Positions 1 through 64,000 of a stretch of 64,000 nt of DNA are shown one piece after another. This DNA comes from Mycobacteriales bacterium (GTDB lineage Bacteria; Actinomycetota; Actinomycetes; BP-191). A program made the translations under genes and the position numbers. The stretch lies in the NCBI GenBank assembly GCA_035714365.1, contig DASTMB010000037.1:62001-126000 (forward strand), written 5' to 3'. The notes below the pieces were generated by a model. It was given only the letters and a program-made list of their open reading frames with translations. It was not told the DNA's origin and searched no databases. The first letter of the stretch is position 1. Each line of letters opens with the position of its first letter.

Positions 1-743
1 CGGAAGCGGCGGAACACGTCGTACGAGCGGATCTTCGCGGCCGGCGCGACGCCGTAGACGCTGGTGTCGCCCTCGCCGGCGGCGACGACCGCCACGGCGG
101 TGCCGTGCGGGCAGGTCGCCGGGGTGCAGTCGAGGTCGACCGTCGGGTCGTCCGGCTGCTGCGTCACCGGGGTGGAGAAGTCGCCGGCGTCGGTGACCTT
201 GCCCGCCGTGTCCAGGTCGGGGTTGGCCGGGTCGACCGGCGAGTCGATGACGGCGATCTCGGTGCCGGCGCCGGTGTTCGGGAGGACGCCGTTGCCGGGG
301 TCGCCCGCGTGCACGGTGTCCGCGCCGACCTCCACCAGCTCCGGCGTGTGCGGGTCGGCGGCGAACGCCTGGTACCGCGCCTCCGGCGCCACCAGCTCGA
401 CGGCCGCGTCGGCGCGCAGCAGCCGGTGCACGGCGGCGACGCTGTCGACGCTGAGGACGGCGGCGTTCAGCGCCGGGATGGTGCGGTCGACGCGCACCCG
501 GTGCCCCTTCGCGACGACGCGCGCGTACGCGGCGTCCCGGCCCTTCGCGCCGACGCCCGCCTTGAACTTCACCTCGACGCGCCCGGTCGGCCGCGGCACG
601 CCGTTGCGGCGCGCGGCCACCGACGGCGTGCGGCCGCCCGGGCCGGCGGGGGCCGGGGGCGCCGGCGGCGCGGCGGCGGCCGGGACGGCGCCGAGGGCCA
701 CGGCGGCGGCGATCAGCGCGGGGACGAGGCGCAGGGCGCGCAT
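1..743 (-). CDS. Subtilisin-like serine protease (S8), N-terminal part
   Basis: The reading frame starts at an ATG at 743 and runs off the window at position 1, so only about 247 residues are visible. It opens with a Sec signal peptide (an Ala/Leu/Val-rich stretch ending in AAAA near residue 25) and a Pro/Ala-rich linker. A propeptide-like region follows, with the VEVKFKAG and AAVLSVD segments typical of an inhibitor I9-like fold. The catalytic Asp sits in VIDSPVD (D167) and the catalytic His in PHGTAVAVVAAG (H213). The Ser motif would lie beyond the window. It is most likely an exported endopeptidase made as a zymogen. The family call is firm; the substrate is unknown. Confidence 0.88.
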   Translation of the reverse strand, partial: MRALRLVPALIAAAVALGAVPAAAAPPAPPAPAGPGGRTPSVAARRNGVPRPTGRVEVKFKAGVGAKGRDAAYARVVAKGHRVRVDRTIPALNAAVLSVDSVAAVHRLLRADAAVELVAPEARYQAFAADPHTPELVEVGADTVHAGDPGNGVLPNTGAGTEIAVIDSPVDPANPDLDTAGKVTDAGDFSTPVTQQPDDPTVDLDCTPATCPHGTAVAVVAAGEGDTSVYGVAPAAKIRSYDVFRRF

Positions 744-889
744 GGTGATGCCTTCCGGGAGCGAGCGTGGAGGGTGCGGCGTTCCCATGATCGGTGCCGG
801 GAGCCGCGTCCGTACCGGTTTCAACGCATTCGCGCGCCGTTTTCCTCCCGACCGGCCGGGTACCGCACCCCCGAGCGAGGAGGAGACGC

Positions 890-1846
890 ATGGTGCGGAT
901 CGGCTACGCGCTGTCGAGCGAGGAGCACGAGGCGATGGACCTCGTGCGCAACGCGCAGCGCGCGGAGGCGCTGGGGCTCGACTTCGTGTCGATCTCCGAC
1001 CACTACCACCCGTGGGTGGACCGGCAGGGGCACAGCCCGTTCGTCTGGGCCGTCATCGGCGGCATCGCCGCGACGACGGAGCGCATCGACGTCGCGACCG
1101 GCGTGACCGCGCCGATCCTGCGCATCCACCCGGCCGTCATCGCGCAGGCGACGGCGACGGTGGCGACGATGCTGCCCGGCCGGTTCTCGTTCGGCGTCGG
1201 CACCGGCGAGGCGCTGAACGAGCACATCACCGGCGAGCACTGGCCGCAGCTCGACGTGCGGCTGGAGATGCTGGAGGAGGCCGTCCACGTGATCCGCGAG
1301 CTGTGGGAGGGCAGCCTCTACAGCCACCGCGGCACCCACTACACCGTCGAGAACGCCCGCATCTACAGCCGCCCGGACACCCCGCCGCCGATCATCGTGA
1401 GCGGCGCCGGCGAGAAGGCGACCGAGCTGGCCGGGCGGATCGGCGACGGCTACTGGGGCATGGGCCCCAACGCCGAGCTGGTCGAGACGTTCCACAAGGC
1501 CGGCGGCGACGGGCCGACCTACGCGCAGGTCACCTGCTGCTGGGCGCCGGACGAGAAGCAGGCGCGGCGCACGGCGTTCGAGATCTGGCCGAACTCCGGC
1601 CTGTCCGGCCAGCTCGCGCAGGAGCTGGCGCTGCCGTCCTACTTCGAGTCGGCGTGCGAGGCGCTGACCGAGGAGCAGGCGACCGAGAACACGCCGTGCG
1701 GCCCGGACCCGGAGCCGTACCTCGAGCAGTTCCGCACCTACGTCGACGCGGGGTTCGACCACGTCTACTTCCACCAGATCGGGCCCGACCAGGAGGGCTT
1801 CCTGAGCTTCATGGAACGCGAGCTGCTCCCGCGGCTGCGCGGCTGA
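890..1846 (+). CDS. F420-dependent LLM-class oxidoreductase (TIGR03557-like)
   Basis: This 318-residue protein starts at an ATG preceded by GAGGAGGA. It belongs to the luciferase-like TIM-barrel family that uses deazaflavin F420. Marks are MVRIGYALSSEEH at the N-terminus, SDHYHPW followed by GHSPFVWAVIGG, LPGRFSFGVGTGE and LNEHI, and the C-terminal GFDHVYFHQIGPDQEGF. These resemble the subgroup related to F420-dependent glucose-6-phosphate dehydrogenase, but I cannot assign glucose-6-phosphate as substrate. The start proposed here drops an upstream extension that lacks family similarity. The gene is followed 13 nt later by the hemerythrin-like gene on the same strand, so the two are probably co-transcribed and may share a redox role. 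Confidence 0.88.
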   Translation: MVRIGYALSSEEHEAMDLVRNAQRAEALGLDFVSISDHYHPWVDRQGHSPFVWAVIGGIAATTERIDVATGVTAPILRIHPAVIAQATATVATMLPGRFSFGVGTGEALNEHITGEHWPQLDVRLEMLEEAVHVIRELWEGSLYSHRGTHYTVENARIYSRPDTPPPIIVSGAGEKATELAGRIGDGYWGMGPNAELVETFHKAGGDGPTYAQVTCCWAPDEKQARRTAFEIWPNSGLSGQLAQELALPSYFESACEALTEEQATENTPCGPDPEPYLEQFRTYVDAGFDHVYFHQIGPDQEGFLSFMERELLPRLRG

Positions 1847-1859
1847 CCGAGAGGACGAC

Positions 1860-2435
1860 ATGGACGCCATCACGATGCTCCGGGAAGACCACCGGCAGGT
1901 CGAGAAGCTGTTCAAGCAGTTCGAGAAGCTCGCCAAGGGCGGCGACGAGCAGGCGATGCGCGGCGTCGTCGACGAGATCGTCACGCAGCTCTCGGTGCAC
2001 GCCGCGATCGAGGAGCAGGTGTTCTACCCGGCCGTGCGCAAGTGGGCCGAGGACACCGAGGACACCGTGCTGGAGGGCCTGGAGGAGCACCACATCGTCA
2101 AGTGGACGCTCTCCGAGCTCGACGGCATGAAGCCGAGCGAGGAGCGGTTCAAGGCGAAGGTGACGGTGCTCATCGAGAGCGTCCGCCACCACGTCGAGGA
2201 GGAGGAGCAGGAGCTCTTCCCGGCCGTGCGCGAGGCCGTCAAGCGCAAGGACCTCCAGGAGCTGGGCGAGACGCTGGAGGCCGCGCGCAAGACCGCGCCG
2301 ACCCGCCCGCACCCGAAGGCGCCGGACGAGCCGCCGGGCAACCTGGTGGCCAACCCGGGCGCCGCGGTCGACAAGACCCGCGACCGCATCCCGCTGCTGG
2401 GCCGGCGCAAGCCGAAGGCCGGCGGCAAGAGCTGA
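1860..2435 (+). CDS. Hemerythrin-like HHE domain protein
   Basis: The 191-residue product has a four-helix HHE cation-binding domain over about residues 1-125. Candidate di-iron ligands are H11 (REDHRQ), H47 and E51 (HAAIEEQVFYPAV), H77 or H78 (EEHH), and H110 or H111 with the acidic run before ELFPAV. The tail after residue 130 is Pro- and Lys-rich and looks disordered. Such proteins bind oxygen or nitric oxide, or act in iron and redox sensing; which applies here cannot be told. The gene lies 13 nt downstream of the F420-type oxidoreductase gene. A perfect 14-bp inverted repeat follows its stop codon. Confidence 0.85.
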   Translation: MDAITMLREDHRQVEKLFKQFEKLAKGGDEQAMRGVVDEIVTQLSVHAAIEEQVFYPAVRKWAEDTEDTVLEGLEEHHIVKWTLSELDGMKPSEERFKAKVTVLIESVRHHVEEEEQELFPAVREAVKRKDLQELGETLEAARKTAPTRPHPKAPDEPPGNLVANPGAAVDKTRDRIPLLGRRKPKAGGKS

Positions 2436-2445
2436 CGGGGATCGC

Positions 2446-2480
2446 GGCGGATTCGCCCCGGACGCTGGGGCGAATCCGCC
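2446..2480. promoter_or_regulatory. Perfect 14-bp inverted repeat between hemerythrin-like and regulator genes
   Basis: GGCGGATTCGCCCC at 2446-2459 is exactly complementary to 2467-2480, with a 7-nt loop. No T-run follows. It lies 10 nt after the hemerythrin-like stop and ends 8 nt before the -10 box of the next gene. It can be a terminator for the upstream gene, an operator over the -35 region of the regulator gene, or both. Confidence 0.6.
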
Positions 2481-2488
2481 TGAACCGC

Positions 2489-2494
2489 TACGCT
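2489..2494 (+). promoter_or_regulatory. -10 box of the NarL-type regulator (leaderless)
   Basis: TACGCT lies 8 nt before the ATG at 2503, and no Shine-Dalgarno sequence is present. Transcription would begin at or next to the start codon. The -35 position falls inside the 14-bp inverted repeat, which would allow regulation by a dimeric repressor or autoregulation. Confidence 0.5.
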
Positions 2495-2502
2495 CCGGAG
2501 TC

Positions 2503-3147
2503 ATGATCGGCGAGAGCACGCGGGTGTACCTCGTCGACGACGCGGAGCTGCTGCGACGCGGCGTCGTGGACCTGCTGCGTTCCACGGAGGAGTTCACCGT
2601 CGTGGGCGAGGCGGCGTCGGCCGCCGAGGCCGTCGCGCAGCTCCCCCTGCTGCGCCCCGACGTCGCCGTCATCGAGGCGAAGCTGCCGGACGGCAGCGGC
2701 ATCGACGTGTGCCGGGAGATCCGGCTGCGGGTGCCCGAGGTCAACTGCCTGATGCTGTCGACGCAGGACTCTGACGACGCGCTGTTCGACTCGATCATCG
2801 CGGGCGCGGCCGGCTACCTGCTGAAGAACATCGGCGGCAAGGACCTGCTGGACAACCTGCGCACCGTCGCGGCGGGGCGTTCGCTGCTCGACCCGTCGGT
2901 GACCTCGCGGGTCCTCCAGCGGCTCCGCGAGGGCAACGCCCGCGAGGAGCGGCTCGGCAAGCTGACCGAGCAGGAACGCCGCATCCTCGAGCTGATCGGC
3001 CAGGGCCTCACGAACCGGCAGATCGCCGAGGAGATCCACCTCGCCGAGAAGACCGTGAAGAACTACGTGTCGAACATGCTCGCCAAGCTCGGCATGGAGC
3101 GGCGCACCCAGGCCGCGGCGTACGCCGCCCGCCTCACCGACCGCTGA
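2503..3147 (+). CDS. NarL/LuxR-family response regulator with Glu at the phospho-acceptor position
   Basis: The 214-residue protein has an N-terminal receiver domain (about 5-125) and a C-terminal LuxR-type helix-turn-helix (about 145-205; LTEQERRILELIGQGLTNRQ, then IAEEIHLAEKTVKNYVSNML). The overall pattern resembles DevR/DosR of mycobacteria. The acidic pair D12/D13, S86 or T87 and K108 are kept. The usual phospho-acceptor Asp is replaced by Glu (E58, in AVIEAKLPDGSG). Glu can mimic phosphoryl-Asp, so the protein may be constitutively active or respond without a kinase. No histidine kinase gene is adjacent. It is probably translated from a leaderless mRNA. Confidence 0.88.
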   Translation: MIGESTRVYLVDDAELLRRGVVDLLRSTEEFTVVGEAASAAEAVAQLPLLRPDVAVIEAKLPDGSGIDVCREIRLRVPEVNCLMLSTQDSDDALFDSIIAGAAGYLLKNIGGKDLLDNLRTVAAGRSLLDPSVTSRVLQRLREGNAREERLGKLTEQERRILELIGQGLTNRQIAEEIHLAEKTVKNYVSNMLAKLGMERRTQAAAYAARLTDR

Positions 3148-3171
3148 CCCGCGCCCACCGCTGACCCGCGC

Positions 3172-4587
3172 CTACAGCAGCGGGGCCTTCGCCGACGCCG
3201 GGCGGGTGTCGACCGAGACCCGCTGGTTGGCGCGCAGCCACCAGGTCAGGTAGGCGTTCGCCAGCACCATCGCCGCGTGCTCCTCGCGGGAGCGGTAGTG
3301 GTCCTCCGACTGCGGGCCGTAGATCTGGCCGGTCGTGAACCTCGCCTGCATGCCGCGGACGACGTCGAGGTGGACGCGCGCCCACTTCGCGGCGACGTCG
3401 CGCACCCGCGGGTCGGTGCTGAGGACGGCGGTCTGCACGTCGAGGCCGGCGTAGACGGCCTCGCGGTGCTCGCCCCAGTCGGCGCCGCGCGGGTAGTAGA
3501 CCGCCGACGAGCCGGGGCGGTACACCGTGCCGCCGGGGGCGTTGTAGACGCGCGGGTCGAACCGCACCGTCGTCAGCGCCTTGTACGTGACGTCCGCGCC
3601 GGCGAGCACCGACTCCGGCACGGCCGTGCCGACCAGCCCGGAGACGGGCGCGGCCCACAGCGCGATGTCGGTCGTGTAGTCGGGGTTGATCCGGTAGTGG
3701 TTGACGACGAAGCCGTCCGGCTCGGCGTTGCTGCCGTCCAGCCAGTCGGCGACGGTGCGGCCGTTGACGACGTAGGTCGAGTGGATGTCCTGCGGGCGGG
3801 AGAACGCGCCGACGAACCGCTCGTACGCCGCCTGCGCCCAGCGGCCGCGGTTCGCGTGGTGCGGCAGCAGCTCGACCGCCGTGTAGAGCGCGACGCCGTC
3901 CCACGCCAGCTCCTCGGCGCCGCTGTTGCCGGGCGTGAGGACGTGGTGGGCGGTGTCGCGGAGGTAGTGCAGCTCGCGCTTGGCGACGATGTCCGCCTCG
4001 TACGCCATCAGCCGGCCGAGCAGCACCTGGGTCGGCGGCGGCAGCGCCGGGCCGATCAGCCAGCCGGCCGTCGTGATCTGCGCCGCCCACAGCGCCGCCT
4101 GGACCGAACCGCCCCAGCCCTTGCTGCTCATGAGGTTCGCGCGGTGCGTCGTGGCGACGTAGGTCACCAGCTCGACGACCCGCTCCGTCGCGACCGCCTT
4201 CTCGACGCCCGTCACCGCGCTGTCGTACGCGCCGGTCGCGAGCGACGCGGCGAGGGCGTAGGCCACCGACGTGTAGCGGCGGACCTCCTCGGAGTCGATC
4301 GTCTGGTTGGTGCGGGCGCGCTCGTTCGCCGTGAGGTACGGGTCGACGCCGGTCATGTACTGCTGCCACCAGACGGTGAGCGCGTACTTGTCGGTCTTGT
4401 TCATCGCGCCGCGCAGCAGCGTGCCGATCGCGTCGCGCGGGAGGACCGTCGCCGTCGCGGCCGGGTGCTCGGCGAGGCGGACGTCGCCCAGGCCGGCCTG
4501 CGGCCCGGTGAACGCGTCGGCGCGGGCCACGGCGGCGCCCAGCAGCGCGAGCGCGAGGAGACCCCGCACCACCCGGCCACCGCGCAT
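3172..4587 (-). CDS. Exported protein of unknown function
   Basis: I prefer the ATG at 4587, with GAAGGTG upstream, over an in-frame GTG at 4599. That gives 471 residues. The N-terminus MRGGRVVRGLLALALLGAAV is a signal peptide ending in ARADA. The mature part is rich in helices with Trp/Tyr (WWQQYM, WGGSVQAALWAAQ, HYRSREEHAAMVLANAYLTWWL), which could form an alpha/alpha-toroid as in many secreted glycan-active enzymes. I recognise no catalytic motif and do not assign a function. It ends 25 nt from the convergent regulator gene. Confidence 0.75.
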   Translation of the reverse strand: MRGGRVVRGLLALALLGAAVARADAFTGPQAGLGDVRLAEHPAATATVLPRDAIGTLLRGAMNKTDKYALTVWWQQYMTGVDPYLTANERARTNQTIDSEEVRRYTSVAYALAASLATGAYDSAVTGVEKAVATERVVELVTYVATTHRANLMSSKGWGGSVQAALWAAQITTAGWLIGPALPPPTQVLLGRLMAYEADIVAKRELHYLRDTAHHVLTPGNSGAEELAWDGVALYTAVELLPHHANRGRWAQAAYERFVGAFSRPQDIHSTYVVNGRTVADWLDGSNAEPDGFVVNHYRINPDYTTDIALWAAPVSGLVGTAVPESVLAGADVTYKALTTVRFDPRVYNAPGGTVYRPGSSAVYYPRGADWGEHREAVYAGLDVQTAVLSTDPRVRDVAAKWARVHLDVVRGMQARFTTGQIYGPQSEDHYRSREEHAAMVLANAYLTWWLRANQRVSVDTRPASAKAPLL

Positions 4588-4694
4588 ACGCCACCGCACC
4601 TTCGCTGGGAGAACGCCCTCTCAACGAGAGCGAGCGCGAACGGTTGCGCCCCCCGGCAGCCGCCGTCGCGCGGACAGCACCATACCGGGACGTT

Positions 4695-5438
4695 CTAGGG
4701 CAGGGTGACGTACTGCCCGAGGAACGTCCGCGCGGACGCGGTGTCGAGGCGGTAGACGACGTTGGTGCTGCGGCAGACCGCGTCGCCGGTGATCGTGGTC
4801 GCGGCGAGCACGTTGCCGCTTCCCAGGAAGTTCGGGCCGCCGGAGTCGCCGTAGCAGGTGCCGCCGTTGCCGGTCGCGGGGTTCATCGAGATGCGCAGCC
4901 AGGCCGGGTTGATCGAGTTGAGGGTGCCCGTCGCGACCATGCGGACGTCGTTGTAGTAGTACGCCTGCCCGCCCTTGGCGACCTCGTAGGCGCCGTAGCC
5001 GACGCTGGTGAACTGCTGCGTGCCGGGCAGCCCGCCGAGCGAGCCGGCCTTCGGCAGCGCCGCCGGGGTGATGCCCTTGACCGCCTTGTCGAGCACGACG
5101 ACCGCGATGTCGTGCGGGTCGTCCTGCGCCTGGTTGTAGAGCGGGTCCGCGTGCCACGTGCCGGCGTAGGTCTTGTCACCGTCGACATAGGCGCTGTCGA
5201 ACGTCACCCGCACCCGGTCGCCCTCGGCACAGTGCGCGGCGGTGAGGAACACCGTCGGCGCGATCAGCGTGCCGGAGCAGTAGAGCCAGGTGCCGTCCGA
5301 GTACGCGTGCGCGGCCACCAGCCCGCCGACGTTCGGGTGCGCGTTGCCGTCCTCGACGCCGTTGGTGATGGCGTGGGCGGGCGTGACGAGCAGGACGGAC
5401 AACGGCAGGGCGGCGAGAACCGCGAGAAGTCGGCGCAT
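4695..5438 (-). CDS. Secreted trypsin-like serine protease (S1)
   Basis: The ATG at 5438 gives a 247-residue precursor with a signal peptide cut near PAHA (residue 23). The mature chain begins ITNGVEDG, similar to the IVGG start of activated trypsins, so little or no propeptide is present. The triad is H69 in LTAAHC, D110 in PHDIAVVVL and S199 in CYGDSGGP. Cys pairs C54/C70 and the Cys next to GDSGG are kept. An extracellular endopeptidase is likely; specificity is not clear. A TACGAT -10 box lies 7 nt upstream of the ATG, so the mRNA is probably leaderless. Confidence 0.92.
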   Translation of the reverse strand: MRRLLAVLAALPLSVLLVTPAHAITNGVEDGNAHPNVGGLVAAHAYSDGTWLYCSGTLIAPTVFLTAAHCAEGDRVRVTFDSAYVDGDKTYAGTWHADPLYNQAQDDPHDIAVVVLDKAVKGITPAALPKAGSLGGLPGTQQFTSVGYGAYEVAKGGQAYYYNDVRMVATGTLNSINPAWLRISMNPATGNGGTCYGDSGGPNFLGSGNVLAATTITGDAVCRSTNVVYRLDTASARTFLGQYVTLP

Positions 5439-5445
5439 GTCACGA

Positions 5446-5451
5446 ATCGTA
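5446..5451 (-). promoter_or_regulatory. -10 box of the trypsin-like protease gene (leaderless)
   Basis: TACGAT on the minus strand is 7 nt upstream of the ATG at 5438. No ribosome binding site is visible between them. Confidence 0.5.
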
Positions 5452-5479
5452 CGGCGCCCAGGGTCGTGCCAACCCCCGG

Positions 5480-6196
5480 TCACCCGGCGCCCCTGCTGGG
5501 GGCGTCCCCCCACGTCCGGCTGTTCCAGCCCTGGTAGATCGTCCCGCCGGCGTTCGCGACGAGGACCTTGGCGACCCCCTCCGGGCCGGCGGCGGCGACG
5601 GCGACGCCCTCGTGCACCGGCATCGGGAGGAACGTGTCCGGGGCGGCCGGGTCGCTGCGCGCCACCGTCGTCACCCCTGGCTCGCCGATCACCACGTAGA
5701 TGGGTCCGGTCGCGGCGTCGTCGTCGAGCAGCCCGAAGTCGAGGTGCCGGGCCGTGAGCGGGCTGGGCAGCGGCGCCGTCAGCACCCCAGGCGGGATCCA
5801 GCTCTCCGCGACCTGCCGCGGGAGGAACACGACGCCGAGCCGCGGCAGGCCCGTGCCGTCGCGCCCCTGGAAGACCACCAGGTCACCGTGCTCCAGCCGC
5901 TCCGCGTAGAGCAGGCCGACGTCGGTGTGCGGCGGCGGCGGTGTGTCGCCCTTCGGGACCCGCTTGTGGTCCCACTCGTCGCGCGCGGCCGCGACGACCG
6001 CGGCGTCGTCGCGGAGCGAGCCCCGCGCCGGCCAGTCGAAGAACACCGCCGGCACGGCATCGCGCGCGGCGGCCTTCTCGGGGCGCCGTGCGGCGGCGGC
6101 GTACCCGGCGCCGATCACGAGGGCGACGACGGTGCCGGCGCTGAGCAGTGCCACGCCCCAGCCGCGGCGCGCCCGCGTCTGCGTTACCTCGGTCAA
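5480..6196 (-). CDS. Membrane-anchored protein of unknown function
   Basis: The 238-residue product starts at a TTG codon (6196) that has a strong AGGAGG 6 nt upstream; no ATG or GTG fits as well. It has a short cytoplasmic N-terminus (MTEVTQTRARRG), one transmembrane helix at about residues 12-35 and an extracytoplasmic domain. That domain contains FFDWPARGSLRDDAAVVAAA and LLYAERLEHGDLVVFQGRDG. I recognise no family. The gene begins 10 nt after the exported-protein gene at 6207-7295, so the two form an operon and may act together at the cell surface. Confidence 0.75.
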   Translation of the reverse strand: MTEVTQTRARRGWGVALLSAGTVVALVIGAGYAAAARRPEKAAARDAVPAVFFDWPARGSLRDDAAVVAAARDEWDHKRVPKGDTPPPPHTDVGLLYAERLEHGDLVVFQGRDGTGLPRLGVVFLPRQVAESWIPPGVLTAPLPSPLTARHLDFGLLDDDAATGPIYVVIGEPGVTTVARSDPAAPDTFLPMPVHEGVAVAAAGPEGVAKVLVANAGGTIYQGWNSRTWGDAPSRGAG

Positions 6197-6206
6197 TGCT
6201 TCCTCC

Positions 6207-7295
6207 TTACGCCGGGACGCCGATGCCGAACGTGACGCTGCTCTCGAACCCGCGGTCGCTGCCGACCTGGCACTGCGTCCACCTCCCGCAGTCGAAGTGG
6301 ACCCACCGGAACTGCGCGACGTGGTCGTCGTCCATCGTCACCGGCTGCGGCGTCCCGTAGAACCGCTGGCCCTCGGTGTCGCAGTTGACGTGGAACGCGT
6401 AGTGGCTCGCCGCCGCCTCGTACCGCTGCGCCCCGGTGACCGACCGCACCAGCCGGAACTGGTACAGGTGCCAACGCTCGGTGTCGGTCGAGACGCCGGA
6501 GGCGTTGGCGCAGTGGCCGGAGAGCATGGGCGACTCGAGGTTCGACGTGCCGCCCCGGTAGGCGAACTGCACCATCTGCTTCTGCGTGCAGACGGTCTCC
6601 GCACGGGAGCCGCCGGTGACCGAATTGCGGACGCGGGTGCATTTCGTGCCGACCCACGCCTGCGAGTACTTGCATATCGAGTTCTCGCTCCGGTACATGT
6701 CGCCGGGGATCGGGCAACGTTCGATCTTGGCGTCCACCGTGTCGCGCTGCTCGTCCTTCAACGACCACGGGTCGCGCGACGGCGTGCCCAGGAAGCCGTC
6801 GGTGTCGGCGGCGAGCACGAGCGGGCTCGGGTGCACCGCGACCGAGCCGCCGGCCGGGAGGCTCGCGGAGGCGCCGTCGGCGCACCGGGACGCGACGTCG
6901 GCCGCGGCGGTCAGCGTGGCGGAGACGGCCTGCCCCGCCGCGTCGCCGGTCTGGACGAGACCGAGCACCGCGACGTCCCGGCCCGACGCGACGAGCACGG
7001 CGGTGGCCGAGACCGAGGCATCCGCGAGCAGGACGGTGACGGCGCCGCTGCCCGCGTCCGTCGCGCAGGACACGGAGCCGGCGACGGTCAGGGCGGTGGC
7101 CGTACCGCCCTCGCACCCGCTCGGCGTCCCCTCGAACGACAGCCGCAGCGCGGTCACGGCACCCGCCCCGGCGACCGGGTCCACGGTCAGCGAGCCGGAC
7201 ACGTCGCAGACGACGGTCTCGCCCGCCGCCGCGGGGACGGCGGTGCCGGTCACGATCGCCATGGCCGCGAGCGCCGCCCCGAAGAATTGACGCAT
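6207..7295 (-). CDS. Exported Cys-containing protein of unknown function
   Basis: The ATG at 7295 follows GGGGAGGA. The 362-residue precursor has a signal peptide ending PAAAGE. Residues 25-160 are Ala/Thr/Val-rich and look beta-stranded, with scattered cysteines (VVCDVSGS, SGCEGG, SCATDAG, SRCADG). Residues 180-362 form a second part with many Cys and aromatic residues (ERCPIPGDMYRSENSICKYS, NCDTEGQRFYGTP, VHFDCGRWTQCQVG). The even spread of Cys suggests disulfides in an extracellular domain. The first gene of a two-gene unit with the TTG-start membrane protein. Function unknown. Confidence 0.75.
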   Translation of the reverse strand: MRQFFGAALAAMAIVTGTAVPAAAGETVVCDVSGSLTVDPVAGAGAVTALRLSFEGTPSGCEGGTATALTVAGSVSCATDAGSGAVTVLLADASVSATAVLVASGRDVAVLGLVQTGDAAGQAVSATLTAAADVASRCADGASASLPAGGSVAVHPSPLVLAADTDGFLGTPSRDPWSLKDEQRDTVDAKIERCPIPGDMYRSENSICKYSQAWVGTKCTRVRNSVTGGSRAETVCTQKQMVQFAYRGGTSNLESPMLSGHCANASGVSTDTERWHLYQFRLVRSVTGAQRYEAAASHYAFHVNCDTEGQRFYGTPQPVTMDDDHVAQFRWVHFDCGRWTQCQVGSDRGFESSVTFGIGVPA

Positions 7296-7378
7296 GCATT
7301 CCTCCCCCGTGCGCGGCCAACGTAACGGCGCCGCGAGGAATGCGTCAACTGTCCGGAATCCGACAAGAAACCCATGTC

Positions 7379-7399
7379 ACGAACGGATCGCTCGTTCGT
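7379..7399 (-). terminator. Possible terminator hairpin after msrB
   Basis: ACGAACG and CGTTCGT form a perfect 7-bp stem with a 7-nt loop, 11 nt beyond the msrB stop codon. No T-run is present, which is common for actinomycete terminators. Confidence 0.4.
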
Positions 7400-7409
7400 A
7401 ATGCGGCGC

Positions 7410-7835
7410 TCAGGCGGTGGCCGGCTCCGGGAGGGGCTGGTCGGCGGGGACGTGGCGCATCGCGACGGAGTTCATGCAGTAACGCAGCCCGGTCGGCGGC
7501 GGCCCGTCGTCGAACACGTGCCCGAGGTGCCCGTCGCAGCGCGCGCAGCGGACCTCGGTGCGCACCATCAACCAGGACCGGTCCTCGTGCGTGACGACGG
7601 AGTCGTCGGAGACCGGCTGGGTGAACGACGGCCACCCGGTGCCGGACTCGAACTTCTCGCCGCTGCGGAACAGCGCGTTGCCGCAGCCGGCGCAGACGTA
7701 CGTGCCCGGGTCGTGGGTGCCGACGAAGCACCCGGTGCCGGCGCGTTCGGTGCCGTGCTTGCGGAGGACCGCGTACTCCTCCGGGGTCAGCCGCCGGCGC
7801 CACTCCTCGTCGCTGAGTACGAGCTTGTCGACCAT
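7410..7835 (-). CDS. msrB: Peptide-methionine (R)-S-oxide reductase
   Basis: The 141-residue protein is a complete MsrB. It reduces the R-epimer of methionine sulfoxide in proteins, usually with thioredoxin as donor. Zinc ligands are the two CxxC pairs C48/C51 (CAGC) and C97/C100 (CARC). The catalytic Cys is C120 in RYCMNSVAM, and GTGWPSF and [11 protein letters not shown] are family motifs. In many MsrBs a resolving Cys lies in the GCGWPSF segment; here that position is Thr, so another Cys such as C36, or direct reduction, must serve. The start region overlaps the end of the upstream unknown gene by 49 nt. Confidence 0.95.
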
Positions 7836-8257
7836 GCGTCGAGGGTAACCCCGCGCTGGGCCGGCAGGTGGAACGGGTCGGCGCGGGGCGGCTGCCGGAG
7901 AGTGGCGCGCGGGCAGGTGGCGAGGGTGAGGCCGGCCCAGGCGAGGGCGTCGTCGCAGAGGCGGTCGACGGTCCAGCCGAGCGCGAGGCCGGGGTCGGTG
8001 ACGTTGACCTTGTAGATGGTGATCTCATTGCGGCGCGGCTCGTCGTAGACGACCGCGATGGAGCCGACCATGACGGCGCCGCCGCGGCTGCCGGAGGGGC
8101 CGTTCCACGGCCGGTCGAACCGCTGCCACATGCCGGGTGTCGCGCTCCACACGCCGCCGCGGGACACGTCGAACTGCTCGAGGCAGCGCAGGATCTCGGT
8201 GGCCGCCGCGATGCCGAGGATCGCGGCGGGGCGGATGACGCTCTCGACACCGGTCAC
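7787..8257 (-). CDS. Conserved-looking protein of unknown function
   Basis: This 156-residue frame starts at a GTG at 8257. It contains a compact domain with [36 protein letters not shown] and [14 protein letters not shown], then a helix ([17 protein letters not shown]). The amino-acid pattern looks like a real protein rather than a chance frame, and it is in the same direction as msrB. The last 16 codons overlap the msrB start region, so its true C-terminus may be less well conserved. No function can be assigned. Confidence 0.6.
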
Positions 8258-8311
8258 GAACGAGAGTGTCGGCGGCGGCGTACCCGCGAGCGCAGACCCG
8301 GACGGGTGACG

Positions 8312-10585
8312 TCAGTCGACCAGGTCCAGCGCCGCCTCGACCACGGCCCGCGCGTCGATGCCGTGCAGCCGGTACAGGTCGCCGACGGCGCCCGCCTGCC
8401 CGAACCGCGAGACGCCGAGGCACGAGACGGGCGAGCCGAGAACGCCGCCGAGGAACGCGAGCGTGTGCGGGTGGCCGTCGAGCACGGTGACGAGCGGGCG
8501 GCCGGCGGCGAGGACGCGGTCGTACACGGCCTCGTCCACCCCGGTCGCGAGCGCGTCGGGGAGCAGGCCGCGGCGGGCCTGCGCGGCCCGCCAGAGGCGG
8601 TCGTACGAGCTGACGACGACCAGCCCCGCCTCGACGCCGAGCGAACGCAGCTCGTCCACCGCGGCGACCGCCTCGGGCACGACGGCACCGACGGCGACGA
8701 CGTCCAGGTCGTTGCCGGAACGCAGCCGGTACGCGCCCGCGAGCACGTCGCGGCGGCGCTGCTCGCGGCCGGCGTCGTCGGAGGGGATCGCGGCGAGCGA
8801 CTGGTCAAGGGGGCGGGTGGTGAGGCGGACGTACGCGCTCTCGCCGTCGGGCCGGCCGAGCCGCGACAGCGCGTGCAGCAGCACCCACTCGAGGTCCTGC
8901 GCGAACGCCGGCTCCCACGCCGTGACGCCGGGCTGCTCGAGGCCGATGGACGGCGTGATGACCGACTGGTGCGCGCCGCCCTCGGCGGCGAGGGTGACGC
9001 CGGACGGCGTGCCGACGAGGATCGACTGCCCGCCGCCGTAGACGCCGAACGCCCACGGCTCCAGCGCCCGCGCGACGAACGGGTCGTACACGGTGCCGAT
9101 CGGCAGCAGCGGCTCGCCGGCGGTGAGCCAGGTGGCGCCGAGCTCGCCGAGCAGGCCGACGAGGTTGGTCTCGGCGATGCCGAGCTCGAGGTGCTGGCCG
9201 CGCCGGTGCTCGCGCCAGCGCATGAGGATGTCGTCGGCGTCGGCGAACCAGTCGGTGCGGTCCTCCGGCGACCAGACGCCGACCTTGTTGATCCAGCCGC
9301 CGGTGTTGGTGCTGCTCGCGACGTCCGGCGAGACGGTGACGACGCGCGCGGCGACCTCGGGCGCGCTGCGGGTGAGGTCCACGAGGACGCGGCCGAGGAC
9401 GGCCTGCGTCGCCTGCTCCCCCTTGTACGGCCGGCCCAGCTCGGCCGGCACGTCCGGCGCCTTCGCCTCGCCGAGGACGTTGCGGCGCAGGCGTTCGGCG
9501 GTCTCGGCGCAGAGCCGGCCGGCGGGCGACTCCGGGTCGAGCGGCGCCCACGGGTCCTCGGGGTCGGTGCCGAGGCGGCCGGCCAGCTCGGCGTACTGCG
9601 CCGGCGTGAGCAGCGCGCTGTGGTTGGCCGGGTGCCCCTCGATCGGCAGCCCCCAGCCCTTGATCGTGTACGCGAACATGACCGTCGGCCGGTCGTCGGC
9701 GACGTTGTCGTAGGCCGAACGCAGCTCGGCGAGGTCGTGGCCGCCGAGGTCGCGCAGCGCGCGGTGCAGGTCGTCGTCGGAGAGCTCTTTCAACGCCTTG
9801 AGCCTGCCGCCGAGCCGCTCGCGCAGCGCCTCCTTCGGGGTGCGCAGCAACGACTGGTACTCCTCGTTGCCCATCTCGTCCAGGCGCTTGCGCAACGCCT
9901 CGCCGCCGGGGCGGGCGAACACCGACTGCAGGAACCGCCCGTACTTCACCGGCAGCACCTGCCAGCCGGCCGCCTCGAACATCCGCATCAGCCGCGTGGC
10001 GGCGATGTCGGGCACGACGCGGTCGAGCGACTGGCGGTTGAGGTCGACCACCCAGAGCACCTCGCCGAGGCGCGGCACGACCGGGTCGGCGATGCACTCC
10101 CAGACGGCGCCCTCGTCCAGCTCGGCGTCGCCGAGCAGGCTGATCTGCCGGCCGCCCGGCGCGGTGTCGAAGTGCGACGCGAGGTAGCGGCGCGCGACCG
10201 CGCCCCAGACGGGGGCGGTGGCGCCGATGCCGACGGAGCCGGTCGAGTAGTCGGGGCGGTCGGGGTCCTTGGTCCGCGATGGGTACGGCTGGAGCCCGCC
10301 GAGGTCGCGGAGGCGCGGCATGTACGACGCGTCCAGGTGGCCGAGCAGGTACGAGATCGCGTGGAACACCGGCGACGCGTGCGGCTTGACGCTGACCCGG
10401 TCCTCGGCGGTGAGCGAGCCGAACCACAGCGCCGTCATCAGCCCGACCATCGAGGCGCTGGACGCCTGGTGGCCGCCGACCTTGATGCCGGACGGGTTGG
10501 GCCGGGTGTTGGCGGCGTGGACCATCGACGTGGCGAGCCACAGCACCCGGTCCTGGACGTCGTGCAGCGCGGCGTCGTCGGTCAC
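8312..10585 (-). CDS. AceE/transketolase-like thiamine-diphosphate enzyme
   Basis: The 757-residue protein starts at a GTG whose GTGA overlaps the stop of the MFS gene. It has the homodimeric E1/transketolase layout. The N-terminal domain has GIKVGGHQASSAS and HASPVFHAISYLLG, as in AceE-type pyruvate dehydrogenase E1. The diphosphate-binding motif is GDAELDEGAVWE ending in VVDLNRQSLD. A central pyrimidine domain holds HLELGIAETNLVGLLGELG, and the C-terminal domain has VVVSSYDRLWRAAQ. It is shorter than AceE of Escherichia coli. No E2 or E3 genes are nearby, so pyruvate dehydrogenase activity is not shown; a stand-alone 2-oxoacid decarboxylase or transketolase is equally possible. Confidence 0.82.
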   Translation of the reverse strand: MTDDAALHDVQDRVLWLATSMVHAANTRPNPSGIKVGGHQASSASMVGLMTALWFGSLTAEDRVSVKPHASPVFHAISYLLGHLDASYMPRLRDLGGLQPYPSRTKDPDRPDYSTGSVGIGATAPVWGAVARRYLASHFDTAPGGRQISLLGDAELDEGAVWECIADPVVPRLGEVLWVVDLNRQSLDRVVPDIAATRLMRMFEAAGWQVLPVKYGRFLQSVFARPGGEALRKRLDEMGNEEYQSLLRTPKEALRERLGGRLKALKELSDDDLHRALRDLGGHDLAELRSAYDNVADDRPTVMFAYTIKGWGLPIEGHPANHSALLTPAQYAELAGRLGTDPEDPWAPLDPESPAGRLCAETAERLRRNVLGEAKAPDVPAELGRPYKGEQATQAVLGRVLVDLTRSAPEVAARVVTVSPDVASSTNTGGWINKVGVWSPEDRTDWFADADDILMRWREHRRGQHLELGIAETNLVGLLGELGATWLTAGEPLLPIGTVYDPFVARALEPWAFGVYGGGQSILVGTPSGVTLAAEGGAHQSVITPSIGLEQPGVTAWEPAFAQDLEWVLLHALSRLGRPDGESAYVRLTTRPLDQSLAAIPSDDAGREQRRRDVLAGAYRLRSGNDLDVVAVGAVVPEAVAAVDELRSLGVEAGLVVVSSYDRLWRAAQARRGLLPDALATGVDEAVYDRVLAAGRPLVTVLDGHPHTLAFLGGVLGSPVSCLGVSRFGQAGAVGDLYRLHGIDARAVVEAALDLVD

Positions 10586-11826
10586 AGGGGCATTGTCGCG
10601 TACAGGTCCGCGTCGGGCGTGGCCGTGCGCTCGAGGCCGTTCCACTCGTCGCCGAACGCCGGCCAGAGCGTGACGAGCAGGTACGTCAGGCCGAACGCCC
10701 ACAGCGCCCGCGACAGCCCGATCCGCGCGACCCCGAACCCGGCCAGCACCGCGCCGGCGGGGACGGCGGCCGTGCAGACCGCGTAGATCACGCCCCACAC
10801 GCGGGCGCGCAGGTCGCCGGGGATGCGTTCCAGCAGGGCGGTGTCCATGATCGGGTTCAGCGCGCCGGACGCGAGGCCGGACACCGCGCTGACCACGAGG
10901 ATGACCGGCAACGGCGCCCGCACCGCGAGCACCGCGAACCGCGGCACCCCGCAGACGACGAACGCCACGAGGAACGTCACCCGCCGCGGCAGCCGCTGCC
11001 CCCACGCGCCGAACGCCAGCGCGCCGGCGAGCCCGCTGCCGCCCATGACGCCGACGAGCAGGCCGAGCGCCTGCGGGCTGTGCAGGACGGTCGCGGCGTG
11101 CACGGGCATCAGCACGGAGCTGAGGCCGGCGTCGAGCATGTTCGTGCCCATGCACATGACGGTGACCGAACGCGCCATCCGGTCCTGCCGCAGGTACCGC
11201 AGCCCGGCCTTGAAGTCGTCCAGGTACCGGGTGCGCTCCTTGACCCGGCGCGGCGGCCGCGGCACGAGCAGCGCGACGACGGAGGCGGAGACGAGGAACG
11301 TGCCCGCGTCGATGAGCAGCAGGTTCGGCGCGCCGAGCAGCGCGATGAGGATGCCCGCGACGGGGGCGCCGAGCATCCGCGCGCCGCGGGAGACGGCGTC
11401 GTAGCCGGACATGGCGCGTTCGAGGGTGGTGCCGGCGGGGGCGACGAGGTCGGGCAGCAGCGCGCTGCGCGCGGTCTCCCCGGGCGTGGTGAGGAAGCCG
11501 CGGCAGAACACGAGCACGAGGAGCTGCCAGAACCGCAGCCCGACCGTCGCGTGCAGCAACGGCACCGAGACGACGATGGCGGCGCTGGCGAGGTCGGAGA
11601 CGATGCTGGTGAGGCGCAGCCCGACGCGGTCGGCGACGGTGCCGCTGAACGCCGCCGACAGCACGATCGGCACGGTCCCGACGGCGGCGGTGACGCCGGT
11701 GCGGGTGGCGCTGTGCGTGGTCTGGAGCACGAACCACGGGATCGCGAGCAGCGTGAGGACGTTGCCGGCGATCGAGATCGCGTTGGCGCCCAGCAGGCCC
11801 AGCAGCGGTGCGCGGCGGCGGGTCAC
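10582..11826 (-). CDS. Major facilitator superfamily exporter
   Basis: The 414-residue protein starts at a GTG that overlaps the stop of the regulator gene by GTGA. Hydropathy fits 12 transmembrane helices. The loop between helices 2 and 3 carries GTVADRVGLR, matching the MFS motif A, and the segment RGFLTTPGETARSALLPDLV resembles the DHA1/MefA-type drug exporters. A middle loop (about 190-210) is Arg-rich. It sits between an ArsR-type regulator and a thiamine-diphosphate enzyme in one operon. Export of a small toxic compound whose presence is sensed by the regulator is a reasonable inference; the substrate is unknown. Confidence 0.88.
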   Translation of the reverse strand: MTRRRAPLLGLLGANAISIAGNVLTLLAIPWFVLQTTHSATRTGVTAAVGTVPIVLSAAFSGTVADRVGLRLTSIVSDLASAAIVVSVPLLHATVGLRFWQLLVLVFCRGFLTTPGETARSALLPDLVAPAGTTLERAMSGYDAVSRGARMLGAPVAGILIALLGAPNLLLIDAGTFLVSASVVALLVPRPPRRVKERTRYLDDFKAGLRYLRQDRMARSVTVMCMGTNMLDAGLSSVLMPVHAATVLHSPQALGLLVGVMGGSGLAGALAFGAWGQRLPRRVTFLVAFVVCGVPRFAVLAVRAPLPVILVVSAVSGLASGALNPIMDTALLERIPGDLRARVWGVIYAVCTAAVPAGAVLAGFGVARIGLSRALWAFGLTYLLVTLWPAFGDEWNGLERTATPDADLYATMPL

Positions 11827-12404
11827 GACCCCTCCTCGGTGAACGGCCGGATGCGGCGCGGGTAGGCCTGGAGCGCGACGACGACGTACTCGGCCCCCTC
11901 GCCCTCGACGTCCTCGACCGCGTCGATCTCGGCGTGCAGGTGGTCGACCAGCGCGCGCAGCCGTTCCGGCGTGAGCCGCAGCCGGAAGTCGCTGAAGTCG
12001 GCGGCGTCGGCCCACTCCCGGCCCCAGGTGTGCTGCTCGGCGACGAACTCCGCCGCGCTCTCGGCGGTGGTCGCGACCACTTCCGCCGAGTAGACGGTCA
12101 CCACGGCGCGCTGCTCCGGGTCGTCCAGGAACCGCGCCGTGTCGACGTAGTGGCCGCCGAACGCCGCCCGCCACCAGCGGTCGCGCGCGCCGCCGCGGTC
12201 CGGGTCCTCCTCGACGAAGCCGTGCCGGGCGAGCTGGCGCAGGTGGTAGCTCGTGGCGCCGGAGCTCTCGCCGAGCCGGCGACCGAGCAGCGTGGCGGTC
12301 GCGGGTCCGTGGACCCGCAGCTCCTTGAGCAGGCGGACCCGCAGCGGGTGGGTCAGCGCCTTGAGCTGCTCGGGGCCGAGCTCGCGGACGGGTGGCTGGG
12401 GCAC
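11823..12404 (-). CDS. ArsR/helix_turn_helix-type transcriptional regulator
   Basis: I chose the GTG at 12404 (193 residues) over an in-frame TTG at 12425 because TACGGT lies 6 nt upstream of it and makes a leaderless start. The N-terminal winged helix (about 8-80) reads LKALTHPLRVRLLKELRVHG, then LGESSGATSYHLRQLARHGFVEE, typical of the HTH_20 subgroup. The C-terminal part is helical (TTAESAAEFVAEQHTWGREW) and may bind an effector. No metal-binding Cys cluster is seen. It is the first gene of the operon and a perfect 8-bp inverted repeat lies just upstream of the -10 box, so it probably represses its own operon. Confidence 0.85.
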   Translation of the reverse strand: MPQPPVRELGPEQLKALTHPLRVRLLKELRVHGPATATLLGRRLGESSGATSYHLRQLARHGFVEEDPDRGGARDRWWRAAFGGHYVDTARFLDDPEQRAVVTVYSAEVVATTAESAAEFVAEQHTWGREWADAADFSDFRLRLTPERLRALVDHLHAEIDAVEDVEGEGAEYVVVALQAYPRRIRPFTEEGS

Positions 12405-12410
12405 CCGGTC

Positions 12411-12416
12411 ACCGTA
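12411..12416 (-). promoter_or_regulatory. -10 box of the regulator-exporter operon (leaderless)
   Basis: TACGGT on the minus strand is 6 nt before the GTG at 12404. It places the inverted repeat at 12421-12438 between the -10 and -35 positions. Confidence 0.5.
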
Positions 12417-12420
12417 CGAC

Positions 12421-12438
12421 TGCAAAGGCTCCTTTGCA
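12421..12438. promoter_or_regulatory. Operator-like inverted repeat of the ArsR-type regulator
   Basis: TGCAAAGG and CCTTTGCA are perfect 8-bp arms separated by CT. The site is AT-rich against a very GC-rich background and lies within the core promoter of the regulator gene. Size and symmetry fit a winged-helix dimer. A further half-site-like TTCTTTGC follows at 12444-12451. Confidence 0.65.
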
Positions 12439-12459
12439 AACGGTTCTTTGCGACCTGTC

Positions 12460-15400
12460 TCAGCCGCAGGTGAAGTTGCCGGGCGAGTCGAGGAACGTCG
12501 GCGACGAGTTCTGCGAGAACTCGTTGGTGAACACCATCGACAGCTCGTCGAAGCCGCTGCTCCCCTTCGTCGTCACCGCCGTCGCGCCGTCCGCCGTGGC
12601 CAGCGCCTGGAGCGTCGACTGCATCGACGGCGACGGGGTGCGCACGACGCTGGCGCCGCCGTACGCGCCCTCGCACACGTAGTAGATGTTGTACGAGCCG
12701 GTCGAGTCGATGAGCTTGTCCAGCATGTTCGGGCTCGGCGACGACAGGTCGCCCTGCAACGCGTCCTGCTGCCAGCCGCCGTAGAGCACGTCCGGCCCGA
12801 CGAACTTCGCCTTCGGGTTCGCCGTGCCGGGGCGGACGACGTCGAGGTGGTCGGTGCCGTACCCGCCGTAGACGTGGTCCTTGTCGAGGCCGCCCCACAG
12901 CCAGTCGTCGCCGTCGTCGCCGAACAGCGCGTCGCGGTCGCAGGTGGCCGCGATCGTCGTCGGGCAGAACGTCGTGAGGCCGGGGTGGGCGTCGGTCGCG
13001 CCCGCGTTGCCGGTGAGCGTGTCGTTGCCGGCGCCGCCGTGGACGCTGTCGTTGCCGGTGCCGCCGTCGAGGACGTCGGTGCCGCCGGTAGCGAGGTCGT
13101 AGAGCGCGACGTCGCGCTGGAGCGAGCCGGTCGCGTAGACGGTCTCGTTGAGGAAGCCCGCGCTGTCGGTCAGCACCTTCTGCGCCCGGCCGTTCTGGCC
13201 GGCCGCTGTGCCGTTGACCGACGGCGTGACGAGACCCAGGTCGCCGAGCACGGCGTCGTCGCCGGCGTCGCCGGAGACGGTGTCGTTGCCGAGCTCGCCG
13301 TGCAGCTCGTCGTGGCCCGCGCCGCCGGTGACGGTGTCGTTGCCGAACGCGCCCGCCACCTCGTGCGCCACCGGCGCCTGGACGACGCGCCTCGGCACCT
13401 CGCCGAACGGCGCCGCGTGGTAGGTCCACGCGCCCAGCGCCGACAGCGTCCGCGCGACGACGCCGTTGTCGGCGAGGACCGCGTCCTCGCCGGTGCCGCC
13501 GTCGATGGTGTCGTTGCCGTCGGCGAGGTTGGTGACGGTCGCCGCCGCGGTCGCGGCCGGTGCCGTGAGGCGGACGACGCCGTTGGCGAGCGGCGAGCCG
13601 CCGCCGACCAGGTCGTCGTCGTCCGCGTCGCCCGTGAGGGTGTCGGCGCCCGCGCCGCCCTCGACGTGGTCGTCGCCCGCGTCGCCGTGCAGCGTGTCGT
13701 CCGCGCCGCCGCCGAACACGAGGTCGCGGCCGGTGCCGCCGGTGACCGTGTCGGCGCCGGCGGCGTTCGCCGGCTGCGCCGCCTGGCCCGCGACCTGGAC
13801 GTCGAACAGCGTGACCGTGCGCACGGCCGCCCCGGTGTTCGGGTCGGTCGCGCCGGTGCGGTCGATCCGGCCGTTGTCGGCCACGACGACGTCCGCGCCG
13901 TCGTTTCCGGCGATCGTGTCGCCGCCGTCGGCCCGGCCCGGCAACGCCGTCAGGACGGTACCCACGTAGTGGACCGCGCTGCCGCCCACGACGTCGTCCG
14001 CGCCGGCGTCGCCGGTGACCGTGTCGGCGCCGGGGCCGCCCTGGACGCGGTCGTCCTCGGTGCCGCCGGAGATCGTGTCGTCGCCGCCCTGCCCTAGCAC
14101 CCAGTCGGTGCCGGCGTCGCCGGACATGGTGTCCGGACCGGAGAGGTCGGCGGCCGGGTGCGGCCCGGCGGCCGGGTCGAGGTCGAAGAACGTCCACCGC
14201 GCGGTGGCCCCGGCACCGGTGACCGTGCCGTTGTCGCCGAGGAGGACGTCGACGCCGTCGCCGCCGCTCATCGTGTCGCCGCGGGTCGTGGCGTTGGGGC
14301 CGGGCACGCCGCCGTCGCGGATCTTGCCGTCGCGCATGGTGCCGCCGGCCAGGTCGTCGTCGCCCGCGTCGCCGGCCATCGTGTCGGCGCCGGTGTTGCC
14401 CTCCATGACGTCGTTCTCGGTGCCGCCGGACATGGTGTCGTCGCCGCCCTGGCCGTACAGGCGGTCGGTGCCGGCGTCGCCGGTCATCGTGTCGCCGCCG
14501 GAGACGTCCGCGGGCGGCACCTGCTCGCCGCTGACGTCCTCGTCGTACAGGGTCACGGTGCCGTTCGCATCGAGGCGCGCGTTGTCGCCGGTCGCGACGT
14601 CGGCGTCGCCGTCGCCGCCGATCGTGTCGCCCGCGTCGGGCGCGTCGCGCAGCTCACGCAGGGCGCCGTTGGCGCCGCCGTTGTCGACGCCGCTGCCGCC
14701 GGTGATCCGGTCGGTGCCGGCGTTGCCGTGGATGGTGTCGGCGCCGCCGTTGCCCTCGAGGTAGTCGGCGCCGTCGTCGCCGGTGACGGTGTCGTCGCCG
14801 GACTGGCCGTAGACCGTGTCGTCGCCGCCGTCACCGTGGATGGTGTCGCCGCCGGCCTCGTACGACGTCGTCCCGCCGTGGGTCCGCACGTCGAGCAGCG
14901 CGACGGCGCCGGTGGCGCCGATGGTGGCGTTGTCGCCCGCGACCACGTCGCGGTCGGCGTCGCCGTCGATCGTGTCGCCGCTGTCCGCGACGTCGGCCGT
15001 CGAGGAGCCGCCGATGATCCGGTCGGTGCCGGCGTCGCCGTGGATCGTGTCCGCGCCGGAGCCGCCCTCGACGTAGTCGTCGCCGTCGTTGCCGTGCACG
15101 TCGTCGGCGCCGCCGGTCGCGTAGATGGTGTCGTTGGCGGCGTCGCCGGTGATCGTGTCGTCGCCGGCCTCGCTGCCGACGGTCGCGCCGCCGGTCCTGA
15201 GGTCGAGCGGCGTGACCGCGAACGTCGCCGAGATGGTGGCGTTGTCACCGGCGATCGCGTCGGTGCCGTCGCCGCCGTGGATGGTGTCGCCGCCGTCGTC
15301 GTGCGCGGCCGCGCCGGAGCCGCCGGCCAGCCGGTCGTTGCCGGCGTCGCCGTCGATGGTGTCCGCGCCGCCCTGGCCGAACACCAGGTCGTCCTGCGCG

Positions 15401-18400
15401 TCGCCGTGGACGACGTCGTTGCCGTCGCCGTCGTGGAACGTCAGCGTCGCAGGGACGCCGTTGTCGCCGAGGACGGTGTCGGTGCCGTCGTTGCCGTGGA
15501 TGGTGTCGCCGCCGTCGGCGTGCCCGGCCGCGCCGGAGCCGCCCGCGATGCGGTCGTTGCCGGCGTTGCCGCTGATCGTGTCGCCGCCGCCCTGGCCGTA
15601 GATCGTGTCGTCGGCCTCGTCGCCGTAGATGGTGTCCGCGCCGGCGCCGTCGTGGAACGTCGCGGTCGCCGGGACGCCGTTGTCGCCGTAGATGGTGTCG
15701 GTGCCCTGGTTGCCGTGGATGGTGTCGCCGCCGTCGGCCACGCCGTCCTGCGCGGTGCCGCCCGCGATGAGGTCGTTGCCGCCGTTGCCGTCGATGGTGT
15801 CGGCGCCGGCGTTGCCGTAGAGCGCGTCGTTCTGCTCGTGGCCGTGGATCGTGTCGTCACCGCCCTGGCCGTAGATCGTGTCGTCGCCGGTCTGGCCGCC
15901 GAGGACGTCGTTGCCCGCGAACGACGCGGTGCCCAGGTCGTGCAGCGTCACGCCGGTGTGCGCGGTGTCCGGCGCGGCGTTGTCGCCCGCGATCACGTCG
16001 TTGTCGGCGCCGCCGTCGACGGTGTCGGCGCCGTCGGCCGTCGCGGCCGTCGGGGAGCCGCCGACCAGGATGTCGGTGCCGTCCTCGCCGGAGACGGTGT
16101 CGTCGCCGGGGCCGCCGTACGCGGTGTCGTTGCCGATGCCGCCGTGGACGGTGTCGTTGCCGGCGCCGCCGGTGGCGACGTCGTTGCCGGTGTCACCGTA
16201 GACGTCGTCGCCGCCCGCGCCGCCGTCGAGCTCGTCGGCGTCCTGGTAGCCGCGCAGGTAGTCGTTGCCGGCGTCGCCCGCGACGTAGTCGCGCCCGGCG
16301 TCGCCGAGCACGGTGTCGTCGCCGGGGCCGGCGAGGACGGCGTCGTTGCCGGCGCCGCCGACGACGCAGTCGGACGACGCGCCGTTGCCGGCGCGGAGCG
16401 CGGTCGCCAGACCGGCCACCGACGCGGCGCCGCCCTGGACCAGGCCGGTCGTCACGACGCGGTCGCCGAGGGTGCCGTCGAACGCCGTGCCGTCCTCGTT
16501 CCGCACCACGCCGGCCGTGACGCGGTGGCCGAGGAACCGGCCGGAGTCCGCGGCGCCGTCGCCGTCGAGGTCGAGCAGCCCGCCGGTCACGACGTTGGCG
16601 GACGGGCGGCAGACGATCGGCGTCGTGCCGGCCGTCGCGTCGGCGCCGCTGTCGCTGGTGACGAGCGACTTCACGTCGGACCCGGCCGTCGCGACGACCG
16701 CGGTGGTCGGGATGGTGCCGGTGTCACCGAGCACGATGTCGCTGCCGTCGCCGGCGTCGACCGCGTCGGCGCCCGCGCCGCCGGTCGCCCGGTCGTCGCC
16801 CGGGCCCGCGTCGAGCAGGTCGTCGCCGGTGCCGCCGTCGAGGACGTCGGCGCCGCCGCGCGCGAGCAGCCGGTCGTTGCCCGACCCGCCGCGCAGCGTG
16901 TCGTCGCCCGGCGTGGTGCTGGTGGCCGTGTCGCCCTCGAGCAGGTCGTGGCCGGCGCCGCCGCAGAGCGTGTCGTTGCCGGACGAGCCGGAGAGCCGGT
17001 CGTCGCCCGCGTCGCCCGCGAGCGTGTCGTCGCCGGCCTCGCCGTCGAGCTGGTCGTCGCCGTCGCCGCTGGTCGACGCGGTGCACGCGGTGCTCGCGAA
17101 CGCACCGCCGAGCAGCGTGTCGTTGCCGAAGTGGCCGGACAGCGTGTCGTTGCCGAGGCCGCCGACGAGGGTGTCGTCGCCGTCGAGCAGCGCGGCCGCG
17201 CCCGCCTCGGTGAGGTCGGGGTTGCGGGTGCGCGCGGTCGCGGCCTGGGTGGCGTTGAGGCCGGGGCCGCCGGTGAGCGTGTCGTCGCCGCCGTCGCCGT
17301 CGACCCGGTCGCCGCCGGCGCTGCCGCTGACGCGGTCGTTGCCGGCGCCGCCGGAGACGGTGTCGTTGCCGAGGCCGCCGTCGACCGTGTCGTCCTCGTC
17401 GCCGCCGTCGGCCGTGTCGTCGCCCGCGCCGGTCACGATCTTGTCGGCGCCGGTGCCGCCGGTGACGGTGTCGCCGCCCGCGCCGGTCGTCAGCTTGTCG
17501 TCGCCGGAGCCGCCGCCGACGGTCGCCGGGACCTCGAACGGGATCTCCACGCCGGCCTCGGTCGCGCCGGACGCCAGCTCCACGACGTCGTTGTTCGAGC
17601 CGGCGTCGGCGACGAGGCGCCCGCCGACGGGCACCGAGTCGGTCTGCACCAGGCCGCTGAACTCCACCTGCACCGGCGTCGCCTTGGTGGCGTCGTACGG
17701 CGCGAGCTGGCGCACCACGAACTTCTCCTGCGTCCGCGTCGACTTGTAGTGCCGGTTGAACGCGTACGTGTGCCCGTCGGGCGCGGTGCCGTCGCCGATG
17801 TTCAGCCGCAGGTTCGCGCCCTCGGCGACCGCGAGGTCCGGTGTCGTCCGCGCGCACTCCACCTCGAACAGCTTGATCGGTGGCTTCAGCCGGAACAGCT
17901 CGACGTCCCAGCGCTTGCTCCACAGCTTGAGGTCGACCTCGACGAAGAAGCCGAAGAAGAAGTCGAGCAGGCCCTGCACCTTGAACAGGCAGATCGGGTT
18001 GTCGAGGAACTCCTCGATCTCGTCCAGGTACAGCTTGCCGTCGTGGTCGGGGTCGACCAGGTCGAACCCGATCGTGATGCCGACGCCGCCGTAGAGGCCG
18101 ACCTTGAAGATGCTGATCGAGACCGACGCGCCGAGCGTGACGACGAACGTGAGCTGGATCTCGTCCACGTCGGTGCCGGCCGCGTCGAGGTCGTCGATGA
18201 AGATGCCGTCGACCAGCGCGCTCGGGTCGAACGCGTCCCGCTCCTGCTTGAGCATGTTCATGATGCCGCGCGTGTCGTAGCCGACCGCGAACCGCGCGGA
18301 CAGGCCGATGGTGCCGCCGATGCTGATGTCGACAGGGACCGGCCCGGCCATGAACGGCCCCCACGAGTACGACAGGCTGGTCGTCACGCCGAACGTGCCG

Positions 18401-21400
18401 GTGTCGAAGCGGACCAGCGTCGCGTTCTCGCCGACGAGCAGGCCCATCACCGCGGACGTGTCGTTGAGGAACGGGAACGACAGCCCCATCCCCTGGAACT
18501 TCTGCACGCTCTTGCCGCGCGTCATCGTCCGCGCCAGCTCCTTGCCGGTGCAGCCGGCGGCCGGGCAGTTCGCGAGCTGGACGGTGGACTGCTTGTACGA
18601 CGTGCCCGCCTGCTTGAACGACTTGGTGCAGTCCTTCGGCTGCTTCTTGCCGTCGACGGTGGCGCCGCAGGTGCCCTTCGTCGCGTTCTTCTTGGCGACC
18701 TTGAAGCCGCCCTTCGCCTGCACGCCGTTGCCGTACGCGCCGAGGCCGACGAGCGTGCTCGCCGCCTTCGCCGCGAGGTCGGAGACGAGCTGCACCATGC
18801 CGACGACCGAGCGCACCAGCGCCAGCGGCTTCGCGGCCGCCTGCTCCAGCAGGTCCAGCAGCGTGCCGAGCGACTGGCCGGTCAGCGCGGCGATCTCCTT
18901 CAGCACCGGGATCGGCGCCATGAGGATGTCCGCGACGGTCTTGAACGGCCGGGTCAGCGCGTAGAGCTGCGCCACGATCGGCTGCATGAAGTCGTTGACG
19001 AACGACCCCGCGTCCATCTGGAGGTCGGCGTAGGAGATGTCCGTGAACGCCGTCGCGTCGGCGCCCGCGTCGTTGAGCGCGCCGTGGACGTCGAAGCCGA
19101 CGTGCACGGTGCCCTGCAACGACGGCAGCGTGGTGCCGGCGGGCGAGCCGCCGGTGGTGACGCCGGTGACGAAGTACAGGTCGATGTTGCCGGCCGCGTC
19201 GGCGAGGAACGACGGCAGCGCGAGGCTCGGCGAGGTCAGCGCGTCGAGCGAGATGCGGCCCTTGCCGGCCGGGTCGCCGGCGGCGGCCGGGGAGAGGTCC
19301 AGCGTCGCCTTGAGCTTCAGCCCGGTGCGGTCGGCGTTGGTGCCGTCGGTGGTGGACAGCGGGTCGCCGGTGCCGTCGTAGACGATGCCCTGGAGCAGGC
19401 CGAGCGTCGCCTGGTAGCAGCGGGTGTTGCTGAACCCGCCGTTGGCCGAGCCGGTCTCCGCGGTCTGCCCGGCGGCCGCGCCGGCGGGGACGTTCGCGGT
19501 CGTGCAGGAGCCGGCGTCCGGCAGGTGCACGGACGCGCCGACCTCGAGCGCCGGGTCGGCGGTGCCGCCGGCGGGCGTGACGGTGGTGCCGAGGTACGGG
19601 CCGACGTCGCGGGCCATGCCGAAGTCGAGGTCGTAGGTCCACGCCACCTGGGCGTCGAGGCCGTTGGGGCCGTCGAGCTCGAGGCCGGGCAGGCCGGTGT
19701 CGAACCGCGGCAGGTGGACCGACGCGGCGGCCGGGTCGCAGGTGGCCGAGCTGCAGCCCTGGACCAGCCGCGCGGCCTTCGCGGCGTCGCCGCCGATGGT
19801 GCCGGCGACGCGGACGTCGCTGATGTTCTCGTCCGTGTCGGTGCCGTCGGCGCAGGTGTGCGCGGCGGAGGACGGCGTGAGCCGGCACTCGAGGGTGACG
19901 GTGATGCCGGTGCCGTCGGTGCCGCCGGTGGTGAGGACCTTGAGCAGCGACGTACCGGTGCCGGCGTTGGCGACCGCGTCCTTGACGTAGTGCGCGATGT
20001 CCTTCTTGAACTGCGCGATCGACGTGTAGGCCGGCGGCGCCGTCTCGGCCAGCTCGTCCTCCAGCGCCTGGAGCCCGTCGAGGACGTGCGCGCCGGCGGT
20101 GCGGTCCAGGCCGACCAGCGGGAACGGCTCGGCCGCGAGCGTGCCGTCCAGCCCGTCCTCGACGTACCCCTTGAGCATCCCCATCGCCACGGTCAGCAGC
20201 GAGAACTGGAGCGGCTCGTCGCCCTTCACCGCGTCCTTGAACGTGTCGCCGAGCCCGCCGGCGACCGAGGTCCCGGTCGCGAACGTCGCCTGGTAGGTGA
20301 GGACGCCGAGGTACCGGCCCTCGTCCACGCGCCAGGCGTTGCCGTTCGCCCACGCCTTGCCCGCCGGCGCCGGGCAGGTGAACGACGACGCGGTGACGGC
20401 GGAGACGACGCAGGAGAACGCCGCGCTGTCGTTGCGGACGCGGGTGCCCTTCTTGACGCTGCTCGCCAGGGCGGTAGCCCCGACGACGTTGCCGGCGACG
20501 GAGGCGGCGGTGCCGTGCGGCGCGTCCGGGTCGACGAGCTGCGCGGCGAGGACGGCGCAGGCGTCGCCGACGGTCGCCGTGCCGACGACGTCGCCGCAGG
20601 ACGGCTGGACCAGCGCGCCGTTGGCGGACACGGCCAGGTTGGTGTCGGACGCGTAACCGGCCGGGTCGTCGTCCACGGCGCCGCCGAGGCTCCAGGAGAC
20701 GAGGTTCGCCTTCATGACGCCGGGGCCCTGGATCTCGTAGTAGTCGCCGGCGTCCCACGTCGCGCCGCCGGTGAGGGCGGCGGTGCAGGTGAGCGTGTCC
20801 TTCGTCGCGGACGCGACGACGCAGGTGGCGTTGTCGGTGGTGTTACGCAGCGTGCGGCCGGTCAGCCCCATCGTGTCGAACCCGGCGCCCGGGTCGACCA
20901 GCACCTTCGCGCGGTCGCCGAGGTCGAGGCGGTAGTCGTCGCCCTGCTGCCAGACGGCGCCCCCGGACAGCGCCGTGCCGCTCGTGCAGGCGACGGTCGT
21001 GCCGGTCACCGTGCCGACGGAGCAGGAGGCGTTGCTCTTGGTGAGGTCGGTGACGACCGTGCCGGTGCCGCCCGCGCCGAGGAACGTCGTGAACGCCCGC
21101 GTCGCCGCGTCGGCGGTCGCCGCGCCGGTGCGCGTGGCGTCGGTGAGGACCGCTCCGCGCTCGACCACGAACGACTTCGTCGCGTCCCAGGTGCCGGACG
21201 AGATCGGGCAGTCGGCGGTCGTGGTGGTCGTGTGGGTGGTGGCGGTGACGACGCAGTTCGCGGTGCCCTGGCGGATGACGTCGCCGGCGATCAGCGCGGT
21301 GAAGCCCGGCGCGGCGAGGCCGCTCGCGGTCGCCGTCTTCGCGTTGCCGCCCTGCGAGAGCGCGTACGCCGCGCCGCTGGCCCAGGTGGCGGAGTTGTTC

Positions 21401-24400
21401 AGCGCGCAGGTCAGCGTGTGCTGCGTGATGCCGGTGACGGTGCACGAGTTGCCGCCGCTGGACACGGTCGCGCCGGTCGCGACGCCGATCGACTGGAAGT
21501 CGGTCGCCGGGTCGGAGAGCGTGCCGCCGGTGCTGCCGGACCCGGCGGTGCCGTTGTACGTGAAGCTCGTCAGCGTGCCGGAGACCACGTTGCTCGCGGT
21601 GTGCTTGCCGCTCACCGGCTGGTGCCGGCCGAACAGCCGCGCCGCGCCGCCGAGCGCCAGCGCGATCGAGCCGACGTTGGCGGTGAGGTCGACGGTCGAG
21701 TCGTCGGCGGTGGCGGTGAGGTTCGTGACGCCGGTGTCGGCGCGGACGACGACGTCGCCCGACGGGATGTCCGGTGCCAGCGGCACCGCGAGGCTCACCT
21801 TCGCGTCCGACGCGGTGGTGACGGTGAGCGCGCCGACAGCGCCGCTGTCGCGCGGGATGCCGTGCAGGTCGAGCGAGGTCAGCGGCGACAGGTCCATGCG
21901 GATCGGCGCGTCGAGGCTCGCGGCGCCGTGCCAGGTGACGGCGAGCTGCGCGTGCGGCTTCGCCGCGGTCGTCGTGCCGTCCGGCATCGGGTGCGGGATC
22001 GTCGCGAGCGTCAGCGCGACGTTCGGCGCGGAGAACGTCACGCCGCCGACCGCGGCCGTGCCGCCCATCTCGGCGCCGATCGCGGTGACCAGGTCCTGCA
22101 ACGTCGCGGGCGGCACCGCCGCGGGCGCGACGGCGGTCCACGTCACGCCGCCGTCGGTCACGGTCGCGCCGGCCGTCGTCGGCCAGGCGGGCTCGGTCGC
22201 GCCGGTCGTCCCGGCGACGGTCGCCTTGAACAGCAGCGGCGTCGCGGCCGCCTGCGTCGGCAGCACCAGGTCGTCCGCGGCCGCGGCCTTGGTGGCGTGC
22301 CACGCCGGCGCCTGCGCGGCGACCGGCACCCGCGCGGCGATCGACTTCGCCACGTCGCGCAACGCCGCGAACTGCGGCGTGAGCTGCTTCGGCGCGACGC
22401 CCAGCATCGGCAACGGCGTGACGTAGCCGGGCTCGGTGCTCTGGTCCAGGCGGTTGCTGACGTCGTAGAGGTTCTCGAGCAGCAGCGTGCGCAGCGCGTC
22501 CTGGTCGCCGGAGACCCGCCAGGTGTCGCCCGCGCGCCAGGTGTCGTCGTCGGTGACGGCGGTCGTGACCGGCACGCCGTCTGCGTCGGCGAACGTCGGC
22601 GCGCCGTCCGTTCCGGTCCCGGTGCGCACCGACGCGCGGCGGCCGCCGCTCATGCCGGCCTGCGTGGCGCCGGCGGTCGTGCCGTCGTCGACGGTGCCGG
22701 TGACGTTGCAGGTCAGCGTGTGCGCGTCGGTGACGGTGACGTCCTCGCACGTCGCGCCGGTGGTGGCGTTCTGCAGCGTCGCCGGGAGCTTGGCGCCGGC
22801 CGCGAGGTCGTGGCCGAACGCCGTCGTGAAGTCGGTGTCCGCGTCGGAGAGCGTGACGCCGCTCTTGGTCGCGTTGGTGGCCGTGCCCTCCACGAGCGGC
22901 AGCACGTCGAACAGCCTCAGGTACGTGTCGTACGCGTCGTTGCCGGTCGCGACCGGCTTGGTGGTGGCGCTGAAGTCGTCCCACGCCACGTCGACGGTGG
23001 CCTGGTCGGTGCCGGTCGTGAGCGCCGACAGCGAGCCGCTCGCGGCGACGTCGAACGACGCGTCGAACGACAGCGCGAACGCCGGCGTGACCGCGTCCGG
23101 CAGCGCGAGCAGCCGGCGCAGCGAGACGGCGTCGGCGATGACCGTGCCGTCGTGTCCGGCGACGGTGTGCAGCGGGTCGGTCGCGAGGTCGGCGGCGAGG
23201 ACCGCGCCGGAGCCGCTCGCGGACAGCGCCCACTCGGTGGCGTAGGCGGTGACGCCGAGGTAGCCGACCTTGCCGGCGAACGTCGCGTCGTCGGCCGTGG
23301 CCGTGATCGACGCGACGGAGATCTCGGGACCGCTGCCGAGCCGGGCGTAGTAGCGGTCCGCCTGGCCGTTCAGCTTGTCGGTGTCGAGGTTGGCGAGGTC
23401 CTCCTGGAGCAGCAGGCCGTACGTCGCGTGCAGCGCGACGTCGCCGACGTCGACGGTGACCGGGTTCGCCTGCTCGTCGGTCGGGTCGTCGGGCGTGACG
23501 GCCTTGAGGCCGGACAGGCCGGTGCGCTGCCGCAGCGCGTCGCCGACGTCGAAGCCGGCGCGCATCGACGCCGGGTCGCCGGCGATCGTCACGTCGTAGG
23601 TCAGCGCCTCCTTCGCGGTGTCGTACGCGACGGCGACGGTGGCGCCGTCGAGGTCCGCGAGCGCCGCCTGGAGCTCCTGCGCGCTGCGGATCCGCGGCTC
23701 GGCCGTGAACGACCGCGTCGCCGTCGTGCCGTCCGGCTGCTCCGCCGTCACGTCGAACGTCACCTGCACGTCCGGCTCGCCGTCGACGCCGGTCACCGTG
23801 ATGTTCGTCGTCGGCTGCGGGCCGGCCGTCGTCGCGGTCGTCGCGCCGGCGATGCCGGTGGTGGTGCCGTCGGCGCGGTGCCACGAGACGTTGGCGATCG
23901 GGTCCTTGGTGACCGCCTGGCAGTACCAGGTGGTGCCGGCGAGGTCGCCGCCGGTCGGCGGCTGCGTGTCCGCCTTGCCGCAGACGATCGCGGCGGAGCC
24001 CTGGTGCTCGACCAGCGACTGGAGCTCACCCGCCGGCGAGAACGCGTCGGAGAACCGCTTGTCCAGCAGCGGCAGCCGCGGGTCGATCTTCGCCTGCGCC
24101 GTCGACATCGCCGCCGCGAACTCGGACAGGCCGGTCAGCGCGTCGTCCGCGCCGATTCGCGTGAACGGCTCCAGCCCTTGCAGCGCGACGACCGGCGCGT
24201 TCGGCGCGGGGGCGGCGCTGTCGACGGCGCGGCGGTCGACGTAGGTGGGCGCGCCGGTGTCGGCGTAGGAGACCGTGCCGCCGTGCGTGCCGGACGGCAG
24301 CAGCGACGAGTCGAACGTCAGCGCCACGTCGACCGGCTTCGTCGTGCCCGGCGGGTCGGTCAGCGCGAACGCCGCCCAGTCCGGCAGCAGCGTGCTCGTC

Positions 24401-25206
24401 CACTCCGCCTGCGTCACGCTGCCCGCCGCGTCCGGGTCGGTGAACGTCGTCGCGCCCGTGAGCGCGTACGCCGCCCGCCCGCTCACCGTCACCTCGGTGA
24501 AGCCGTACCGGCCGGTGAACGACAGGTCGTCGTCGTGGCTGTCGCCGTCGGTCGCGAGCGTCATCGTGGCGGCGGCCGGGTCCAGCGACAGGGCGTTGGG
24601 GACGTCGATCGTCGTGCCGTCGGCGGCGACGACGGCCTTGTCCATGCGGAACGGCACGTCCAGCGTCAGCGTCATCCCGACCGGGACCGTGCCGGTGCCG
24701 GCGGCGCCGTGGACGGAGATCGCCGGGCGCGGGTTCACGTCGTCGGGGGCGCTGCCGGGGCGGACGTAGGCGATCGGCACGTCCTGCTCGCCGTGCACCA
24801 CCGCGTGCAGCGTGAACGTCGCGACCGCGCCGTTCACCGTCACCCCGCCGGGGACCGTGTACGTGACGCCGGTCTCCGACGCGTCGCCGATCGTGTCCGC
24901 CAGGTCGGCGTAGTCACCGTCGAACGCCGCCAGCGGCGTCGCCAGCGTGCGGGTGAACAGCGTCGTCAGGCCGAGCACGTCCGCCGGGCTGCGGTCGGTG
25001 AGCGGCAGCTTCGTCGCGAACGCCGGGTCGTCGGCGAGCGCGTCCATCGCGACGGCGAACGTGGCCAGGCCGTGCGCGGTGCCGATCGCCTCCGGGGTGC
25101 CCGGGCTGCCGGTCGCGCTCGCGGCCGGCGCCGGGAGCCCGTAGAGGACGACCGCCCCGGCGAGCAGGGCGGTGACGGCGGTGGACGGGAGCCCGGGCCG
25201 CTTCAT
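12460..25206 (-). CDS. Giant Sec-exported RTX calcium-binding protein
   Basis: The ATG at 25206 follows GAGGAG and gives 4,248 residues with a signal peptide (MKRPGLPSTAVTALLAGAVV, cut near PAASA). Residues about 1-2560 are Ala/Thr/Asp-rich and beta-like, including six Cys-pair modules (residues about 800-1630). One canonical EF-hand follows (DPDHDGKLYLDE, near residue 2385). Residues about 2560-4120 are RTX nonapeptides (GGxGxDxxx), within which a longer unit marked by GDNA or GDNG recurs about nine times. The last 130 residues form a non-RTX cap (VLYGGWQQDALQGD, YNIYYVCEGAYGG, SGFDELSMVF). RTX arrays fold on calcium outside the cell. A surface or S-layer-like structural protein or adhesin is likely; no enzyme domain was recognised. 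Confidence 0.9.
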   Translation of the reverse strand: MKRPGLPSTAVTALLAGAVVLYGLPAPAASATGSPGTPEAIGTAHGLATFAVAMDALADDPAFATKLPLTDRSPADVLGLTTLFTRTLATPLAAFDGDYADLADTIGDASETGVTYTVPGGVTVNGAVATFTLHAVVHGEQDVPIAYVRPGSAPDDVNPRPAISVHGAAGTGTVPVGMTLTLDVPFRMDKAVVAADGTTIDVPNALSLDPAAATMTLATDGDSHDDDLSFTGRYGFTEVTVSGRAAYALTGATTFTDPDAAGSVTQAEWTSTLLPDWAAFALTDPPGTTKPVDVALTFDSSLLPSGTHGGTVSYADTGAPTYVDRRAVDSAAPAPNAPVVALQGLEPFTRIGADDALTGLSEFAAAMSTAQAKIDPRLPLLDKRFSDAFSPAGELQSLVEHQGSAAIVCGKADTQPPTGGDLAGTTWYCQAVTKDPIANVSWHRADGTTTGIAGATTATTAGPQPTTNITVTGVDGEPDVQVTFDVTAEQPDGTTATRSFTAEPRIRSAQELQAALADLDGATVAVAYDTAKEALTYDVTIAGDPASMRAGFDVGDALRQRTGLSGLKAVTPDDPTDEQANPVTVDVGDVALHATYGLLLQEDLANLDTDKLNGQADRYYARLGSGPEISVASITATADDATFAGKVGYLGVTAYATEWALSASGSGAVLAADLATDPLHTVAGHDGTVIADAVSLRRLLALPDAVTPAFALSFDASFDVAASGSLSALTTGTDQATVDVAWDDFSATTKPVATGNDAYDTYLRLFDVLPLVEGTATNATKSGVTLSDADTDFTTAFGHDLAAGAKLPATLQNATTGATCEDVTVTDAHTLTCNVTGTVDDGTTAGATQAGMSGGRRASVRTGTGTDGAPTFADADGVPVTTAVTDDDTWRAGDTWRVSGDQDALRTLLLENLYDVSNRLDQSTEPGYVTPLPMLGVAPKQLTPQFAALRDVAKSIAARVPVAAQAPAWHATKAAAADDLVLPTQAAATPLLFKATVAGTTGATEPAWPTTAGATVTDGGVTWTAVAPAAVPPATLQDLVTAIGAEMGGTAAVGGVTFSAPNVALTLATIPHPMPDGTTTAAKPHAQLAVTWHGAASLDAPIRMDLSPLTSLDLHGIPRDSGAVGALTVTTASDAKVSLAVPLAPDIPSGDVVVRADTGVTNLTATADDSTVDLTANVGSIALALGGAARLFGRHQPVSGKHTASNVVSGTLTSFTYNGTAGSGSTGGTLSDPATDFQSIGVATGATVSSGGNSCTVTGITQHTLTCALNNSATWASGAAYALSQGGNAKTATASGLAAPGFTALIAGDVIRQGTANCVVTATTHTTTTTADCPISSGTWDATKSFVVERGAVLTDATRTGAATADAATRAFTTFLGAGGTGTVVTDLTKSNASCSVGTVTGTTVACTSGTALSGGAVWQQGDDYRLDLGDRAKVLVDPGAGFDTMGLTGRTLRNTTDNATCVVASATKDTLTCTAALTGGATWDAGDYYEIQGPGVMKANLVSWSLGGAVDDDPAGYASDTNLAVSANGALVQPSCGDVVGTATVGDACAVLAAQLVDPDAPHGTAASVAGNVVGATALASSVKKGTRVRNDSAAFSCVVSAVTASSFTCPAPAGKAWANGNAWRVDEGRYLGVLTYQATFATGTSVAGGLGDTFKDAVKGDEPLQFSLLTVAMGMLKGYVEDGLDGTLAAEPFPLVGLDRTAGAHVLDGLQALEDELAETAPPAYTSIAQFKKDIAHYVKDAVANAGTGTSLLKVLTTGGTDGTGITVTLECRLTPSSAAHTCADGTDTDENISDVRVAGTIGGDAAKAARLVQGCSSATCDPAAASVHLPRFDTGLPGLELDGPNGLDAQVAWTYDLDFGMARDVGPYLGTTVTPAGGTADPALEVGASVHLPDAGSCTTANVPAGAAAGQTAETGSANGGFSNTRCYQATLGLLQGIVYDGTGDPLSTTDGTNADRTGLKLKATLDLSPAAAGDPAGKGRISLDALTSPSLALPSFLADAAGNIDLYFVTGVTTGGSPAGTTLPSLQGTVHVGFDVHGALNDAGADATAFTDISYADLQMDAGSFVNDFMQPIVAQLYALTRPFKTVADILMAPIPVLKEIAALTGQSLGTLLDLLEQAAAKPLALVRSVVGMVQLVSDLAAKAASTLVGLGAYGNGVQAKGGFKVAKKNATKGTCGATVDGKKQPKDCTKSFKQAGTSYKQSTVQLANCPAAGCTGKELARTMTRGKSVQKFQGMGLSFPFLNDTSAVMGLLVGENATLVRFDTGTFGVTTSLSYSWGPFMAGPVPVDISIGGTIGLSARFAVGYDTRGIMNMLKQERDAFDPSALVDGIFIDDLDAAGTDVDEIQLTFVVTLGASVSISIFKVGLYGGVGITIGFDLVDPDHDGKLYLDEIEEFLDNPICLFKVQGLLDFFFGFFVEVDLKLWSKRWDVELFRLKPPIKLFEVECARTTPDLAVAEGANLRLNIGDGTAPDGHTYAFNRHYKSTRTQEKFVVRQLAPYDATKATPVQVEFSGLVQTDSVPVGGRLVADAGSNNDVVELASGATEAGVEIPFEVPATVGGGSGDDKLTTGAGGDTVTGGTGADKIVTGAGDDTADGGDEDDTVDGGLGNDTVSGGAGNDRVSGSAGGDRVDGDGGDDTLTGGPGLNATQAATARTRNPDLTEAGAAALLDGDDTLVGGLGNDTLSGHFGNDTLLGGAFASTACTASTSGDGDDQLDGEAGDDTLAGDAGDDRLSGSSGNDTLCGGAGHDLLEGDTATSTTPGDDTLRGGSGNDRLLARGGADVLDGGTGDDLLDAGPGDDRATGGAGADAVDAGDGSDIVLGDTGTIPTTAVVATAGSDVKSLVTSDSGADATAGTTPIVCRPSANVVTGGLLDLDGDGAADSGRFLGHRVTAGVVRNEDGTAFDGTLGDRVVTTGLVQGGAASVAGLATALRAGNGASSDCVVGGAGNDAVLAGPGDDTVLGDAGRDYVAGDAGNDYLRGYQDADELDGGAGGDDVYGDTGNDVATGGAGNDTVHGGIGNDTAYGGPGDDTVSGEDGTDILVGGSPTAATADGADTVDGGADNDVIAGDNAAPDTAHTGVTLHDLGTASFAGNDVLGGQTGDDTIYGQGGDDTIHGHEQNDALYGNAGADTIDGNGGNDLIAGGTAQDGVADGGDTIHGNQGTDTIYGDNGVPATATFHDGAGADTIYGDEADDTIYGQGGGDTISGNAGNDRIAGGSGAAGHADGGDTIHGNDGTDTVLGDNGVPATLTFHDGDGNDVVHGDAQDDLVFGQGGADTIDGDAGNDRLAGGSGAAAHDDGGDTIHGGDGTDAIAGDNATISATFAVTPLDLRTGGATVGSEAGDDTITGDAANDTIYATGGADDVHGNDGDDYVEGGSGADTIHGDAGTDRIIGGSSTADVADSGDTIDGDADRDVVAGDNATIGATGAVALLDVRTHGGTTSYEAGGDTIHGDGGDDTVYGQSGDDTVTGDDGADYLEGNGGADTIHGNAGTDRITGGSGVDNGGANGALRELRDAPDAGDTIGGDGDADVATGDNARLDANGTVTLYDEDVSGEQVPPADVSGGDTMTGDAGTDRLYGQGGDDTMSGGTENDVMEGNTGADTMAGDAGDDDLAGGTMRDGKIRDGGVPGPNATTRGDTMSGGDGVDVLLGDNGTVTGAGATARWTFFDLDPAAGPHPAADLSGPDTMSGDAGTDWVLGQGGDDTISGGTEDDRVQGGPGADTVTGDAGADDVVGGSAVHYVGTVLTALPGRADGGDTIAGNDGADVVVADNGRIDRTGATDPNTGAAVRTVTLFDVQVAGQAAQPANAAGADTVTGGTGRDLVFGGGADDTLHGDAGDDHVEGGAGADTLTGDADDDDLVGGGSPLANGVVRLTAPAATAAATVTNLADGNDTIDGGTGEDAVLADNGVVARTLSALGAWTYHAAPFGEVPRRVVQAPVAHEVAGAFGNDTVTGGAGHDELHGELGNDTVSGDAGDDAVLGDLGLVTPSVNGTAAGQNGRAQKVLTDSAGFLNETVYATGSLQRDVALYDLATGGTDVLDGGTGNDSVHGGAGNDTLTGNAGATDAHPGLTTFCPTTIAATCDRDALFGDDGDDWLWGGLDKDHVYGGYGTDHLDVVRPGTANPKAKFVGPDVLYGGWQQDALQGDLSSPSPNMLDKLIDSTGSYNIYYVCEGAYGGASVVRTPSPSMQSTLQALATADGATAVTTKGSSGFDELSMVFTNEFSQNSSPTFLDSPGNFTCG
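13300..16090 (-). repeat. RTX super-repeat block inside the giant protein gene
   Basis: Beyond the 27-nt RTX period, a larger unit recurs about nine times. Each unit has a GGDTIxG stretch, then GxDxVxGDN(A/G), a 20-35 residue non-RTX insert often ending TLxD, then further RTX repeats with YGQGGDD and GxDRIxGGS. The inserts diverge towards the C-terminus (left end). The copies explain the highly periodic DNA; it is protein-coding and not a tandem satellite or CRISPR. Confidence 0.7.
20320..22810 (-). repeat. Six Cys-pair beta modules inside the giant protein gene
   Basis: Six segments share the pattern Gxx(L/V), 5-10 residues, CxVxx(V/I)Txx(T/S)(L/F)TC, then Wxx(G/N)xx(Y/W/F)xV. Examples are SFTCPAPAGKAWANGNAW, DTLTCTAALTGGATWDAGDY and HTLTCALNNSATWASGAAY. 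In each, two Cys lie roughly 12-16 residues apart and could form one disulfide per module. Confidence 0.6.
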
Positions 25207-25427
25207 TGCTTCTCCTCGGTGGCCCCCGCACGTGTGGTGCGTTCGTACAAGCGCGGGGGGTGCCCGGGGAGGCGGCGCGGCCGATCTGGTCACTGTTCGT
25301 GACGAAGATCACCCGGCTGGGGGCGCCGGGTGTGGGCAGGACGGGCCATTGCGACCGCGGCCCCGTCACCGTTCGTGGTCGCGGCGTCACGAGACGCCGT
25401 GTGGCCCGCGACGGCAGAATGCTCGGC

Positions 25428-25500
25428 GGGCCGGTAGCTCAACTGGCAGAGCAGCAGCCTTTTAAGCTGTGGGTTGAGGGTTCGATCCCCTCCCGGCCCA
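25428..25500 (+). tRNA. tRNA-Lys (anticodon TTT)
   Basis: The 73-nt sequence folds as a cloverleaf. The acceptor stem GGGCCGG pairs with CCGGCCC and the discriminator is A. The D-stem is GCTC/GAGC and the T-loop is TTCGATC. The anticodon loop is CTTTTAA with anticodon TTT. The 3' CCA is partly present (ACC follows). It is transcribed away from the giant RTX gene. Confidence 0.96.
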
Positions 25501-25507
25501 CCCTTCG

Positions 25508-26074
25508 TCAGGAGGCGGTGAAGGCCACGTCCTTCGCCTCGACCGTGCCGGCCGTGCGGCCCGGCGCCTTCTGGTCGCTCCAGTACATGTTGGTGTGCGC
25601 GATCACCTGGTCCGGCGGCGGCGCGCCCCACTCGGTCAGGTCCTCGGTGGTGTGCGCGTCGCTGACCAGCGTCGCGTCGTAGCCGCGGGCGAGCGCGCCG
25701 TGGATGGTCGAGCGGATGCACATGTCGGTCTGCGCCCCGCACACCACCAGGTGACCGACCCCCAGGTCGGCGAGCACGTTCTCCAGCGTCGTGTCCTCGA
25801 ACGAGTCGCCGTAGCTCTTCTCGACCAGCGGCTCCGCCTCGTCCGGCGCCAGCTCCGGCACGATCCGCCACTCGTCGCTGCCCCGCGCCAGCCCGGCGTC
25901 GTTGTGCTGGACCCAGACGACCGGCACCCGCTCCTGGCGCGCCTTCTCCACCAGGTCCGCGACGTTCGCGACGACGGCGTCGCGCGCGTGCGCGCCGGCG
26001 ACCACGCCGTTCTGGACGTCGACCACGAGCAGGGCGGTGTTCGGGCGGTTCTCCAAGGTCGTCATGACACCCAT
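25508..26074 (-). CDS. Isochorismatase-like cysteine hydrolase
   Basis: The protein is 188 residues from the ATG at 26074; an ATG at 26065 (MTTLEN) is also possible, and neither has a strong ribosome binding site. The Asp-Lys-Cys triad of the family is D19 (LLVVDVQNG), K86 (EKSYGDSF) and C119 (TDMCIRSTIHGALARGYDAT). Members hydrolyse C-N or ether bonds in small molecules such as nicotinamide, ureidoacrylate or isochorismate. No neighbouring pathway points to the substrate. The 3' end lies 8 nt from the convergent tRNA-Lys gene. Confidence 0.9.
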   Translation of the reverse strand: MGVMTTLENRPNTALLVVDVQNGVVAGAHARDAVVANVADLVEKARQERVPVVWVQHNDAGLARGSDEWRIVPELAPDEAEPLVEKSYGDSFEDTTLENVLADLGVGHLVVCGAQTDMCIRSTIHGALARGYDATLVSDAHTTEDLTEWGAPPPDQVIAHTNMYWSDQKAPGRTAGTVEAKDVAFTAS

Positions 26075-26139
26075 GACACCCCAGCCGCCCCGTTCACTGC
26101 AACGCCGGGGGAAACCGGGACCGGGCGACGCCTGCTGCG

Positions 26140-26145
26140 TAGGCT
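26140..26145 (+). promoter_or_regulatory. -10 box of the Roco gene
   Basis: TAGGCT lies 22 nt before the GTG at 26168. Transcription would start near 26152 and leave a short leader with AACGGGGG as a weak ribosome binding site. No clear -35 box is seen. Confidence 0.4.
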
Positions 26146-26167
26146 GACGGCAGCGAACGGGGGTGCG

Positions 26168-28861
26168 GTGGACCGCGAGACGGCTGAGGCGCTGGAGGAG
26201 GCCGAGGAGACCGGCGTCCTCAAGCTGGAACGCCTCGTCTCGGTGCCGCGCGAGGTACGGGGGCTGACCGGCCTCCGCGAGCTCCGGCTCGTCGACGGCG
26301 AGTTCGAGCTTCCGTACTGGCTACCGGCACTCACGTCGCTCCGGGTGCTGGACCTGCACGACAGCGTCGTGCCGTCACTCGACCCCCTGATGGGGATGGA
26401 GTCGCTCCGCGCCCTCGGCCTGTCGGGCCTGTCCGGGGCATTGCGGGAACGGGCGGTCAGGACCTTGACCGGTCTGGAGGCGCTGGTGGCGCCGGACACC
26501 GATACCCGCGCCGTCCCGCCGTGGATCGCCCGACTCACGAACCTTCGGCTGCTCGACCTCGGCGGCAACCCTCTCGGACACATCGCGCCCGGCATCGAGC
26601 TCCCGGCACTGGACGCGCTGTTCCTGTGGGGCCATGAGTTCTCCCGCGTGCCGGATGCGTTGCGCGCGCTCAGCCGGCTTCGCGTCCTCGACCTGAGCCG
26701 CGGCGGGTCGCACGACCGACCGCGGAACGAGGAGCCGTCGATCGGAGAGTTCAACCTCTGGCGCTTGGTCGGCCGCGGCACCAGGAGGCGCGGTATCACG
26801 TCCCCCTTCCAGGAACTACCCGACTGGGTCGCGGGGCTGCCACTCGAATGGTTGAGCGTGGCCGGGCTGGGCCTCCCCACGCTCCCGGAGCTGCCGCCGA
26901 CGCTGTGGTGCCTCTACGCCCGACGCAACGCCTTCACCGAGGTCCCTCCCTCGGTGACGCGGCTCCCCCGGCTCGCCCGGCTGGACCTGAGCCGCAACGC
27001 GATCCGCGACATCGACCCGCCCACCCTCGACCGGCTGCGGCACCTAAGCCTCCTCGACCTCAGCGGGAACCCGCTCGGCGTGCCGCCGGAGGTGCTCGCG
27101 GACGAGACGACGACCCCCCGCACGCTCGCGGACTACCTCACCCGGGTGAAGACCACCGGCCGTCCGCTGAACGAGGCGAAGCTGCTGGTGGTCGGCGAGG
27201 GCTCGGTGGGCAAGACGTCGCTGATCCGGCGGCTGGTGCGCGGCGACTTCGCGCCGTACGAGTCGAAGACGGAGGGGATCGCGGTCACCCGCTGGCCGAT
27301 CCAGACGTCCGGCGACCCGGTGACGTTGAACGTCTGGGACTTCGGCGGCCAGGAGATCATGCACGCGACGCACCAGTTCTTCCTGACCCGCCGCAGCGTG
27401 TACGTCCTCGTCCTCGACACGCGGCAGGGCGAGGAGCAGAACCGCGTCGAGTACTGGCTCAAGCTCGTCAACGGCTTCTCCGACTCCTCCCCCGTCATCG
27501 TCGTCGGCAACAAGACCGACGAGGGGGTGCTCGACATCGACGTCCGCGGGCTCCGGGCCAAGTACCCGAACGTCGTCGCCGTGCTGCCCGTCTCCTGCCG
27601 GTCCGGCGCCGGGGTCGAGGAGGTGCGGCAGCGGGTCGCGCAGACCGTCGACGCACTGCCGCACGTGCGCGACGCGCTGCCGCACGGCTTCTTCGCGGTG
27701 AAGGACGAGCTCGCCGCGCTGGACGTCAACTACCTCGGCTACGACGAGTACACCGGGATCTGCGCGCGCCACGACGTCCTGGAGCCACCGGCGCAGGAGC
27801 AGCTGGTGGGGTTCCTGCACGACCTCGGCAGCGTGCTCTGCTTCCGCGACGACCCGCGGCTGTCCGACACGAACATCCTCAACCCGACGTGGGTGACCGG
27901 CGGCGTCTACCGGCTCCTCAACTCGAACCTCGCCGCGCAGCGGAAGGGCCTGCTGCGCTGGGCGGACGTGGACGCGATCCTGGACGACCCGGACTACCCG
28001 CCGCAACGGCGCCAGTTCATCGTCGACGTCATGAAGCGCTTCGAGCTCTGCTACGAGGCTGACGGCACGTTCCTGGTCCCGGACCTGCTGACGAAGGAGG
28101 AGCCCGACACGGGCAGCTGGGACGACGCGCTGCACTTCGAGATCGCGTATGACATCTTGCCGACCAGCGTCATCTCCCGGCTGATCGTCCGGATGCGGTC
28201 CCTCATCAGCAGGGAGACGGTGTGGCGCACCGGGTTCGTCGCGCGGATGGACAGGAGCCGGGCGCTGATCCGCGGCGACCGGGAGGACGCGGTGGTCACG
28301 GTGGACGTGACCGGACCGCCGGAGGGCCGCCGCGGGATCCTCACGATGATCCGCGGCGAGCTGCGCGCGATCACCGCGACGATCCCCGGCCTCACCTGCC
28401 AGGAGCGCGTGCCGGTGCCGGGCTACCCGGGCGTGTGGGTCCCCTACGACCACCTGCTGAACCTGGAGGCGGCCGGCCGCCGCACCGTCGTCCCGCAGGG
28501 CCTCACGATCGAGTTCCCTGTGCGGGAGCTGCTCGCCGGGGTCGACGAGCCGGTGCCGGTGCCCGTGGGGCAGGCCCAGGTAGAGCCGGCTCCGCAACCC
28601 GCGCCGCCGCCACCCGTGGACGGCACGCCGTGGCAGCCCCGGGAGGCGATGTGGCTGGGCGTCCTGCTGCTGGGCGGGCTCCTGCTCCTCGCCGTCGCCG
28701 TGCGGCTGCTGAAGCTCGGCCCGGCAATCATCGCCGTGGCACTGCCCGCCGTCGTCGTCCTGGCGTTCGTGGTGCTGCGCGTCACCGGCCGCGTCTCGGA
28801 GGGGGCGCTGACCGACATCGTGAAGGGCGTTCTCACCCGGAAGGACGGTGAGTCTCCCTAG
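26168..28861 (+). CDS. Bacterial Roco protein: LRR, ROC GTPase, COR and two C-terminal membrane helices
   Basis: The GTG at 26168 gives 897 residues. Residues about 20-325 are leucine-rich repeats (LRVLDLHDS, LRLLDLGGNPL, LARLDLSRNAI, LSLLDLSGNPL). The ROC G-domain has the P-loop GEGSVGKT (343-350), switch II WDFGGQE (390-396), NKTD (448-451) and SCRSG as G5. A COR region spans about 500-740 (VLCFRDDP, NPTWVTGGVYRLLN). A Pro-rich linker (PQPAPPPPV) leads to two hydrophobic helices at about 828-875. Roco proteins work as dimeric GTPases in signalling; a kinase domain is absent, so output may be through the membrane. It is single, next to tRNA genes and a restriction operon. Confidence 0.9.
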   Translation: MDRETAEALEEAEETGVLKLERLVSVPREVRGLTGLRELRLVDGEFELPYWLPALTSLRVLDLHDSVVPSLDPLMGMESLRALGLSGLSGALRERAVRTLTGLEALVAPDTDTRAVPPWIARLTNLRLLDLGGNPLGHIAPGIELPALDALFLWGHEFSRVPDALRALSRLRVLDLSRGGSHDRPRNEEPSIGEFNLWRLVGRGTRRRGITSPFQELPDWVAGLPLEWLSVAGLGLPTLPELPPTLWCLYARRNAFTEVPPSVTRLPRLARLDLSRNAIRDIDPPTLDRLRHLSLLDLSGNPLGVPPEVLADETTTPRTLADYLTRVKTTGRPLNEAKLLVVGEGSVGKTSLIRRLVRGDFAPYESKTEGIAVTRWPIQTSGDPVTLNVWDFGGQEIMHATHQFFLTRRSVYVLVLDTRQGEEQNRVEYWLKLVNGFSDSSPVIVVGNKTDEGVLDIDVRGLRAKYPNVVAVLPVSCRSGAGVEEVRQRVAQTVDALPHVRDALPHGFFAVKDELAALDVNYLGYDEYTGICARHDVLEPPAQEQLVGFLHDLGSVLCFRDDPRLSDTNILNPTWVTGGVYRLLNSNLAAQRKGLLRWADVDAILDDPDYPPQRRQFIVDVMKRFELCYEADGTFLVPDLLTKEEPDTGSWDDALHFEIAYDILPTSVISRLIVRMRSLISRETVWRTGFVARMDRSRALIRGDREDAVVTVDVTGPPEGRRGILTMIRGELRAITATIPGLTCQERVPVPGYPGVWVPYDHLLNLEAAGRRTVVPQGLTIEFPVRELLAGVDEPVPVPVGQAQVEPAPQPAPPPPVDGTPWQPREAMWLGVLLLGGLLLLAVAVRLLKLGPAIIAVALPAVVVLAFVVLRVTGRVSEGALTDIVKGVLTRKDGESP

Positions 28862-28865
28862 CGTT

Positions 28866-28895
28866 GTGACAGGAGGGTGGCCCGTCCCCTATGCT
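28866..28895 (+). promoter_or_regulatory. Promoter of the tRNA-Glu/Asp/Phe cluster
   Basis: GTGACA at 28866-28871 and TATGCT at 28890-28895 are separated by 18 bp, a good match to the principal sigma factor. The first tRNA gene begins about 60 nt downstream of the expected start site. Confidence 0.55.
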
Positions 28896-28962
28896 TCCGT
28901 GGTTCCCCGACGGCACGGCAGTGGGGTCGTCCGCGCACGACGGCGTAGCCGCCGGGCGACTC

Positions 28963-29035
28963 GCCCCCATCGTCTAGAGGCCTAGGACACCGCCCTTTCA
29001 AGGCGGCGACACGGGTTCGAATCCCGTTGGGGGTA
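28963..29035 (+). tRNA. tRNA-Glu (anticodon TTC)
   Basis: A 73-nt cloverleaf has acceptor stem GCCCCCA paired with TGGGGGT (one G-T pair), a T-arm ACGGG-TTCGAAT-CCCGT and anticodon loop CTTTCAA. It is the first of three tRNA genes spaced by 12-14 nt, probably one transcript. Confidence 0.96.
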
Positions 29036-29049
29036 CGCAGCACCACCGA

Positions 29050-29124
29050 GGTCCCGTAGTGCAGTTTGGAGTGCACGCCGCCCTGTCAAGGCGGAGGTCG
29101 CGGGTTCAAATCCCGTCGGGACCG
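29050..29124 (+). tRNA. tRNA-Asp (anticodon GTC)
   Basis: The 75-nt cloverleaf has acceptor stem GGTCCCG/CGGGACC, discriminator G, T-loop TTCAAAT and anticodon loop CTGTCAA. It is the second gene of the cluster. Confidence 0.96.
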
Positions 29125-29136
29125 CGAGTTGTTCCG

Positions 29137-29210
29137 GGGCAGGTAGCTCAGTTGGTACGAGCGTCCGCCTGAAAAGCGGAAGGTCGGCGGTTCGACCCCG
29201 CCCCTGCCCA
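29137..29210 (+). tRNA. tRNA-Phe (anticodon GAA)
   Basis: The 74-nt cloverleaf has acceptor stem GGGCAGG/CCTGCCC, D-stem GCTC/GAGC, T-arm GGCGG-TTCGACC-CCGCC and anticodon loop CTGAAAA. It ends 3 nt before the stop codon of the convergent vsr-like gene, so the restriction operon abuts the tRNA cluster. Confidence 0.96.
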
Positions 29211-29213
29211 CCA

Positions 29214-29651
29214 CTACCGCGGCGGCACCGCCCGCCGCACGGTCGCCTGCACCGCGTCGGCAACGGTCTCCGGCGCCTCGTGCTCCCAGAAGCGCAGCAC
29301 GGTCCAGCCGGCCGCCTGCAGCCGGTCGGTGGTGTCACGGTCGCGCTCCTGGTTCACGCCCAGCTTGGTCCGCCACCAGTCGGCGTTGGCCGCCGGCTGC
29401 GTCCCGTGGGCGGCGCAGCCGTGCCAGAAGCACCCGTCGATGAACACCGCGACCCGCTGCCGCGTGAACGCCACGTCGATCGTCCGCCGGCGCAGGCCCG
29501 GGATCCGGTACGCGACCCGGTACCGCAGCCCGCGCGCGTGCAGCAGCCGGCGCACCTCGATCTCCGGCTTCGTGTCCCGGCGGCGGAGCCGGCTCATCCG
29601 CGACGACACCTCCGCCGACGACGGGCCTGGGTGCTCGGGGACGCGGGTCAC
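29214..29651 (-). CDS. vsr: Very short patch repair endonuclease
   Basis: The GTG at 29651 overlaps the preceding stop as GTGA and gives 145 residues. Family motifs are SSRMSRLRRRDTKPEIEVRR at the N-terminus, the catalytic Asp D59 in TIDVAFTRQRVAVFIDG, and GCFWHGC (74-79). Later come WWRTKLGVNQERDRDTTDRL and WTVLRFWEHE. Vsr nicks next to T:G mismatches that arise when 5-methylcytosine deaminates. It is the last gene of the operon that begins with a C5-cytosine methylase, a classical pairing that protects the genome from methylase-driven mutation. Confidence 0.93.
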   Translation of the reverse strand: MTRVPEHPGPSSAEVSSRMSRLRRRDTKPEIEVRRLLHARGLRYRVAYRIPGLRRRTIDVAFTRQRVAVFIDGCFWHGCAAHGTQPAANADWWRTKLGVNQERDRDTTDRLQAAGWTVLRFWEHEAPETVADAVQATVRRAVPPR

Positions 29652-29941
29652 TGGAGGAAGAACTCCACCGCCGTCAGCACCGCCCGCAGGCCGGGCAGGG
29701 TGACGGTCTCGCCGCGCGACTCGAAGTGCGGCAGCCACACCGCGCCGCTCGCCTCGACGATGCCGCGGGCCAGCCCGGTCTTCGTCTCGCCGGGGTCGAT
29801 GCCCAGCGACAGCACCCGGTTGACGGCGGCGAAGATCTCCCGCGGCTCCTTGCTCCCGGTCGACATCGGCGGGGCGGCAACGCCGATCCAGGCCGCGATG
29901 GCGGCGACCGCGTCCGCCTTCACGTACCGGCCCGATGTCAC
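29648..29941 (-). CDS. Small unknown protein of the restriction operon
   Basis: The 97-residue protein starts at a GTG that overlaps the upstream stop by GTGA, and its own stop overlaps the vsr start in the same way. It begins MTSGRYVKADAVAAIAAWIG and contains EPREIFAAVNRVLSLG, then TKTGLARGIVEASGAVWLP and SRGETVTLPGLRAVLTAVEFF. The composition suggests a compact alpha/beta fold with no signal peptide or membrane helix. I recognise no family. Tight coupling on both sides argues that it is a working component, perhaps a partner of the PD-(D/E)XK-like protein. Confidence 0.7.
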   Translation of the reverse strand: MTSGRYVKADAVAAIAAWIGVAAPPMSTGSKEPREIFAAVNRVLSLGIDPGETKTGLARGIVEASGAVWLPHFESRGETVTLPGLRAVLTAVEFFLQ

Positions 29942-30789
29942 GACGCCGCCCGCAGCCGCTCGACCTCCGCGGCCGCCCAACGCAGCGCCGGCAGCAGCCG
30001 TTCCGGTTGCGGCCGCCCGGCGAGGAGCCCGGCGAGCCGTGGCCGGTCGAGGATCAGCGTCCTGGCTGCGAGCCGGTTCCACGGCTCGCCGGCCGGCACC
30101 ACGCCGGGCACCGCCAGCGCCGTCATGGGGTCGACGTCGAGGCTGAGCCAGCCGTCCCAGACCCGCAGGTCGATGTCGCCGGCCTTGTGCTCGTAGTCCT
30201 GCTCGAGGGTGCACTGCGCGAGCAGGACCGGGAACCCGGAACGGCGGTCGACGAACGGGCGCCAGGCGACGACGTCCACCCCGCCGTCCTTGCGGTACGG
30301 CGGGCGGTACGCGCTGCCGAGCGGCGCGCCCATCCGCTCCGCCAGCCACCGCACCGCCGACGAGAACTCCTGCGGCCGGCCCTCGTCGGACGGCCAGGCG
30401 AACCGCAGCACCTGCGTGCCCGGCCCGAAGAACTCGTCCAGGGCGGCGCCCGTCACCTGCTCGAGGTGGACCGCTGCCTCCTCCAGCCGGAGGGAGGTGC
30501 CGCCGCGGACGCCGGGGGTCAGGAGCAGCAGCGCAGTCCAGGGGGTCGAGCCGGCGTGCGGCAGCGCGGCGATGCCCCCGCCGGCGACGCGGAACGGGTA
30601 CGCCTCGCCGAGCAGCGCGCTCCGCCGGGCCATCGTGCCGGTGCCGAGGCCGACGTCGGCGCCGCGGATCCCGGCCGCGGCCGCGAGCTCGGCGAGGGCG
30701 TCGCCGCTGACGGCCGCACCGCGCGTGAGGGCCACCAGCTCGAGCCAGTCGGCGACGTCGTTCGCCGCGCGGCGTACCGGCTCAGTCAC
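29938..30789 (-). CDS. PD-(D/E)XK-motif-like nuclease subunit (DUF4420-like)
   Basis: The GTG at 30789 overlaps the end of the ParB-like gene by 8 nt. The 283-residue protein has an N-terminal helical region and then a nuclease-like core. Asp lies in DGGVDVVAWRPFVDRR, followed one strand later by LLAQCTLEQDYEHK. The usual (D/E)xK Lys is replaced by a QC pair, as in several restriction-associated relatives, so catalysis may use a variant site. The family is known next to Z1-domain ATPases and DNA methylases. It is likely the cleavage subunit of the system. The assignment rests on motif spacing and context. Confidence 0.7.
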   Translation of the reverse strand: MTEPVRRAANDVADWLELVALTRGAAVSGDALAELAAAAGIRGADVGLGTGTMARRSALLGEAYPFRVAGGGIAALPHAGSTPWTALLLLTPGVRGGTSLRLEEAAVHLEQVTGAALDEFFGPGTQVLRFAWPSDEGRPQEFSSAVRWLAERMGAPLGSAYRPPYRKDGGVDVVAWRPFVDRRSGFPVLLAQCTLEQDYEHKAGDIDLRVWDGWLSLDVDPMTALAVPGVVPAGEPWNRLAARTLILDRPRLAGLLAGRPQPERLLPALRWAAAEVERLRAAS

Positions 30790-31873
30790 GGCCCAGCGCC
30801 GTGAGCAGCGCGTCGGTGGCGCCGCGCGCGTCGTCCACGAGTGCCGCGACCTCCGCGTCGTCGGCGAAGTCGGCGACGTCCTCGATGGCGCCGTTGAGCG
30901 AGTTACGGGCCGTGCGCAGGCGGTGCACGAGCCGTTGGCGCGGGTCCAGGTCGGCGTCCTTGACCTTCTGTAACGCCATGTCGAGCGAGTCGCCGTGCCG
31001 CAGCGCGCCGAGGCCGACGGTGTTCGCGACGACGTTGCCCAGCTTGCTGATCTCGCGGGAGTCGCCGATGACCGGCTCGGTCTCGCCGTCGCCGTAGATC
31101 CAGGTCAGCAGCTCCCGCAGCGCATCTGCCTTCTCGGCCGGGATCGGGTCGGCGCCGGGGGAGAGCCGCGAGCCCAACGGCGCCCCGACGTGGTCGCGCA
31201 GCTTCGGCGTGCTCATCGCGACGGTCAGCAGCGAGAACGCGTTCTCGACCGGACCCGTCTCGAGGCCGAGGCGGCGGGCCTGCTCGGCGATCGCCTGGTC
31301 GCGGTACAGGTTGCCGACCTTGGTCCGGTCGATCCCGGTCGTCTCCGCGACCTCCTCGAAGCTGAGGCCGTCCTCGTGGACGAGGTTCGCGATGTACCTG
31401 GCCTGCGCGTACGGCTGCCACTGCAGGATGCCGCTGATGTGGCGGAACCCGATGATCGGGGTCGCCGCCTTCCGGTCCGGCAGGACGACGACGGGCACCA
31501 GGTCGTCCGCCGCCACCGCCGTCTGCTCGGCGAGGGCGTTCCACGGACCCGGGTTCGCGAACTGCGCGCGGACCTCCGGGTCCAGCAGCCCGAGCAGCGC
31601 GGTGAGCCGGCGGTTGCCCTCCACGACGGTCCAGGTGCCGGGCTCGTCGCCGGCGACGACGATCAACGGCTCGCTGCCGAAGAAGCCGTGCGACGCGATC
31701 GAACGCGCCACCGTCAGCGCGTCGAAGGCGAGTTCGAGGTGGACCGCGAGCTCCTCCTGGTCGTGCCCGACGAGGTTCGGTGGCAGCCGCGGGTTGCGCG
31801 GGTCCAGCCGCAGGGTGCGCAGCGGCACCCGCCGCGCCTCACCCATCGAACGAACGTCCTTCGGCTCCCCCAT
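30782..31873 (-). CDS. ParB/sulfiredoxin-fold DNA-binding protein
   Basis: The 363-residue protein starts at an ATG at 31873, one nucleotide after the Z1 gene stop. The N-terminal ParB-like domain (about 10-170) has VPLRTLRLDPRNPRLP, VVEGNRRLTALLGL (the conserved nucleotide-binding GNRR segment) and VPVVVLPDRKAATP. A helix-turn-helix follows (LSFEEVAETTGIDRTKVGNL). The C-terminal half is helical. ParB-fold proteins in mobile or defence loci bind DNA, and some hydrolyse CTP. Within this operon it could recognise the site or load the Z1 ATPase. No parA lies nearby, so it is not a partition system. Confidence 0.8.
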   Translation of the reverse strand: MGEPKDVRSMGEARRVPLRTLRLDPRNPRLPPNLVGHDQEELAVHLELAFDALTVARSIASHGFFGSEPLIVVAGDEPGTWTVVEGNRRLTALLGLLDPEVRAQFANPGPWNALAEQTAVAADDLVPVVVLPDRKAATPIIGFRHISGILQWQPYAQARYIANLVHEDGLSFEEVAETTGIDRTKVGNLYRDQAIAEQARRLGLETGPVENAFSLLTVAMSTPKLRDHVGAPLGSRLSPGADPIPAEKADALRELLTWIYGDGETEPVIGDSREISKLGNVVANTVGLGALRHGDSLDMALQKVKDADLDPRQRLVHRLRTARNSLNGAIEDVADFADDAEVAALVDDARGATDALLTALGRD

Positions 31874-31874
31874 C

Positions 31875-33944
31875 TCAACCCTTCCGTACGACGTGGCGGC
31901 GGCCCGCGTGGACCGCCAGCGTGAACAGCTCCGGCGTCTGCGCCGGATCGGTCGCCCGCACCCGGTGGACCTCGACGACGACCCGTTCCGGGTCCTCCTC
32001 GACGTTACCGATCGCGCGGTCGCCGCGGTACGCGGCCTGCCCCGCGACCGGACGCGGGTCCGCGCCCTGGAGCAGGTTGACGAACCCTAGCTCGGGATCC
32101 CACTCGCGGCGGCGCGGGCCGCCCTGCGGGTGCTCCAGGAGCACGACCGGGACCTCCCCGTGCTCGGGCAGCCGGCGCAGGAAGTCGACCAGCTCGGCGT
32201 GGCGCCAGCCGGGGCTCGTGCCGACGCCGACACCCGCCCACGGCTCCAGCAGCCCGTCGAGGACGGTGTCGAGCGGCAGGTGCAGCGTCCGGTGCTCGAG
32301 CCGGCCGTAGGCGACGCGCGGCGCGTCGAGGAGGCCCAGCCCGGCGACGAGCGCCGCGTTCGCGGCGACGTCCACCGGCTCGAGCGACGGCCGCCGCAGC
32401 TGGTGCCACGTCGGTCGTTCGTTGAACCGGACCAGCGCCCCCAGCACCGCCTGGCGTGTCGGCCGCGTCCCCTCCGGCAGGAGCAGCCCGATCTGCTCGG
32501 CCCACCCCGCGACGTCGTTGCCGGCGGCGAGCCAGTCGCGCAGGCTGGCGCGGAGGTCGTACTCGGTGTCGACGATCTCGCGGAGCAGCTTCAGCGTCCG
32601 CGGCGTCGCGAAGAACTGGCAGTACGGCAGCAGGTCGCCGCGGTACCCGAACGCGCGCGCGCGTTGCTCGAGCGTGTCGACCTGGTCGCTTGGCGGGCGG
32701 TTCATGTACGTGACCGTGAGCCCCTCGACGGTGAAGCCACGGTCGAGCTTGTTGCCGCCGACGAGAAGGTGCACCGGCGCCGCGCGCCAGTCGATACGGT
32801 CGACGTCGCTCGCGGAGTTCACCAGCCACGGCGTCGCCTCCCGCAGCACGTACCTGACCTGCTCGAGGAACGTCGCCGGGTCCACGTCCCGGCCGCCGAG
32901 ACGGGCGATGCGGACCCGCTCGTCGGTCACCTCGGGCGGCAGCTCCGCGACGGTCGTCGCGGCCTCGGCGTCGGCCGCCCAGCGGCGCAGCAGCCGGCGC
33001 AGCAGGTAGTGGTACCGCTCCTGCACGTCGTTGCGCTGGGTCGAGTGGACGAGCATCGACACGGGGGCCGACGTGGGGTCGGCCCCGAGCAGCATCGCGG
33101 TACCCGCGACGAACGCGCCCACGGCCGAGACCAGCGACCGCGGGAGGAGCGTCGGCAACGACTTCGGCGGCTGCTCGTCGAGCGTCGGGATCGGCCGTAC
33201 CACGACGTCGGCGTGGTCGACGAAGAACTCGCGCCCGCCGGTGTACCCGGGGCCCGGCTGGAGGAGCTCGACGAAGTCCGGGCGCAGGTGGTCCTCCGGC
33301 TCGAGCAGCAACGGCGCGTAGGGGGTCGCCGTGAACTGCACGTACAGGTGGTTGGGCACCGCGGCGCGGAGCCGGCTGAGCGCGGCGTACGTGCGGCTCA
33401 CGGTGGCCTGGTTGACCTGCGTGTTGAGGCTGGCCTGGTCCGCCTCGTCGTCGATGACGAGCACCGGCTCGTCGCCGACCCCCGCCCGGGCCAGCACGTC
33501 GGCGAGGGAGGTGAGCCGCCCGGCGTGCTTCAGCACCGACACGAGCAGCACGCGGCCGCGGCCCAGCCACTCCCGCATCTCGCGGGCCCGGGTGGCCCCT
33601 GCCGGGCTCTCCACGTGGATCCAGCGGTAGTCCTCGCGCTCGCCGATCCCGAGCGCCCCCGTGAGCCGGGCGGCGTTCTGGCCGAGGAGCAGCCTGGTCG
33701 AGCCGAGGACGGTGACGACGACGCGGTACCCGGCATCGGCGGCGGCCGCGGCGAGCGCCGTGATGGCCGTCGTCTTCCCGGACTGGACGTAGCCGAGCGC
33801 CAGTCCCGTCGCGCCGGCATGTCCGCCGGGCGCGAGGGGGCCGTGCGCGAGGATCGCGTCGATCGACGTCCAGACGGACCGCCGTGCGTCGTCCGGGAGC
33901 CCCCGCGCGACCAGGCCGGCGTCGAGCCGGTCGCGTTCGCGCAT
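31875..33944 (-). CDS. Z1-domain superfamily II ATPase of a restriction system
   Basis: The ATG at 33944, after GGGAGAG, gives 689 residues. The helicase-like core has Walker A GYVQSGKTT (K57), Walker B IDDEAD and motif III-like FTATPYA. The Z1 region follows with HLLVGGNKLDRGFTVEGLTV, then YMNRPPSDQVDTLEQRARAF. Z1 proteins are known beside DNA methylases, Vsr and PD-(D/E)XK proteins in predicted restriction systems. It probably couples ATP hydrolysis to movement on DNA or remodelling before cleavage. The gene follows the methylase by 11 nt in the same operon. Confidence 0.88.
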   Translation of the reverse strand: MRERDRLDAGLVARGLPDDARRSVWTSIDAILAHGPLAPGGHAGATGLALGYVQSGKTTAITALAAAAADAGYRVVVTVLGSTRLLLGQNAARLTGALGIGEREDYRWIHVESPAGATRAREMREWLGRGRVLLVSVLKHAGRLTSLADVLARAGVGDEPVLVIDDEADQASLNTQVNQATVSRTYAALSRLRAAVPNHLYVQFTATPYAPLLLEPEDHLRPDFVELLQPGPGYTGGREFFVDHADVVVRPIPTLDEQPPKSLPTLLPRSLVSAVGAFVAGTAMLLGADPTSAPVSMLVHSTQRNDVQERYHYLLRRLLRRWAADAEAATTVAELPPEVTDERVRIARLGGRDVDPATFLEQVRYVLREATPWLVNSASDVDRIDWRAAPVHLLVGGNKLDRGFTVEGLTVTYMNRPPSDQVDTLEQRARAFGYRGDLLPYCQFFATPRTLKLLREIVDTEYDLRASLRDWLAAGNDVAGWAEQIGLLLPEGTRPTRQAVLGALVRFNERPTWHQLRRPSLEPVDVAANAALVAGLGLLDAPRVAYGRLEHRTLHLPLDTVLDGLLEPWAGVGVGTSPGWRHAELVDFLRRLPEHGEVPVVLLEHPQGGPRRREWDPELGFVNLLQGADPRPVAGQAAYRGDRAIGNVEEDPERVVVEVHRVRATDPAQTPELFTLAVHAGRRHVVRKG

Positions 33945-33955
33945 CGTCTCTCCCG

Positions 33956-35305
33956 TCAGGCCGTCCGCAGCCGGCTCGCAGGCCGCTCGACGCGCGGCGT
34001 CGGTCCGGCGTCCCGGACGGCGTCCGCGATGTGGCCCGGCACGTCCGGATCGGCCAGGACGTGCTCGCGCAGGACATGGTAGGCGGCGCCGACCGCGACG
34101 CCGTTGCCGAGCTGCTTGTACGTCGCCTTGTCCGCCTGCGTCCCGAAGTCGAACCAGTCGGGCAGCCCCTGGAGCCGGGCCGCCTCCCGCGGCGTGATCC
34201 GCCGGCGCCGCGGGCCGACGACGCTGGTCTGCGTGATCGCGACGAGCGCGGGGAGGTAGGTCGGCTGCTTCGCCCGGATGCCGCTCGGACGCAGGTGCAG
34301 CACCGCGTCCCACAGCGACGGCAGGTCCTGGGCCTGCCACTCGAGCTTGCGCCGCGACGGCGGGAACGCCTTCAGCTCGGGGTGGTCGCTCCGCCAGGCG
34401 TCGATGACCTCGCGGTGCTCGCGGTAGAACCCGCTGTTCTTGGTGAGGAAGTCGACCTTCCAGCCGGGGGCGCCCGCGGGCACGGCCGGGTTGACCCGGA
34501 ACGCGTCGGCCCAGAGCGGGAACCCCGGCAACGGCACGCCCTCGCGCACCTCGAGCAGCCGCGCGACGAAGTCGGCCCAGACGTCGATCCACCGCTGCTC
34601 GGCGGCGCTGAGGCGGTAGCGCTGGGTCGCCGCGGACTCCGTCTCCAGCGGCAGGTGCTGCCCGACGTCCCACGAGCGCGGGTCCCAGCCGGGCACCGGC
34701 CGGCGCGGGACCGGCGGCGGGACGTCGGTCGCCGCCATGGCGCGGGTGCGGCCGACGTACGTGCCGACGATGAACACGCGCTCCCGGACCTGCGGCGTCC
34801 CGCCCTGCTCGGGCGGCAGCAGGTGCGGCGAGAAGACGGTGGGCGTGCCGGACACGCGGTAGCCGAGCCCCCGCAGCGTGTGGACGATCGTCGCCCACGT
34901 CTCCGCGTGGCGCGGGCCCGCGAGGTTACGGACGTTCTCCAGCAGGATCACGCTCGGGCGGCGCGCCTCCAGCAGCTTGGCGATGTTGAAGAACAGCGTG
35001 CCGCGCGTCTCGTTGATGCCGCGCTGCCGGCCGGACTTGCTGAACGGCTGGCACGGGAACCCCGCGCAGAGGACGTCGATCTCCGGTACGTGCGGCGCGA
35101 CCTCGGGCTCGGTCAGGCCGACGATGTCGTCCTCGAGGAGCGGGCGGCCGGCGGCCGGCACGACGTCGGCGCCCCAGTTGCGCTCGTACACGGCTCGCGC
35201 CCCCGGGTCGATCTCGGAGACGAGGACGCAGGTGCCGCCCAGCGCCGACATCACCGCGTGGAAGCCACCGATCCCCGCGAAGAGATCGGCGTACGTGAAC
35301 GGCAT
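33956..35305 (-). CDS. DNA (cytosine-5)-methyltransferase
   Basis: The 449-residue enzyme has the C5 methylase motifs in order: I YADLFAGIGGF, IV GFPCQPFSKSG with catalytic C85, VI LLENVRNL, VIII QVRERVFIVGTY, and IX-X ARLQGLPDWF to YKQLGNGVAVG. The variable region of about 180-370 residues is the target recognition domain; the target sequence cannot be read from it. It transfers a methyl group from S-adenosylmethionine to cytosine and is the first gene of the six-gene operon. It protects self DNA against the restriction activity of the other products. Confidence 0.95.
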   Translation of the reverse strand: MPFTYADLFAGIGGFHAVMSALGGTCVLVSEIDPGARAVYERNWGADVVPAAGRPLLEDDIVGLTEPEVAPHVPEIDVLCAGFPCQPFSKSGRQRGINETRGTLFFNIAKLLEARRPSVILLENVRNLAGPRHAETWATIVHTLRGLGYRVSGTPTVFSPHLLPPEQGGTPQVRERVFIVGTYVGRTRAMAATDVPPPVPRRPVPGWDPRSWDVGQHLPLETESAATQRYRLSAAEQRWIDVWADFVARLLEVREGVPLPGFPLWADAFRVNPAVPAGAPGWKVDFLTKNSGFYREHREVIDAWRSDHPELKAFPPSRRKLEWQAQDLPSLWDAVLHLRPSGIRAKQPTYLPALVAITQTSVVGPRRRRITPREAARLQGLPDWFDFGTQADKATYKQLGNGVAVGAAYHVLREHVLADPDVPGHIADAVRDAGPTPRVERPASRLRTA

Positions 35306-35358
35306 GCCATGAGCTTACCGTGGCCCTGCGACAGATCCCGGCAGCACCCCGTCGCGGT

Positions 35359-35811
35359 CTACCCGCGCCACCCCGGCGCGGCGTAGGACAGGACGCGCTC
35401 CGGCGTCAGGACCAGCCACTCGGCCGCCCACTCCGGCGCGTCGACGCCCTCCGGCGGCGCGTCCGCGACCCGGACCGGCCCCTCCACGACCACCGCGAGG
35501 TGCTCGTCGTCGACGCCCTCCGCGACGACGAGCGACAGCCACGGCCGCGCGCGGACGTTGCGGCCGCGCACGGAGCCGGCGACGGTCGGCAGCCACAGCT
35601 CGGTCCCGACCAGCCGGAACGACGTCGGGGTGGCGTGCGGCCGCCCGTCGCCGCGGGTGGTGGCGACGACGGCGTAGCGGCCGGAGCCGAGCACGGCGGC
35701 GACGTGCTCACCGGTGAGCCGCCGCTCGGGCGGGTACGACGTCGTCGTCGCGGGGGCGGACCGCGCGAACGTCGCGTCCTGGAGCCGCCCGTACTCCTCG
35801 CCGGCCGTCAT
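35359..35811 (-). CDS. Pyridoxamine-5'-phosphate-oxidase-fold protein
   Basis: The ATG at 35811 is 9 nt after GGGAGG and is preferred over an ATG at 35820 that abuts it. The 150-residue protein has a split-barrel flavin-binding fold: LTGEHVAAVLGSGRYAVVAT, GRPHATPTSFRLVGTELWLP, RNVRARPWLSLVVAEG and VVVEGPVRV. Actinomycete members of this group often bind F420 or FMN and reduce small molecules. Its cofactor is not certain. It stands between the methylase gene and an exported-protein gene. Confidence 0.82.
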   Translation of the reverse strand: MTAGEEYGRLQDATFARSAPATTTSYPPERRLTGEHVAAVLGSGRYAVVATTRGDGRPHATPTSFRLVGTELWLPTVAGSVRGRNVRARPWLSLVVAEGVDDEHLAVVVEGPVRVADAPPEGVDAPEWAAEWLVLTPERVLSYAAPGWRG

Positions 35812-35833
35812 GCGCGGCATCCTCCCGCAGGGG

Positions 35834-36808
35834 TCAGCGGAACGCGTCCGCGCCCACCCACCACACGAACGCGCCCGCGGCCGGGCCGTCGCCGCCGCGC
35901 GTGACGTGCACGGAGCCGCCGTACGAGCCGGCCGCGAGCGGCGCGCTCTCGAACGTCTCGTGGGCGACGCCCTCGAGCGTCACCGGCATGCCGCCGGAGG
36001 CGTGCAGCGGCGGCGCGACGCCGGGCGCGGGGACGGCCGCGGTCGCGGCGCACGGCTCGGGCACGCCGCCGGCGGGCGCGAGGGTGCCGCCGGTGACGCA
36101 GGCGGAGTAGGAGAACGCCGCGGGGATGCCGGGGACGCCGGCGTGCCAGACGCCGGCGACGGCGAGGCCGTGGCCGCGGAACGAGTGCGCCGCGCTGGTG
36201 GCGGCGACCGCCGTGGCGGGGCCGTCGTCGCGGTCCCCGGTGAACGCCGCGTCCACCCTCCGGGTCGCCTCGATCGCCATCCCGCCGCGCGGGCCGGCCA
36301 GGTCGAACTCGAAGAACGACAGGCGGCCGGGCGGGGCGCTGAGGACGAGCTGGTACGTGCCGGCCGGGATCGGGTGGCGCCGCGTGTGGCCGACGGTGCG
36401 GACCTTGCCGGGGAGGTTGAAGTACGCGTGCTGTGCCCAGTCGCTGCACGGCCACGGGGGCGTCGGCGCCTGCCGCGACCCGCAGTGGTCGGAGTCCGGG
36501 AGCTGGACGGCGACGACGTTGGCCGGGGCGCCGTTGACGCGGGCGGTGCGGGAGATCAACGCGATCCCCGACCACTGGTCGGTCCGCGCGTAGTCGGCGG
36601 TCCAGGCGGAGAGGGAGCCGTCGGACGACAGGTACTCGATGAGCTCGGCGCCGCGCGGCACGACGACCTCGGTCGTGACGTTGCCGACGCCGTAGACGAT
36701 GGTGACCCCGCGCAGCGTCACCGGACGCGCGGCGGAGGCGGGAGAGACGGGCAGGAACGCGGTCGCGACGGCGAAGGCGGCGACGGCACGGCGAAGCAAG
36801 GACGACAT
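35834..36808 (-). CDS. Exported protein of unknown function
   Basis: The ATG at 36808 follows GGGGGG. The 324-residue precursor has a signal peptide ending SPASA (about residue 26). The mature region is beta-rich, with GNVTTEVVVPRGAELIEYLS, SDHCGSRQAPTPPWPCSDWA and PAGTYQLVLSAPPGRLSFFEF. Segments near both ends (VTLRGVT and VTLEGVAHETF) look similar, which may reflect two related beta domains. I recognise no family. Confidence 0.75.
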   Translation of the reverse strand: MSSLLRRAVAAFAVATAFLPVSPASAARPVTLRGVTIVYGVGNVTTEVVVPRGAELIEYLSSDGSLSAWTADYARTDQWSGIALISRTARVNGAPANVVAVQLPDSDHCGSRQAPTPPWPCSDWAQHAYFNLPGKVRTVGHTRRHPIPAGTYQLVLSAPPGRLSFFEFDLAGPRGGMAIEATRRVDAAFTGDRDDGPATAVAATSAAHSFRGHGLAVAGVWHAGVPGIPAAFSYSACVTGGTLAPAGGVPEPCAATAAVPAPGVAPPLHASGGMPVTLEGVAHETFESAPLAAGSYGGSVHVTRGGDGPAAGAFVWWVGADAFR

Positions 36809-36890
36809 GGCTGGGACCCCCCGTAGTGGACGTGGAACGCCTACGGGTTCGACGCCCGCACCCCGCCCACCTGCCCGGAGAAACCACGAA

Positions 36891-36933
36891 GGGCCTCGTC
36901 CCGGCCGCCCCTACAACAGCCGGAACGAGGCCC
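36891..36933 (-). terminator. Terminator hairpin downstream of bldC
   Basis: GGGCCTCGT pairs exactly with ACGAGGCCC; one mismatch further in, CCGGC pairs with GCCGG. The hairpin lies 56 nt past the bldC stop and before the start of the next gene on the same strand. Confidence 0.65.
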
Positions 36934-36988
36934 GTCGCGTCGCGGTCCGCCCCCTACAAGCGGGCCGCGATGTCCGAACCGTGGTCGG

Positions 36989-37192
36989 TTACTCCGCGCG
37001 CTGCGAGGGGATGCCGGCGAGGAGCTGCCGGACCTCGCTCTCGCGGTAGCGACGGTGCCCCCCGAGCGTCCGGATCGACGTCAGCTTGCCGGACTTCGCC
37101 CAGCGGGTGACGGTCTTCGGGTCGACGCGGAACATGGTCGCCACCTCCGCCGGAGTCAGGAGGGGCTCGGCCTCAGGAGTGCGGCTGCTCAT
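36989..37192 (-). CDS. bldC: BldC-type MerR-family developmental regulator
   Basis: The ATG at 37192 follows AAAGGAA, giving 67 residues, close to the length of Streptomyces BldC. It is a single winged helix-turn-helix without an effector domain: LLTPAEVATMFRVDPKTVTR, WAKSGKLTSIRTLGGHRRYR and SEVRQLLAG. BldC binds DNA cooperatively as head-to-tail oligomers on direct repeats and controls development. A longer upstream in-frame extension is rejected because the ribosome binding site and family start agree with 37192. The amino-acid dehydrogenase and DUF3073 genes nearby match the Streptomyces order as I recall it. Confidence 0.93.
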   Translation of the reverse strand: MSSRTPEAEPLLTPAEVATMFRVDPKTVTRWAKSGKLTSIRTLGGHRRYRESEVRQLLAGIPSQRAE

Positions 37193-37261
37193 GATCGTTC
37201 CTTTCGCGGGGAGCGTGGTCGCTCGCTGTGCAGATCGTCGCCGTTGCCCGCCTTGTCCGAT

Positions 37262-37279
37262 ATGGCCCGTGCGGGCCAT
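37262..37279. terminator. Hairpin between the signal peptidase gene and bldC
   Basis: ATGGCCCG and CGGGCCAT form a perfect 8-bp stem with a TG loop, 18 nt after the signal peptidase stop. It can end that transcript or act as an operator upstream of bldC. No T-run is present. Confidence 0.4.
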
Positions 37280-37297
37280 CTTCTGACTATGTCGTGA

Positions 37298-38131
37298 CTA
37301 GTCCGTCGAATGGCGAGACGGCGCCCGGCGCCCGCTCCGCCACCTGCGCACCGCCGTGACCGGTACGGCCAGCGCGAGGCCGAGGACCGGCGGCGCGGCG
37401 GGCGACGCGGGCAGCGACGAGGTGCGGTACGTCCGCTGGTCGAACGCGTCCGGCACCCGCAGCACCTTGCTCCGGCCCGGCGGGAAGAACACCGCGAACG
37501 CCCGCCCCACGACCGCCGTCTCGGGGATCGTGCCGTTGAAGCGGGAGTCGGCGGAGCCGTCGCGGTGGTCGCCCATGACCCAGAGCTGGCCGGGCGGGAC
37601 GGTGACCGGTTGGAACGACATCTGCGGCGTCTGCGGGTCGGTCAGGTAGACGTACGGCTCGCGCAGCTCCTGGCCGTTGACGGTGACGTGGTCGTTGGTG
37701 CAGCAAGCGACGGTGTCGCCGGGGATGCCGATGACCCGCTTGATGAAGTCCTTGTCACCGGGCGCGCCGAAGCCGACGGCGCCCTGGACCTCGCGGAGCA
37801 CCTTCTGCACGACGTTGCGCGGCGGGTCGACCGTGACCTCGGAGTTGAAGTTGGTGCCCTTGCCGTTGAAGACGACGATCTCGCCGCGGTGGATGTCGCG
37901 GAACCGGTAGACGAGCTTGTTGACCAGCACCCGGTCGCCACGGCAGCCGGGGCAGCCGTGCAGCGTCTTCTCCATCGACCCGGACGGGATGAAGAACGCC
38001 TGCACGAGGAACGCCTTCATCACCAGCGCCAGCGCGATGGCCACGGCGAGCAGGAACCACAGGTCCTTCGTCACGTTGCGGCGCGCCCTGGGCTCCTCCA
38101 CCGCTGCCACGTCCTCGGTCATGACCGCCAT
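37298..38131 (-). CDS. lepB: Signal peptidase I
   Basis: The 277-residue protein has an N-terminal membrane helix (about 24-46) and box B with the nucleophile S52 in FFIPSGSMEKTL. The general base is K131 in FIKRVIGIPGD, and box E is GDHRDGSADSR. A second hydrophobic helix (VLGLALAVPVTAV) lies near the C-terminus, as in some actinomycete type I signal peptidases. The segments HGCPGCRGD and ACCTND add four Cys in the extracytoplasmic domain. It cleaves Sec and Tat signal peptides, including those of the many exported proteins in this window. A TAGGCT box 8 nt upstream suggests a leaderless mRNA. Confidence 0.95.
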   Translation of the reverse strand: MAVMTEDVAAVEEPRARRNVTKDLWFLLAVAIALALVMKAFLVQAFFIPSGSMEKTLHGCPGCRGDRVLVNKLVYRFRDIHRGEIVVFNGKGTNFNSEVTVDPPRNVVQKVLREVQGAVGFGAPGDKDFIKRVIGIPGDTVACCTNDHVTVNGQELREPYVYLTDPQTPQMSFQPVTVPPGQLWVMGDHRDGSADSRFNGTIPETAVVGRAFAVFFPPGRSKVLRVPDAFDQRTYRTSSLPASPAAPPVLGLALAVPVTAVRRWRSGRRAPSRHSTD

Positions 38132-38139
38132 AACGCACG

Positions 38140-38145
38140 AGCCTA
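38140..38145 (-). promoter_or_regulatory. -10 box of lepB (leaderless)
   Basis: TAGGCT on the minus strand is 8 nt upstream of the ATG at 38131, and no ribosome binding site is visible. Confidence 0.5.
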
Positions 38146-38149
38146 GCGA

Positions 38150-38962
38150 TCAGTTCGCGACCTCGACGCTGCGCACCGCACCCCACCGGGTCGCCACCCG
38201 CGCGTACGCCGCCATCGCCTCGTCCGCCTCGCCGTTGCCGAGGCAGGCGACGGCGTGCGCGATGTCGGCCGCCGACTCGTCGGCGGCCAGCTCGTCGTCG
38301 TCGAACAGCGACACCAGGCCGCCGTAGTCGAGCTCGACCAGCGACCGCGGGTGGTACTCCTCGAGCCAGTGCGCGAGCTCCTCGACGCCCTCGATGACGG
38401 GCCGGTCCTCGACGGTGCGGCGCAGGATCGCGAGGGCGCGCGCCACGCGCCGCCGGGCGTTCGACATCGTCGTCAGGTAGGAGACGGACCGGTCGCCGTC
38501 CAGCGTGAGCCGCCGCTCCTCCCCCTCGAACGGCAGGAACCACCGCAGCGGCACCTGCCAGGTCTCGCTGAGGATGTGCGACTTCAGCTCCGGCTCGGTG
38601 CTGCGCCAGCGGGCCAGCTCCCGCTCGGCGACCTCCGCCGCCTGCTTCGGGAAGAACGCGTCGGCGATCTCGTCCGGCATCCCGCGGCGGAACTCCGCCA
38701 TCGCCTCCCACGCCCGCACCTGGGTGCGCCACGGGCAGACGTAGGTGACGCCCTCGGCGCGGTGCACGAACGCGTGCTCCACCTCGGTCGCGGCGGGGAC
38801 GCCGATCGCGGCGACGATCGCCGCCCGCTGCTCGGCCCGCGCGCCGAGCGCCGTGCCGGGGGCGGGGCGTTCGGACAGGTACCGCTCCCAGCGCCGCCGC
38901 TCGGGCGGCGGGAAGGCGGCGAGGGGCTCGTACGCCCGCAGGTAGGACGTGTACGCCGTCAC
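38150..38962 (-). CDS. Unknown cytoplasmic protein
   Basis: The 270-residue protein starts at a GTG at 38962. It lacks a signal peptide. Recognisable segments are [40 protein letters not shown] and [20 protein letters not shown], and a C-terminal acidic helical part ([20 protein letters not shown]). The strong, ordered composition suggests a conserved actinomycete protein, but I cannot name its family or function. It is divergent from the amino-acid dehydrogenase gene, with about 110 nt between starts. Confidence 0.75.
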
Positions 38963-38974
38963 GCCCCCATCCTC

Positions 38975-38993
38975 TACCCTGGTGGCACCCAGG
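38975..38993 (+). promoter_or_regulatory. -10 box and small inverted repeat of the amino-acid dehydrogenase gene
   Basis: TACCCT at 38975-38980 is a candidate -10 box. CCTGG (38978-38982) and CCAGG (38989-38993) form a short inverted repeat over the expected start site, which could be an operator. The leader of about 85 nt carries CAGGAGC before the GTG. Confidence 0.35.
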
Positions 38994-39072
38994 ATCGACC
39001 GCCGCGCCTCACGAGGGCGCGGCCCCCCATGCCCGCCTCACCACCCCCGAGGCCGAACGTCAGGAGCTTCCC

Positions 39073-40140
39073 GTGGGCGTCTTCAGCGCCAGCACCGGGC
39101 ACGAGCAGGTCGTCTTCTGCCAGGACCCGCAGTCCGGCCTCAAGGCCATCGTCGCGATCTACTCCACCGCCCTCGGCCCCGCCCTCGGCGGGACGCGGTT
39201 CTACCCGTACGCGACGGAGGACGACGCGCTGCACGACGTCCTCAACCTCTCCCGCGCGATGGCGTACAAGGCGGCCTGCGCGGGCCTCGACCTCGGCGGC
39301 GGCAAGGCCGTCATCATCGGCGACCCGGAGCGCGACAAGAGCGAGACCCTGCTGCGCGCGTACGGCCGGTTCGTCGCCTCCCTCAACGGCCGGTACTTCA
39401 CCGCCTGCGACGTCGGCACGTACGTCCAGGACATGGACGTCATCGCCCGCGAGTGCCGCTGGGTGACCGGCCGCTCGCCGGAGCACGGCGGCGCGGGCGA
39501 CTCGGCGGTGCTGACGGCGTTCGGCGTGTTCCAGGGCATGCGGGCCGCGGCGGAGGCGACGTGGGGCGAGCCGACGCTGCGCGGCCGCCGCGTCGGCGTC
39601 GCCGGGGTCGGCAAGGTCGGCCACCACCTCGTCGAGCACCTGCTCGCCGACGGCGCGTCGGTCGTCATCGCCGACGTCAACGCCGAGGCCGTCGCGCGCG
39701 TCACGTCAGCGCACCCCGAGGTCGAGGTGGTCGACGTGGACGCGCTGGTGTCGCAGCAGATGGACGTCTACGCGCCGTGCGCGCTCGGCGGCGCGCTCAA
39801 CGACGAGACCGTCCCCGTCCTCCAGGCGAAGGTCGTCTGCGGCGCCGCGAACAACCAGCTCGACCACCCCGGCATCGAGAAGGTCCTCGCCGACCGCGGC
39901 GTCCTCTACGCACCCGACTACGTCGTCAACGCCGGCGGCCTGGTGCAGGTCGCCGACGAGATCGAGGGCTTCAACTTCGAGCGGGCCAAGGCGCACGCCG
40001 CGAAGATCTACGACACCACGAAGAAGGTGTTCGCGATCGCGGCGGACGAGGGCGTGCCGCCGGCGGTGGCGGCGGACCGGTTCGCCGAGCGCCGGATGAG
40101 CGAGGTCGGCCGGCTGCGCGGCGTGTACCTGCGGCCGTAA
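39073..40140 (+). CDS. vdh: Leucine/valine-type amino-acid dehydrogenase (Glu/Leu/Phe/Val family)
   Basis: The GTG at 39073 has CAGGAGC 7 nt upstream and gives 355 residues. The substrate domain has [18 protein letters not shown]66 in MAYKAACAG and catalytic K78 in [13 protein letters not shown]. The Rossmann domain has [10 protein letters not shown] and [23 protein letters not shown] and [12 protein letters not shown] complete the family pattern. It interconverts a branched-chain amino acid and its 2-oxoacid with NAD and ammonium. Its place between bldC and the DUF3073 gene agrees with vdh of Streptomyces, so valine dehydrogenase is the best guess; leucine or phenylalanine use is possible. 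Confidence 0.9.
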
Positions 40141-40158
40141 CCGGCCCCGAACGGCAAA

Positions 40159-40192
40159 GGACCCCCGGTGGCAGCCTCTCCACCGGGGGTCC
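40159..40192. terminator. Bidirectional terminator hairpin
   Basis: GGACCCCCGGTGG and CCACCGGGGGTCC form a perfect 13-bp stem with an 8-nt loop. It begins 18 nt after the dehydrogenase stop and lies 18 nt before the stop of the convergent exported-protein gene. AAA precedes it on the plus strand, which gives a short T-run on the minus strand. Confidence 0.8.
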
Positions 40193-40210
40193 CCGCGTCA
40201 GCGGGCCGTG

Positions 40211-40834
40211 CTACATCAGGGTGCCGTCCATGGCGCAGCCGGTGTGCGCGAGCGGCTGGCCGTCGGTGAGGCCGGTCGCGGTCGCGTCGTCGATCGAGTA
40301 GAACTGCGCCGCCTTGGTGGAGAACTTCGCCGGGAACGCCAGGCTCCCGGTCAGCGAGTCGTTGTACGACTGCTGGAAGTTCACGACCAGCGTGTAGGTC
40401 TTGCCGTACTTGAGCTTGGTGCCCGGCACGACCATGACCTCGCCGGTGGAGGCGCTGCCGCCGCAGTTCGCGATGTAGCCGTTCTCGGCCGCGCCGGACG
40501 GGTACAGGTAGAGGTCGTAGTCGCTGCCCGGGTTGCCCCACTTGGCCTTGACGACGAGGTCGCCCTTGACGCCCTTGGCCGGCTTGAAGACGAACGACTT
40601 CTTGTAGCAGCGGGGCGGGGTGCACGCGGCGCCGCCGAACGTCGGGCCGAGGGGGCCGACGATCGAGCCGGCCTGGTCGCCGACGGCGTTGTTCTGCGTC
40701 GTGACGGCCTGGTTGAACTTCCAGCCCTTGACCTTCTTGCCGTCGAGCACGACGGTGCCCGCCGCGTGAGAGGGCACGGTCGCGGCGGCCACGAGGGCGG
40801 CCGAGCCGAGCGCGAGGAGCAGTCGAGCGCGCAT
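40211..40834 (-). CDS. Exported beta-rich protein (paralogue of 49945-50496)
   Basis: The ATG at 40834 has AGGAGA upstream and gives 207 residues with a signal peptide ending PSHA. The mature domain begins GTVVLDGKKVKGWKFNQAVT and contains CTPPRCYKKSFVF, SDYDLYLYPSG and YGKTYTLVVNF. This strand pattern is that of pre-peptidase C-terminal (PPC-like) beta-sandwiches, which occur in secreted proteins. Residue order and Cys placement resemble the product of 49945-50496. It has no catalytic motif that I recognise. Confidence 0.75.
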   Translation of the reverse strand: MRARLLLALGSAALVAAATVPSHAAGTVVLDGKKVKGWKFNQAVTTQNNAVGDQAGSIVGPLGPTFGGAACTPPRCYKKSFVFKPAKGVKGDLVVKAKWGNPGSDYDLYLYPSGAAENGYIANCGGSASTGEVMVVPGTKLKYGKTYTLVVNFQQSYNDSLTGSLAFPAKFSTKAAQFYSIDDATATGLTDGQPLAHTGCAMDGTLM

Positions 40835-41103
40835 TGGGGTCTCCTGGAGATCTGGGTCTCGTTCCACGACTCGGTTTCGCCGTCGCGGGTGCCGGTCCCT
40901 GCAACGAGCGGGTGCCCAACCGGTTGCGCGCCGGGCGCGGATGTCCCGGTTCGTCCCGTTGTGGGCCGTGGCGTACGGCGTGCGGCGGGGCACGGAGACA
41001 GGTACGGTGAGAGTGGTGTCCCGGACATGAGACACTTCTTCGCAAGCGACCGTTTTCACGGGGGGCGTCAGCGCCTGCCCGTCCCTCGAGGAGGTCGAGC
41101 CAC

Positions 41104-41292
41104 ATGGGGCGCGGCCGTGCCAAGGCGATCCAGAAGAAGATCGCGCGCGACCTGAAGTACAGCAGTGGGGGCACCGATCTCGAACGCCTGCGCGCCGAAC
41201 TCACGGGCGGCGCGGCCGACCACGAGCACGCGGCGGCCGCGGAGGACGACGAGGACGAGCTCGCGGACCCGTACGCGGACGACGACGAGTAG
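41104..41292 (+). CDS. DUF3073 family small protein
   Basis: The ATG at 41104 has GAGGAGG upstream. The 62-residue protein starts MGRGRAKAIQKKIARDLKYS, the hallmark of this actinomycete family, and ends in a very acidic tail (EDDEDELADPYADDDE). A basic head with an acidic tail suggests a nucleic-acid or ribosome-associated role, but no function is established to my knowledge. It is convergent with the lipoprotein gene after purM, as commonly seen in actinomycetes. Confidence 0.92.
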   Translation: MGRGRAKAIQKKIARDLKYSSGGTDLERLRAELTGGAADHEHAAAAEDDEDELADPYADDDE

Positions 41293-41298
41293 CGCCGG

Positions 41299-42078
41299 CT
41301 AGTACGGCGGCACCTTCGAGGAGGGCACCAGCACCTCCGGCGAGACGCGGAAGTGGCGGCCGTCCCAGACGACGCGCCGCCGGGCGTACGTGCCGTTGCC
41401 GCGGATCGCGTAGTCGTCGATCCAGCCCGGCCGCACCGCCACCCGCCCGTCGGCGAGTGCCGGGCGGTGCGCCCGCAGCACGAGCGGGCCGCCCTTCACC
41501 CAGGTCAGGACGTCGTACGCCGTCTCGCCGGGCGTGCCGGTGAGCCGGAACACCACGGCGACGCCGTCGGTGCCGTGGCCGGTGAGCGTGCCGGGGCGGA
41601 CGAACACGTTCGTCCAGCGGCGTTCGGTGTCGCGCGCCTCGTAGCGGAGCAGGTAGCCGTCGCGGCCGAGCACGTACAGGCGCGTCGCGATCGTGTTGCC
41701 GGGCTCCGCGCCGACGGCCCAGAGCAGGTCGCCGCCGTCGAGGCGGACGGCGGCGCAGCGCACCCGCGCCAGGTCGGTGAACACGCTCGCGCAGTCGGCG
41801 CCGCCGGCGACCTTGCGCGGCTGCCCGGGGTCGGCCGCCAGCGCCAGCGTCGCGCCGGCGGTCGTGGCGACGTCGCCAGCCGGCGACGGGACGACCGGCG
41901 TGGGGCTCGGCGTCGGCGTCGGGGTGGCCGTGCGGGTGGGGGTCGGCCTCGGCTTCGGGGTGGGCTTCGGCGTCGCGGTGGTCGGCTCCAGCGGCGTCGG
42001 CTCCGCGCGGGGCGTGCCGCCGCCGCAGGCGGCGAGGGCCAGCGCGGCGGCCAGCGCCGCGACCGCCGGCCGGATCAC
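41299..42078 (-). CDS. Putative lipoprotein with Pro-Thr-rich stalk
   Basis: The GTG at 42078 overlaps the purM stop by GTGA and gives 259 residues. The N-terminus ends in a lipobox LALAACGGG, so the mature protein should be lipid-anchored at that Cys. A stalk of Pro-Thr repeats (TPKPTPKPRPTPTRTATPTP) leads to a beta-rich domain from about residue 75 with DCASVFTDLARVRCAAVRLD and RPGWIDDYAIRGNGTYARRR. The function is unknown. Its coupling to purM is probably incidental to the metabolism. Confidence 0.8.
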   Translation of the reverse strand: MIRPAVAALAAALALAACGGGTPRAEPTPLEPTTATPKPTPKPRPTPTRTATPTPTPSPTPVVPSPAGDVATTAGATLALAADPGQPRKVAGGADCASVFTDLARVRCAAVRLDGGDLLWAVGAEPGNTIATRLYVLGRDGYLLRYEARDTERRWTNVFVRPGTLTGHGTDGVAVVFRLTGTPGETAYDVLTWVKGGPLVLRAHRPALADGRVAVRPGWIDDYAIRGNGTYARRRVVWDGRHFRVSPEVLVPSSKVPPY

Positions 42079-43130
42079 GCCGGGTGGGTGCCGACGAGGC
42101 GGGCGGTGCCGGTGCCGGCGACGACGCGGCCCGCGGCCCAGGCGTGGACGCCGTGGCGGGTCAGCACCGCGACCGCCCGGTCCTCGTCCTCGGGGCGGAC
42201 CAGCGCCACCATGCCGACGCCGTTGTTGAACGTCCGCTCCAGCTCCGCCTCCTGCACCCCGCCGCGTTCGGCGATGAACCGGAACAGCGTCGGCAACGCC
42301 CACGTCCCCCGGTCCAGCTCGGCGTCGAGGCCCTCGGGGACGACGCGGGCGATGTTCGAGGCGAGGCCGCCGCCGGTGATGTGCGCGAACGCGTGCACCT
42401 CGACCTCCTCGACCAGCGCGAGGCACTGCCGCGCGTAGATCCGGGTCGGGGTCAGCAGGCACTCGCCGAGCGTCGTCTCCAGCTCCTCGACGTACCGGTC
42501 CAGCCGCATCCGGGCGGCGCCGAGGAGGGCGTGGCGGACCAGCGCGTAGCCGTTGCTGTGCAGGCCGGACGACGCCATCGCGACGATCACGTCGCCCTCG
42601 CGGACCCGGTCGCTGCCGAGCACCTCGTCGGCCTCGACCACGCCGACGCCGGTCGCGGCCAGGTCATACGCGTGGTCGTCCATGATCCCGGGGTGCTCGG
42701 CGGTCTCGCCGCCGATGAGCGCGCACCGCGCCTGCCGGCACCCCTCGGCGATGCCGCCGACGATCTCGGCCATGCGCTCCGGAACGACCTTGCCGCAGGC
42801 GATGTAGTCGAGCAGGAACAGCGGCTCCGCGCCGCAGACGACCAGGTCGTCGACGACCATCGCGACCAGGTCGATGCCGACCGTGTCGTGGCGGTCCATC
42901 GCCTGCGCGACGGCGAGCTTGGTGCCGACGCCGTCGGTGCTGCTGGCCAGCAACGGCTTCCGGTACTTCGCGGTGTCCAGCGCGAAGAGCCCGGCGAAGC
43001 CGCCGAGGTCGCCGACGACCTCGGGCCGGGTCGCCTTCGCGACCTTCGCCTTCATCAGCTCGACGGCGCGCTCGCCCGCCTCGACGTCCACGCCGGCGGC
43101 GGCGTAGGTGGCCCGGCCCTCGATGTTCAT
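42075..43130 (-). CDS. purM: Phosphoribosylaminoimidazole synthetase (AIR synthetase)
   Basis: The 351-residue enzyme closes the imidazole ring of FGAM with ATP to give AIR, the fifth step of purine synthesis. Family motifs are YAAAGVDVEAGERAVELMK, LLASSTDGVGTKLAVA, GIDLVAMVVDDLVVCGAEPL, LIGGETAEHPGIM and FAHITGGGLASNIARV. It lies downstream of purF on the same strand with 52 nt between them, and is probably co-transcribed with it. Confidence 0.97.
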   Translation of the reverse strand: MNIEGRATYAAAGVDVEAGERAVELMKAKVAKATRPEVVGDLGGFAGLFALDTAKYRKPLLASSTDGVGTKLAVAQAMDRHDTVGIDLVAMVVDDLVVCGAEPLFLLDYIACGKVVPERMAEIVGGIAEGCRQARCALIGGETAEHPGIMDDHAYDLAATGVGVVEADEVLGSDRVREGDVIVAMASSGLHSNGYALVRHALLGAARMRLDRYVEELETTLGECLLTPTRIYARQCLALVEEVEVHAFAHITGGGLASNIARVVPEGLDAELDRGTWALPTLFRFIAERGGVQEAELERTFNNGVGMVALVRPEDEDRAVAVLTRHGVHAWAAGRVVAGTGTARLVGTHPA

Positions 43131-43182
43131 GACGGGGCCCCCGCGGCGGCGCGAGCGCGGCGAGCGGCGTCGTGGGGTGTTT

Positions 43183-44700
43183 TCACGGTCGGGCCAGGGC
43201 GCCGGTGGCGCCGTACCCCTCCAGCAGGGAGTCGGGGCCGGGGTCGCCGCCGTTCATCCCCTCGAGGAGGTGCTTGCCGAGCTGCTCCTCGGACGGCAGC
43301 TCGATCGGGTACGAGCCGTCGAAGCAGGCGCTGCACAGCCGCTCGCCCGGCAGCGTCGTCGCCTGGATCAGCCCGTCGAGCGATACGTACGCGAGCGAGT
43401 CGGCGCCGATGTGGGCGCGGATCTCCTCGAGCGTGGCGGCGTTGGCGATCAGCTCGGCCTTGGTCGCGAAGTCGATGCCGTAGAAGCACGGCCACTTCAC
43501 CGGCGGCGAGGAGATCCGGACGTGGATCTCGCGGGCACCGGCCTCGCGCAGCATCCGAACCTGGGCGCGCTGGGTGTTGCCGCGCACGATCGAGTCGTCG
43601 ACGACGACCAGGCTCTTGCCGCGGACGATGTCGCGGACCGGGTTGAGCTTCAGCCGGATGCCGAGCTGCCGGATCGTGTCCGACGGCTGGATGAACGTCC
43701 GGCCGACGTAGCGGTTCTTGACCAGGCCCTCGCCGTACGGGATGCCGCTCTGCTCGGCGTAGCCGATCGCGGCCGGGCCGCCCGACTCGGGCACCGGCAT
43801 CACCAGGTCGGCGCCCTCGGCGGGCGCCTCGCGGGCGAGCTGGCGGCCGACCTCGACGCGGGTGGCGTGCACGCCGCGCCCGGCGATGGTGGTGTCCGGC
43901 CGGGCGAGGTACACGTACTCGAACAGGCAGCCCTTCGGCTGCGCCGGCGCCCAGGTGCGGGTGCGCACGCCCTCGCTGTCGATCGCGACCAGCTCGCCCG
44001 GCTCGATCTCGCGCAGGAACGACGCGCCGACGATGTCCAGCGCGGCCGTCTCGCTCGCCACGACCCAGCCGCGTTCGAGGCGGCCCAGCACGAGGGGGCG
44101 GACGCCGTTGCGGTCGCGGGCGGCGTAGAGGGTGCGCTCGTCCATGAACACCAGCGAGAACGCGCCCCGCAGCCGCGGCAGCACCTCCACCGCCGCCTCC
44201 TCGAGGGAGACGTCGGGGTTGGCGGCGAGCAGCGTCGTGATCAGGTCGCTGTCGGTCGTGGCGCCCATGTCGTCCTTGGCGCCGCCGGCGAGCTCGCGGT
44301 TGAGCTGGTGGGTGTTGGTGAGGTTGCCGTTGTGGCCGAGCGCGATGCTGCCGTGCCCGCCGTGGATCTGCTTGAACGACGGCTGCGCGTTCTCGTACGT
44401 GCACGAGCCGGTGGTCGAGTACCGGGTGTGGCCGATGGCGAGGCCGCCGGACAGCGAGGCCAGCGTCGACTCGTCGAAGACCTGGGCGACCAGCCCGAGG
44501 TCCTTGTAGACGATGACGTTGCGGAAGTCGCTGACGGCGATGCCCGCCGCCTCCTGGCCCCGGTGCTGGAGGGCGTAGAGGCCGTAGTACGTGAGCTTGG
44601 CGACCTCCTCCCCGGGTGCCCAGACACCGAAGACGCCGCAGGCATCCTTGGGGGGCTGCTCGTCGGGGATCGGCTCGTTCGACGGGTGGCGGTCGGCCAC
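43183..44700 (-). CDS. purF: Amidophosphoribosyltransferase
   Basis: The GTG at 44700 has GAGGAG upstream and gives 505 residues. The enzyme makes phosphoribosylamine from PRPP and glutamine, the committed purine step. A 20-residue propeptide precedes the nucleophile C21 (DACGVFGVWA). The glutaminase domain has LQHRGQEAAGIAV and HNGNLTNTHQL. The PRTase domain has the PRPP loop VVVDDSIVRGNTQ, and FYGIDFATKAELIA follows. Cys residues near the C-terminus (LCSACFDGSYP) match the iron-sulfur type of Bacillus and actinomycetes. Confidence 0.97.
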   Translation of the reverse strand: MADRHPSNEPIPDEQPPKDACGVFGVWAPGEEVAKLTYYGLYALQHRGQEAAGIAVSDFRNVIVYKDLGLVAQVFDESTLASLSGGLAIGHTRYSTTGSCTYENAQPSFKQIHGGHGSIALGHNGNLTNTHQLNRELAGGAKDDMGATTDSDLITTLLAANPDVSLEEAAVEVLPRLRGAFSLVFMDERTLYAARDRNGVRPLVLGRLERGWVVASETAALDIVGASFLREIEPGELVAIDSEGVRTRTWAPAQPKGCLFEYVYLARPDTTIAGRGVHATRVEVGRQLAREAPAEGADLVMPVPESGGPAAIGYAEQSGIPYGEGLVKNRYVGRTFIQPSDTIRQLGIRLKLNPVRDIVRGKSLVVVDDSIVRGNTQRAQVRMLREAGAREIHVRISSPPVKWPCFYGIDFATKAELIANAATLEEIRAHIGADSLAYVSLDGLIQATTLPGERLCSACFDGSYPIELPSEEQLGKHLLEGMNGGDPGPDSLLEGYGATGALARP

Positions 44701-44741
44701 TCGGCGCTCCTCGTGTCGCGGGCGGGGAAGCCGTGCGGTTC

Positions 44742-44747
44742 AGTGTA
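44742..44747 (-). promoter_or_regulatory. -10 box of purF
   Basis: TACACT on the minus strand would start transcription near 44735 and give a leader of about 35 nt with GAGGAG before the GTG. No purine riboswitch-like structure is evident in this short leader. Confidence 0.4.
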
Positions 44748-44771
44748 CCGAGTCCCGGGTAGAGGTTGGGG

Positions 44772-45071
44772 TCAGACCTGCCGATCCCACCACTTCGCCC
44801 GGTCCTCGACCCACTCCCAGAACCACCCGGGCAGCGTGCCGTCGTGGTCGAACTCGAAGCGTTCCTGCTCGGAGAACCGCTCCGCCGCCTCGGTGACCGC
44901 GCTCATGATCGACGCGCGGCCCCGCCGCTCGATGCGCGCCCCCTCGTACATCTTGACGACGTCGCGCGGGCGCGCCCAGGCCCGCCACAGCCAGTAGAAG
45001 CGCCCCCTGGCCCGCCGCTCCGCCTGCGGGCGCACCGCCTCGAGCACGCGCCGTTCGAACGGCTCGGTCAC
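44772..45071 (-). CDS. Small unknown protein, paralogue of its neighbour
   Basis: The 99-residue protein starts at a GTG that overlaps the neighbour's stop by GTGA. It reads RVLEAVRPQAERRARGRFYW, then FDHDGTLPGWFWEWVEDRAK. The adjacent 85-residue protein has [20 protein letters not shown] and [15 protein letters not shown] at the same places, so the pair arose by tandem duplication. Both are cytoplasmic, helical and rich in Arg and Trp. No function is known to me. Confidence 0.75.
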   Translation of the reverse strand: MTEPFERRVLEAVRPQAERRARGRFYWLWRAWARPRDVVKMYEGARIERRGRASIMSAVTEAAERFSEQERFEFDHDGTLPGWFWEWVEDRAKWWDRQV

Positions 45072-45325
45072 CGCAGCACCTTCTCCCAGAACCCGGCCGG
45101 CAGCGTCCCGTCGCGCTCGAACGCCGCCCGCTCCCCCTCCGTGAACGCCGCCGCGGCGGCGGCCACGGCGCGTTCGACCGCGACCGGGTCCTTCCGCCGC
45201 GTGGGCGTCCACCGGTCGCGCGGGATCGCCGCGAACAGCACGCTGGTCACGTAGTAGAGGGGGCCGCGGGTGCGCCGGTCGATCTCCGGCCGCAGCGCCG
45301 CGACGACGCGTTCGGGGAACGTCAT
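45068..45325 (-). CDS. Small unknown protein, paralogue of its neighbour
   Basis: The 85-residue protein begins [20 protein letters not shown] at an ATG that overlaps the preceding stop by ATGA. The C-terminal motif is [14 protein letters not shown], shared with the 99-residue neighbour. A middle segment ([16 protein letters not shown]) is moderately hydrophobic but short for a membrane helix. It sits between the sterol-carrier-like gene and its paralogue in one translation-coupled run from purL. Confidence 0.75.
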
Positions 45326-46110
45326 CCGATCACCGGCAGCAGCCCGGTCAGGTCGGCGCGCTCGCCGGACGCCGAGACGCGCCCGGTGGCGACCGCCTCC
45401 GCGAACGCCAGCCGTCCCGACGCCAGCTCCACGAACGTCACCGCGTCGGCCTCCACGACGTTCGGCGGGGTGCCGCGGGTGTGCCGCGGCCCGGCGACGC
45501 ACTGCACGGCCACGTGCCCCGGCACCCGGACCTCGACGGAGCGGCCGGGCGCGGCGCGTTCGAGGAGCGCGGCGAGGATGCGGACGACGACCCGCAACGC
45601 CGCGGGGTCCGGCGTCTCCGGCACGCCGGTCGCGGCGCGCAGGTCCAGGCCGTGCACGACGCCCTCGACGCAGCGGGTGACGAGGAAGTCGCCGAACGGC
45701 AGCGACCCGAGCCGTGCCTTCGCGACCGTGTGCGCGAGGTCGGCGCCGTCGAGCGCGGCGAGCGCGCCGGCGGCCATGGTGTCGAGCTCCGCGCGCAGGT
45801 CGGCGGGCGAACGCCCGGCCGCGACGTCGGCGGCGCGGCGGGCGACGTCGGGGGCGACGGTGACCATCGACGTGAGGTAGCGGACGACGTCGGTCTCGGC
45901 CCGGCCGGGCGCGGCGGAGGCGGCGTAGCGGGTGACCGCCTCGGCGGTGCGGGCGGTGTGCGCGACCAGCTCGGCGACCGTCCACTCCCCGAGCCGGGTC
46001 GGGCGGGTGAACGCCTCGTCCGGCAGGCCGGCGACCGCCGCGCGCAGCAGCGTGTACTGGCCGCGCACGCCCTCGCGCGCGTCCTCGTGGGCCGGCAGCC
46101 GCAGCGGCAT
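45322..46110 (-). CDS. Maleylpyruvate-isomerase-like/sterol carrier family protein
   Basis: The 262-residue protein starts at an ATG that shares one base with the purL stop. The N-terminal DinB-like helical bundle reads [20 protein letters not shown], then [20 protein letters not shown], typical of mycothiol-dependent isomerase-like proteins, with His in LVAHTAR. The C-terminal part (about 165-262) resembles an SCP2-type lipid-binding fold. Actinomycetes often carry this gene directly after purL. The substrate is unknown and a role in purine synthesis is not shown. Confidence 0.82.
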
Positions 46111-48317
46111 CAGCCGAACAGCCGCGGCAGCGTGCCCTCCCACGCCGCCCGCAGCTCGGCCAGCGGGACGGTGAACTGCCCCTGCACCTCCAGCTCGTCG
46201 CCGACCACGACGCCGATCCGGGCGCACGGGAAGCCGCGCACGTCGCACATCTCGGTGAACCGCAGCTCCTCGCTGCGCGGCACCGCGACGACCGCGCGCG
46301 CCGCCGACTCCGAGAACAGCCAGACGAACGGGTCGACCCCGTCCGGCGGCACGATCCGCGCGCCGTGCCCGCCGCGCAGGCAGGACTCGACCAGCGCCTG
46401 CGCCAGCCCGCCGTCGGCGAGGTCGTGGGCGGCGGTCAGCATGCCGTCGCGGGAGCCGGCGACGAGGATCTCCGCCAGCGCGCGCTCGGCGGCGAAGTCG
46501 ACGCGCGGCGGCTGCCCGCCGAGGTGCCGGTGCACCGCCCACGCCCACTCCGACCCGCCGAACTCGTCGCGCGTCTCGCCGAGCAGCAGCAGCGCGTCGC
46601 CCTCGTCGCTGAACGCCATCGGCGTGCGGCGGGCGACGTCGTCGAGGACGCCGAGGATGCCGACGACCGGCGTCGGGTTGATCGCGACGTCGCCGGTCTG
46701 GTTGTAGAACGACACGTTCCCGCCGATGACCGGCGTGCCCATCGCGGCGCAGCCGTCGGCGAGGCCGCGCACCGCCTCCGCGAACTGCCACATCACCTCG
46801 GGGTCCTCCGGCGAGCCGAAGTTCAGGCAGTCGGTGGCGGCGATGGGCGTGGCGCCGGTGGCCGCGACGTTGCGGCAGGCCTCGGCGAGCGCGAGCTGGG
46901 CGCCGGCGTACGGGTCCAGCCGGGTGTAGCGGCCGTTGCCGTCGAGGCTGAGCGCGACGCCGGACCCGCTCTCGGTCAGCCGCACCACGCCGGCGTCCTC
47001 CGGCGGGGCGAGCACGGTGTTGCCCTGCACGTAGCGGTCGTACTGGTCGGTGACCCAGCGCTTGGACGCGAGGTTCGGCGAGGCGACGAGCGCCAGCAGC
47101 GTCGCGCGCAGCTCGTCGCCCGTCGCCGGCCGGGGGAGGCGGTCCGGCGTGTCCGCCCGCAACGCGTCCAGGTCGCGCGGGCGGGCCGTCGGCCGCTCGT
47201 AGACCGGGCCCTCGTCGGCCAGCGCGCGGGGCGGCACGTCGACCACGACCTCGCCGTGCCAGGTGATGACCAGCCGGTCGCCGGAGGTGACCTCGCCGAT
47301 CGGCGTCGCCAGCGCGCCCCAGCGGCGGCAGGTCGCCAGCACCTCGTCCAGGTGCTCCGGCCGCACGATCGCGAGCATCCGCTCCTGCGACTCGCTCGCC
47401 AGCACCTCGGTCGCCGTCATCGACGGCTCGCGCAACGGCACCCGGTCCAGCTCGACCCGCATCCCGCCCGATCCCTTGGCGGCGGTCTCGCTCGTCGCGC
47501 AGGTGAGGCCCGCGCCGCCGAGGTCCTGGATGCCGGTGACCAGGCGGCGTTCGTAGAGCTCCAGGCAGCACTCGATGAGGACCTTCTCGGTGAACGGGTC
47601 GCCCACCTGGACCGCGGGCCGCCGCGACTCGCTGCCCTCCTCGAACGTCGCGCTGGCCAGCACGCTCACGCCGCCGATGCCGTCGCGGCCGGTCTTCGCG
47701 CCGATCAGCACGACGACGTTCCCCTCGCCGGTGGCGGCCGCGAGGTGCAGCCGCTCGACGGGCAGCACGCCGAGGCAGAGGGCGTTGACGAGCGGGTTGC
47801 CGGCGTAGGACGGGTCGAACGCGATCTCGCCGCCGACGTTGGGCAGGCCGAGGCAGTTGCCGTAGCCGCCGACGCCGGCGACGACGCCGTCGACCAGGCC
47901 GCGCGTGCCCGGCGCCTCCGCGTCGCCGAACCGCAGCGAGTCCATCACCGCCACCGGCCGCGCGCCCATCGCGAGGATGTCGCGGACGATGCCGCCGACG
48001 CCGGTCGCCGCGCCCTGGTACGGCTCCACGAAGCTCGGGTGGTTGTGGCTCTCCACCTTGAACGTCACCGCGAGGCCGTCGCCCACGTCGATCACGCCGG
48101 CGTTCTCCCCGATGCCGGCGAGCACCCGCGGGTGCTCGACCGCCGCGTCGCCGAACCGGCGCAGGTGGACCTTGCTGCTCTTGTACGAGCAGTGCTCGCT
48201 CCACATGATCGAGAACATCGCCAGCTCCTCGTCCGTCGGCCGGCGGCCGAGGATGTCGAGGATGCGGGCGTACTCGTCGTCCTTGAGGCCGAGCTCGGCG
48301 TAGGGCTGCGTGTCCAC
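46110..48317 (-). CDS. purL: FGAM synthase subunit PurL (small type)
   Basis: The 735-residue protein is the synthetase subunit of the three-part PurLQS complex. It converts FGAR to FGAM with ATP and ammonia supplied by PurQ. It has [18 protein letters not shown] with catalytic H42, then [37 protein letters not shown] and [13 protein letters not shown]. The start is a GTG 6 nt after a TAGGCT box that overlaps the stop of the upstream membrane-protein gene, so translation is probably leaderless. Confidence 0.97.
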
Positions 48318-48323
48318 GCCCCC

Positions 48324-48329
48324 AGCCTA
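48324..48329 (-). promoter_or_regulatory. -10 box of purL, overlapping an upstream stop codon
   Basis: TAGGCT is 6 nt upstream of the purL GTG. Its first three bases are the TAG stop of the YndJ-like gene. This allows leaderless expression of purL independent of read-through from purQ. Confidence 0.5.
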
Positions 48330-49121
48330 GAGGGGGTCCGGACCGGTCCGCCGCCAGCCGAGGACGCCGCAGAGGCCGACGCCGAGCGCGTTGGCGACGC
48401 CGTGCGTCGCCGCCATCTGCCGCAGCGTCGGGTGCGCGAAGCCCATCGCCTCGCCGGCCGCCCACCACATCGCGAACGCCATGGTCAGCGGCAGCGCGAG
48501 CGCCGCCACGACGAGGAACGCGTTGGGCCGCAGCCGCAGCAGCACCACCGACGTCGCGAGCAGCCCGCCGGTGAGCACCGTCGCCCCGGCCAGCTCGACG
48601 TACTCGCCGGTGAAGAACCCCACGAACGTCAGCGCCGTCCCCGCCGGCACCGCCCACGCGGCGACCGAGGCGGTCCGGCTGCCCGCCGCGCGCGCGGTGT
48701 GCGCCGCCACGAGCACCGCCGCGAACGCCGCGAAGTGGAAGTGCGCGACCGTCAGCCCGTGGATCGCGAGCGGGAACCCGGCCAGCTCCGCGCCGGCGCG
48801 TTCGGACAGCAGCGAGGACGCGGCGATCACCAGCGACGCCCCGGCGAACGCCGCCGCCATCTCCGCCGTGCCGAGGCGGCGTTCGCGCAGCAGCCGCAGC
48901 AGGGCGAGGACCGCGACGGCCGCGCAGCCGAGCGCGTACGGGACGGCCAGCGCGACCGCGAGCGGCCCGCGCGGCAGCAGCAGTGCCCAGCCGGCGGCGA
49001 GCGCGGCGGCCGGCCAGATCGGCACCAGCCGCCCGGCGCCGGGCGTGGCGAGCAGCCGCAGGCCGAGCGGCACGACCACCGCCATGCCGAGCACCGCGAG
49101 GACGCCGACGAGACCGGGCAC
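48327..49121 (-). CDS. YndJ-like integral membrane protein
   Basis: The 264-residue protein starts at a GTG at 49121, 6 nt after the purQ stop. It is hydrophobic throughout, with about eight predicted membrane helices. [20 protein letters not shown] and [20 protein letters not shown] are segments I associate with the YndJ family of unknown function. His residues within helices could bind a metal or act in proton transfer. It lies between purQ and purL in the same direction. Confidence 0.75.
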
Positions 49122-49127
49122 GGGGGG

Positions 49128-49808
49128 CTAGACGCGGGCGGTGAGGGTGTCGAGGACGCTGGTGAAGAAGCCGAGGCCGTCGGTGCCCGGGCCGGTCAGC
49201 GCCTCGACCGCGTGCTCGGGGTGCGGCATCAGGCCGACGACGTTGCCGGCCTCGTTGGCGATGCCCGCGATGTCGCGGAGGGAGCCGTTCGGGTTGCCGT
49301 CGAGGTAGCGCGCGACGACCCGGCCCTCGGCCTCCAGCGCGTCGAGGGTGCGCTCGTCCGCGTAGTACCGGCCCTCGCCGTTCTTGAGGACGATCGTCAC
49401 CTCCTGCCCCTCCGTGTACGCCGTCGTCCATGCGGTCTTCGCGCACTCGATGCGCAGCCGCTGGTCGAGGCAGGTGAAGCGGCGCTCGGCGTTGCGCAGC
49501 AGCGCGCCCGGCAGCAGGTGCGACTCGCAGAGGACCTGGAAGCCGTTGCAGATGCCGAGCACCGGGCCGCCGGCCCGCGCGTGCTCGATCACCGCCTCCA
49601 TCACCGGCGAGAACCGCGCGATCGCGCCGCAGCGCAGGTAGTCGCCGTAGGAGAACCCGCCCGGCAGCACCACCGCGTCGACCCCGTGCAACGACGCGTC
49701 CGCGTGCCACAGCGGCACCGCCTCGGCACCCGCGAGCGCCACGGCGCGCAGGGCGTCGCGGTCGTCGAGCGACCCGGGGAACGTCACGACGCCGACGCGG
49801 GCGGTCAT
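49128..49808 (-). CDS. purQ: FGAM synthase glutaminase subunit
   Basis: The ATG at 49808 has CAGGAG upstream and gives 226 residues. It is a class I glutamine amidotransferase that hydrolyses glutamine and passes ammonia to PurL. It has [20 protein letters not shown], the nucleophile C87 in [12 protein letters not shown], and the His-Glu pair in [10 protein letters not shown] longer upstream reading frame has no family similarity. Confidence 0.97.
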
Positions 49809-49843
49809 GGCGGGGCTCCTGTCCGTGCGGAGGCGGTGACCCC

Positions 49844-49849
49844 AGGGTA
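49844..49849 (-). promoter_or_regulatory. -10 box of purQ
   Basis: TACCCT on the minus strand gives a start near 49837 and a leader of about 28 nt containing the CAGGAG ribosome binding site. Confidence 0.4.
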
Positions 49850-49944
49850 CCTGCCGCCCCGGGAGAAGACTCTGGACTCCGCGCCCGCGAGCCCCCACAA
49901 TCCCGGCAGAACGCCCCGCGCCCCCTACCCCGCCGAGGACCCCC

Positions 49945-50496
49945 GTGCCGCTCCGCCGAGCCGTCGCCGCCGCCGCGGTCGCCGTCGGCCTGCTCGCGGG
50001 CAGCGCCGCCGCCGACAGCAGCGTCGCGCTGGACGGGCGCAAGCGGGTGCGCGCGACGTTCCAGGGCACCGTCAGCAACGCCGCGGTGGCCGTCGGCCCG
50101 GACAGCGTCCGCATCGACGCCGACCCGACCGAGCCGCGGCCGAGCGACTGCGTGCCCGGCTCGTGCGACACCACCAAGCTGCGGCTGACGTTGCCGAAGG
50201 GGCACAGCAAGGGCTGGTTCGAGGTCAAGGTGACCGCGCCCCGGACGCTGCACCTGGCGCTCGCGGTCCTCGACGCGAAGAACCGCACCATGCAGTGGAC
50301 CGACCCGGTCGGCAACGGCCAGGTGGTCGGCGAGTGCTGCGGGACGATCCCGACGACGTACACGCTGACGCTGTCGAAGGCGCGGATGGACCCGGGGACG
50401 TACTCGATCGTCGTCTACGACCGGGGCGGCTTCGGCAGCTTCACCGGCACCGTCGACTTCCACGCGCTGCCGAAGGACCGGCCGCAGAAGCACTAG
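49945..50496 (+). CDS. Exported beta-rich protein (paralogue of 40211-40834)
   Basis: The GTG at 49945, after GAGGA, gives 183 residues with a signal peptide ending AGSAAA. The mature part has [38 protein letters not shown] and [17 protein letters not shown], matching the order of elements and Cys placement of the product at 40211-40834. A single PPC-like beta-sandwich is likely. It is inserted in the opposite orientation between purQ and purS. Function unknown. Confidence 0.75.
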
Positions 50497-50497
50497 C

Positions 50498-50515
50498 CCG
50501 GCTAGCGGTAGCCGG
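50498..50515. terminator. Bidirectional terminator hairpin
   Basis: CCGGCTA and TAGCCGG form a perfect 7-bp stem with a 4-nt loop between the convergent stops at 50496 and 50502. It overlaps the stop codon of the minus-strand gene. Confidence 0.55.
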
Positions 50516-51245
50516 CCGCCCGCAGCGCGGCCAGCGCCGCCGCGTCGCCGTCGTCCACGATCCGCTTCGCGTCCGTGCAGCCGCGGAACGCCTCGCTCCC
50601 CGGGATGTCCGCGCACGCCGCCAGCTCCACCTTGCGTGCCAGCAGCTCGTCCTCGGCGGTGAGGTCGGTGCTGCCCGCGTGCCAGAGCTCGTGCGCGAGC
50701 TCGGGCAGCAGGAACCCCTTGAACTGCCCGCCCCCGCGCAGGAACGCGTCGCTGACGAGGACGCGCGGCGGCGACCCCGCGACGGTCGTGGTGAGCTCGC
50801 CGGTGCGGCCGAAGTTGGCAAAGCTGACGACCGCGCCCTGCCGGGCCAGCAGCACGATCCGGTCGGCCAGCCGGGCGCCGTACGGGCCGACGCCGGCGAT
50901 CCGCTTGCACAGCCCGCGCAGCACCTCGGTGAGCAGCGGCCCGGTCTCCGGCCCGCCCTGCACCCGCAGCCCGCGCACCACGCCGCAGTCGACCGGCGCC
51001 AGCGGCGCCTCCGGCAGCGTCACCCGCCCCACCGTGTGCGACTGCTGGCCCGCGAGCGACGGGGAACGCCGCTCGTACAGCGGCTGCTCCGTGAACCGTG
51101 CGATGCCGACGACCGCGACCACCGCCACGGCGACGAACGCCACCAGCGCCACGACGGCGCCGATCGCGAACCACCGCGGCAGCCTCGGCCACGGGCGCTT
51201 GACCGCCGGCCGCCGCCCCTGTCCGACGAGGGGCGGCTCGGTCAC
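50502..51245 (-). CDS. Membrane-anchored HExxH protein, putative zinc metallopeptidase
   Basis: The GTG at 51245 overlaps the purS stop by GTGA and gives 247 residues. A Pro/Arg-rich N-terminus is followed by one membrane helix (about 25-48) and an extracytoplasmic domain. That domain holds [19 protein letters not shown], an HExxH zinc motif with a nearby acidic helix ([19 protein letters not shown]) that could give the third ligand. Cys pairs (VDCGVVRG with [14 protein letters not shown] with RGCTDAK) suggest disulfides. It could be a peptidase or an inactive relative. Its place between purS and purQ is unexpected. Confidence 0.65.
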
Positions 51246-51487
51246 CCCTCGACCTTGACCGTGAAGTCCTCGATGACCGGGTTGGCGAGCAGCTTCTCCG
51301 CCATGGCGCGGACGTCGGCGAGGCGGGTGTCGTCGACGTCGCCGTCGACGTCGATCTCGAAGTGCTTGCCGACGCGCACGCCCCGGACGCCGGTGAAGCC
51401 GAGGCTCGGCAGCGCGTTCGCGACCGCCTGACCCTGCGGGTCGAGGATCTCCGGCTTCAGGGTGACGTCGACGACGACGCGCGGCAC
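51242..51487 (-). CDS. purS: FGAM synthase subunit PurS
   Basis: The 81-residue protein starts at a GTG at 51487 with TAGGGAG upstream. PurS dimers bridge PurQ and PurL and help form the ammonia channel. The family pattern is clear: [40 protein letters not shown] and [20 protein letters not shown]. Confidence 0.95.
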
Positions 51488-51530
51488 GGCGGGCTCCCTA
51501 CGGGGGTCGGCGGTACGCCAACCCTACCGG

Positions 51531-51536
51531 GCGCCG
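51531..51536 (-). promoter_or_regulatory. -10 box of purS
   Basis: TAGGGT on the minus strand places the transcription start near 51524, with a leader of about 37 nt before the purS GTG. Confidence 0.4.
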
Positions 51537-51601
51537 CCGTAAGGGCAGCGGGTCCTGGACGTGTAGTGGGAGCCACGACCGCTCGTCCCCGGGAGGAACC
51601 C

Positions 51602-52519
51602 GTGCGCCGCATCCGGATCGTCCTGCTCGCGCTGCTCGCGGTCGCGACCGTCGTCGCGCCGCTCCCGGCCGCTACGGCGGAGCCCGGAGGGGCGGTGCTC
51701 TCGCTCGACCTGACGTTCGCCTGCTTCGGGTGCGGCGTCACCTCCGGCAGCCTCACCGGCACCGTCCTCGCCGGCGAGGGGCCGCTGCGGACCGGCGCCA
51801 CCGTGACGGGTTCCTTCACCGCGACGCAGCCGGCGCCCACCTGCCCGGCCGACGGCACCGGCAGCGGAACCCTCTCCACCTCCGACGGGTACACGACCGC
51901 GTTCTCCTGGGAACGGCTCGGCACCGTGACGGCGCTGACCCTCCGCGGGTACGGCTCCGGCACCGGGACCGCGACGATCATCGGGAACCCCTGCGGCGGC
52001 CCCGGCACGGTCACGCAGCGGGTGGCGGTGTGGCGGTGGTTCGACCCGTTCGGGTTCGCCGACAGCAGCGCGCCGTTCGGCGAGATCACGGTGGTGGCGA
52101 CGCGGACCGGCGGGGCGGAGCTGTTCCTGGGCGGGGCGTTCGCGGAGGCCGGGCCGTTCCGCTGCGACCTCGTCGCGACCTCCGGCGAGCTCGTCGGGTA
52201 CTGCGACGCCGGTACCCGGCTGCCGCAGTGGCCGTGCGCCCGCGTCGAGGCGGAGGCGCAGGTGTACCCGGCGCGGTCCGGCGTCGTCCTGAACCCGCTG
52301 GACTGGGGCGCGCTGTCGACGACGGCGGTCTGCCAGGCCACCTGGCCCTCGTCCACGACCACGACCGACGCGACGATGACGTCGCCCGTCACCCGATCGT
52401 CCGGCGTCGGCTCCGGGTCGTTCTACCGCTTCGAGTGCCGCCTCCGCCGCTCGTCGTGGGGCGCGGCAGCGCTTCCGCGCGCGCCGTACCGCGCGAGCTG
52501 CCGGACCTACGGCGTCTGA
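51602..52519 (+). CDS. Exported Cys-rich protein of unknown function
   Basis: The GTG at 51602 has GGGAGGA upstream and gives 305 residues. The signal peptide ends PLPAATAEP. The mature protein is Gly/Thr/Ser-rich and beta-like, with about ten cysteines (FACFGCGVTSG, APTCPADG, GNPCGGPG, FRCDLVATSGELVGYCD, WPCARVEAE, FECRLRRSS, ASCRTYGV). The first half resembles secreted beta-sandwich proteins of actinomycetes with a GTxTGSF-type strand. I recognise no family. It converges on the next gene with a 1-nt gap between stops. Confidence 0.75.
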   Translation: MRRIRIVLLALLAVATVVAPLPAATAEPGGAVLSLDLTFACFGCGVTSGSLTGTVLAGEGPLRTGATVTGSFTATQPAPTCPADGTGSGTLSTSDGYTTAFSWERLGTVTALTLRGYGSGTGTATIIGNPCGGPGTVTQRVAVWRWFDPFGFADSSAPFGEITVVATRTGGAELFLGGAFAEAGPFRCDLVATSGELVGYCDAGTRLPQWPCARVEAEAQVYPARSGVVLNPLDWGALSTTAVCQATWPSSTTTTDATMTSPVTRSSGVGSGSFYRFECRLRRSSWGAAALPRAPYRASCRTYGV

Positions 52520-52520
52520 C

Positions 52521-53435
52521 CTACCGGCGCGGCGTCCGGGAGGTCAGCCGGAGGTCGTACTCCTCGTGGTAGCGGATCGACCCGAACGGCGTGTCCACGT
52601 CGGCGTCCACGCGGCTCGCCTGGCGCACGACGTACGGGCCGTCCAGCGCGAGCCAGAAGTCCTGCGGGTTGGTGCCGCGGTTGCTGCCGGTGAGCGTCGT
52701 CTCGTAGTGGACGTGCCACGCCTTCGTGGCGCCGGCGGTCTCGACGCCGGTGAGCGTCGCGTCGGTGTGCGCCTTCGCGCCCTCGGCCGTGCAGTCGAAC
52801 GACCAGCGCAGGCCGGCGCGCGGGGACGGCGGGCGCAGCCAGTTGGTGCCGCCGCAGGTGTAGTCGCGCCGCTCCTCCTGCCCGAAGAAGCGGTGGTAGC
52901 TCCGGTACGCCGTGACGCGGGTGGCGACGCCGTCGGCGCACATCGTGACCTCGTCCCACCGGTCCTCGGTCGCGTCCCAGCGGACCGTCGTGCCGCACGG
53001 CACGGTGCGGATCGTGACGGTGGTCCGCGCCGGGTAGTCGTGCCGCGCGTGCACCCCGGCGTCGGCGGTCTCGTAGCCGGTGGTGTCGTAGACGTAGACG
53101 CCGGGCGGCTGCAACGGCCCCTCCGCCGTCGCGGGTGGCGCGCTGGTCGCGGCGGCGCCGCCGGGGACGCGGGTGCGGCCGGTCATGCCGGGGCCGTTGG
53201 TCGCGGTGGTGCCCGGGGACGGGGCGGCCGTCGCGCGGGCGCCGGGGGTCGGCGTCGCGGTCGCGGTGGGCGCCGCGGGCAGCGGTAAAGGCGGCTCGCT
53301 CGCGCGGTACCGGTCGACCGCCTGGTCGAGCGTCACCGGCCGCGTCCGGTCGAGCCGGCGCAGCGCGAGCGCGCCGACCCCGCCGAGCAGCGTCAGCACG
53401 ACGCCACCCGCCACGAGCCGGCTGGACAGGGCCAC
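52521..53435 (-). CDS. Single-span exported protein of unknown function
   Basis: The 304-residue protein starts at a GTG at 53435. It has an N-terminal membrane anchor (MALSSRLVAGGVVLTLLGGV), then a Pro/Ala/Thr-rich linker of about 70 residues and a folded domain from about residue 110. That domain contains YVYDTTGYETADAG, WDEVTMCADGVATRVTAYRS and ERRDYTCGGTNWLRPP, with four cysteines. It follows purC by 56 nt on the same strand but no link to purine synthesis is apparent. Confidence 0.72.
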   Translation of the reverse strand: MALSSRLVAGGVVLTLLGGVGALALRRLDRTRPVTLDQAVDRYRASEPPLPLPAAPTATATPTPGARATAAPSPGTTATNGPGMTGRTRVPGGAAATSAPPATAEGPLQPPGVYVYDTTGYETADAGVHARHDYPARTTVTIRTVPCGTTVRWDATEDRWDEVTMCADGVATRVTAYRSYHRFFGQEERRDYTCGGTNWLRPPSPRAGLRWSFDCTAEGAKAHTDATLTGVETAGATKAWHVHYETTLTGSNRGTNPQDFWLALDGPYVVRQASRVDADVDTPFGSIRYHEEYDLRLTSRTPRR

Positions 53436-53491
53436 GGCGGGAGTTTCGCCGCCCGCCGCGGCACCACCCCTCTACGGGCCTGTGACCTGCG

Positions 53492-54403
53492 TCACACCCC
53501 GCGCAGGTAGTCGTCGAACGACGCGCCGGTCAGCCGCTCGTACGCCTCGACGTACTTCGCGCGGGTCTGCGCGACGACGTCCTCCGGCAGCGCCGGCGGC
53601 TCGCTGTCGCGGTCCCAGCCGGAGCCGACCAGCCAGTCGCGGACGTACTGCTTGTCGTACGACGGCTGCGCCTGCCCGGGCGCGTACGTGTCGGCCGGCC
53701 AGAACCGCGACGAGTCCGGCGTCAGCACCTCGTCGCCGAGCGTCAGCGTGCCGGCGTTGTCGCGGCCGAACTCGAACTTCGTGTCGGCCAGGATGATGCC
53801 GCGCTCGCGCGCGTGGTCCGACGCCCGGCCGAAGATGGTCAACGTCAGCCGCTTCAGCTCGTCGGTCAGCTCGCGGCCGACCGTCGCCGCGACGGCCTCC
53901 TCGGAGACGTTCTCGTCGTGCTCGCCGACGGCCGCCTTCGTGGCGGGCGTGAAGATCGGCTCCGGCAGCGCGCTGCCGTCGACCAGGCCCGGCGGCAGGT
54001 CGATGCCGCAGACCGCGCCGGTGGCGTTGTAGTCCTTGAGGCCGGAGCCGGTGAGGTAGCCGCGCGCGACGCACTCGACCGGCACCATGTCCAGGCGCTT
54101 GCAGAGCATCGAACGGCCGCGGAGCTGCTCGGCGTACGGCTTCAGCTCCTCCGGGTACTCGTCCACCTTCGTCGTCACGACGTGGCTCGGCACCACGTCG
54201 GCGAGCAGGTCGAACCAGAACAGGCTCAGCGCGGTCAGCACCGCGCCCTTGTCCGGGATCTCGGTCGGCAGGACGTGGTCGAACGCGCTGATCCGGTCCG
54301 AGGCGACGAGCAGGATGTGGTCGTCGCCGACCGCGAACAGCTCGCGGACCTTGCCGGACCCGACGTGCGTGAGACCGGCGAACTCGTCGGCGGCGAGCGG
54401 CAT
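53492..54403 (-). CDS. purC: SAICAR synthetase
   Basis: The 303-residue enzyme joins CAIR and aspartate with ATP to make SAICAR. It has [55 protein letters not shown] and [15 protein letters not shown], the standard motifs. The ATG at 54403 has AGAAGGAGC upstream. It follows purB by 18 nt in the purD-E-B-C run. Confidence 0.97.
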
Positions 54404-54421
54404 GGGTGCTCCTTCTGCTGG

Positions 54422-55723
54422 TTACGTGAGGGCTTCGAGCCGGTCGAACACCGGCGCCAGGCGGGCGAGGTACCGCTCGGGGCGGCAGATCTCGTCGAGG
54501 CGGTCGTCGGACAGCGCGCCGGCCTCCGGGTGCTTGCGCAGCGTCTCCCGGAACGGCACCCCGCTCTGCCACGTCTCCATCGCGGCGGCCTGCGTGACGG
54601 CGTACGCGTCCTCGCGGGACAGGCCGGCCTCCACCAGCTCCAGCAATACCGCGCTGGTGTAGATCAGGCCGCCGGTGGCGTCGAGGTTCGCGCGCATCCG
54701 CTCGCGGTCGACGGTGAGGCCGGTGACCAGCTTCGTCGTGAGGTGCAGCAGGTAGTCGGTGCCGACGGCGGCGTCGGGGAGCGCGATGCGCTCGACCGAG
54801 GAGTGGCTGATGTCGCGCTCGTGCCAGAGCGGGATGCCCTCCATCACCGGCACCACCTGCGCGCGGACGACGCGGGCCAGGCCGCAGATGCGTTCGCAGA
54901 GGATCGGGTTGCGCTTGTGCGGCATCGCCGAGGAGCCCTTCTGGCCCTTCCGGAACGGCTCCTCCAGCTCGCGCACCTCCGTCCGCTGCCCGTGCCGGAC
55001 CTCCAGCGCGACCGCCTCGCAGACCGTCGCCATCACCGCCAGCGCCGACACCCACTCGCTGATGCCGTCGCGGATCACGACCTGCGTCGCGGCGTCGGCG
55101 GGGGTGAGGCCGAGACGTTCGGCGACGGCGCGCTCCACGTCGTTGTCGATGTTCGAGTACGTGCCGACGGCGCCGCTGATCTTCGCGATCGCGACCGCGT
55201 CCCGCGCGCGCTTGAGGCGGTCGCGGGAGCGGGCCATGGCGAACGCGAAGTTCGCGACCGTGTGCCCGAACGTGTCCGGCTCGGCGTGCACGCCGTGCGT
55301 CCGGCCGACCTTCACCGTGTCCCGGTGCGCCAGCCCGAGGTCGCGCAGGTGCCCGACGAGCGCGTCCGCCTTGGCCAGCAGGATGTCCGTCGCGTCGGTG
55401 AGCTGCAGCGCCAGCGCGGTGTCGAGCAGGTCGCTGCTCGTCATGCCGAAGTGGACGTACGCCGCCGCGTCGCGCGGGGTGGTGTTGTCCGCCCACGCCG
55501 ACAGGAACGCGATGACGTCGTGCTGCGTCACCTGCTCGATCGCGTCGACCGCCTCCGGCGTCGGCGGCGGCGCGTTGCGCACCGGCTCGACGCAGTCGGC
55601 GGGCACCACGCCGGCGGCGGCGTGCGCCTCCAGCACCAGGGTCTCGACCCGGCACCACAGCTCGTACTTGTGGGCCTCGGACCAGACCCGTCCCATCTCC
55701 GGGAGGGTGTAGCGCCCGATCAC
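54422..55723 (-). CDS. purB: Adenylosuccinate lyase
   Basis: The GTG at 55723 overlaps the purE stop by GTGA and gives 433 residues. It cleaves SAICAR to AICAR and adenylosuccinate to AMP. It starts [20 protein letters not shown]. The active-site regions are [34 protein letters not shown] and the signature [18 protein letters not shown]. Confidence 0.96.
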
Positions 55724-56208
55724 CTGGAGGCGAGGGCGGCGGTGGCGGCGCTCTCGAAGTCGTCCTTGAACTTCCAGAGCTTCGCGCGCAGGTCCGGGTC
55801 GGCGGTGGCGAGGATCTGCACGGCGAGGACGGCGGCGTTCTTGGCGCCGTCGAGGCCCATGCAGGCGACCGGCACGCCGGGCGGCATCTGCGAGATCGCG
55901 AGCATCGCGTCCAGGCCGTCGAGCGCGCCGCCCTTGATCGGCACGCCGATGACCGGCAGCGTCGTGTGCGCGGCGACCACGCCGGGCAGCGCGGCGCTCA
56001 TGCCGGCGCCGGCGATGACCACCTCGATGCCGCGCGTCTCGAGTTCGGCCATCCAGTCGGCGAGCGCGCGCGGCGCGCGGTGCGCCGAGATCGAGCACTC
56101 GTCGTACGGGACGCCGAAGCGTTCCAGCATCGCTCCGGCCTGGCTCATGACGTTGGCGTCGCTGAGCGAGCCGTAGATGATCGCGACCTTCGGGCTCTCG
56201 TCGGCCAC
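55720..56208 (-). CDS. purE: N5-CAIR mutase (class I PurE)
   Basis: The GTG at 56208 gives 162 residues, normal for class I PurE. It rearranges N5-CAIR to CAIR. Motifs are [25 protein letters not shown] with the catalytic His, [36 protein letters not shown] and [11 protein letters not shown]. The partner PurK is not in this window and must be encoded elsewhere. Confidence 0.96.
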
Positions 56209-56249
56209 CGGTTCTCTCCCCTGGGTACGTGTGCGGTGGGTCGATTCTC

Positions 56250-57467
56250 TCAACTCGCGATGTCCCGGCGCCAATGCGCCCCCGGGAACGTGATCGTCTC
56301 GACCGCCCGGTAGGCCCGCGCGCGGGCGTCGGCGACGGTCGGGCCGGTCGCGGTGACCGACAGGACGCGGCCGCCGTTGGTCAGGACCTTGCCGTCCTCC
56401 AGCCGGGTCCCGGCGTGCAGGACGTCGGCGATGCGGCCCGCCTCGGCCAGCCCGTCGATCGGCTGGCCCGTCGTCGGCCGGCCGGGGTAGCCGAGCGCGG
56501 CCATGACCACCGTCACGGCCGCGTCGTCGCTCCACTCGGTGTCATGGCTGGCCAGGTCGCCGGTGGCGGCGGCGTGCAGCAGCGCGCCGAGCGGCGTCCG
56601 CAGCCGGGCCAGCACGACCTGCGTCTCCGGGTCGCCGAAGCGGGCGTTGAACTCGATCACCTTCGGGCCGTCCTGCGTCAGCGCGAGGCCGGCGTAGAGC
56701 AGCCCCTGGAACGGCGTGCCGCGCCGCCGCAGCTCGTCCAGCGTCGGGCGCAGGATCGTGTCGGTCACCGTCGTGACCAGGTCCGGCGGCGCCCACGGCA
56801 GCGGCGAGTACGCGCCCATGCCGCCCGTGTTCGGGCCGGTGTCGCCGTCGCCGACGCGCTTGAAGTCCTGCGACGGCGCCAGCGGCAGCACCGTCGTGCC
56901 GTCGGTGACACCGAACAGCGACACCTCCGGGCCGGCCAGGTACTCCTCGACGACCACCGTCTCGCCGTGGGCGTGCGCCAGCGCCGCCGCGCGGTCGTCC
57001 GTGACGACGACGCCCTTGCCGGCGGCGAGGCCGTCGTGCTTCACGACGTACGGCGGCCCGAACTCGTCCAGCGCCGCCTCGACCTCCGCCGGCGTCGCGC
57101 AGCGCCGGTAGCCGCCCGTCGGCACGCCCGCCGCCGCCATCACGTCCTTCGCGAACGCCTTGCTCCCCTCGATCGCGGCCGCCGCCGCGCTGGGGCCGAA
57201 GCAGGCGCGGCCGCGGGCGCGCACCGCGTCGGCGGCGCCGTTGACCAGCGGGGCCTCCGGCCCGATCACCGTGAGGTCGGCGTCGACCGCGTCCGCCAGG
57301 TCGGCGACCGCGCGCGCGTCGAGCGGGTCCACCGTGCGGGTCTCCGCGACCTGCGCCGTGCCGGCGTTGCCGGGGGCGCAGACGACGTGGCGGACGCCCG
57401 GGTCGCGGCGCAGGGCCAGGCAGAGGGCGTGCTCGCGGGCGCCGGAGCCGATGACGAGGACTCTCAC
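56250..57467 (-). CDS. purD: Phosphoribosylamine-glycine ligase (GAR synthetase)
   Basis: The GTG at 57467 gives 405 residues. The enzyme ligates glycine to phosphoribosylamine with ATP. It has the N-domain VRVLVIGSGAREHALCLAL, the ATP-grasp segments PYVVKHDGLAAGKGVVV and VEEYLAGPEVSLFGV, NTGGMGAYSPLPWAPP and VIEFNARFGDPETQVVLARL. It is the first gene of the purD-E-B-C cluster. A TAGGGT box 7 nt upstream of the GTG suggests a leaderless mRNA. Confidence 0.97.
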   Translation of the reverse strand: MRVLVIGSGAREHALCLALRRDPGVRHVVCAPGNAGTAQVAETRTVDPLDARAVADLADAVDADLTVIGPEAPLVNGAADAVRARGRACFGPSAAAAAIEGSKAFAKDVMAAAGVPTGGYRRCATPAEVEAALDEFGPPYVVKHDGLAAGKGVVVTDDRAAALAHAHGETVVVEEYLAGPEVSLFGVTDGTTVLPLAPSQDFKRVGDGDTGPNTGGMGAYSPLPWAPPDLVTTVTDTILRPTLDELRRRGTPFQGLLYAGLALTQDGPKVIEFNARFGDPETQVVLARLRTPLGALLHAAATGDLASHDTEWSDDAAVTVVMAALGYPGRPTTGQPIDGLAEAGRIADVLHAGTRLEDGKVLTNGGRVLSVTATGPTVADARARAYRAVETITFPGAHWRRDIAS

Positions 57468-57474
57468 GGCGGGG

Positions 57475-57480
57475 ACCCTA
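57475..57480 (-). promoter_or_regulatory. -10 box of purD (leaderless)
   Basis: TAGGGT on the minus strand lies 7 nt before the purD GTG. The divergent peptide cluster starts 88 nt away, so the two promoters share this short region. Confidence 0.5.
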
Positions 57481-57555
57481 CGCGAGCCGCCCCTGGACGC
57501 GGCGGGCGGGTTCGCTCCACACTGCGCGGCGGATCGTCCGCTCCGGAGGTGCTTC

Positions 57556-57741
57556 GTGCCGTTCGCCCGACTCCTGCTCGTCGGTGCCCTCGCCGGCGCG
57601 GCGTTCGCCGCCCCCGCCTCGGCCACCGCGCCCATCTGCACGCCGGACGTCGGCGCCGGCCGCGTCTGCCACGACGGCACCAAGGCGGCGTGCGTCTATG
57701 CCGAGGACGGCCCGATCCTGTTCACGACCGCGTACTGCTGA
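57556..57741 (+). CDS. Secreted four-Cys peptide 1
   Basis: The GTG at 57556 has CGGAGG 7 nt upstream. The 61-residue precursor has a signal peptide (VPFARLLLVGALAGAAFAAP, cut near ASA). The mature part of about 38 residues shows the pattern ICTPDVGAGRVCHDGTKAAC, then a last Cys at the C-terminus (TTAYC). Two disulfides are likely outside the cell. It is the first of four tandem homologues. A secreted signal, toxin or inhibitor is possible; nothing in the sequence decides between them. Confidence 0.75.
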   Translation: MPFARLLLVGALAGAAFAAPASATAPICTPDVGAGRVCHDGTKAACVYAEDGPILFTTAYC

Positions 57742-57761
57742 CCCTCCCGGAGAGGCTGCCC

Positions 57762-57956
57762 GTGCCCCGCATCCTGCTCGCTCTGCTCGCCGCCGCCGCG
57801 CTCGCGGTCCCCGCCGCCGCGCACGCCGACCCCGTCTGCGTCCACCCGACCGGCGAGGACTACCTGTACGTCTGCACCGTGCCCGGCCGGACCGGCTGCG
57901 TGTACGGCTCCCTTGGTGCCGAGGCGAACTTCGGGGACCGCACGTGCGCCGAGTGA
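57762..57956 (+). CDS. Secreted four-Cys peptide 2
   Basis: The GTG at 57762 follows GGAGAGG, 20 nt after peptide 1. The 64-residue precursor begins VPRILLALLAAAALAVPAAA and is likely cut at AHA. The mature part keeps the four Cys (VCVHPTGEDYLYVC, TGCVYG, DRTCAE), but the His after the second Cys is Thr, and two residues follow the last Cys. It is the most diverged of the four copies and its end overlaps the start of peptide 3. Confidence 0.75.
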   Translation: MPRILLALLAAAALAVPAAAHADPVCVHPTGEDYLYVCTVPGRTGCVYGSLGAEANFGDRTCAE

Positions 57957-58126
57957 TCCTCGCGGCGGTCTTCGTCGCTGCCCTGGCCGGGTCCGCCGCT
58001 GCCGACCCCGCGGACGTCTGCGCGGTCCCCGCCGGCGGCACCGTCGCCGTCTGCCACAGCGGCGTCGAGCCGCTCTGCGTCTACGGCTGGGCCGGTGACC
58101 TGCACTACCGCACGCCGACCTGCTGA
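57944..58126 (+). CDS. Secreted four-Cys peptide 3
   Basis: The GTG at 57944 lies within the end of peptide 2; a GTG at 57953 is an alternative start. The 60-residue precursor starts VRRVILAAVFVAALAGSAAA. The mature part is VCAVPAGGTVAVCHSGVEPL followed by CVYGWAG and a final RTPTC. The 13-nt overlap implies translational coupling with peptide 2. Confidence 0.72.
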   Translation: MRRVILAAVFVAALAGSAAADPADVCAVPAGGTVAVCHSGVEPLCVYGWAGDLHYRTPTC

Positions 58127-58159
58127 CGTTCTCCCCCTCACCCCGCCCGGAGGTCCCCC

Positions 58160-58348
58160 GTGTCGTTCGCCCGCCTCGCCCTGGCCGCCGCCGTCCTCGG
58201 CGCCGCCGTCGCCCCCACCGCCGCGCACGCGATCGTCGAGATCTGCGCGTACCCCGCGCCCGGCGTCTACGTCTGCCACAACGGCGAGCAGCCCGGCTGC
58301 GAGCGCGCCGGCGCCGGCACCGTCAACGTCCGCACCCCCTACTGCTGA
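58160..58348 (+). CDS. Secreted four-Cys peptide 4
   Basis: The GTG at 58160 has CGGAGG about 9 nt upstream. The 62-residue precursor has MSFARLALAAAVLGAAVAPT as signal peptide, cut near AHA. The mature part has ICAYPAPGVYVCHNGEQPGC and ends in RTPYC. It closes the tandem array. A short inverted repeat lies 12 nt after its stop and precedes the Fic gene. Confidence 0.75.
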   Translation: MSFARLALAAAVLGAAVAPTAAHAIVEICAYPAPGVYVCHNGEQPGCERAGAGTVNVRTPYC

Positions 58349-58353
58349 CGCCG

Positions 58354-58376
58354 TAGCCTGTCCGGGAGAGCCGGAC
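58354..58376 (+). promoter_or_regulatory. -10 box and inverted repeat before the Fic gene
   Basis: TAGCCT at 58354-58359 is a candidate -10 box for the Fic gene. GTCCGG (58360-58365) and CCGGAC (58371-58376) form an inverted repeat over the expected start site. It may be an operator or the terminator of the peptide cluster. A GGGAGG ribosome binding site lies upstream of the GTG at 58388. Confidence 0.4.
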
Positions 58377-58387
58377 GGGAGGCGCTG

Positions 58388-58744
58388 GTGGCGGACGACG
58401 AGGGGTACGTGCCGTTCCCCGACGTGTCCGTGTGGGCGGCGGCGGCGTTCGACGCGGGGACGTACGAGCAGTACGCAGCGCTGCTCGAACAGGCGCGCGC
58501 CGACGCGACCGAGGAGGCACGCGAGCACGCAGTGCGCACGGCGATCCGGTACGCCGGCACGGACACCGGCGCCATCGAGGGCCTGTACACGACCGACCGC
58601 GGCTTCACCCGCACCGTCGCGCTCGCCACAGCCGGGTGGGAGGCGGCCGCGAACGAGCGCGGCGTCAACGCGGCACAGATCATCAAGGACCAGATCGAGG
58701 CGTACGAGTGGGTCCTCGACTCGTCACCGAGGCCCGGCCGGTGA
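58388..58744 (+). CDS. Fic protein, N-terminal part with the inhibitory helix motif
   Basis: The GTG at 58388 gives 118 residues. The protein contains TDTGAIEGLYTTDRG, which fits the (S/T)xxxE(G/N) inhibitory helix that blocks the Fic active site. In related actinomycete proteins, as I recall them, this part is fused to the Fic core in one chain. Here the reading frame shifts near 58722 and the stop at 58744 overlaps a GTG for the core in another frame. Either a single-base deletion split one gene, or the halves now work as an inhibitor-toxin pair. Confidence 0.72.
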   Translation: MADDEGYVPFPDVSVWAAAAFDAGTYEQYAALLEQARADATEEAREHAVRTAIRYAGTDTGAIEGLYTTDRGFTRTVALATAGWEAAANERGVNAAQIIKDQIEAYEWVLDSSPRPGR

Positions 58745-59727
58745 CCGAGACGATGATCCGGGAACTGCACGCGATGCTCTGCCGCAGCCAGGACACCTAC
58801 GTCGTGCACACCGACGTCGGCCGCCAGGAACGCCCGCTGCCGAAGGGCGAGTACGAGCAGTTCCCGAACAACCCGACCAGCCTCGCGACGGGCCGCCTGC
58901 ACTACTACGCGCCGCCGGAACTGGTCGCGCCGGAGATGCACCGGCTGGTCGCGTCGTTGTCGTCGGAGGAGTACCGGCACGCGCACCCGGTCGTGCAGTC
59001 CGCGTACCTGCACTACTCGGTCGCCGCGATCCACCCGTTCGCCGACGGCAACGGCCGCACCGCCCGCGCCGTCGCGTCCGTCCCGCTGTACCGCGCGTTG
59101 CGTGTGCCGTTCATGGTCCTGCGGGACGAGCGTGACGCCTACCTCGACGCGCTCGGAGCCGCCGACGCGGGCGATGTCGCCGCGTACGTTCATTTCGTCA
59201 CGGAACGAGTCATCGACGTCTCGGACCTCGTACGAACCACGATCACTGCCGGCACCAGCGCCGATCGTGCGCGCTCGCTGGAGGCGCTCAGGCAGGCGTC
59301 GCTCGTCGGCGGGATGACCGATCCGGAACTCGATGCACTGGCCGCACGCGTCACCGCCGAGATCGCCACGGAGATACGCCAGGAGCGATCGACGCTTCGG
59401 CTTCCGAAGGGGGCGACCTTCGACATCAAGCGCCCGAGCGTCCGGCCGCCCGTACCGACCGGCTTTCGCAGGAGTGCCCGCGGGTGGCGTGTTCGGCTCG
59501 AATCCGGTGGAAAGACCGCCATCACCACGATCGAGGTTTTCGTAGCGAAGCAGCCGGGCGGTCCGGTGCTCCGGCTCACCGCGAGCGAGGGTTACGTCCT
59601 CGACCTCACCGTTCGTGACGTGGCGCCGTTCCGGGATATCACCAAGGTCAAGATCGCCCACTGGACAGCGGGCATCATCGACGCCGCGTTGGCCGCGCTC
59701 GCCGAAGCGGTCGCCCCACCCACCTAG
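58741..59727 (+). CDS. Fic-domain AMPylase core, shifted frame
   Basis: From the GTG at 58741 the frame gives 328 residues. The catalytic motif [12 protein letters not shown] (H98 first) is intact, and [20 protein letters not shown] matches the flap region. Fic enzymes transfer AMP, or sometimes another nucleotide group, to protein hydroxyls. A C-terminal region of about 130 residues follows the core. From about 59200 the third codon positions carry more A and T (ATACGCCAGGAGCGATCG) than the neighbouring genes, a sign of transfer or poor adaptation. The same chain continues upstream in frame without a good start. Its stop overlaps the purA stop. Confidence 0.78.
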
Positions 59728-61007
59728 ACCAGGTCGCGGACGACGACGGTCTCCTCGCGGCCGCGGCCGACGCCGATCGCGCTGATCGGCGCGCCGGACA
59801 GCTCCTCCAGCGCCTTCACGTACGCCTGCGCGTTCTTCGGCAGGTCCTCGAGCTCGCGGGCGCCGGAGATGTCCTCGTCCCAGCCGGGCAGCTCCTCGTA
59901 CACCGGCACGGCGTGGTGGAAGTCCGACTGCGACACCGGCATCTCGTCGTGCACGGTGTCGCCGACGCGGTAGCCGACGCAGACGGGGATCGACTCGATG
60001 CCGGAGAGCACGTCGAGCTTGGTGAGGAAGAAGTCGGTGAGGCCGTTGATGCGGGCGGCGTAGCGGGCGATGACGGCGTCGAACCAGCCGCACCGGCGCG
60101 GCCGGCCGGTGGTGGTGCCGAACTCGGCGCCGACGTCGCGCAGCCGGTCGCCCCACTCGTCGTGCAGCTCGGTGGGGAACGGCCCGGCGCCGACGCGGGT
60201 CGTGTACGCCTTGAGCACGCCGATGGAGCGGGCGATGTCGCGGGGGGCGACGCCGGAGCCGGAGCAGGCGCCGCCGGTGGTCGGGTTGGACGACGTGACG
60301 AACGGATACGTGCCGTGGTCGACGTCGAGCATGGTGGCCTGGCCGCCTTCGAGGAGGACGTTCTTGCCGTCGCGCAACGCGCGGTGCAGCAGCAGCGCGG
60401 TGTCGGCGACGAGCGGGCGGAGCCGGTCGGCGTACGACAGCAGCTCGTCCACGACGGCGTCGGAGGCGATGGCCTTGCGGTTGTAGACCTTGGTGAGCAT
60501 CTGGTTCTTGGTCTTGAGCGCGGCCTCGACCTTCTGCCGCAGGATCTTCTCGTCGAACAGGTCCTGCACACGCACGCCGATCCGGCTCATCTTGTCGGCG
60601 TACGCGGGGCCGATGCCGCGCCCGGTGGTGCCGAGGCGGGCGGCGCCGAGGAACCGCTCGACCACCTTGTCCATGGTCGTGTGGTACGGCGTGATGACGT
60701 GCGCGTTGGCGCTGACGAGCAGCTTGGAGCAGTCGACACCGCGCTCTTCGAGGAGGTCGATCTCGCCGAACAGCACGCCGAGGTCGACCACGACGCCGTT
60801 GCCGATGACAGGCACGAGCGTCGGCGTGAGGATGCCGGTGGGCAGCAGGTGCAGCGCGTACTTCTCGCTGCCGATGACGACGGTGTGGCCGGCGTTGTTG
60901 CCGCCGTTGTAGCGGACGACGTAGTCGAGGCGCTCGCCGAGCAGGTCGGTCGCCTTGCCCTTCCCCTCGTCGCCCCACTGGGCGCCGACGATGACGACTG
61001 CGGGCAT
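59724..61007 (-). CDS. purA: Adenylosuccinate synthetase
   Basis: The ATG at 61007 has CGGAGGAG upstream and gives 427 residues. It joins IMP and aspartate with GTP, the first step to AMP. Motifs are [20 protein letters not shown] with catalytic D13, [15 protein letters not shown] with the catalytic His, [19 protein letters not shown] and [13 protein letters not shown]-like [16 protein letters not shown]. It lies apart from the other pur genes and converges on the Fic gene. Confidence 0.97.
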
Positions 61008-61031
61008 GCCTGCTCCTCCGGGCAAGACGAA

Positions 61032-61073
61032 AGGCCCCGGCAAGCGCCGTGGGCCTCTTGCGGCAAGAGACTA
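61032..61073 (-). promoter_or_regulatory. purA promoter and leader hairpins
   Basis: TAGTCT on the minus strand (61068-61073) is a candidate -10 box. Two hairpins follow: CTCTTG/CAAGAG (61055-61069) and AGGCCC/GGGCCT (61032-61056), the second trailed by TTTCGTCTT. The second could be an attenuator, but no alternative antiterminator is obvious. Confidence 0.4.
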
Positions 61074-61102
61074 CCGGCGCCCCCTGCCGTCGCCAAGCGC
61101 CG

Positions 61103-61108
61103 TACGCT
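61103..61108 (+). promoter_or_regulatory. -10 box of the 118-residue protein gene (leaderless)
   Basis: TACGCT is 6 nt before the ATG at 61115. No ribosome binding site is visible. Confidence 0.5.
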
Positions 61109-61114
61109 CGCGGC

Positions 61115-61471
61115 ATGCCGAAGATCCCCGGCCCGCAGGACGTCGTGAACGCGCTGCTCGGCCTGCCCGACACGCTCCGCCACGTCAACGCGCTCGCCCG
61201 CGACGCCCGCGCGCTGGTCCGGCGGCTGGACGGGCTGCTGGACGAGCTGGAGGACCCGTTGCGGGCACTCGCGCCGGGGCTGACGAAGCTCGCCGTCACG
61301 CTGGAGCGCGACGACCTGTCGACGCTGCTCGCCGAGGTCAACGACACCCACCGCCAGGTCGCGGCCATCGCCGCGACGACCGGCCGGATCGTGGGCGTCA
61401 TCGACGACGTGAGCGCGCGGGTGTCGGCGTTCCCGCTGGCCGGGCGGCTGGGGCGGTCCAGGACGGATTAG
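61115..61471 (+). CDS. Small helical protein of unknown function
   Basis: The 118-residue protein begins MPKIPGPQDVVNALLGLPDT. It is almost entirely predicted helix, with heptad-like stretches (ALARDARALVRRLDGLLDEL and DDVSARVSAFPLAGRLG). It lacks a signal peptide. A coiled-coil or phasin-like role is possible, but I cannot assign a family. The gene is divergent from purA with about 107 nt between starts. Confidence 0.7.
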   Translation: MPKIPGPQDVVNALLGLPDTLRHVNALARDARALVRRLDGLLDELEDPLRALAPGLTKLAVTLERDDLSTLLAEVNDTHRQVAAIAATTGRIVGVIDDVSARVSAFPLAGRLGRSRTD

Positions 61472-61579
61472 CCCGAACGAGCCGCCGCAAGAGCAGCAGA
61501 ACTCGTCATGGCGCGGCCCCGTCACGAGGTCGACGCGCTCGGCGCGTCAGGAACGACTCCAACGGGGAACGGGGGAACG

Positions 61580-62281
61580 ATGCGTACCTCTGCGCGCGCC
61601 ACGATCCGGCTCACCACACTCGTCACGGCGTTCGCGGCGCTCGTCGTCGCCGCCGCGCCGGCGAACGCGGACACCGTCTACTGGATCAGGACCGCCACCT
61701 CGCCGCAGACGGGGCAGCCCGTCCGCGGCGGCGGGAGCTGGATCGTCAACAAGCCGAACGGCTACTACCTCGGCCGGGCCATGCCGAACACGTACTTCAA
61801 CAGGGCCGCCGGGATGGACAGCTGGCACTACGGCCGGGCGCTCGACACGGTCAACATGTGTGGCTGGGTCATGCCCGACGCCCTCGGCGGCCTCAGCGGC
61901 GGCGTCAGCGCGAGCTCGTGCGACGCGAGCACCTCGGTCGGGACGGCGCGCGAGGCCATGTCGCACCGGCGGACGTTCGGCAAGGACTTCAACGCCGCCG
62001 CGCACGACGCGGTGACCGGCTCGTACGCACCGGCGGTGAACGACCCCAACAACTGCCCGCTCTTCTACAACTACTTCTACGGCACGAACTTCGCCGGTGG
62101 CGCGAACACCGGTCACTGGGCGAACCAGGCCCCCGGCAACATGAAGTCCGGGTACGTGCTGTACCGCTACACGACGCTGGACGGCTGGGCGGTCAACGTC
62201 AACGACCCAACCTACGGGTGGGCGTTCACCTTGATCTGGTGCATCACGCGGCCCACCGCGCTGTACAACGACAACGACTAA
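61580..62281 (+). CDS. Exported protein of unknown function
   Basis: The ATG at 61580 follows GGGGGAAC. The 233-residue precursor has a signal peptide ending APANA. The mature domain is rich in Trp, Tyr, Gly and Asn: GGGSWIVNKPNGYYLGRAMP, DSWHYGRALDTVNMCGWVMP, NYFYGTNFAGGANTGHW and FTLIWCITRP. The composition fits a compact extracellular beta fold such as a carbohydrate-binding module, though no defined family is recognised. It ends 2 nt into the convergent DUF3151 stop region. Confidence 0.72.
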   Translation: MRTSARATIRLTTLVTAFAALVVAAAPANADTVYWIRTATSPQTGQPVRGGGSWIVNKPNGYYLGRAMPNTYFNRAAGMDSWHYGRALDTVNMCGWVMPDALGGLSGGVSASSCDASTSVGTAREAMSHRRTFGKDFNAAAHDAVTGSYAPAVNDPNNCPLFYNYFYGTNFAGGANTGHWANQAPGNMKSGYVLYRYTTLDGWAVNVNDPTYGWAFTLIWCITRPTALYNDND

Positions 62282-62685
62282 CGCAACGCGTCGGCGGCGG
62301 CGGGGTCGCAGTCGCGGAGGAACGTCGCGCAGCGCTCCGCCTCCGCCGCCTCGCCGATCGCCCCGGCGGCGCGGCCGAGGGCGTGCAACGACCGGAGGAA
62401 GCCGCGGTTCGGCACGTGCGACCACGGCACCGGGCCGTGGCCCTTCCAGCCGTTGCGGCGCAACGCGTCCAGCCCCCGGTGGTAGCCGACGCGGGCGTAG
62501 GCGTACGACGCGACCGCGTCGCCGCCCGCGAACGCCGCGTCCGCCAGCGCCGCCCACGCCGCGAGGTGCGTGGGGTGCGCGGCCGCGACGGCGGCGGGGT
62601 CGTCGCCGCGCGCGAGGGCGGCGTCGGCGTCCGGCGCGTCGTCCGGGAGCAGCGTCGGGGGCGGGCCGGCCAGCAGGTTCTCCAT
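62278..62685 (-). CDS. DUF3151 family protein
   Basis: The 135-residue protein begins MENLLAGPPPTLLPDDAPDA, typical of the actinomycete DUF3151 family, and contains ASYAYARVGYHRGLDALRRN and VPNRGFLRSLHALGRAAGAI. It is a helical, TPR-like cytoplasmic protein of unknown role. The family occurs near purA in mycobacteria as I recall. Only 18 nt separate its start from the divergent hydrolase. Confidence 0.88.
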   Translation of the reverse strand: MENLLAGPPPTLLPDDAPDADAALARGDDPAAVAAAHPTHLAAWAALADAAFAGGDAVASYAYARVGYHRGLDALRRNGWKGHGPVPWSHVPNRGFLRSLHALGRAAGAIGEAAEAERCATFLRDCDPAAADALR

Positions 62686-62703
62686 AGGCGAGATGATGCC
62701 CGC

Positions 62704-63565
62704 ATGGACCAGATCGCACGGTACGTCGGCGCCGCCGGCACCCGGCTGCACGTCGTGGAGCGCGGCGACGGCTTCCCGGTGCTGGTGCTGCACGGCGGGC
62801 CGGGGCTCGACCACACGATGTTCGGCGACTACCTGGACCCGCTCACCGACCGGTACCGGCTGGTGCTGGTCGACCAGCGCGGGCAGGGCCGCAGCGACCC
62901 GGCGCCGCCGGAGACGCTGACGCTGGCGCAGATGGCGGCCGACGTGAGCGCGCTGGCCGCCGCGCTGGGCTACGACGCGTACGCCGTGCTGGGGCACTCG
63001 TTCGGCGCGTTCGTGGCGTTGCAGCACGCGGTCGACTTCTCCGGCGAGCCCGCGGGCACCGGTCGTGTCGAGCGGGCTGCCGAGCGTGCGGTACATGGAC
63101 GACCTGACCGAACGGCTCGCGGCGTTCGAGCCGGAGGACCTGCGGGCGCAGGTCCAGCGCTCGTGGGAGCGGGAGGCGGAGGTCGAGACGCCGGAGGCGT
63201 TGAAGCAGCTCCTGGACGACCAGATGCCGTGGCACTTCGCCGACCCGCGAGACCCGCGGATCGCCGACTACAACGCCCGCACCGCCGGCATGGTCGGCTC
63301 CCCGGACGTGATCCGGCACTTCGCGGCGGCCGGGTACGGCGGCATCGAGGTCGAGGACCGGCTGGCGTCGGTGACCCACCCGGTGCTCGCGGTGACCGGC
63401 CGGTACGACCGGACCTGCCCGGTCGAGGCGGCCGAGGTCATCGCGCACGGCGTCCCCGGCGCCGAGCTGGCGATCTTCGAGCACAGCGGGCACATGACGT
63501 TCGTGGAGGAGCAGGGCGCATACCTGGAGACGGTCCGGGCGTTCCTGGACCGGGTCCGGCGCTAG
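62704..63565 (+). pseudogene. Alpha/beta hydrolase (prolyl-aminopeptidase-like), frameshifted
   Basis: From the ATG at 62704 one frame encodes HGGPGLDH (oxyanion region), VLVDQRGQGRSDP and the nucleophile elbow LGHSFGAFVAL. Near 63059-63062 the family pattern jumps by one base (an apparent extra G). It continues in another frame with VVSSGLPSVRYMDD, GRYDRTCP (catalytic Asp region) and EHSGHMTFV (catalytic His). All three catalytic parts are present, so the gene is either recently broken or affected by a sequence error. Intact, it would be about 286 residues of the S33 peptidase/hydrolase family. Confidence is in the split, not the cause. Confidence 0.75.
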
Positions 63566-64000
63566 CCCACCGCCTCGCGGAGCTTGGCGAACAGCCAGGG
63601 GCGGATCAGCCGCGCGCCGCCCGCGCTGATGTGCACGCCGTCGTAGCGGACGAGCGTGCCGTTGATCCGCTTGGTGAACGTGCCCTCCGGCGCGAGGGCG
63701 GAGTTCAGCTCGACGACGCGGACGCCCGGGTGGCGGGCCGCGACGCCGCGGAGGAGCTCGTTGAACCGGTCGACGCGCGCGGGGTCGTCCTCGGGGAACC
63801 GGCCGCCGTCGGGGCGCTCGCCGCGCTTGTAGTACGGCGCGGTGAGCAGCGCGACGCGCGTGCCGCCGGCGGACAGGACGGTCACCGCGCGGTCGAGGCG
63901 CGCGGTGACGTAGGCGTCGTACGCGGGCTGGCCGAGGTGCATCCACTGGCCGTCGTGCTTGCGGTCCATGCACTCCCAGCGGCCGGTGAGCACCGCGACG
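63562..64000 (-). CDS. SGNH hydrolase-type domain, C-terminal part
   Basis: The frame is open to the window end, so only the last 145 or so residues are seen. VAVLTGRWECMDRKHDGQW, VALLTAPYYKRGERPDGGRF and the block V segment VRYDGVHISAGGARLIRPWL (Asp-His pair in YDGVH) match the SGNH domain. In actinomycetes this often follows an acyltransferase-3 membrane domain. Such proteins O-acetylate or de-acetylate surface glycans. The membrane part would lie beyond the window. Confidence 0.78.
   Translation of the reverse strand, partial: VAVLTGRWECMDRKHDGQWMHLGQPAYDAYVTARLDRAVTVLSAGGTRVALLTAPYYKRGERPDGGRFPEDDPARVDRFNELLRGVAARHPGVRVVELNSALAPEGTFTKRINGTLVRYDGVHISAGGARLIRPWLFAKLREAVG

Follow-up and report, generated by a model that had tools for sequence, protein, structure and literature searches.

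ParB-fold proteins are known mainly from chromosome segregation. A gene for a ParB-like protein within an operon that also encodes a DNA methyltransferase, a Z1-domain ATPase and a Vsr endonuclease raises the question of what such an operon does and which of its products act together. We addressed this in a 64,000-nucleotide stretch of a Mycobacteriales bacterium genome (assembly GCA_035714365.1, contig DASTMB010000037.1, positions 62,001 to 126,000; hereafter the window). Restriction-modification operons of the Z1/MORC type were described by Iyer in 2008 (PMC2292703), and in the CglI and NgoAVII systems a C5 methylase is combined with a nuclease and a Z1 ATPase, DNA being cut only with NTP hydrolysis (PMC4267653, PMC5737866). 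The results below make it probable that the operon encodes a restriction-modification system that depends on NTP and is a variant of the Z1/MORC type, carried on an accessory island at tRNA-Phe.

Composition of the operon

Six genes lie on the minus strand with spacings of 11, 1, −8, −4 and −4 nucleotides from the methylase to Vsr. The first encodes a C5 cytosine DNA methyltransferase of 449 amino acids (33956..35305; PF00145, 2e-63) that scores above the PF00145/TIGR00675 cut-off and retains motifs I, IV, VI, VIII and X (FAGIGG, PCQ, ENV, QVRER and GNGVA), including the catalytic PCQ and ENV. It also matches PADLOC DruM2 (PDLC00034, 646 bits), but the likeness to Druantia type II is limited to this methylase, no operon protein qualifying as DruE, DruF or DruG. 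The second product, of 689 amino acids (31875..33944), is a Z1 SF2-like ATPase, with a PF10593 match above the cut-off (2.6e-32) and intact Walker A (GYVQSGKT, 33794-33771) and DEAD-type (DDEAD, 33452-33438) boxes. A ParB-like protein of 363 amino acids (30782..31873), a predicted PD-(D/E)XK nuclease of 283 amino acids (pdx, 29938..30789) and a conserved helical domain of 97 amino acids (p97, 29648..29941) follow, of which neither pdx nor p97 has an above-chance match in Pfam, NCBIfam or PADLOC. The last gene, starting with GTG within a GTGA overlap, encodes a Vsr mismatch endonuclease of 145 amino acids (29214..29651) with an intact FIDGCFWHGC motif; its 117.7 bits exceed the curated TIGR00632 cut-off of 97.85, so that it passes the canonical model. 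Coordinates, overlaps, families and intact motifs thus bear out the six-gene operon of the preliminary description and support its restriction-type character.

Z1/MORC operons (PMC2292703) and MZA likewise unite a C5 methylase with a Z1-type helicase/ATPase, a PD-(D/E)XK protein and Vsr, and the kinship proposed earlier is supported. By contrast, the window operon has ParB-pdx-p97 and no GHKL/MORC, DUF4420 or AIPR gene, and its Z1 protein matches MzaC weakly (101 bits, the cut-off being 1500). DUF4420 and AIPR had no Pfam match among the operon proteins; a PF14390 search of the whole genome gave no match either, although its controls were equally silent. No gene of the operon encodes a GHKL (MORC/MutL-like) ATPase, the two PF13589 matches of the genome sitting on other contigs. 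CglI and NgoAVII share the C5 methylase, Z1-containing ATPase and nuclease with the window, and cleave NTP-dependently at a fixed distance from their site. However, their nuclease is of the PLD type with a B3 DNA-binding domain, whereas that of the window is a putative PD-(D/E)XK enzyme accompanied by ParB and p97; neither PLD nor B3 gave a Pfam match in any of the six operon proteins.

pdx is the likely nuclease

The AlphaFold2 model of pdx (pLDDT 94.4) gave its top Foldseek matches to MspJI (E 1.1e-4, with low TM-scores of 0.23-0.24), and a profile search matched the MspJI catalytic core (0.022). Given that both routes place pdx nearest MspJI, we consider it the likely nuclease of the system, in keeping with the PD-(D/E)XK assignment first made from the letters. 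Its D172 (30276-30274) and Q192 (30216-30214) align with DGGVD and GQAKC of MspJI, and conservation over 121 rows was 100% for D172, 99% for Q192 and 95% for K202 (30186-30184). The active site has Q in place of E/D, and the lysine sits at Q+10 rather than Q+2, a displacement of 8 residues relative to MspJI/AspBHI; because of these two departures, catalysis is likely rather than certain. The ParB and Z1 partners of pdx are a further difference from those enzymes. pdx looks like a DNA-cutting enzyme without an earlier name.

ParB and pdx form a pair that recurs across phyla

Among 110 ParB-like sequences, D24, NPR, E68, EGNRR, H145 and W152 are invariant; in the window protein, DxxNPR occupies residues 24-29 and EGNRR residues 85-89 (31621-31607). 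PADLOC PD-Lambda-5_A matched its N-terminal region (1e-19), the match being limited to residues 20-204 and to profile positions 18-200 of 473 with the C-terminal part unmatched, while TIGR00180 (0.0017) and PDB entries for ParB/Noc/Spo0J (0.02-0.07) matched the same region weakly. These remote matches suggest a ParB fold with a GxRR-type NTP-binding motif, and the motif in turn suggests that the protein may use NTP.

PD-lambda-5 protects E. coli from phages (PMC9519451), and the best reading of the 1e-19 match is that the window protein has its ParB domain in common with this defence system. The PD-lambda-5 methylase is of the B type (N6), in contrast to the C5 methylase of the window, which moreover adds pdx, Z1, p97 and Vsr. 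GmrSD, SspE and DndI (the last described in PMC11662687), in which a ParB-superfamily (DUF262) NTPase acts with a nuclease, are analogous only, since the window has a separate ParB-like gene that is not DUF262 and a predicted PD-(D/E)XK rather than HNH/DUF1524 nuclease.

In 200 of 205 loci, pdx immediately follows ParB, mostly overlapping or a few nucleotides apart: the two are an obligate pair. These loci are spread over many phyla and include P2-like prophages, most of them lacking Z1; phage Wphi has a minimal trio of ParB, pdx and a methylase (gp98, gp96 and Mth). In a sample of 396 genomes of the window's phylum, the window copy of pdx was the only one. A C5 methylase lies within 5 kb in 137 of these loci. 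Several others (including L164, L096 and L158) carry a D12-class N6 methylase of the PD-Lambda-5_B type, scoring 313-355 bits, and some have an apparent N4/N6 type, so that at least two unrelated methylase families partner the pair across phyla. The recurrence of the pair in many bacterial phyla and prophages makes it probable that this is a reusable anti-virus module that has gone unrecognised.

A conserved core of Z1, ParB, pdx and p97

Z1, ParB, pdx and p97 keep a constant order in 17 actinobacterial-type loci, indicating that the arrangement is not due to chance. The Z1 proteins linked to ParB form a single clade (support 100/100), from which we infer that the core was inherited as a unit. 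The proposal under examination would have failed if the ParB-like and 97-residue genes were missing from all related loci; both recur, and the 97-amino-acid frame is 51-59% identical in most of the closest relatives in an 18-sequence alignment. One locus (L271) has Z1, ParB and p97 without pdx and an HNH-like gene close by, as if one nuclease had displaced another. The methylase and Vsr stay near the core in relatives, varying in position and strand.

The AlphaFold2 model of p97 is confident (pLDDT 91.6), yet it had no PDB match; a weak sequence match to FD15 entry 8ugc was set aside. Elsewhere, p97 is fused to HNH, NOV_C, AspBHI-reader and other nuclease-like domains, and the C-terminal domain of one locus (L146) gave no match in the PDB. 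In the methylase tree, 23 of 24 p97-linked methylases fall in one clade. When 28 methylases of this class were drawn from 395 genomes regardless of p97, p97 lay near 9 of them (2 of the 9 weakly), and the idea that p97 is an obligatory specificity subunit of its methylase was dropped on this count. A role as a small adaptor or recognition domain may be proposed, one that is weakly constrained because about two thirds of such methylases have no detectable p97 alongside.

Alternative readings of the locus

MspJI is a modified-cytosine-dependent enzyme, and the nearness of pdx to it raises the possibility of two neighbouring systems: a methylase-Vsr modification unit, and a modification-dependent (type IV-like) Z1-ParB-pdx-p97 core attacking modified foreign DNA. 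The fusion of p97 to an AspBHI-type modified-cytosine reader in L142 points the same way, as do the varying orientation of the methylase and a core without a methylase within 9 kb (L137), which also weakens the restriction-modification reading. However, the methylase adjoins the core in most core loci, the six window genes overlap or lie at most 11 nucleotides apart, and the window has no reader domain. The use of unrelated methylase families by the ParB-pdx pair is, moreover, what restriction-modification predicts. We therefore regard separate systems as unlikely.

The preliminary description had suggested that ParB replaces the GHKL ATPase switch of Z1 restriction, the two types being alternatives. 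In its strict form, this fails: in three loci (L148, L172 and L206) a methylase-GHKL-Z1-DUF4420 set is directly followed by ParB-pdx, indicating that the variants are not mutually exclusive. A weaker form stands within the window's own Z1 clade of 20 members, where neither GHKL nor DUF4420 was found and ParB directly follows Z1. Consistent with this form, 11 Z1 loci from other actinobacterial genomes, chosen without reference to ParB, contained no ParB or pdx, DUF4420 being present in 8 and GHKL in 1 clearly and 4 weakly. But ParB travels with pdx as a unit, mostly without any Z1, and a substitution of the GHKL/MORC switch by ParB is accordingly doubtful.

That Vsr is the restriction nuclease, with pdx and p97 structural, is very improbable: MORC-type restriction operons do contain Vsr-fold enzymes (PMC2292703), but the window Vsr fits the canonical Vsr model, Vsr has no fixed place and was not found in core loci L129, L135, L137, L141 and L142, and the pdx nuclease motif is kept in about 120 diverse sequences.

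An epigenetic operon, or one that organises the chromosome, with ParB in partition or regulation, would accord with the ParB fold and the single chromosomal copy, and is just as hard to sustain, since no ParA partner is present in the operon or was seen among the relatives examined, the distribution is horizontal and prophage-borne, and the operon is absent from congeneric genomes.

Chromosomal setting

A tRNA-Phe gene (29137..29213, plus strand, ARAGORN) is immediately followed by the vsr stop codon, similarity to congeneric genomes ends at 29213/29214, and the operon was absent at this tRNA-Phe in the two congeneric genomes compared. A small accessory island at tRNA-Phe is the best reading. 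An att-site duplication by an integrase was considered and rejected: the tRNA end is not directly repeated at the opposite border (longest common word 9 nucleotides).

Proposed mechanism and significance

Taken together, the restriction-modification reading draws on the match of pdx, in both fold and motif, to restriction endonucleases, with MspJI ranked first along both routes; on the fixed core order with methylase and Vsr nearby; on the pairing of ParB with pdx, most often with a C5 or N6 methylase next to them; on the precedent of CglI/NgoAVII and PD-lambda-5; and on congeneric genomes without the operon at tRNA-Phe. In the proposed system, the C5 methylase would mark the host's own sites, and Z1, the ParB-like protein, pdx and probably p97 would assemble into one restriction machine directed against phage. 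DNA would be cut by pdx through its MspJI/Mrr-like PD-(D/E)XK active site. As the obligatory partner of pdx, the ParB-fold protein would probably bind NTP and act as a DNA clamp or sensor, thereby licensing the nuclease, while Z1 could supply ATP-driven movement or long-range communication along DNA. Vsr would repair the T:G mismatches arising from deamination of 5-methylcytosine at methylase sites.

More tentatively, and with somewhat less than even confidence, ParB-pdx may be a restriction engine that spans phyla and has so far had no name: an MspJI-like nuclease would be loaded or licensed by a ParB-fold clamp that depends on NTP, and the methylases would be interchangeable. The window clade would couple this engine to a Z1 motor and to p97, the latter being a portable domain for recognition or adaptor functions that several unrelated restriction nucleases have in common. 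If true, a ParB-fold protein would be central to DNA restriction by a widespread module, and a connection would emerge between Z1/MORC restriction operons, PD-λ-5 and unannotated pairs such as gp98/gp96 of P2-like phages, which have hitherto been treated separately; pdx and p97 would gain their first function-linked family.

Results

The window's genome is actinobacterial (3.8 Mb, 74% GC; the window lies on its contig C37), and the six genes of the operon (29214-35305) are closely packed on the minus strand, as the preliminary description had it, at distances of 11, 1, −8, −4 and −4 nt. Protein-family library scans (Pfam, NCBIfam, PADLOC) confidently named the C5 methylase, the Z1 ATPase and Vsr, and a motif check upheld the claim that the catalytic motifs of the methylase and Z1 are intact, those of Vsr likewise. 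In these scans the ParB-like protein found remote support alone, and the 283-aa PD-(D/E)XK-like protein (pdx) and the 97-residue protein (p97) had no match.

The vsr stop codon directly adjoins the 3' end of tRNA-Phe. At this tRNA, a homologue of the window 35834-36808 gene ends about 20 nt away in the congeneric genome G397 (L256), while a pyridoxamine-oxidase gene lies 0.9 kb away in the congener G396 (L255); congener similarity on the tRNA side breaks off at window 29213/29214. Given that the operon was not found at tRNA-Phe in either congener and that a search for the ParB gene found it absent from both genomes, the operon is an accessory insertion. Neither an integrase nor a flanking repeat was found around the island. 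Beside the tRNA-Glu-Asp-Phe array, an LRR-Roc-COR (Roco) protein is encoded at 26075-28861 (plus strand); its Roc, COR-A and COR-B matches each exceed the cut-off.

The ParB alignment, run against 84,980 species genomes, hit 80 loci. With purpose-built HMMs applied to genomes, viral contigs, plasmids and phages, pdx was located immediately 3' of ParB in 200 of 205 loci, 137 of these loci having a C5 methylase within 5 kb. ParB-pdx was also found with a D12-class N6 methylase in L164, L096 and L158 (PADLOC PD-Lambda-5_B, 313-355 bits) and with a different methylase, scored as Type II, in L005. P2-like phages possess the ParB-pdx-methylase trio, namely Wphi (gp98, gp96, Mth), a Pseudomonas Citexvirus and 12474III, with ParB-pdx converging on the C5 methylase (L126, 96-3266; L127, 3911-6878; L128, 3911-6947). 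Thus, the ParB-pdx pair is independent of Z1. The phage version is a candidate prophage-borne restriction-modification system. The Citexvirus in question is D14A. An actinobacterial group with two ParB-like proteins (L158-L160, L165, L170, L173, L178, L183, L186, L192, L204 and L207) looks like a PD-lambda-5-type locus with pdx added; in the two members read, L165 and L170, one ParB is long and diverged and, with a D12 methylase, precedes the ParB-pdx pair.

Seventeen loci carry the same-strand series Z1-ParB-pdx-p97 (the window, L125, L129, L131-L134, L136-L140, L142-L144, L185 and L270), counting L134 although the contig cuts its Z1; L130 is left incomplete by a contig end. The methylase and Vsr are close by, yet on either side and either strand. 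L135 and L141 have Z1-ParB-pdx without p97, and L271 has Z1-ParB-p97 with pdx missing and an HNH-like gene nearby. The closest complete relative found, faecal scaffold L125 (MT835579), reads Vsr-MTase-Z1-ParB-pdx-p97 with identities of 37, 57, 70, 71, 57 and 64% to the window, respectively; another ParB-pdx pair comes next, in converging orientation. MT835579.1 is catalogued as an unverified human faecal bacteriophage, but most neighbour genes look bacterial. L137 has two ParB-pdx pairs in tandem.

An HTH/HNH-repeat gene lies immediately upstream of Z1 in several loci, and such array proteins are encoded just upstream of Z1 in L135 (5297-6952), L136 (5105-6946), L138 (589-1845), L140 (5669-6967), L144 (5705-6934) and L271 (3780-6167), and upstream of the methylase, not Z1, in L142 (4084-5610). 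In some loci Z1 appears to carry such a region N-terminally; neither arrangement occurs in the window. The array proteins are possibly DNA-reading subunits.

It had been proposed that the ParB-like protein may replace the GHKL (MORC-type) ATPase switch, to be checked by whether the two variants exclude each other. Strict exclusion fails in L148 (Labedella), L172 (Terriglobia) and L206 (Hydrogenedentota), which hold both in the order methylase-GHKL-Z1-DUF4420-ParB-pdx, the L148 GHKL being borne out by Pfam (HATPase_c_3, 3.7e-16). Their Z1s and those of GHKL loci together make up the sister group of the window's clade. One simple course of events would be that a GHKL-Z1-DUF4420 system gained ParB-pdx and later, in the window's clade, shed GHKL and DUF4420. 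Neither ParB nor pdx was present at Z1 loci of other actinobacterial genomes picked without regard to ParB.

Among 110 ParB-like sequences, D24, N27-P28-R29, E68, E85-G-N-R-R89, H145 and W152 are invariant. Because EGNRR takes the position of the GxRR box of ParB/Noc/Spo0J in PDB profile alignment, NTP binding is plausible; DndI (PMC11662687), as an example of the DUF262 NTPases, provides a further analogy.

For pdx (121 rows), D172 and R249 are invariant, Q192 is 99% and K202 95% conserved. Its confident AlphaFold2 model (pLDDT 94.4) placed three MspJI chains on top in Foldseek against PDB (E 1-3e-4, with low TM-scores), followed by restriction and PD-(D/E)XK enzymes at weak E-values mixed with unrelated folds. 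By an independent route, the pdx profile matched MspJI in its catalytic core (E 0.022), where DGGVD lines up with D172 of pdx and GQAKC with Q192. However, the pdx lysine sits at Q+10 on the next helix, and that of MspJI at Q+2.

The conserved helical domain p97 (AlphaFold2 pLDDT 91.6) had no match in PDB. It is fused to an AspBHI-type reader in L142, HNH_2 in L275, NOV_C in L277, and an unclassified nuclease-like domain (FDY…WD(L/F/I)K) in L146, L272, L273, L274 and L276. Elsewhere in the window's genome, a DndB-like protein ends in another p97 domain (L269, 9184-10605; G000:C87), far from any methylase seen. In the methylase tree (n=143), 23 of 24 p97-linked methylases fell in one clade (SH-aLRT 100), where Z1-ParB-pdx-p97 loci are interspersed with p97-nuclease fusions; L135 and L141, which lack p97, have a methylase of another clade while their Z1 stays in the ParB-linked clade. 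This tie is tempered by an unbiased sample, methylase taken first, in which p97 was nearby in only 9 of 28 class methylases; of the remainder, some pair with GHKL-Z1-DUF4420, some with a different nuclease-like gene and some with genes of unknown kind. Thus, p97 is a portable restriction-enzyme domain tied to one methylase class and not required by it. In L315-L318, window-class methylases adjoin members of a ~242-aa protein family (...GEVYLPGVKT...EIKH...), seemingly a partner nuclease without prior description.

Discussion

CglI and NgoAVII are precedents for an NTP-dependent restriction enzyme built from methylase, nuclease and Z1 ATPase (PMC4267653, PMC5737866), and the window system may work in a similar way. 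In such a scheme pdx would be the nuclease, the ParB-like protein its licensing partner, Z1 the motor and p97 an adaptor or recognition domain, while Vsr would repair 5mC deamination at the sites of the methylase. The analysis shows gene content and fold; whatever concerns activity is inferred. The main rival to this CglI-like scheme is modification-dependent restriction, given the likeness of pdx to MspJI and the modified-cytosine reader borne by one p97 homologue.

Operons in which a HEPN protein is accompanied by a DNA methylase and a ParB protein were noted in a 2013 HEPN survey (MAE_28990; PMC3710099), and Vassallo and colleagues described PD-λ-5 as an RM+Abi system in compacted form (PMC9519451). 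ParB-pdx-methylase may represent the DNase counterpart of the ParB-methylase-HEPN arrangement. Restriction operons of Z1, methylase and Vsr are already known, and the open-access literature searched gave no description of the ParB-pdx-p97 core; there is a real chance that ParB-pdx deserves a name of its own.
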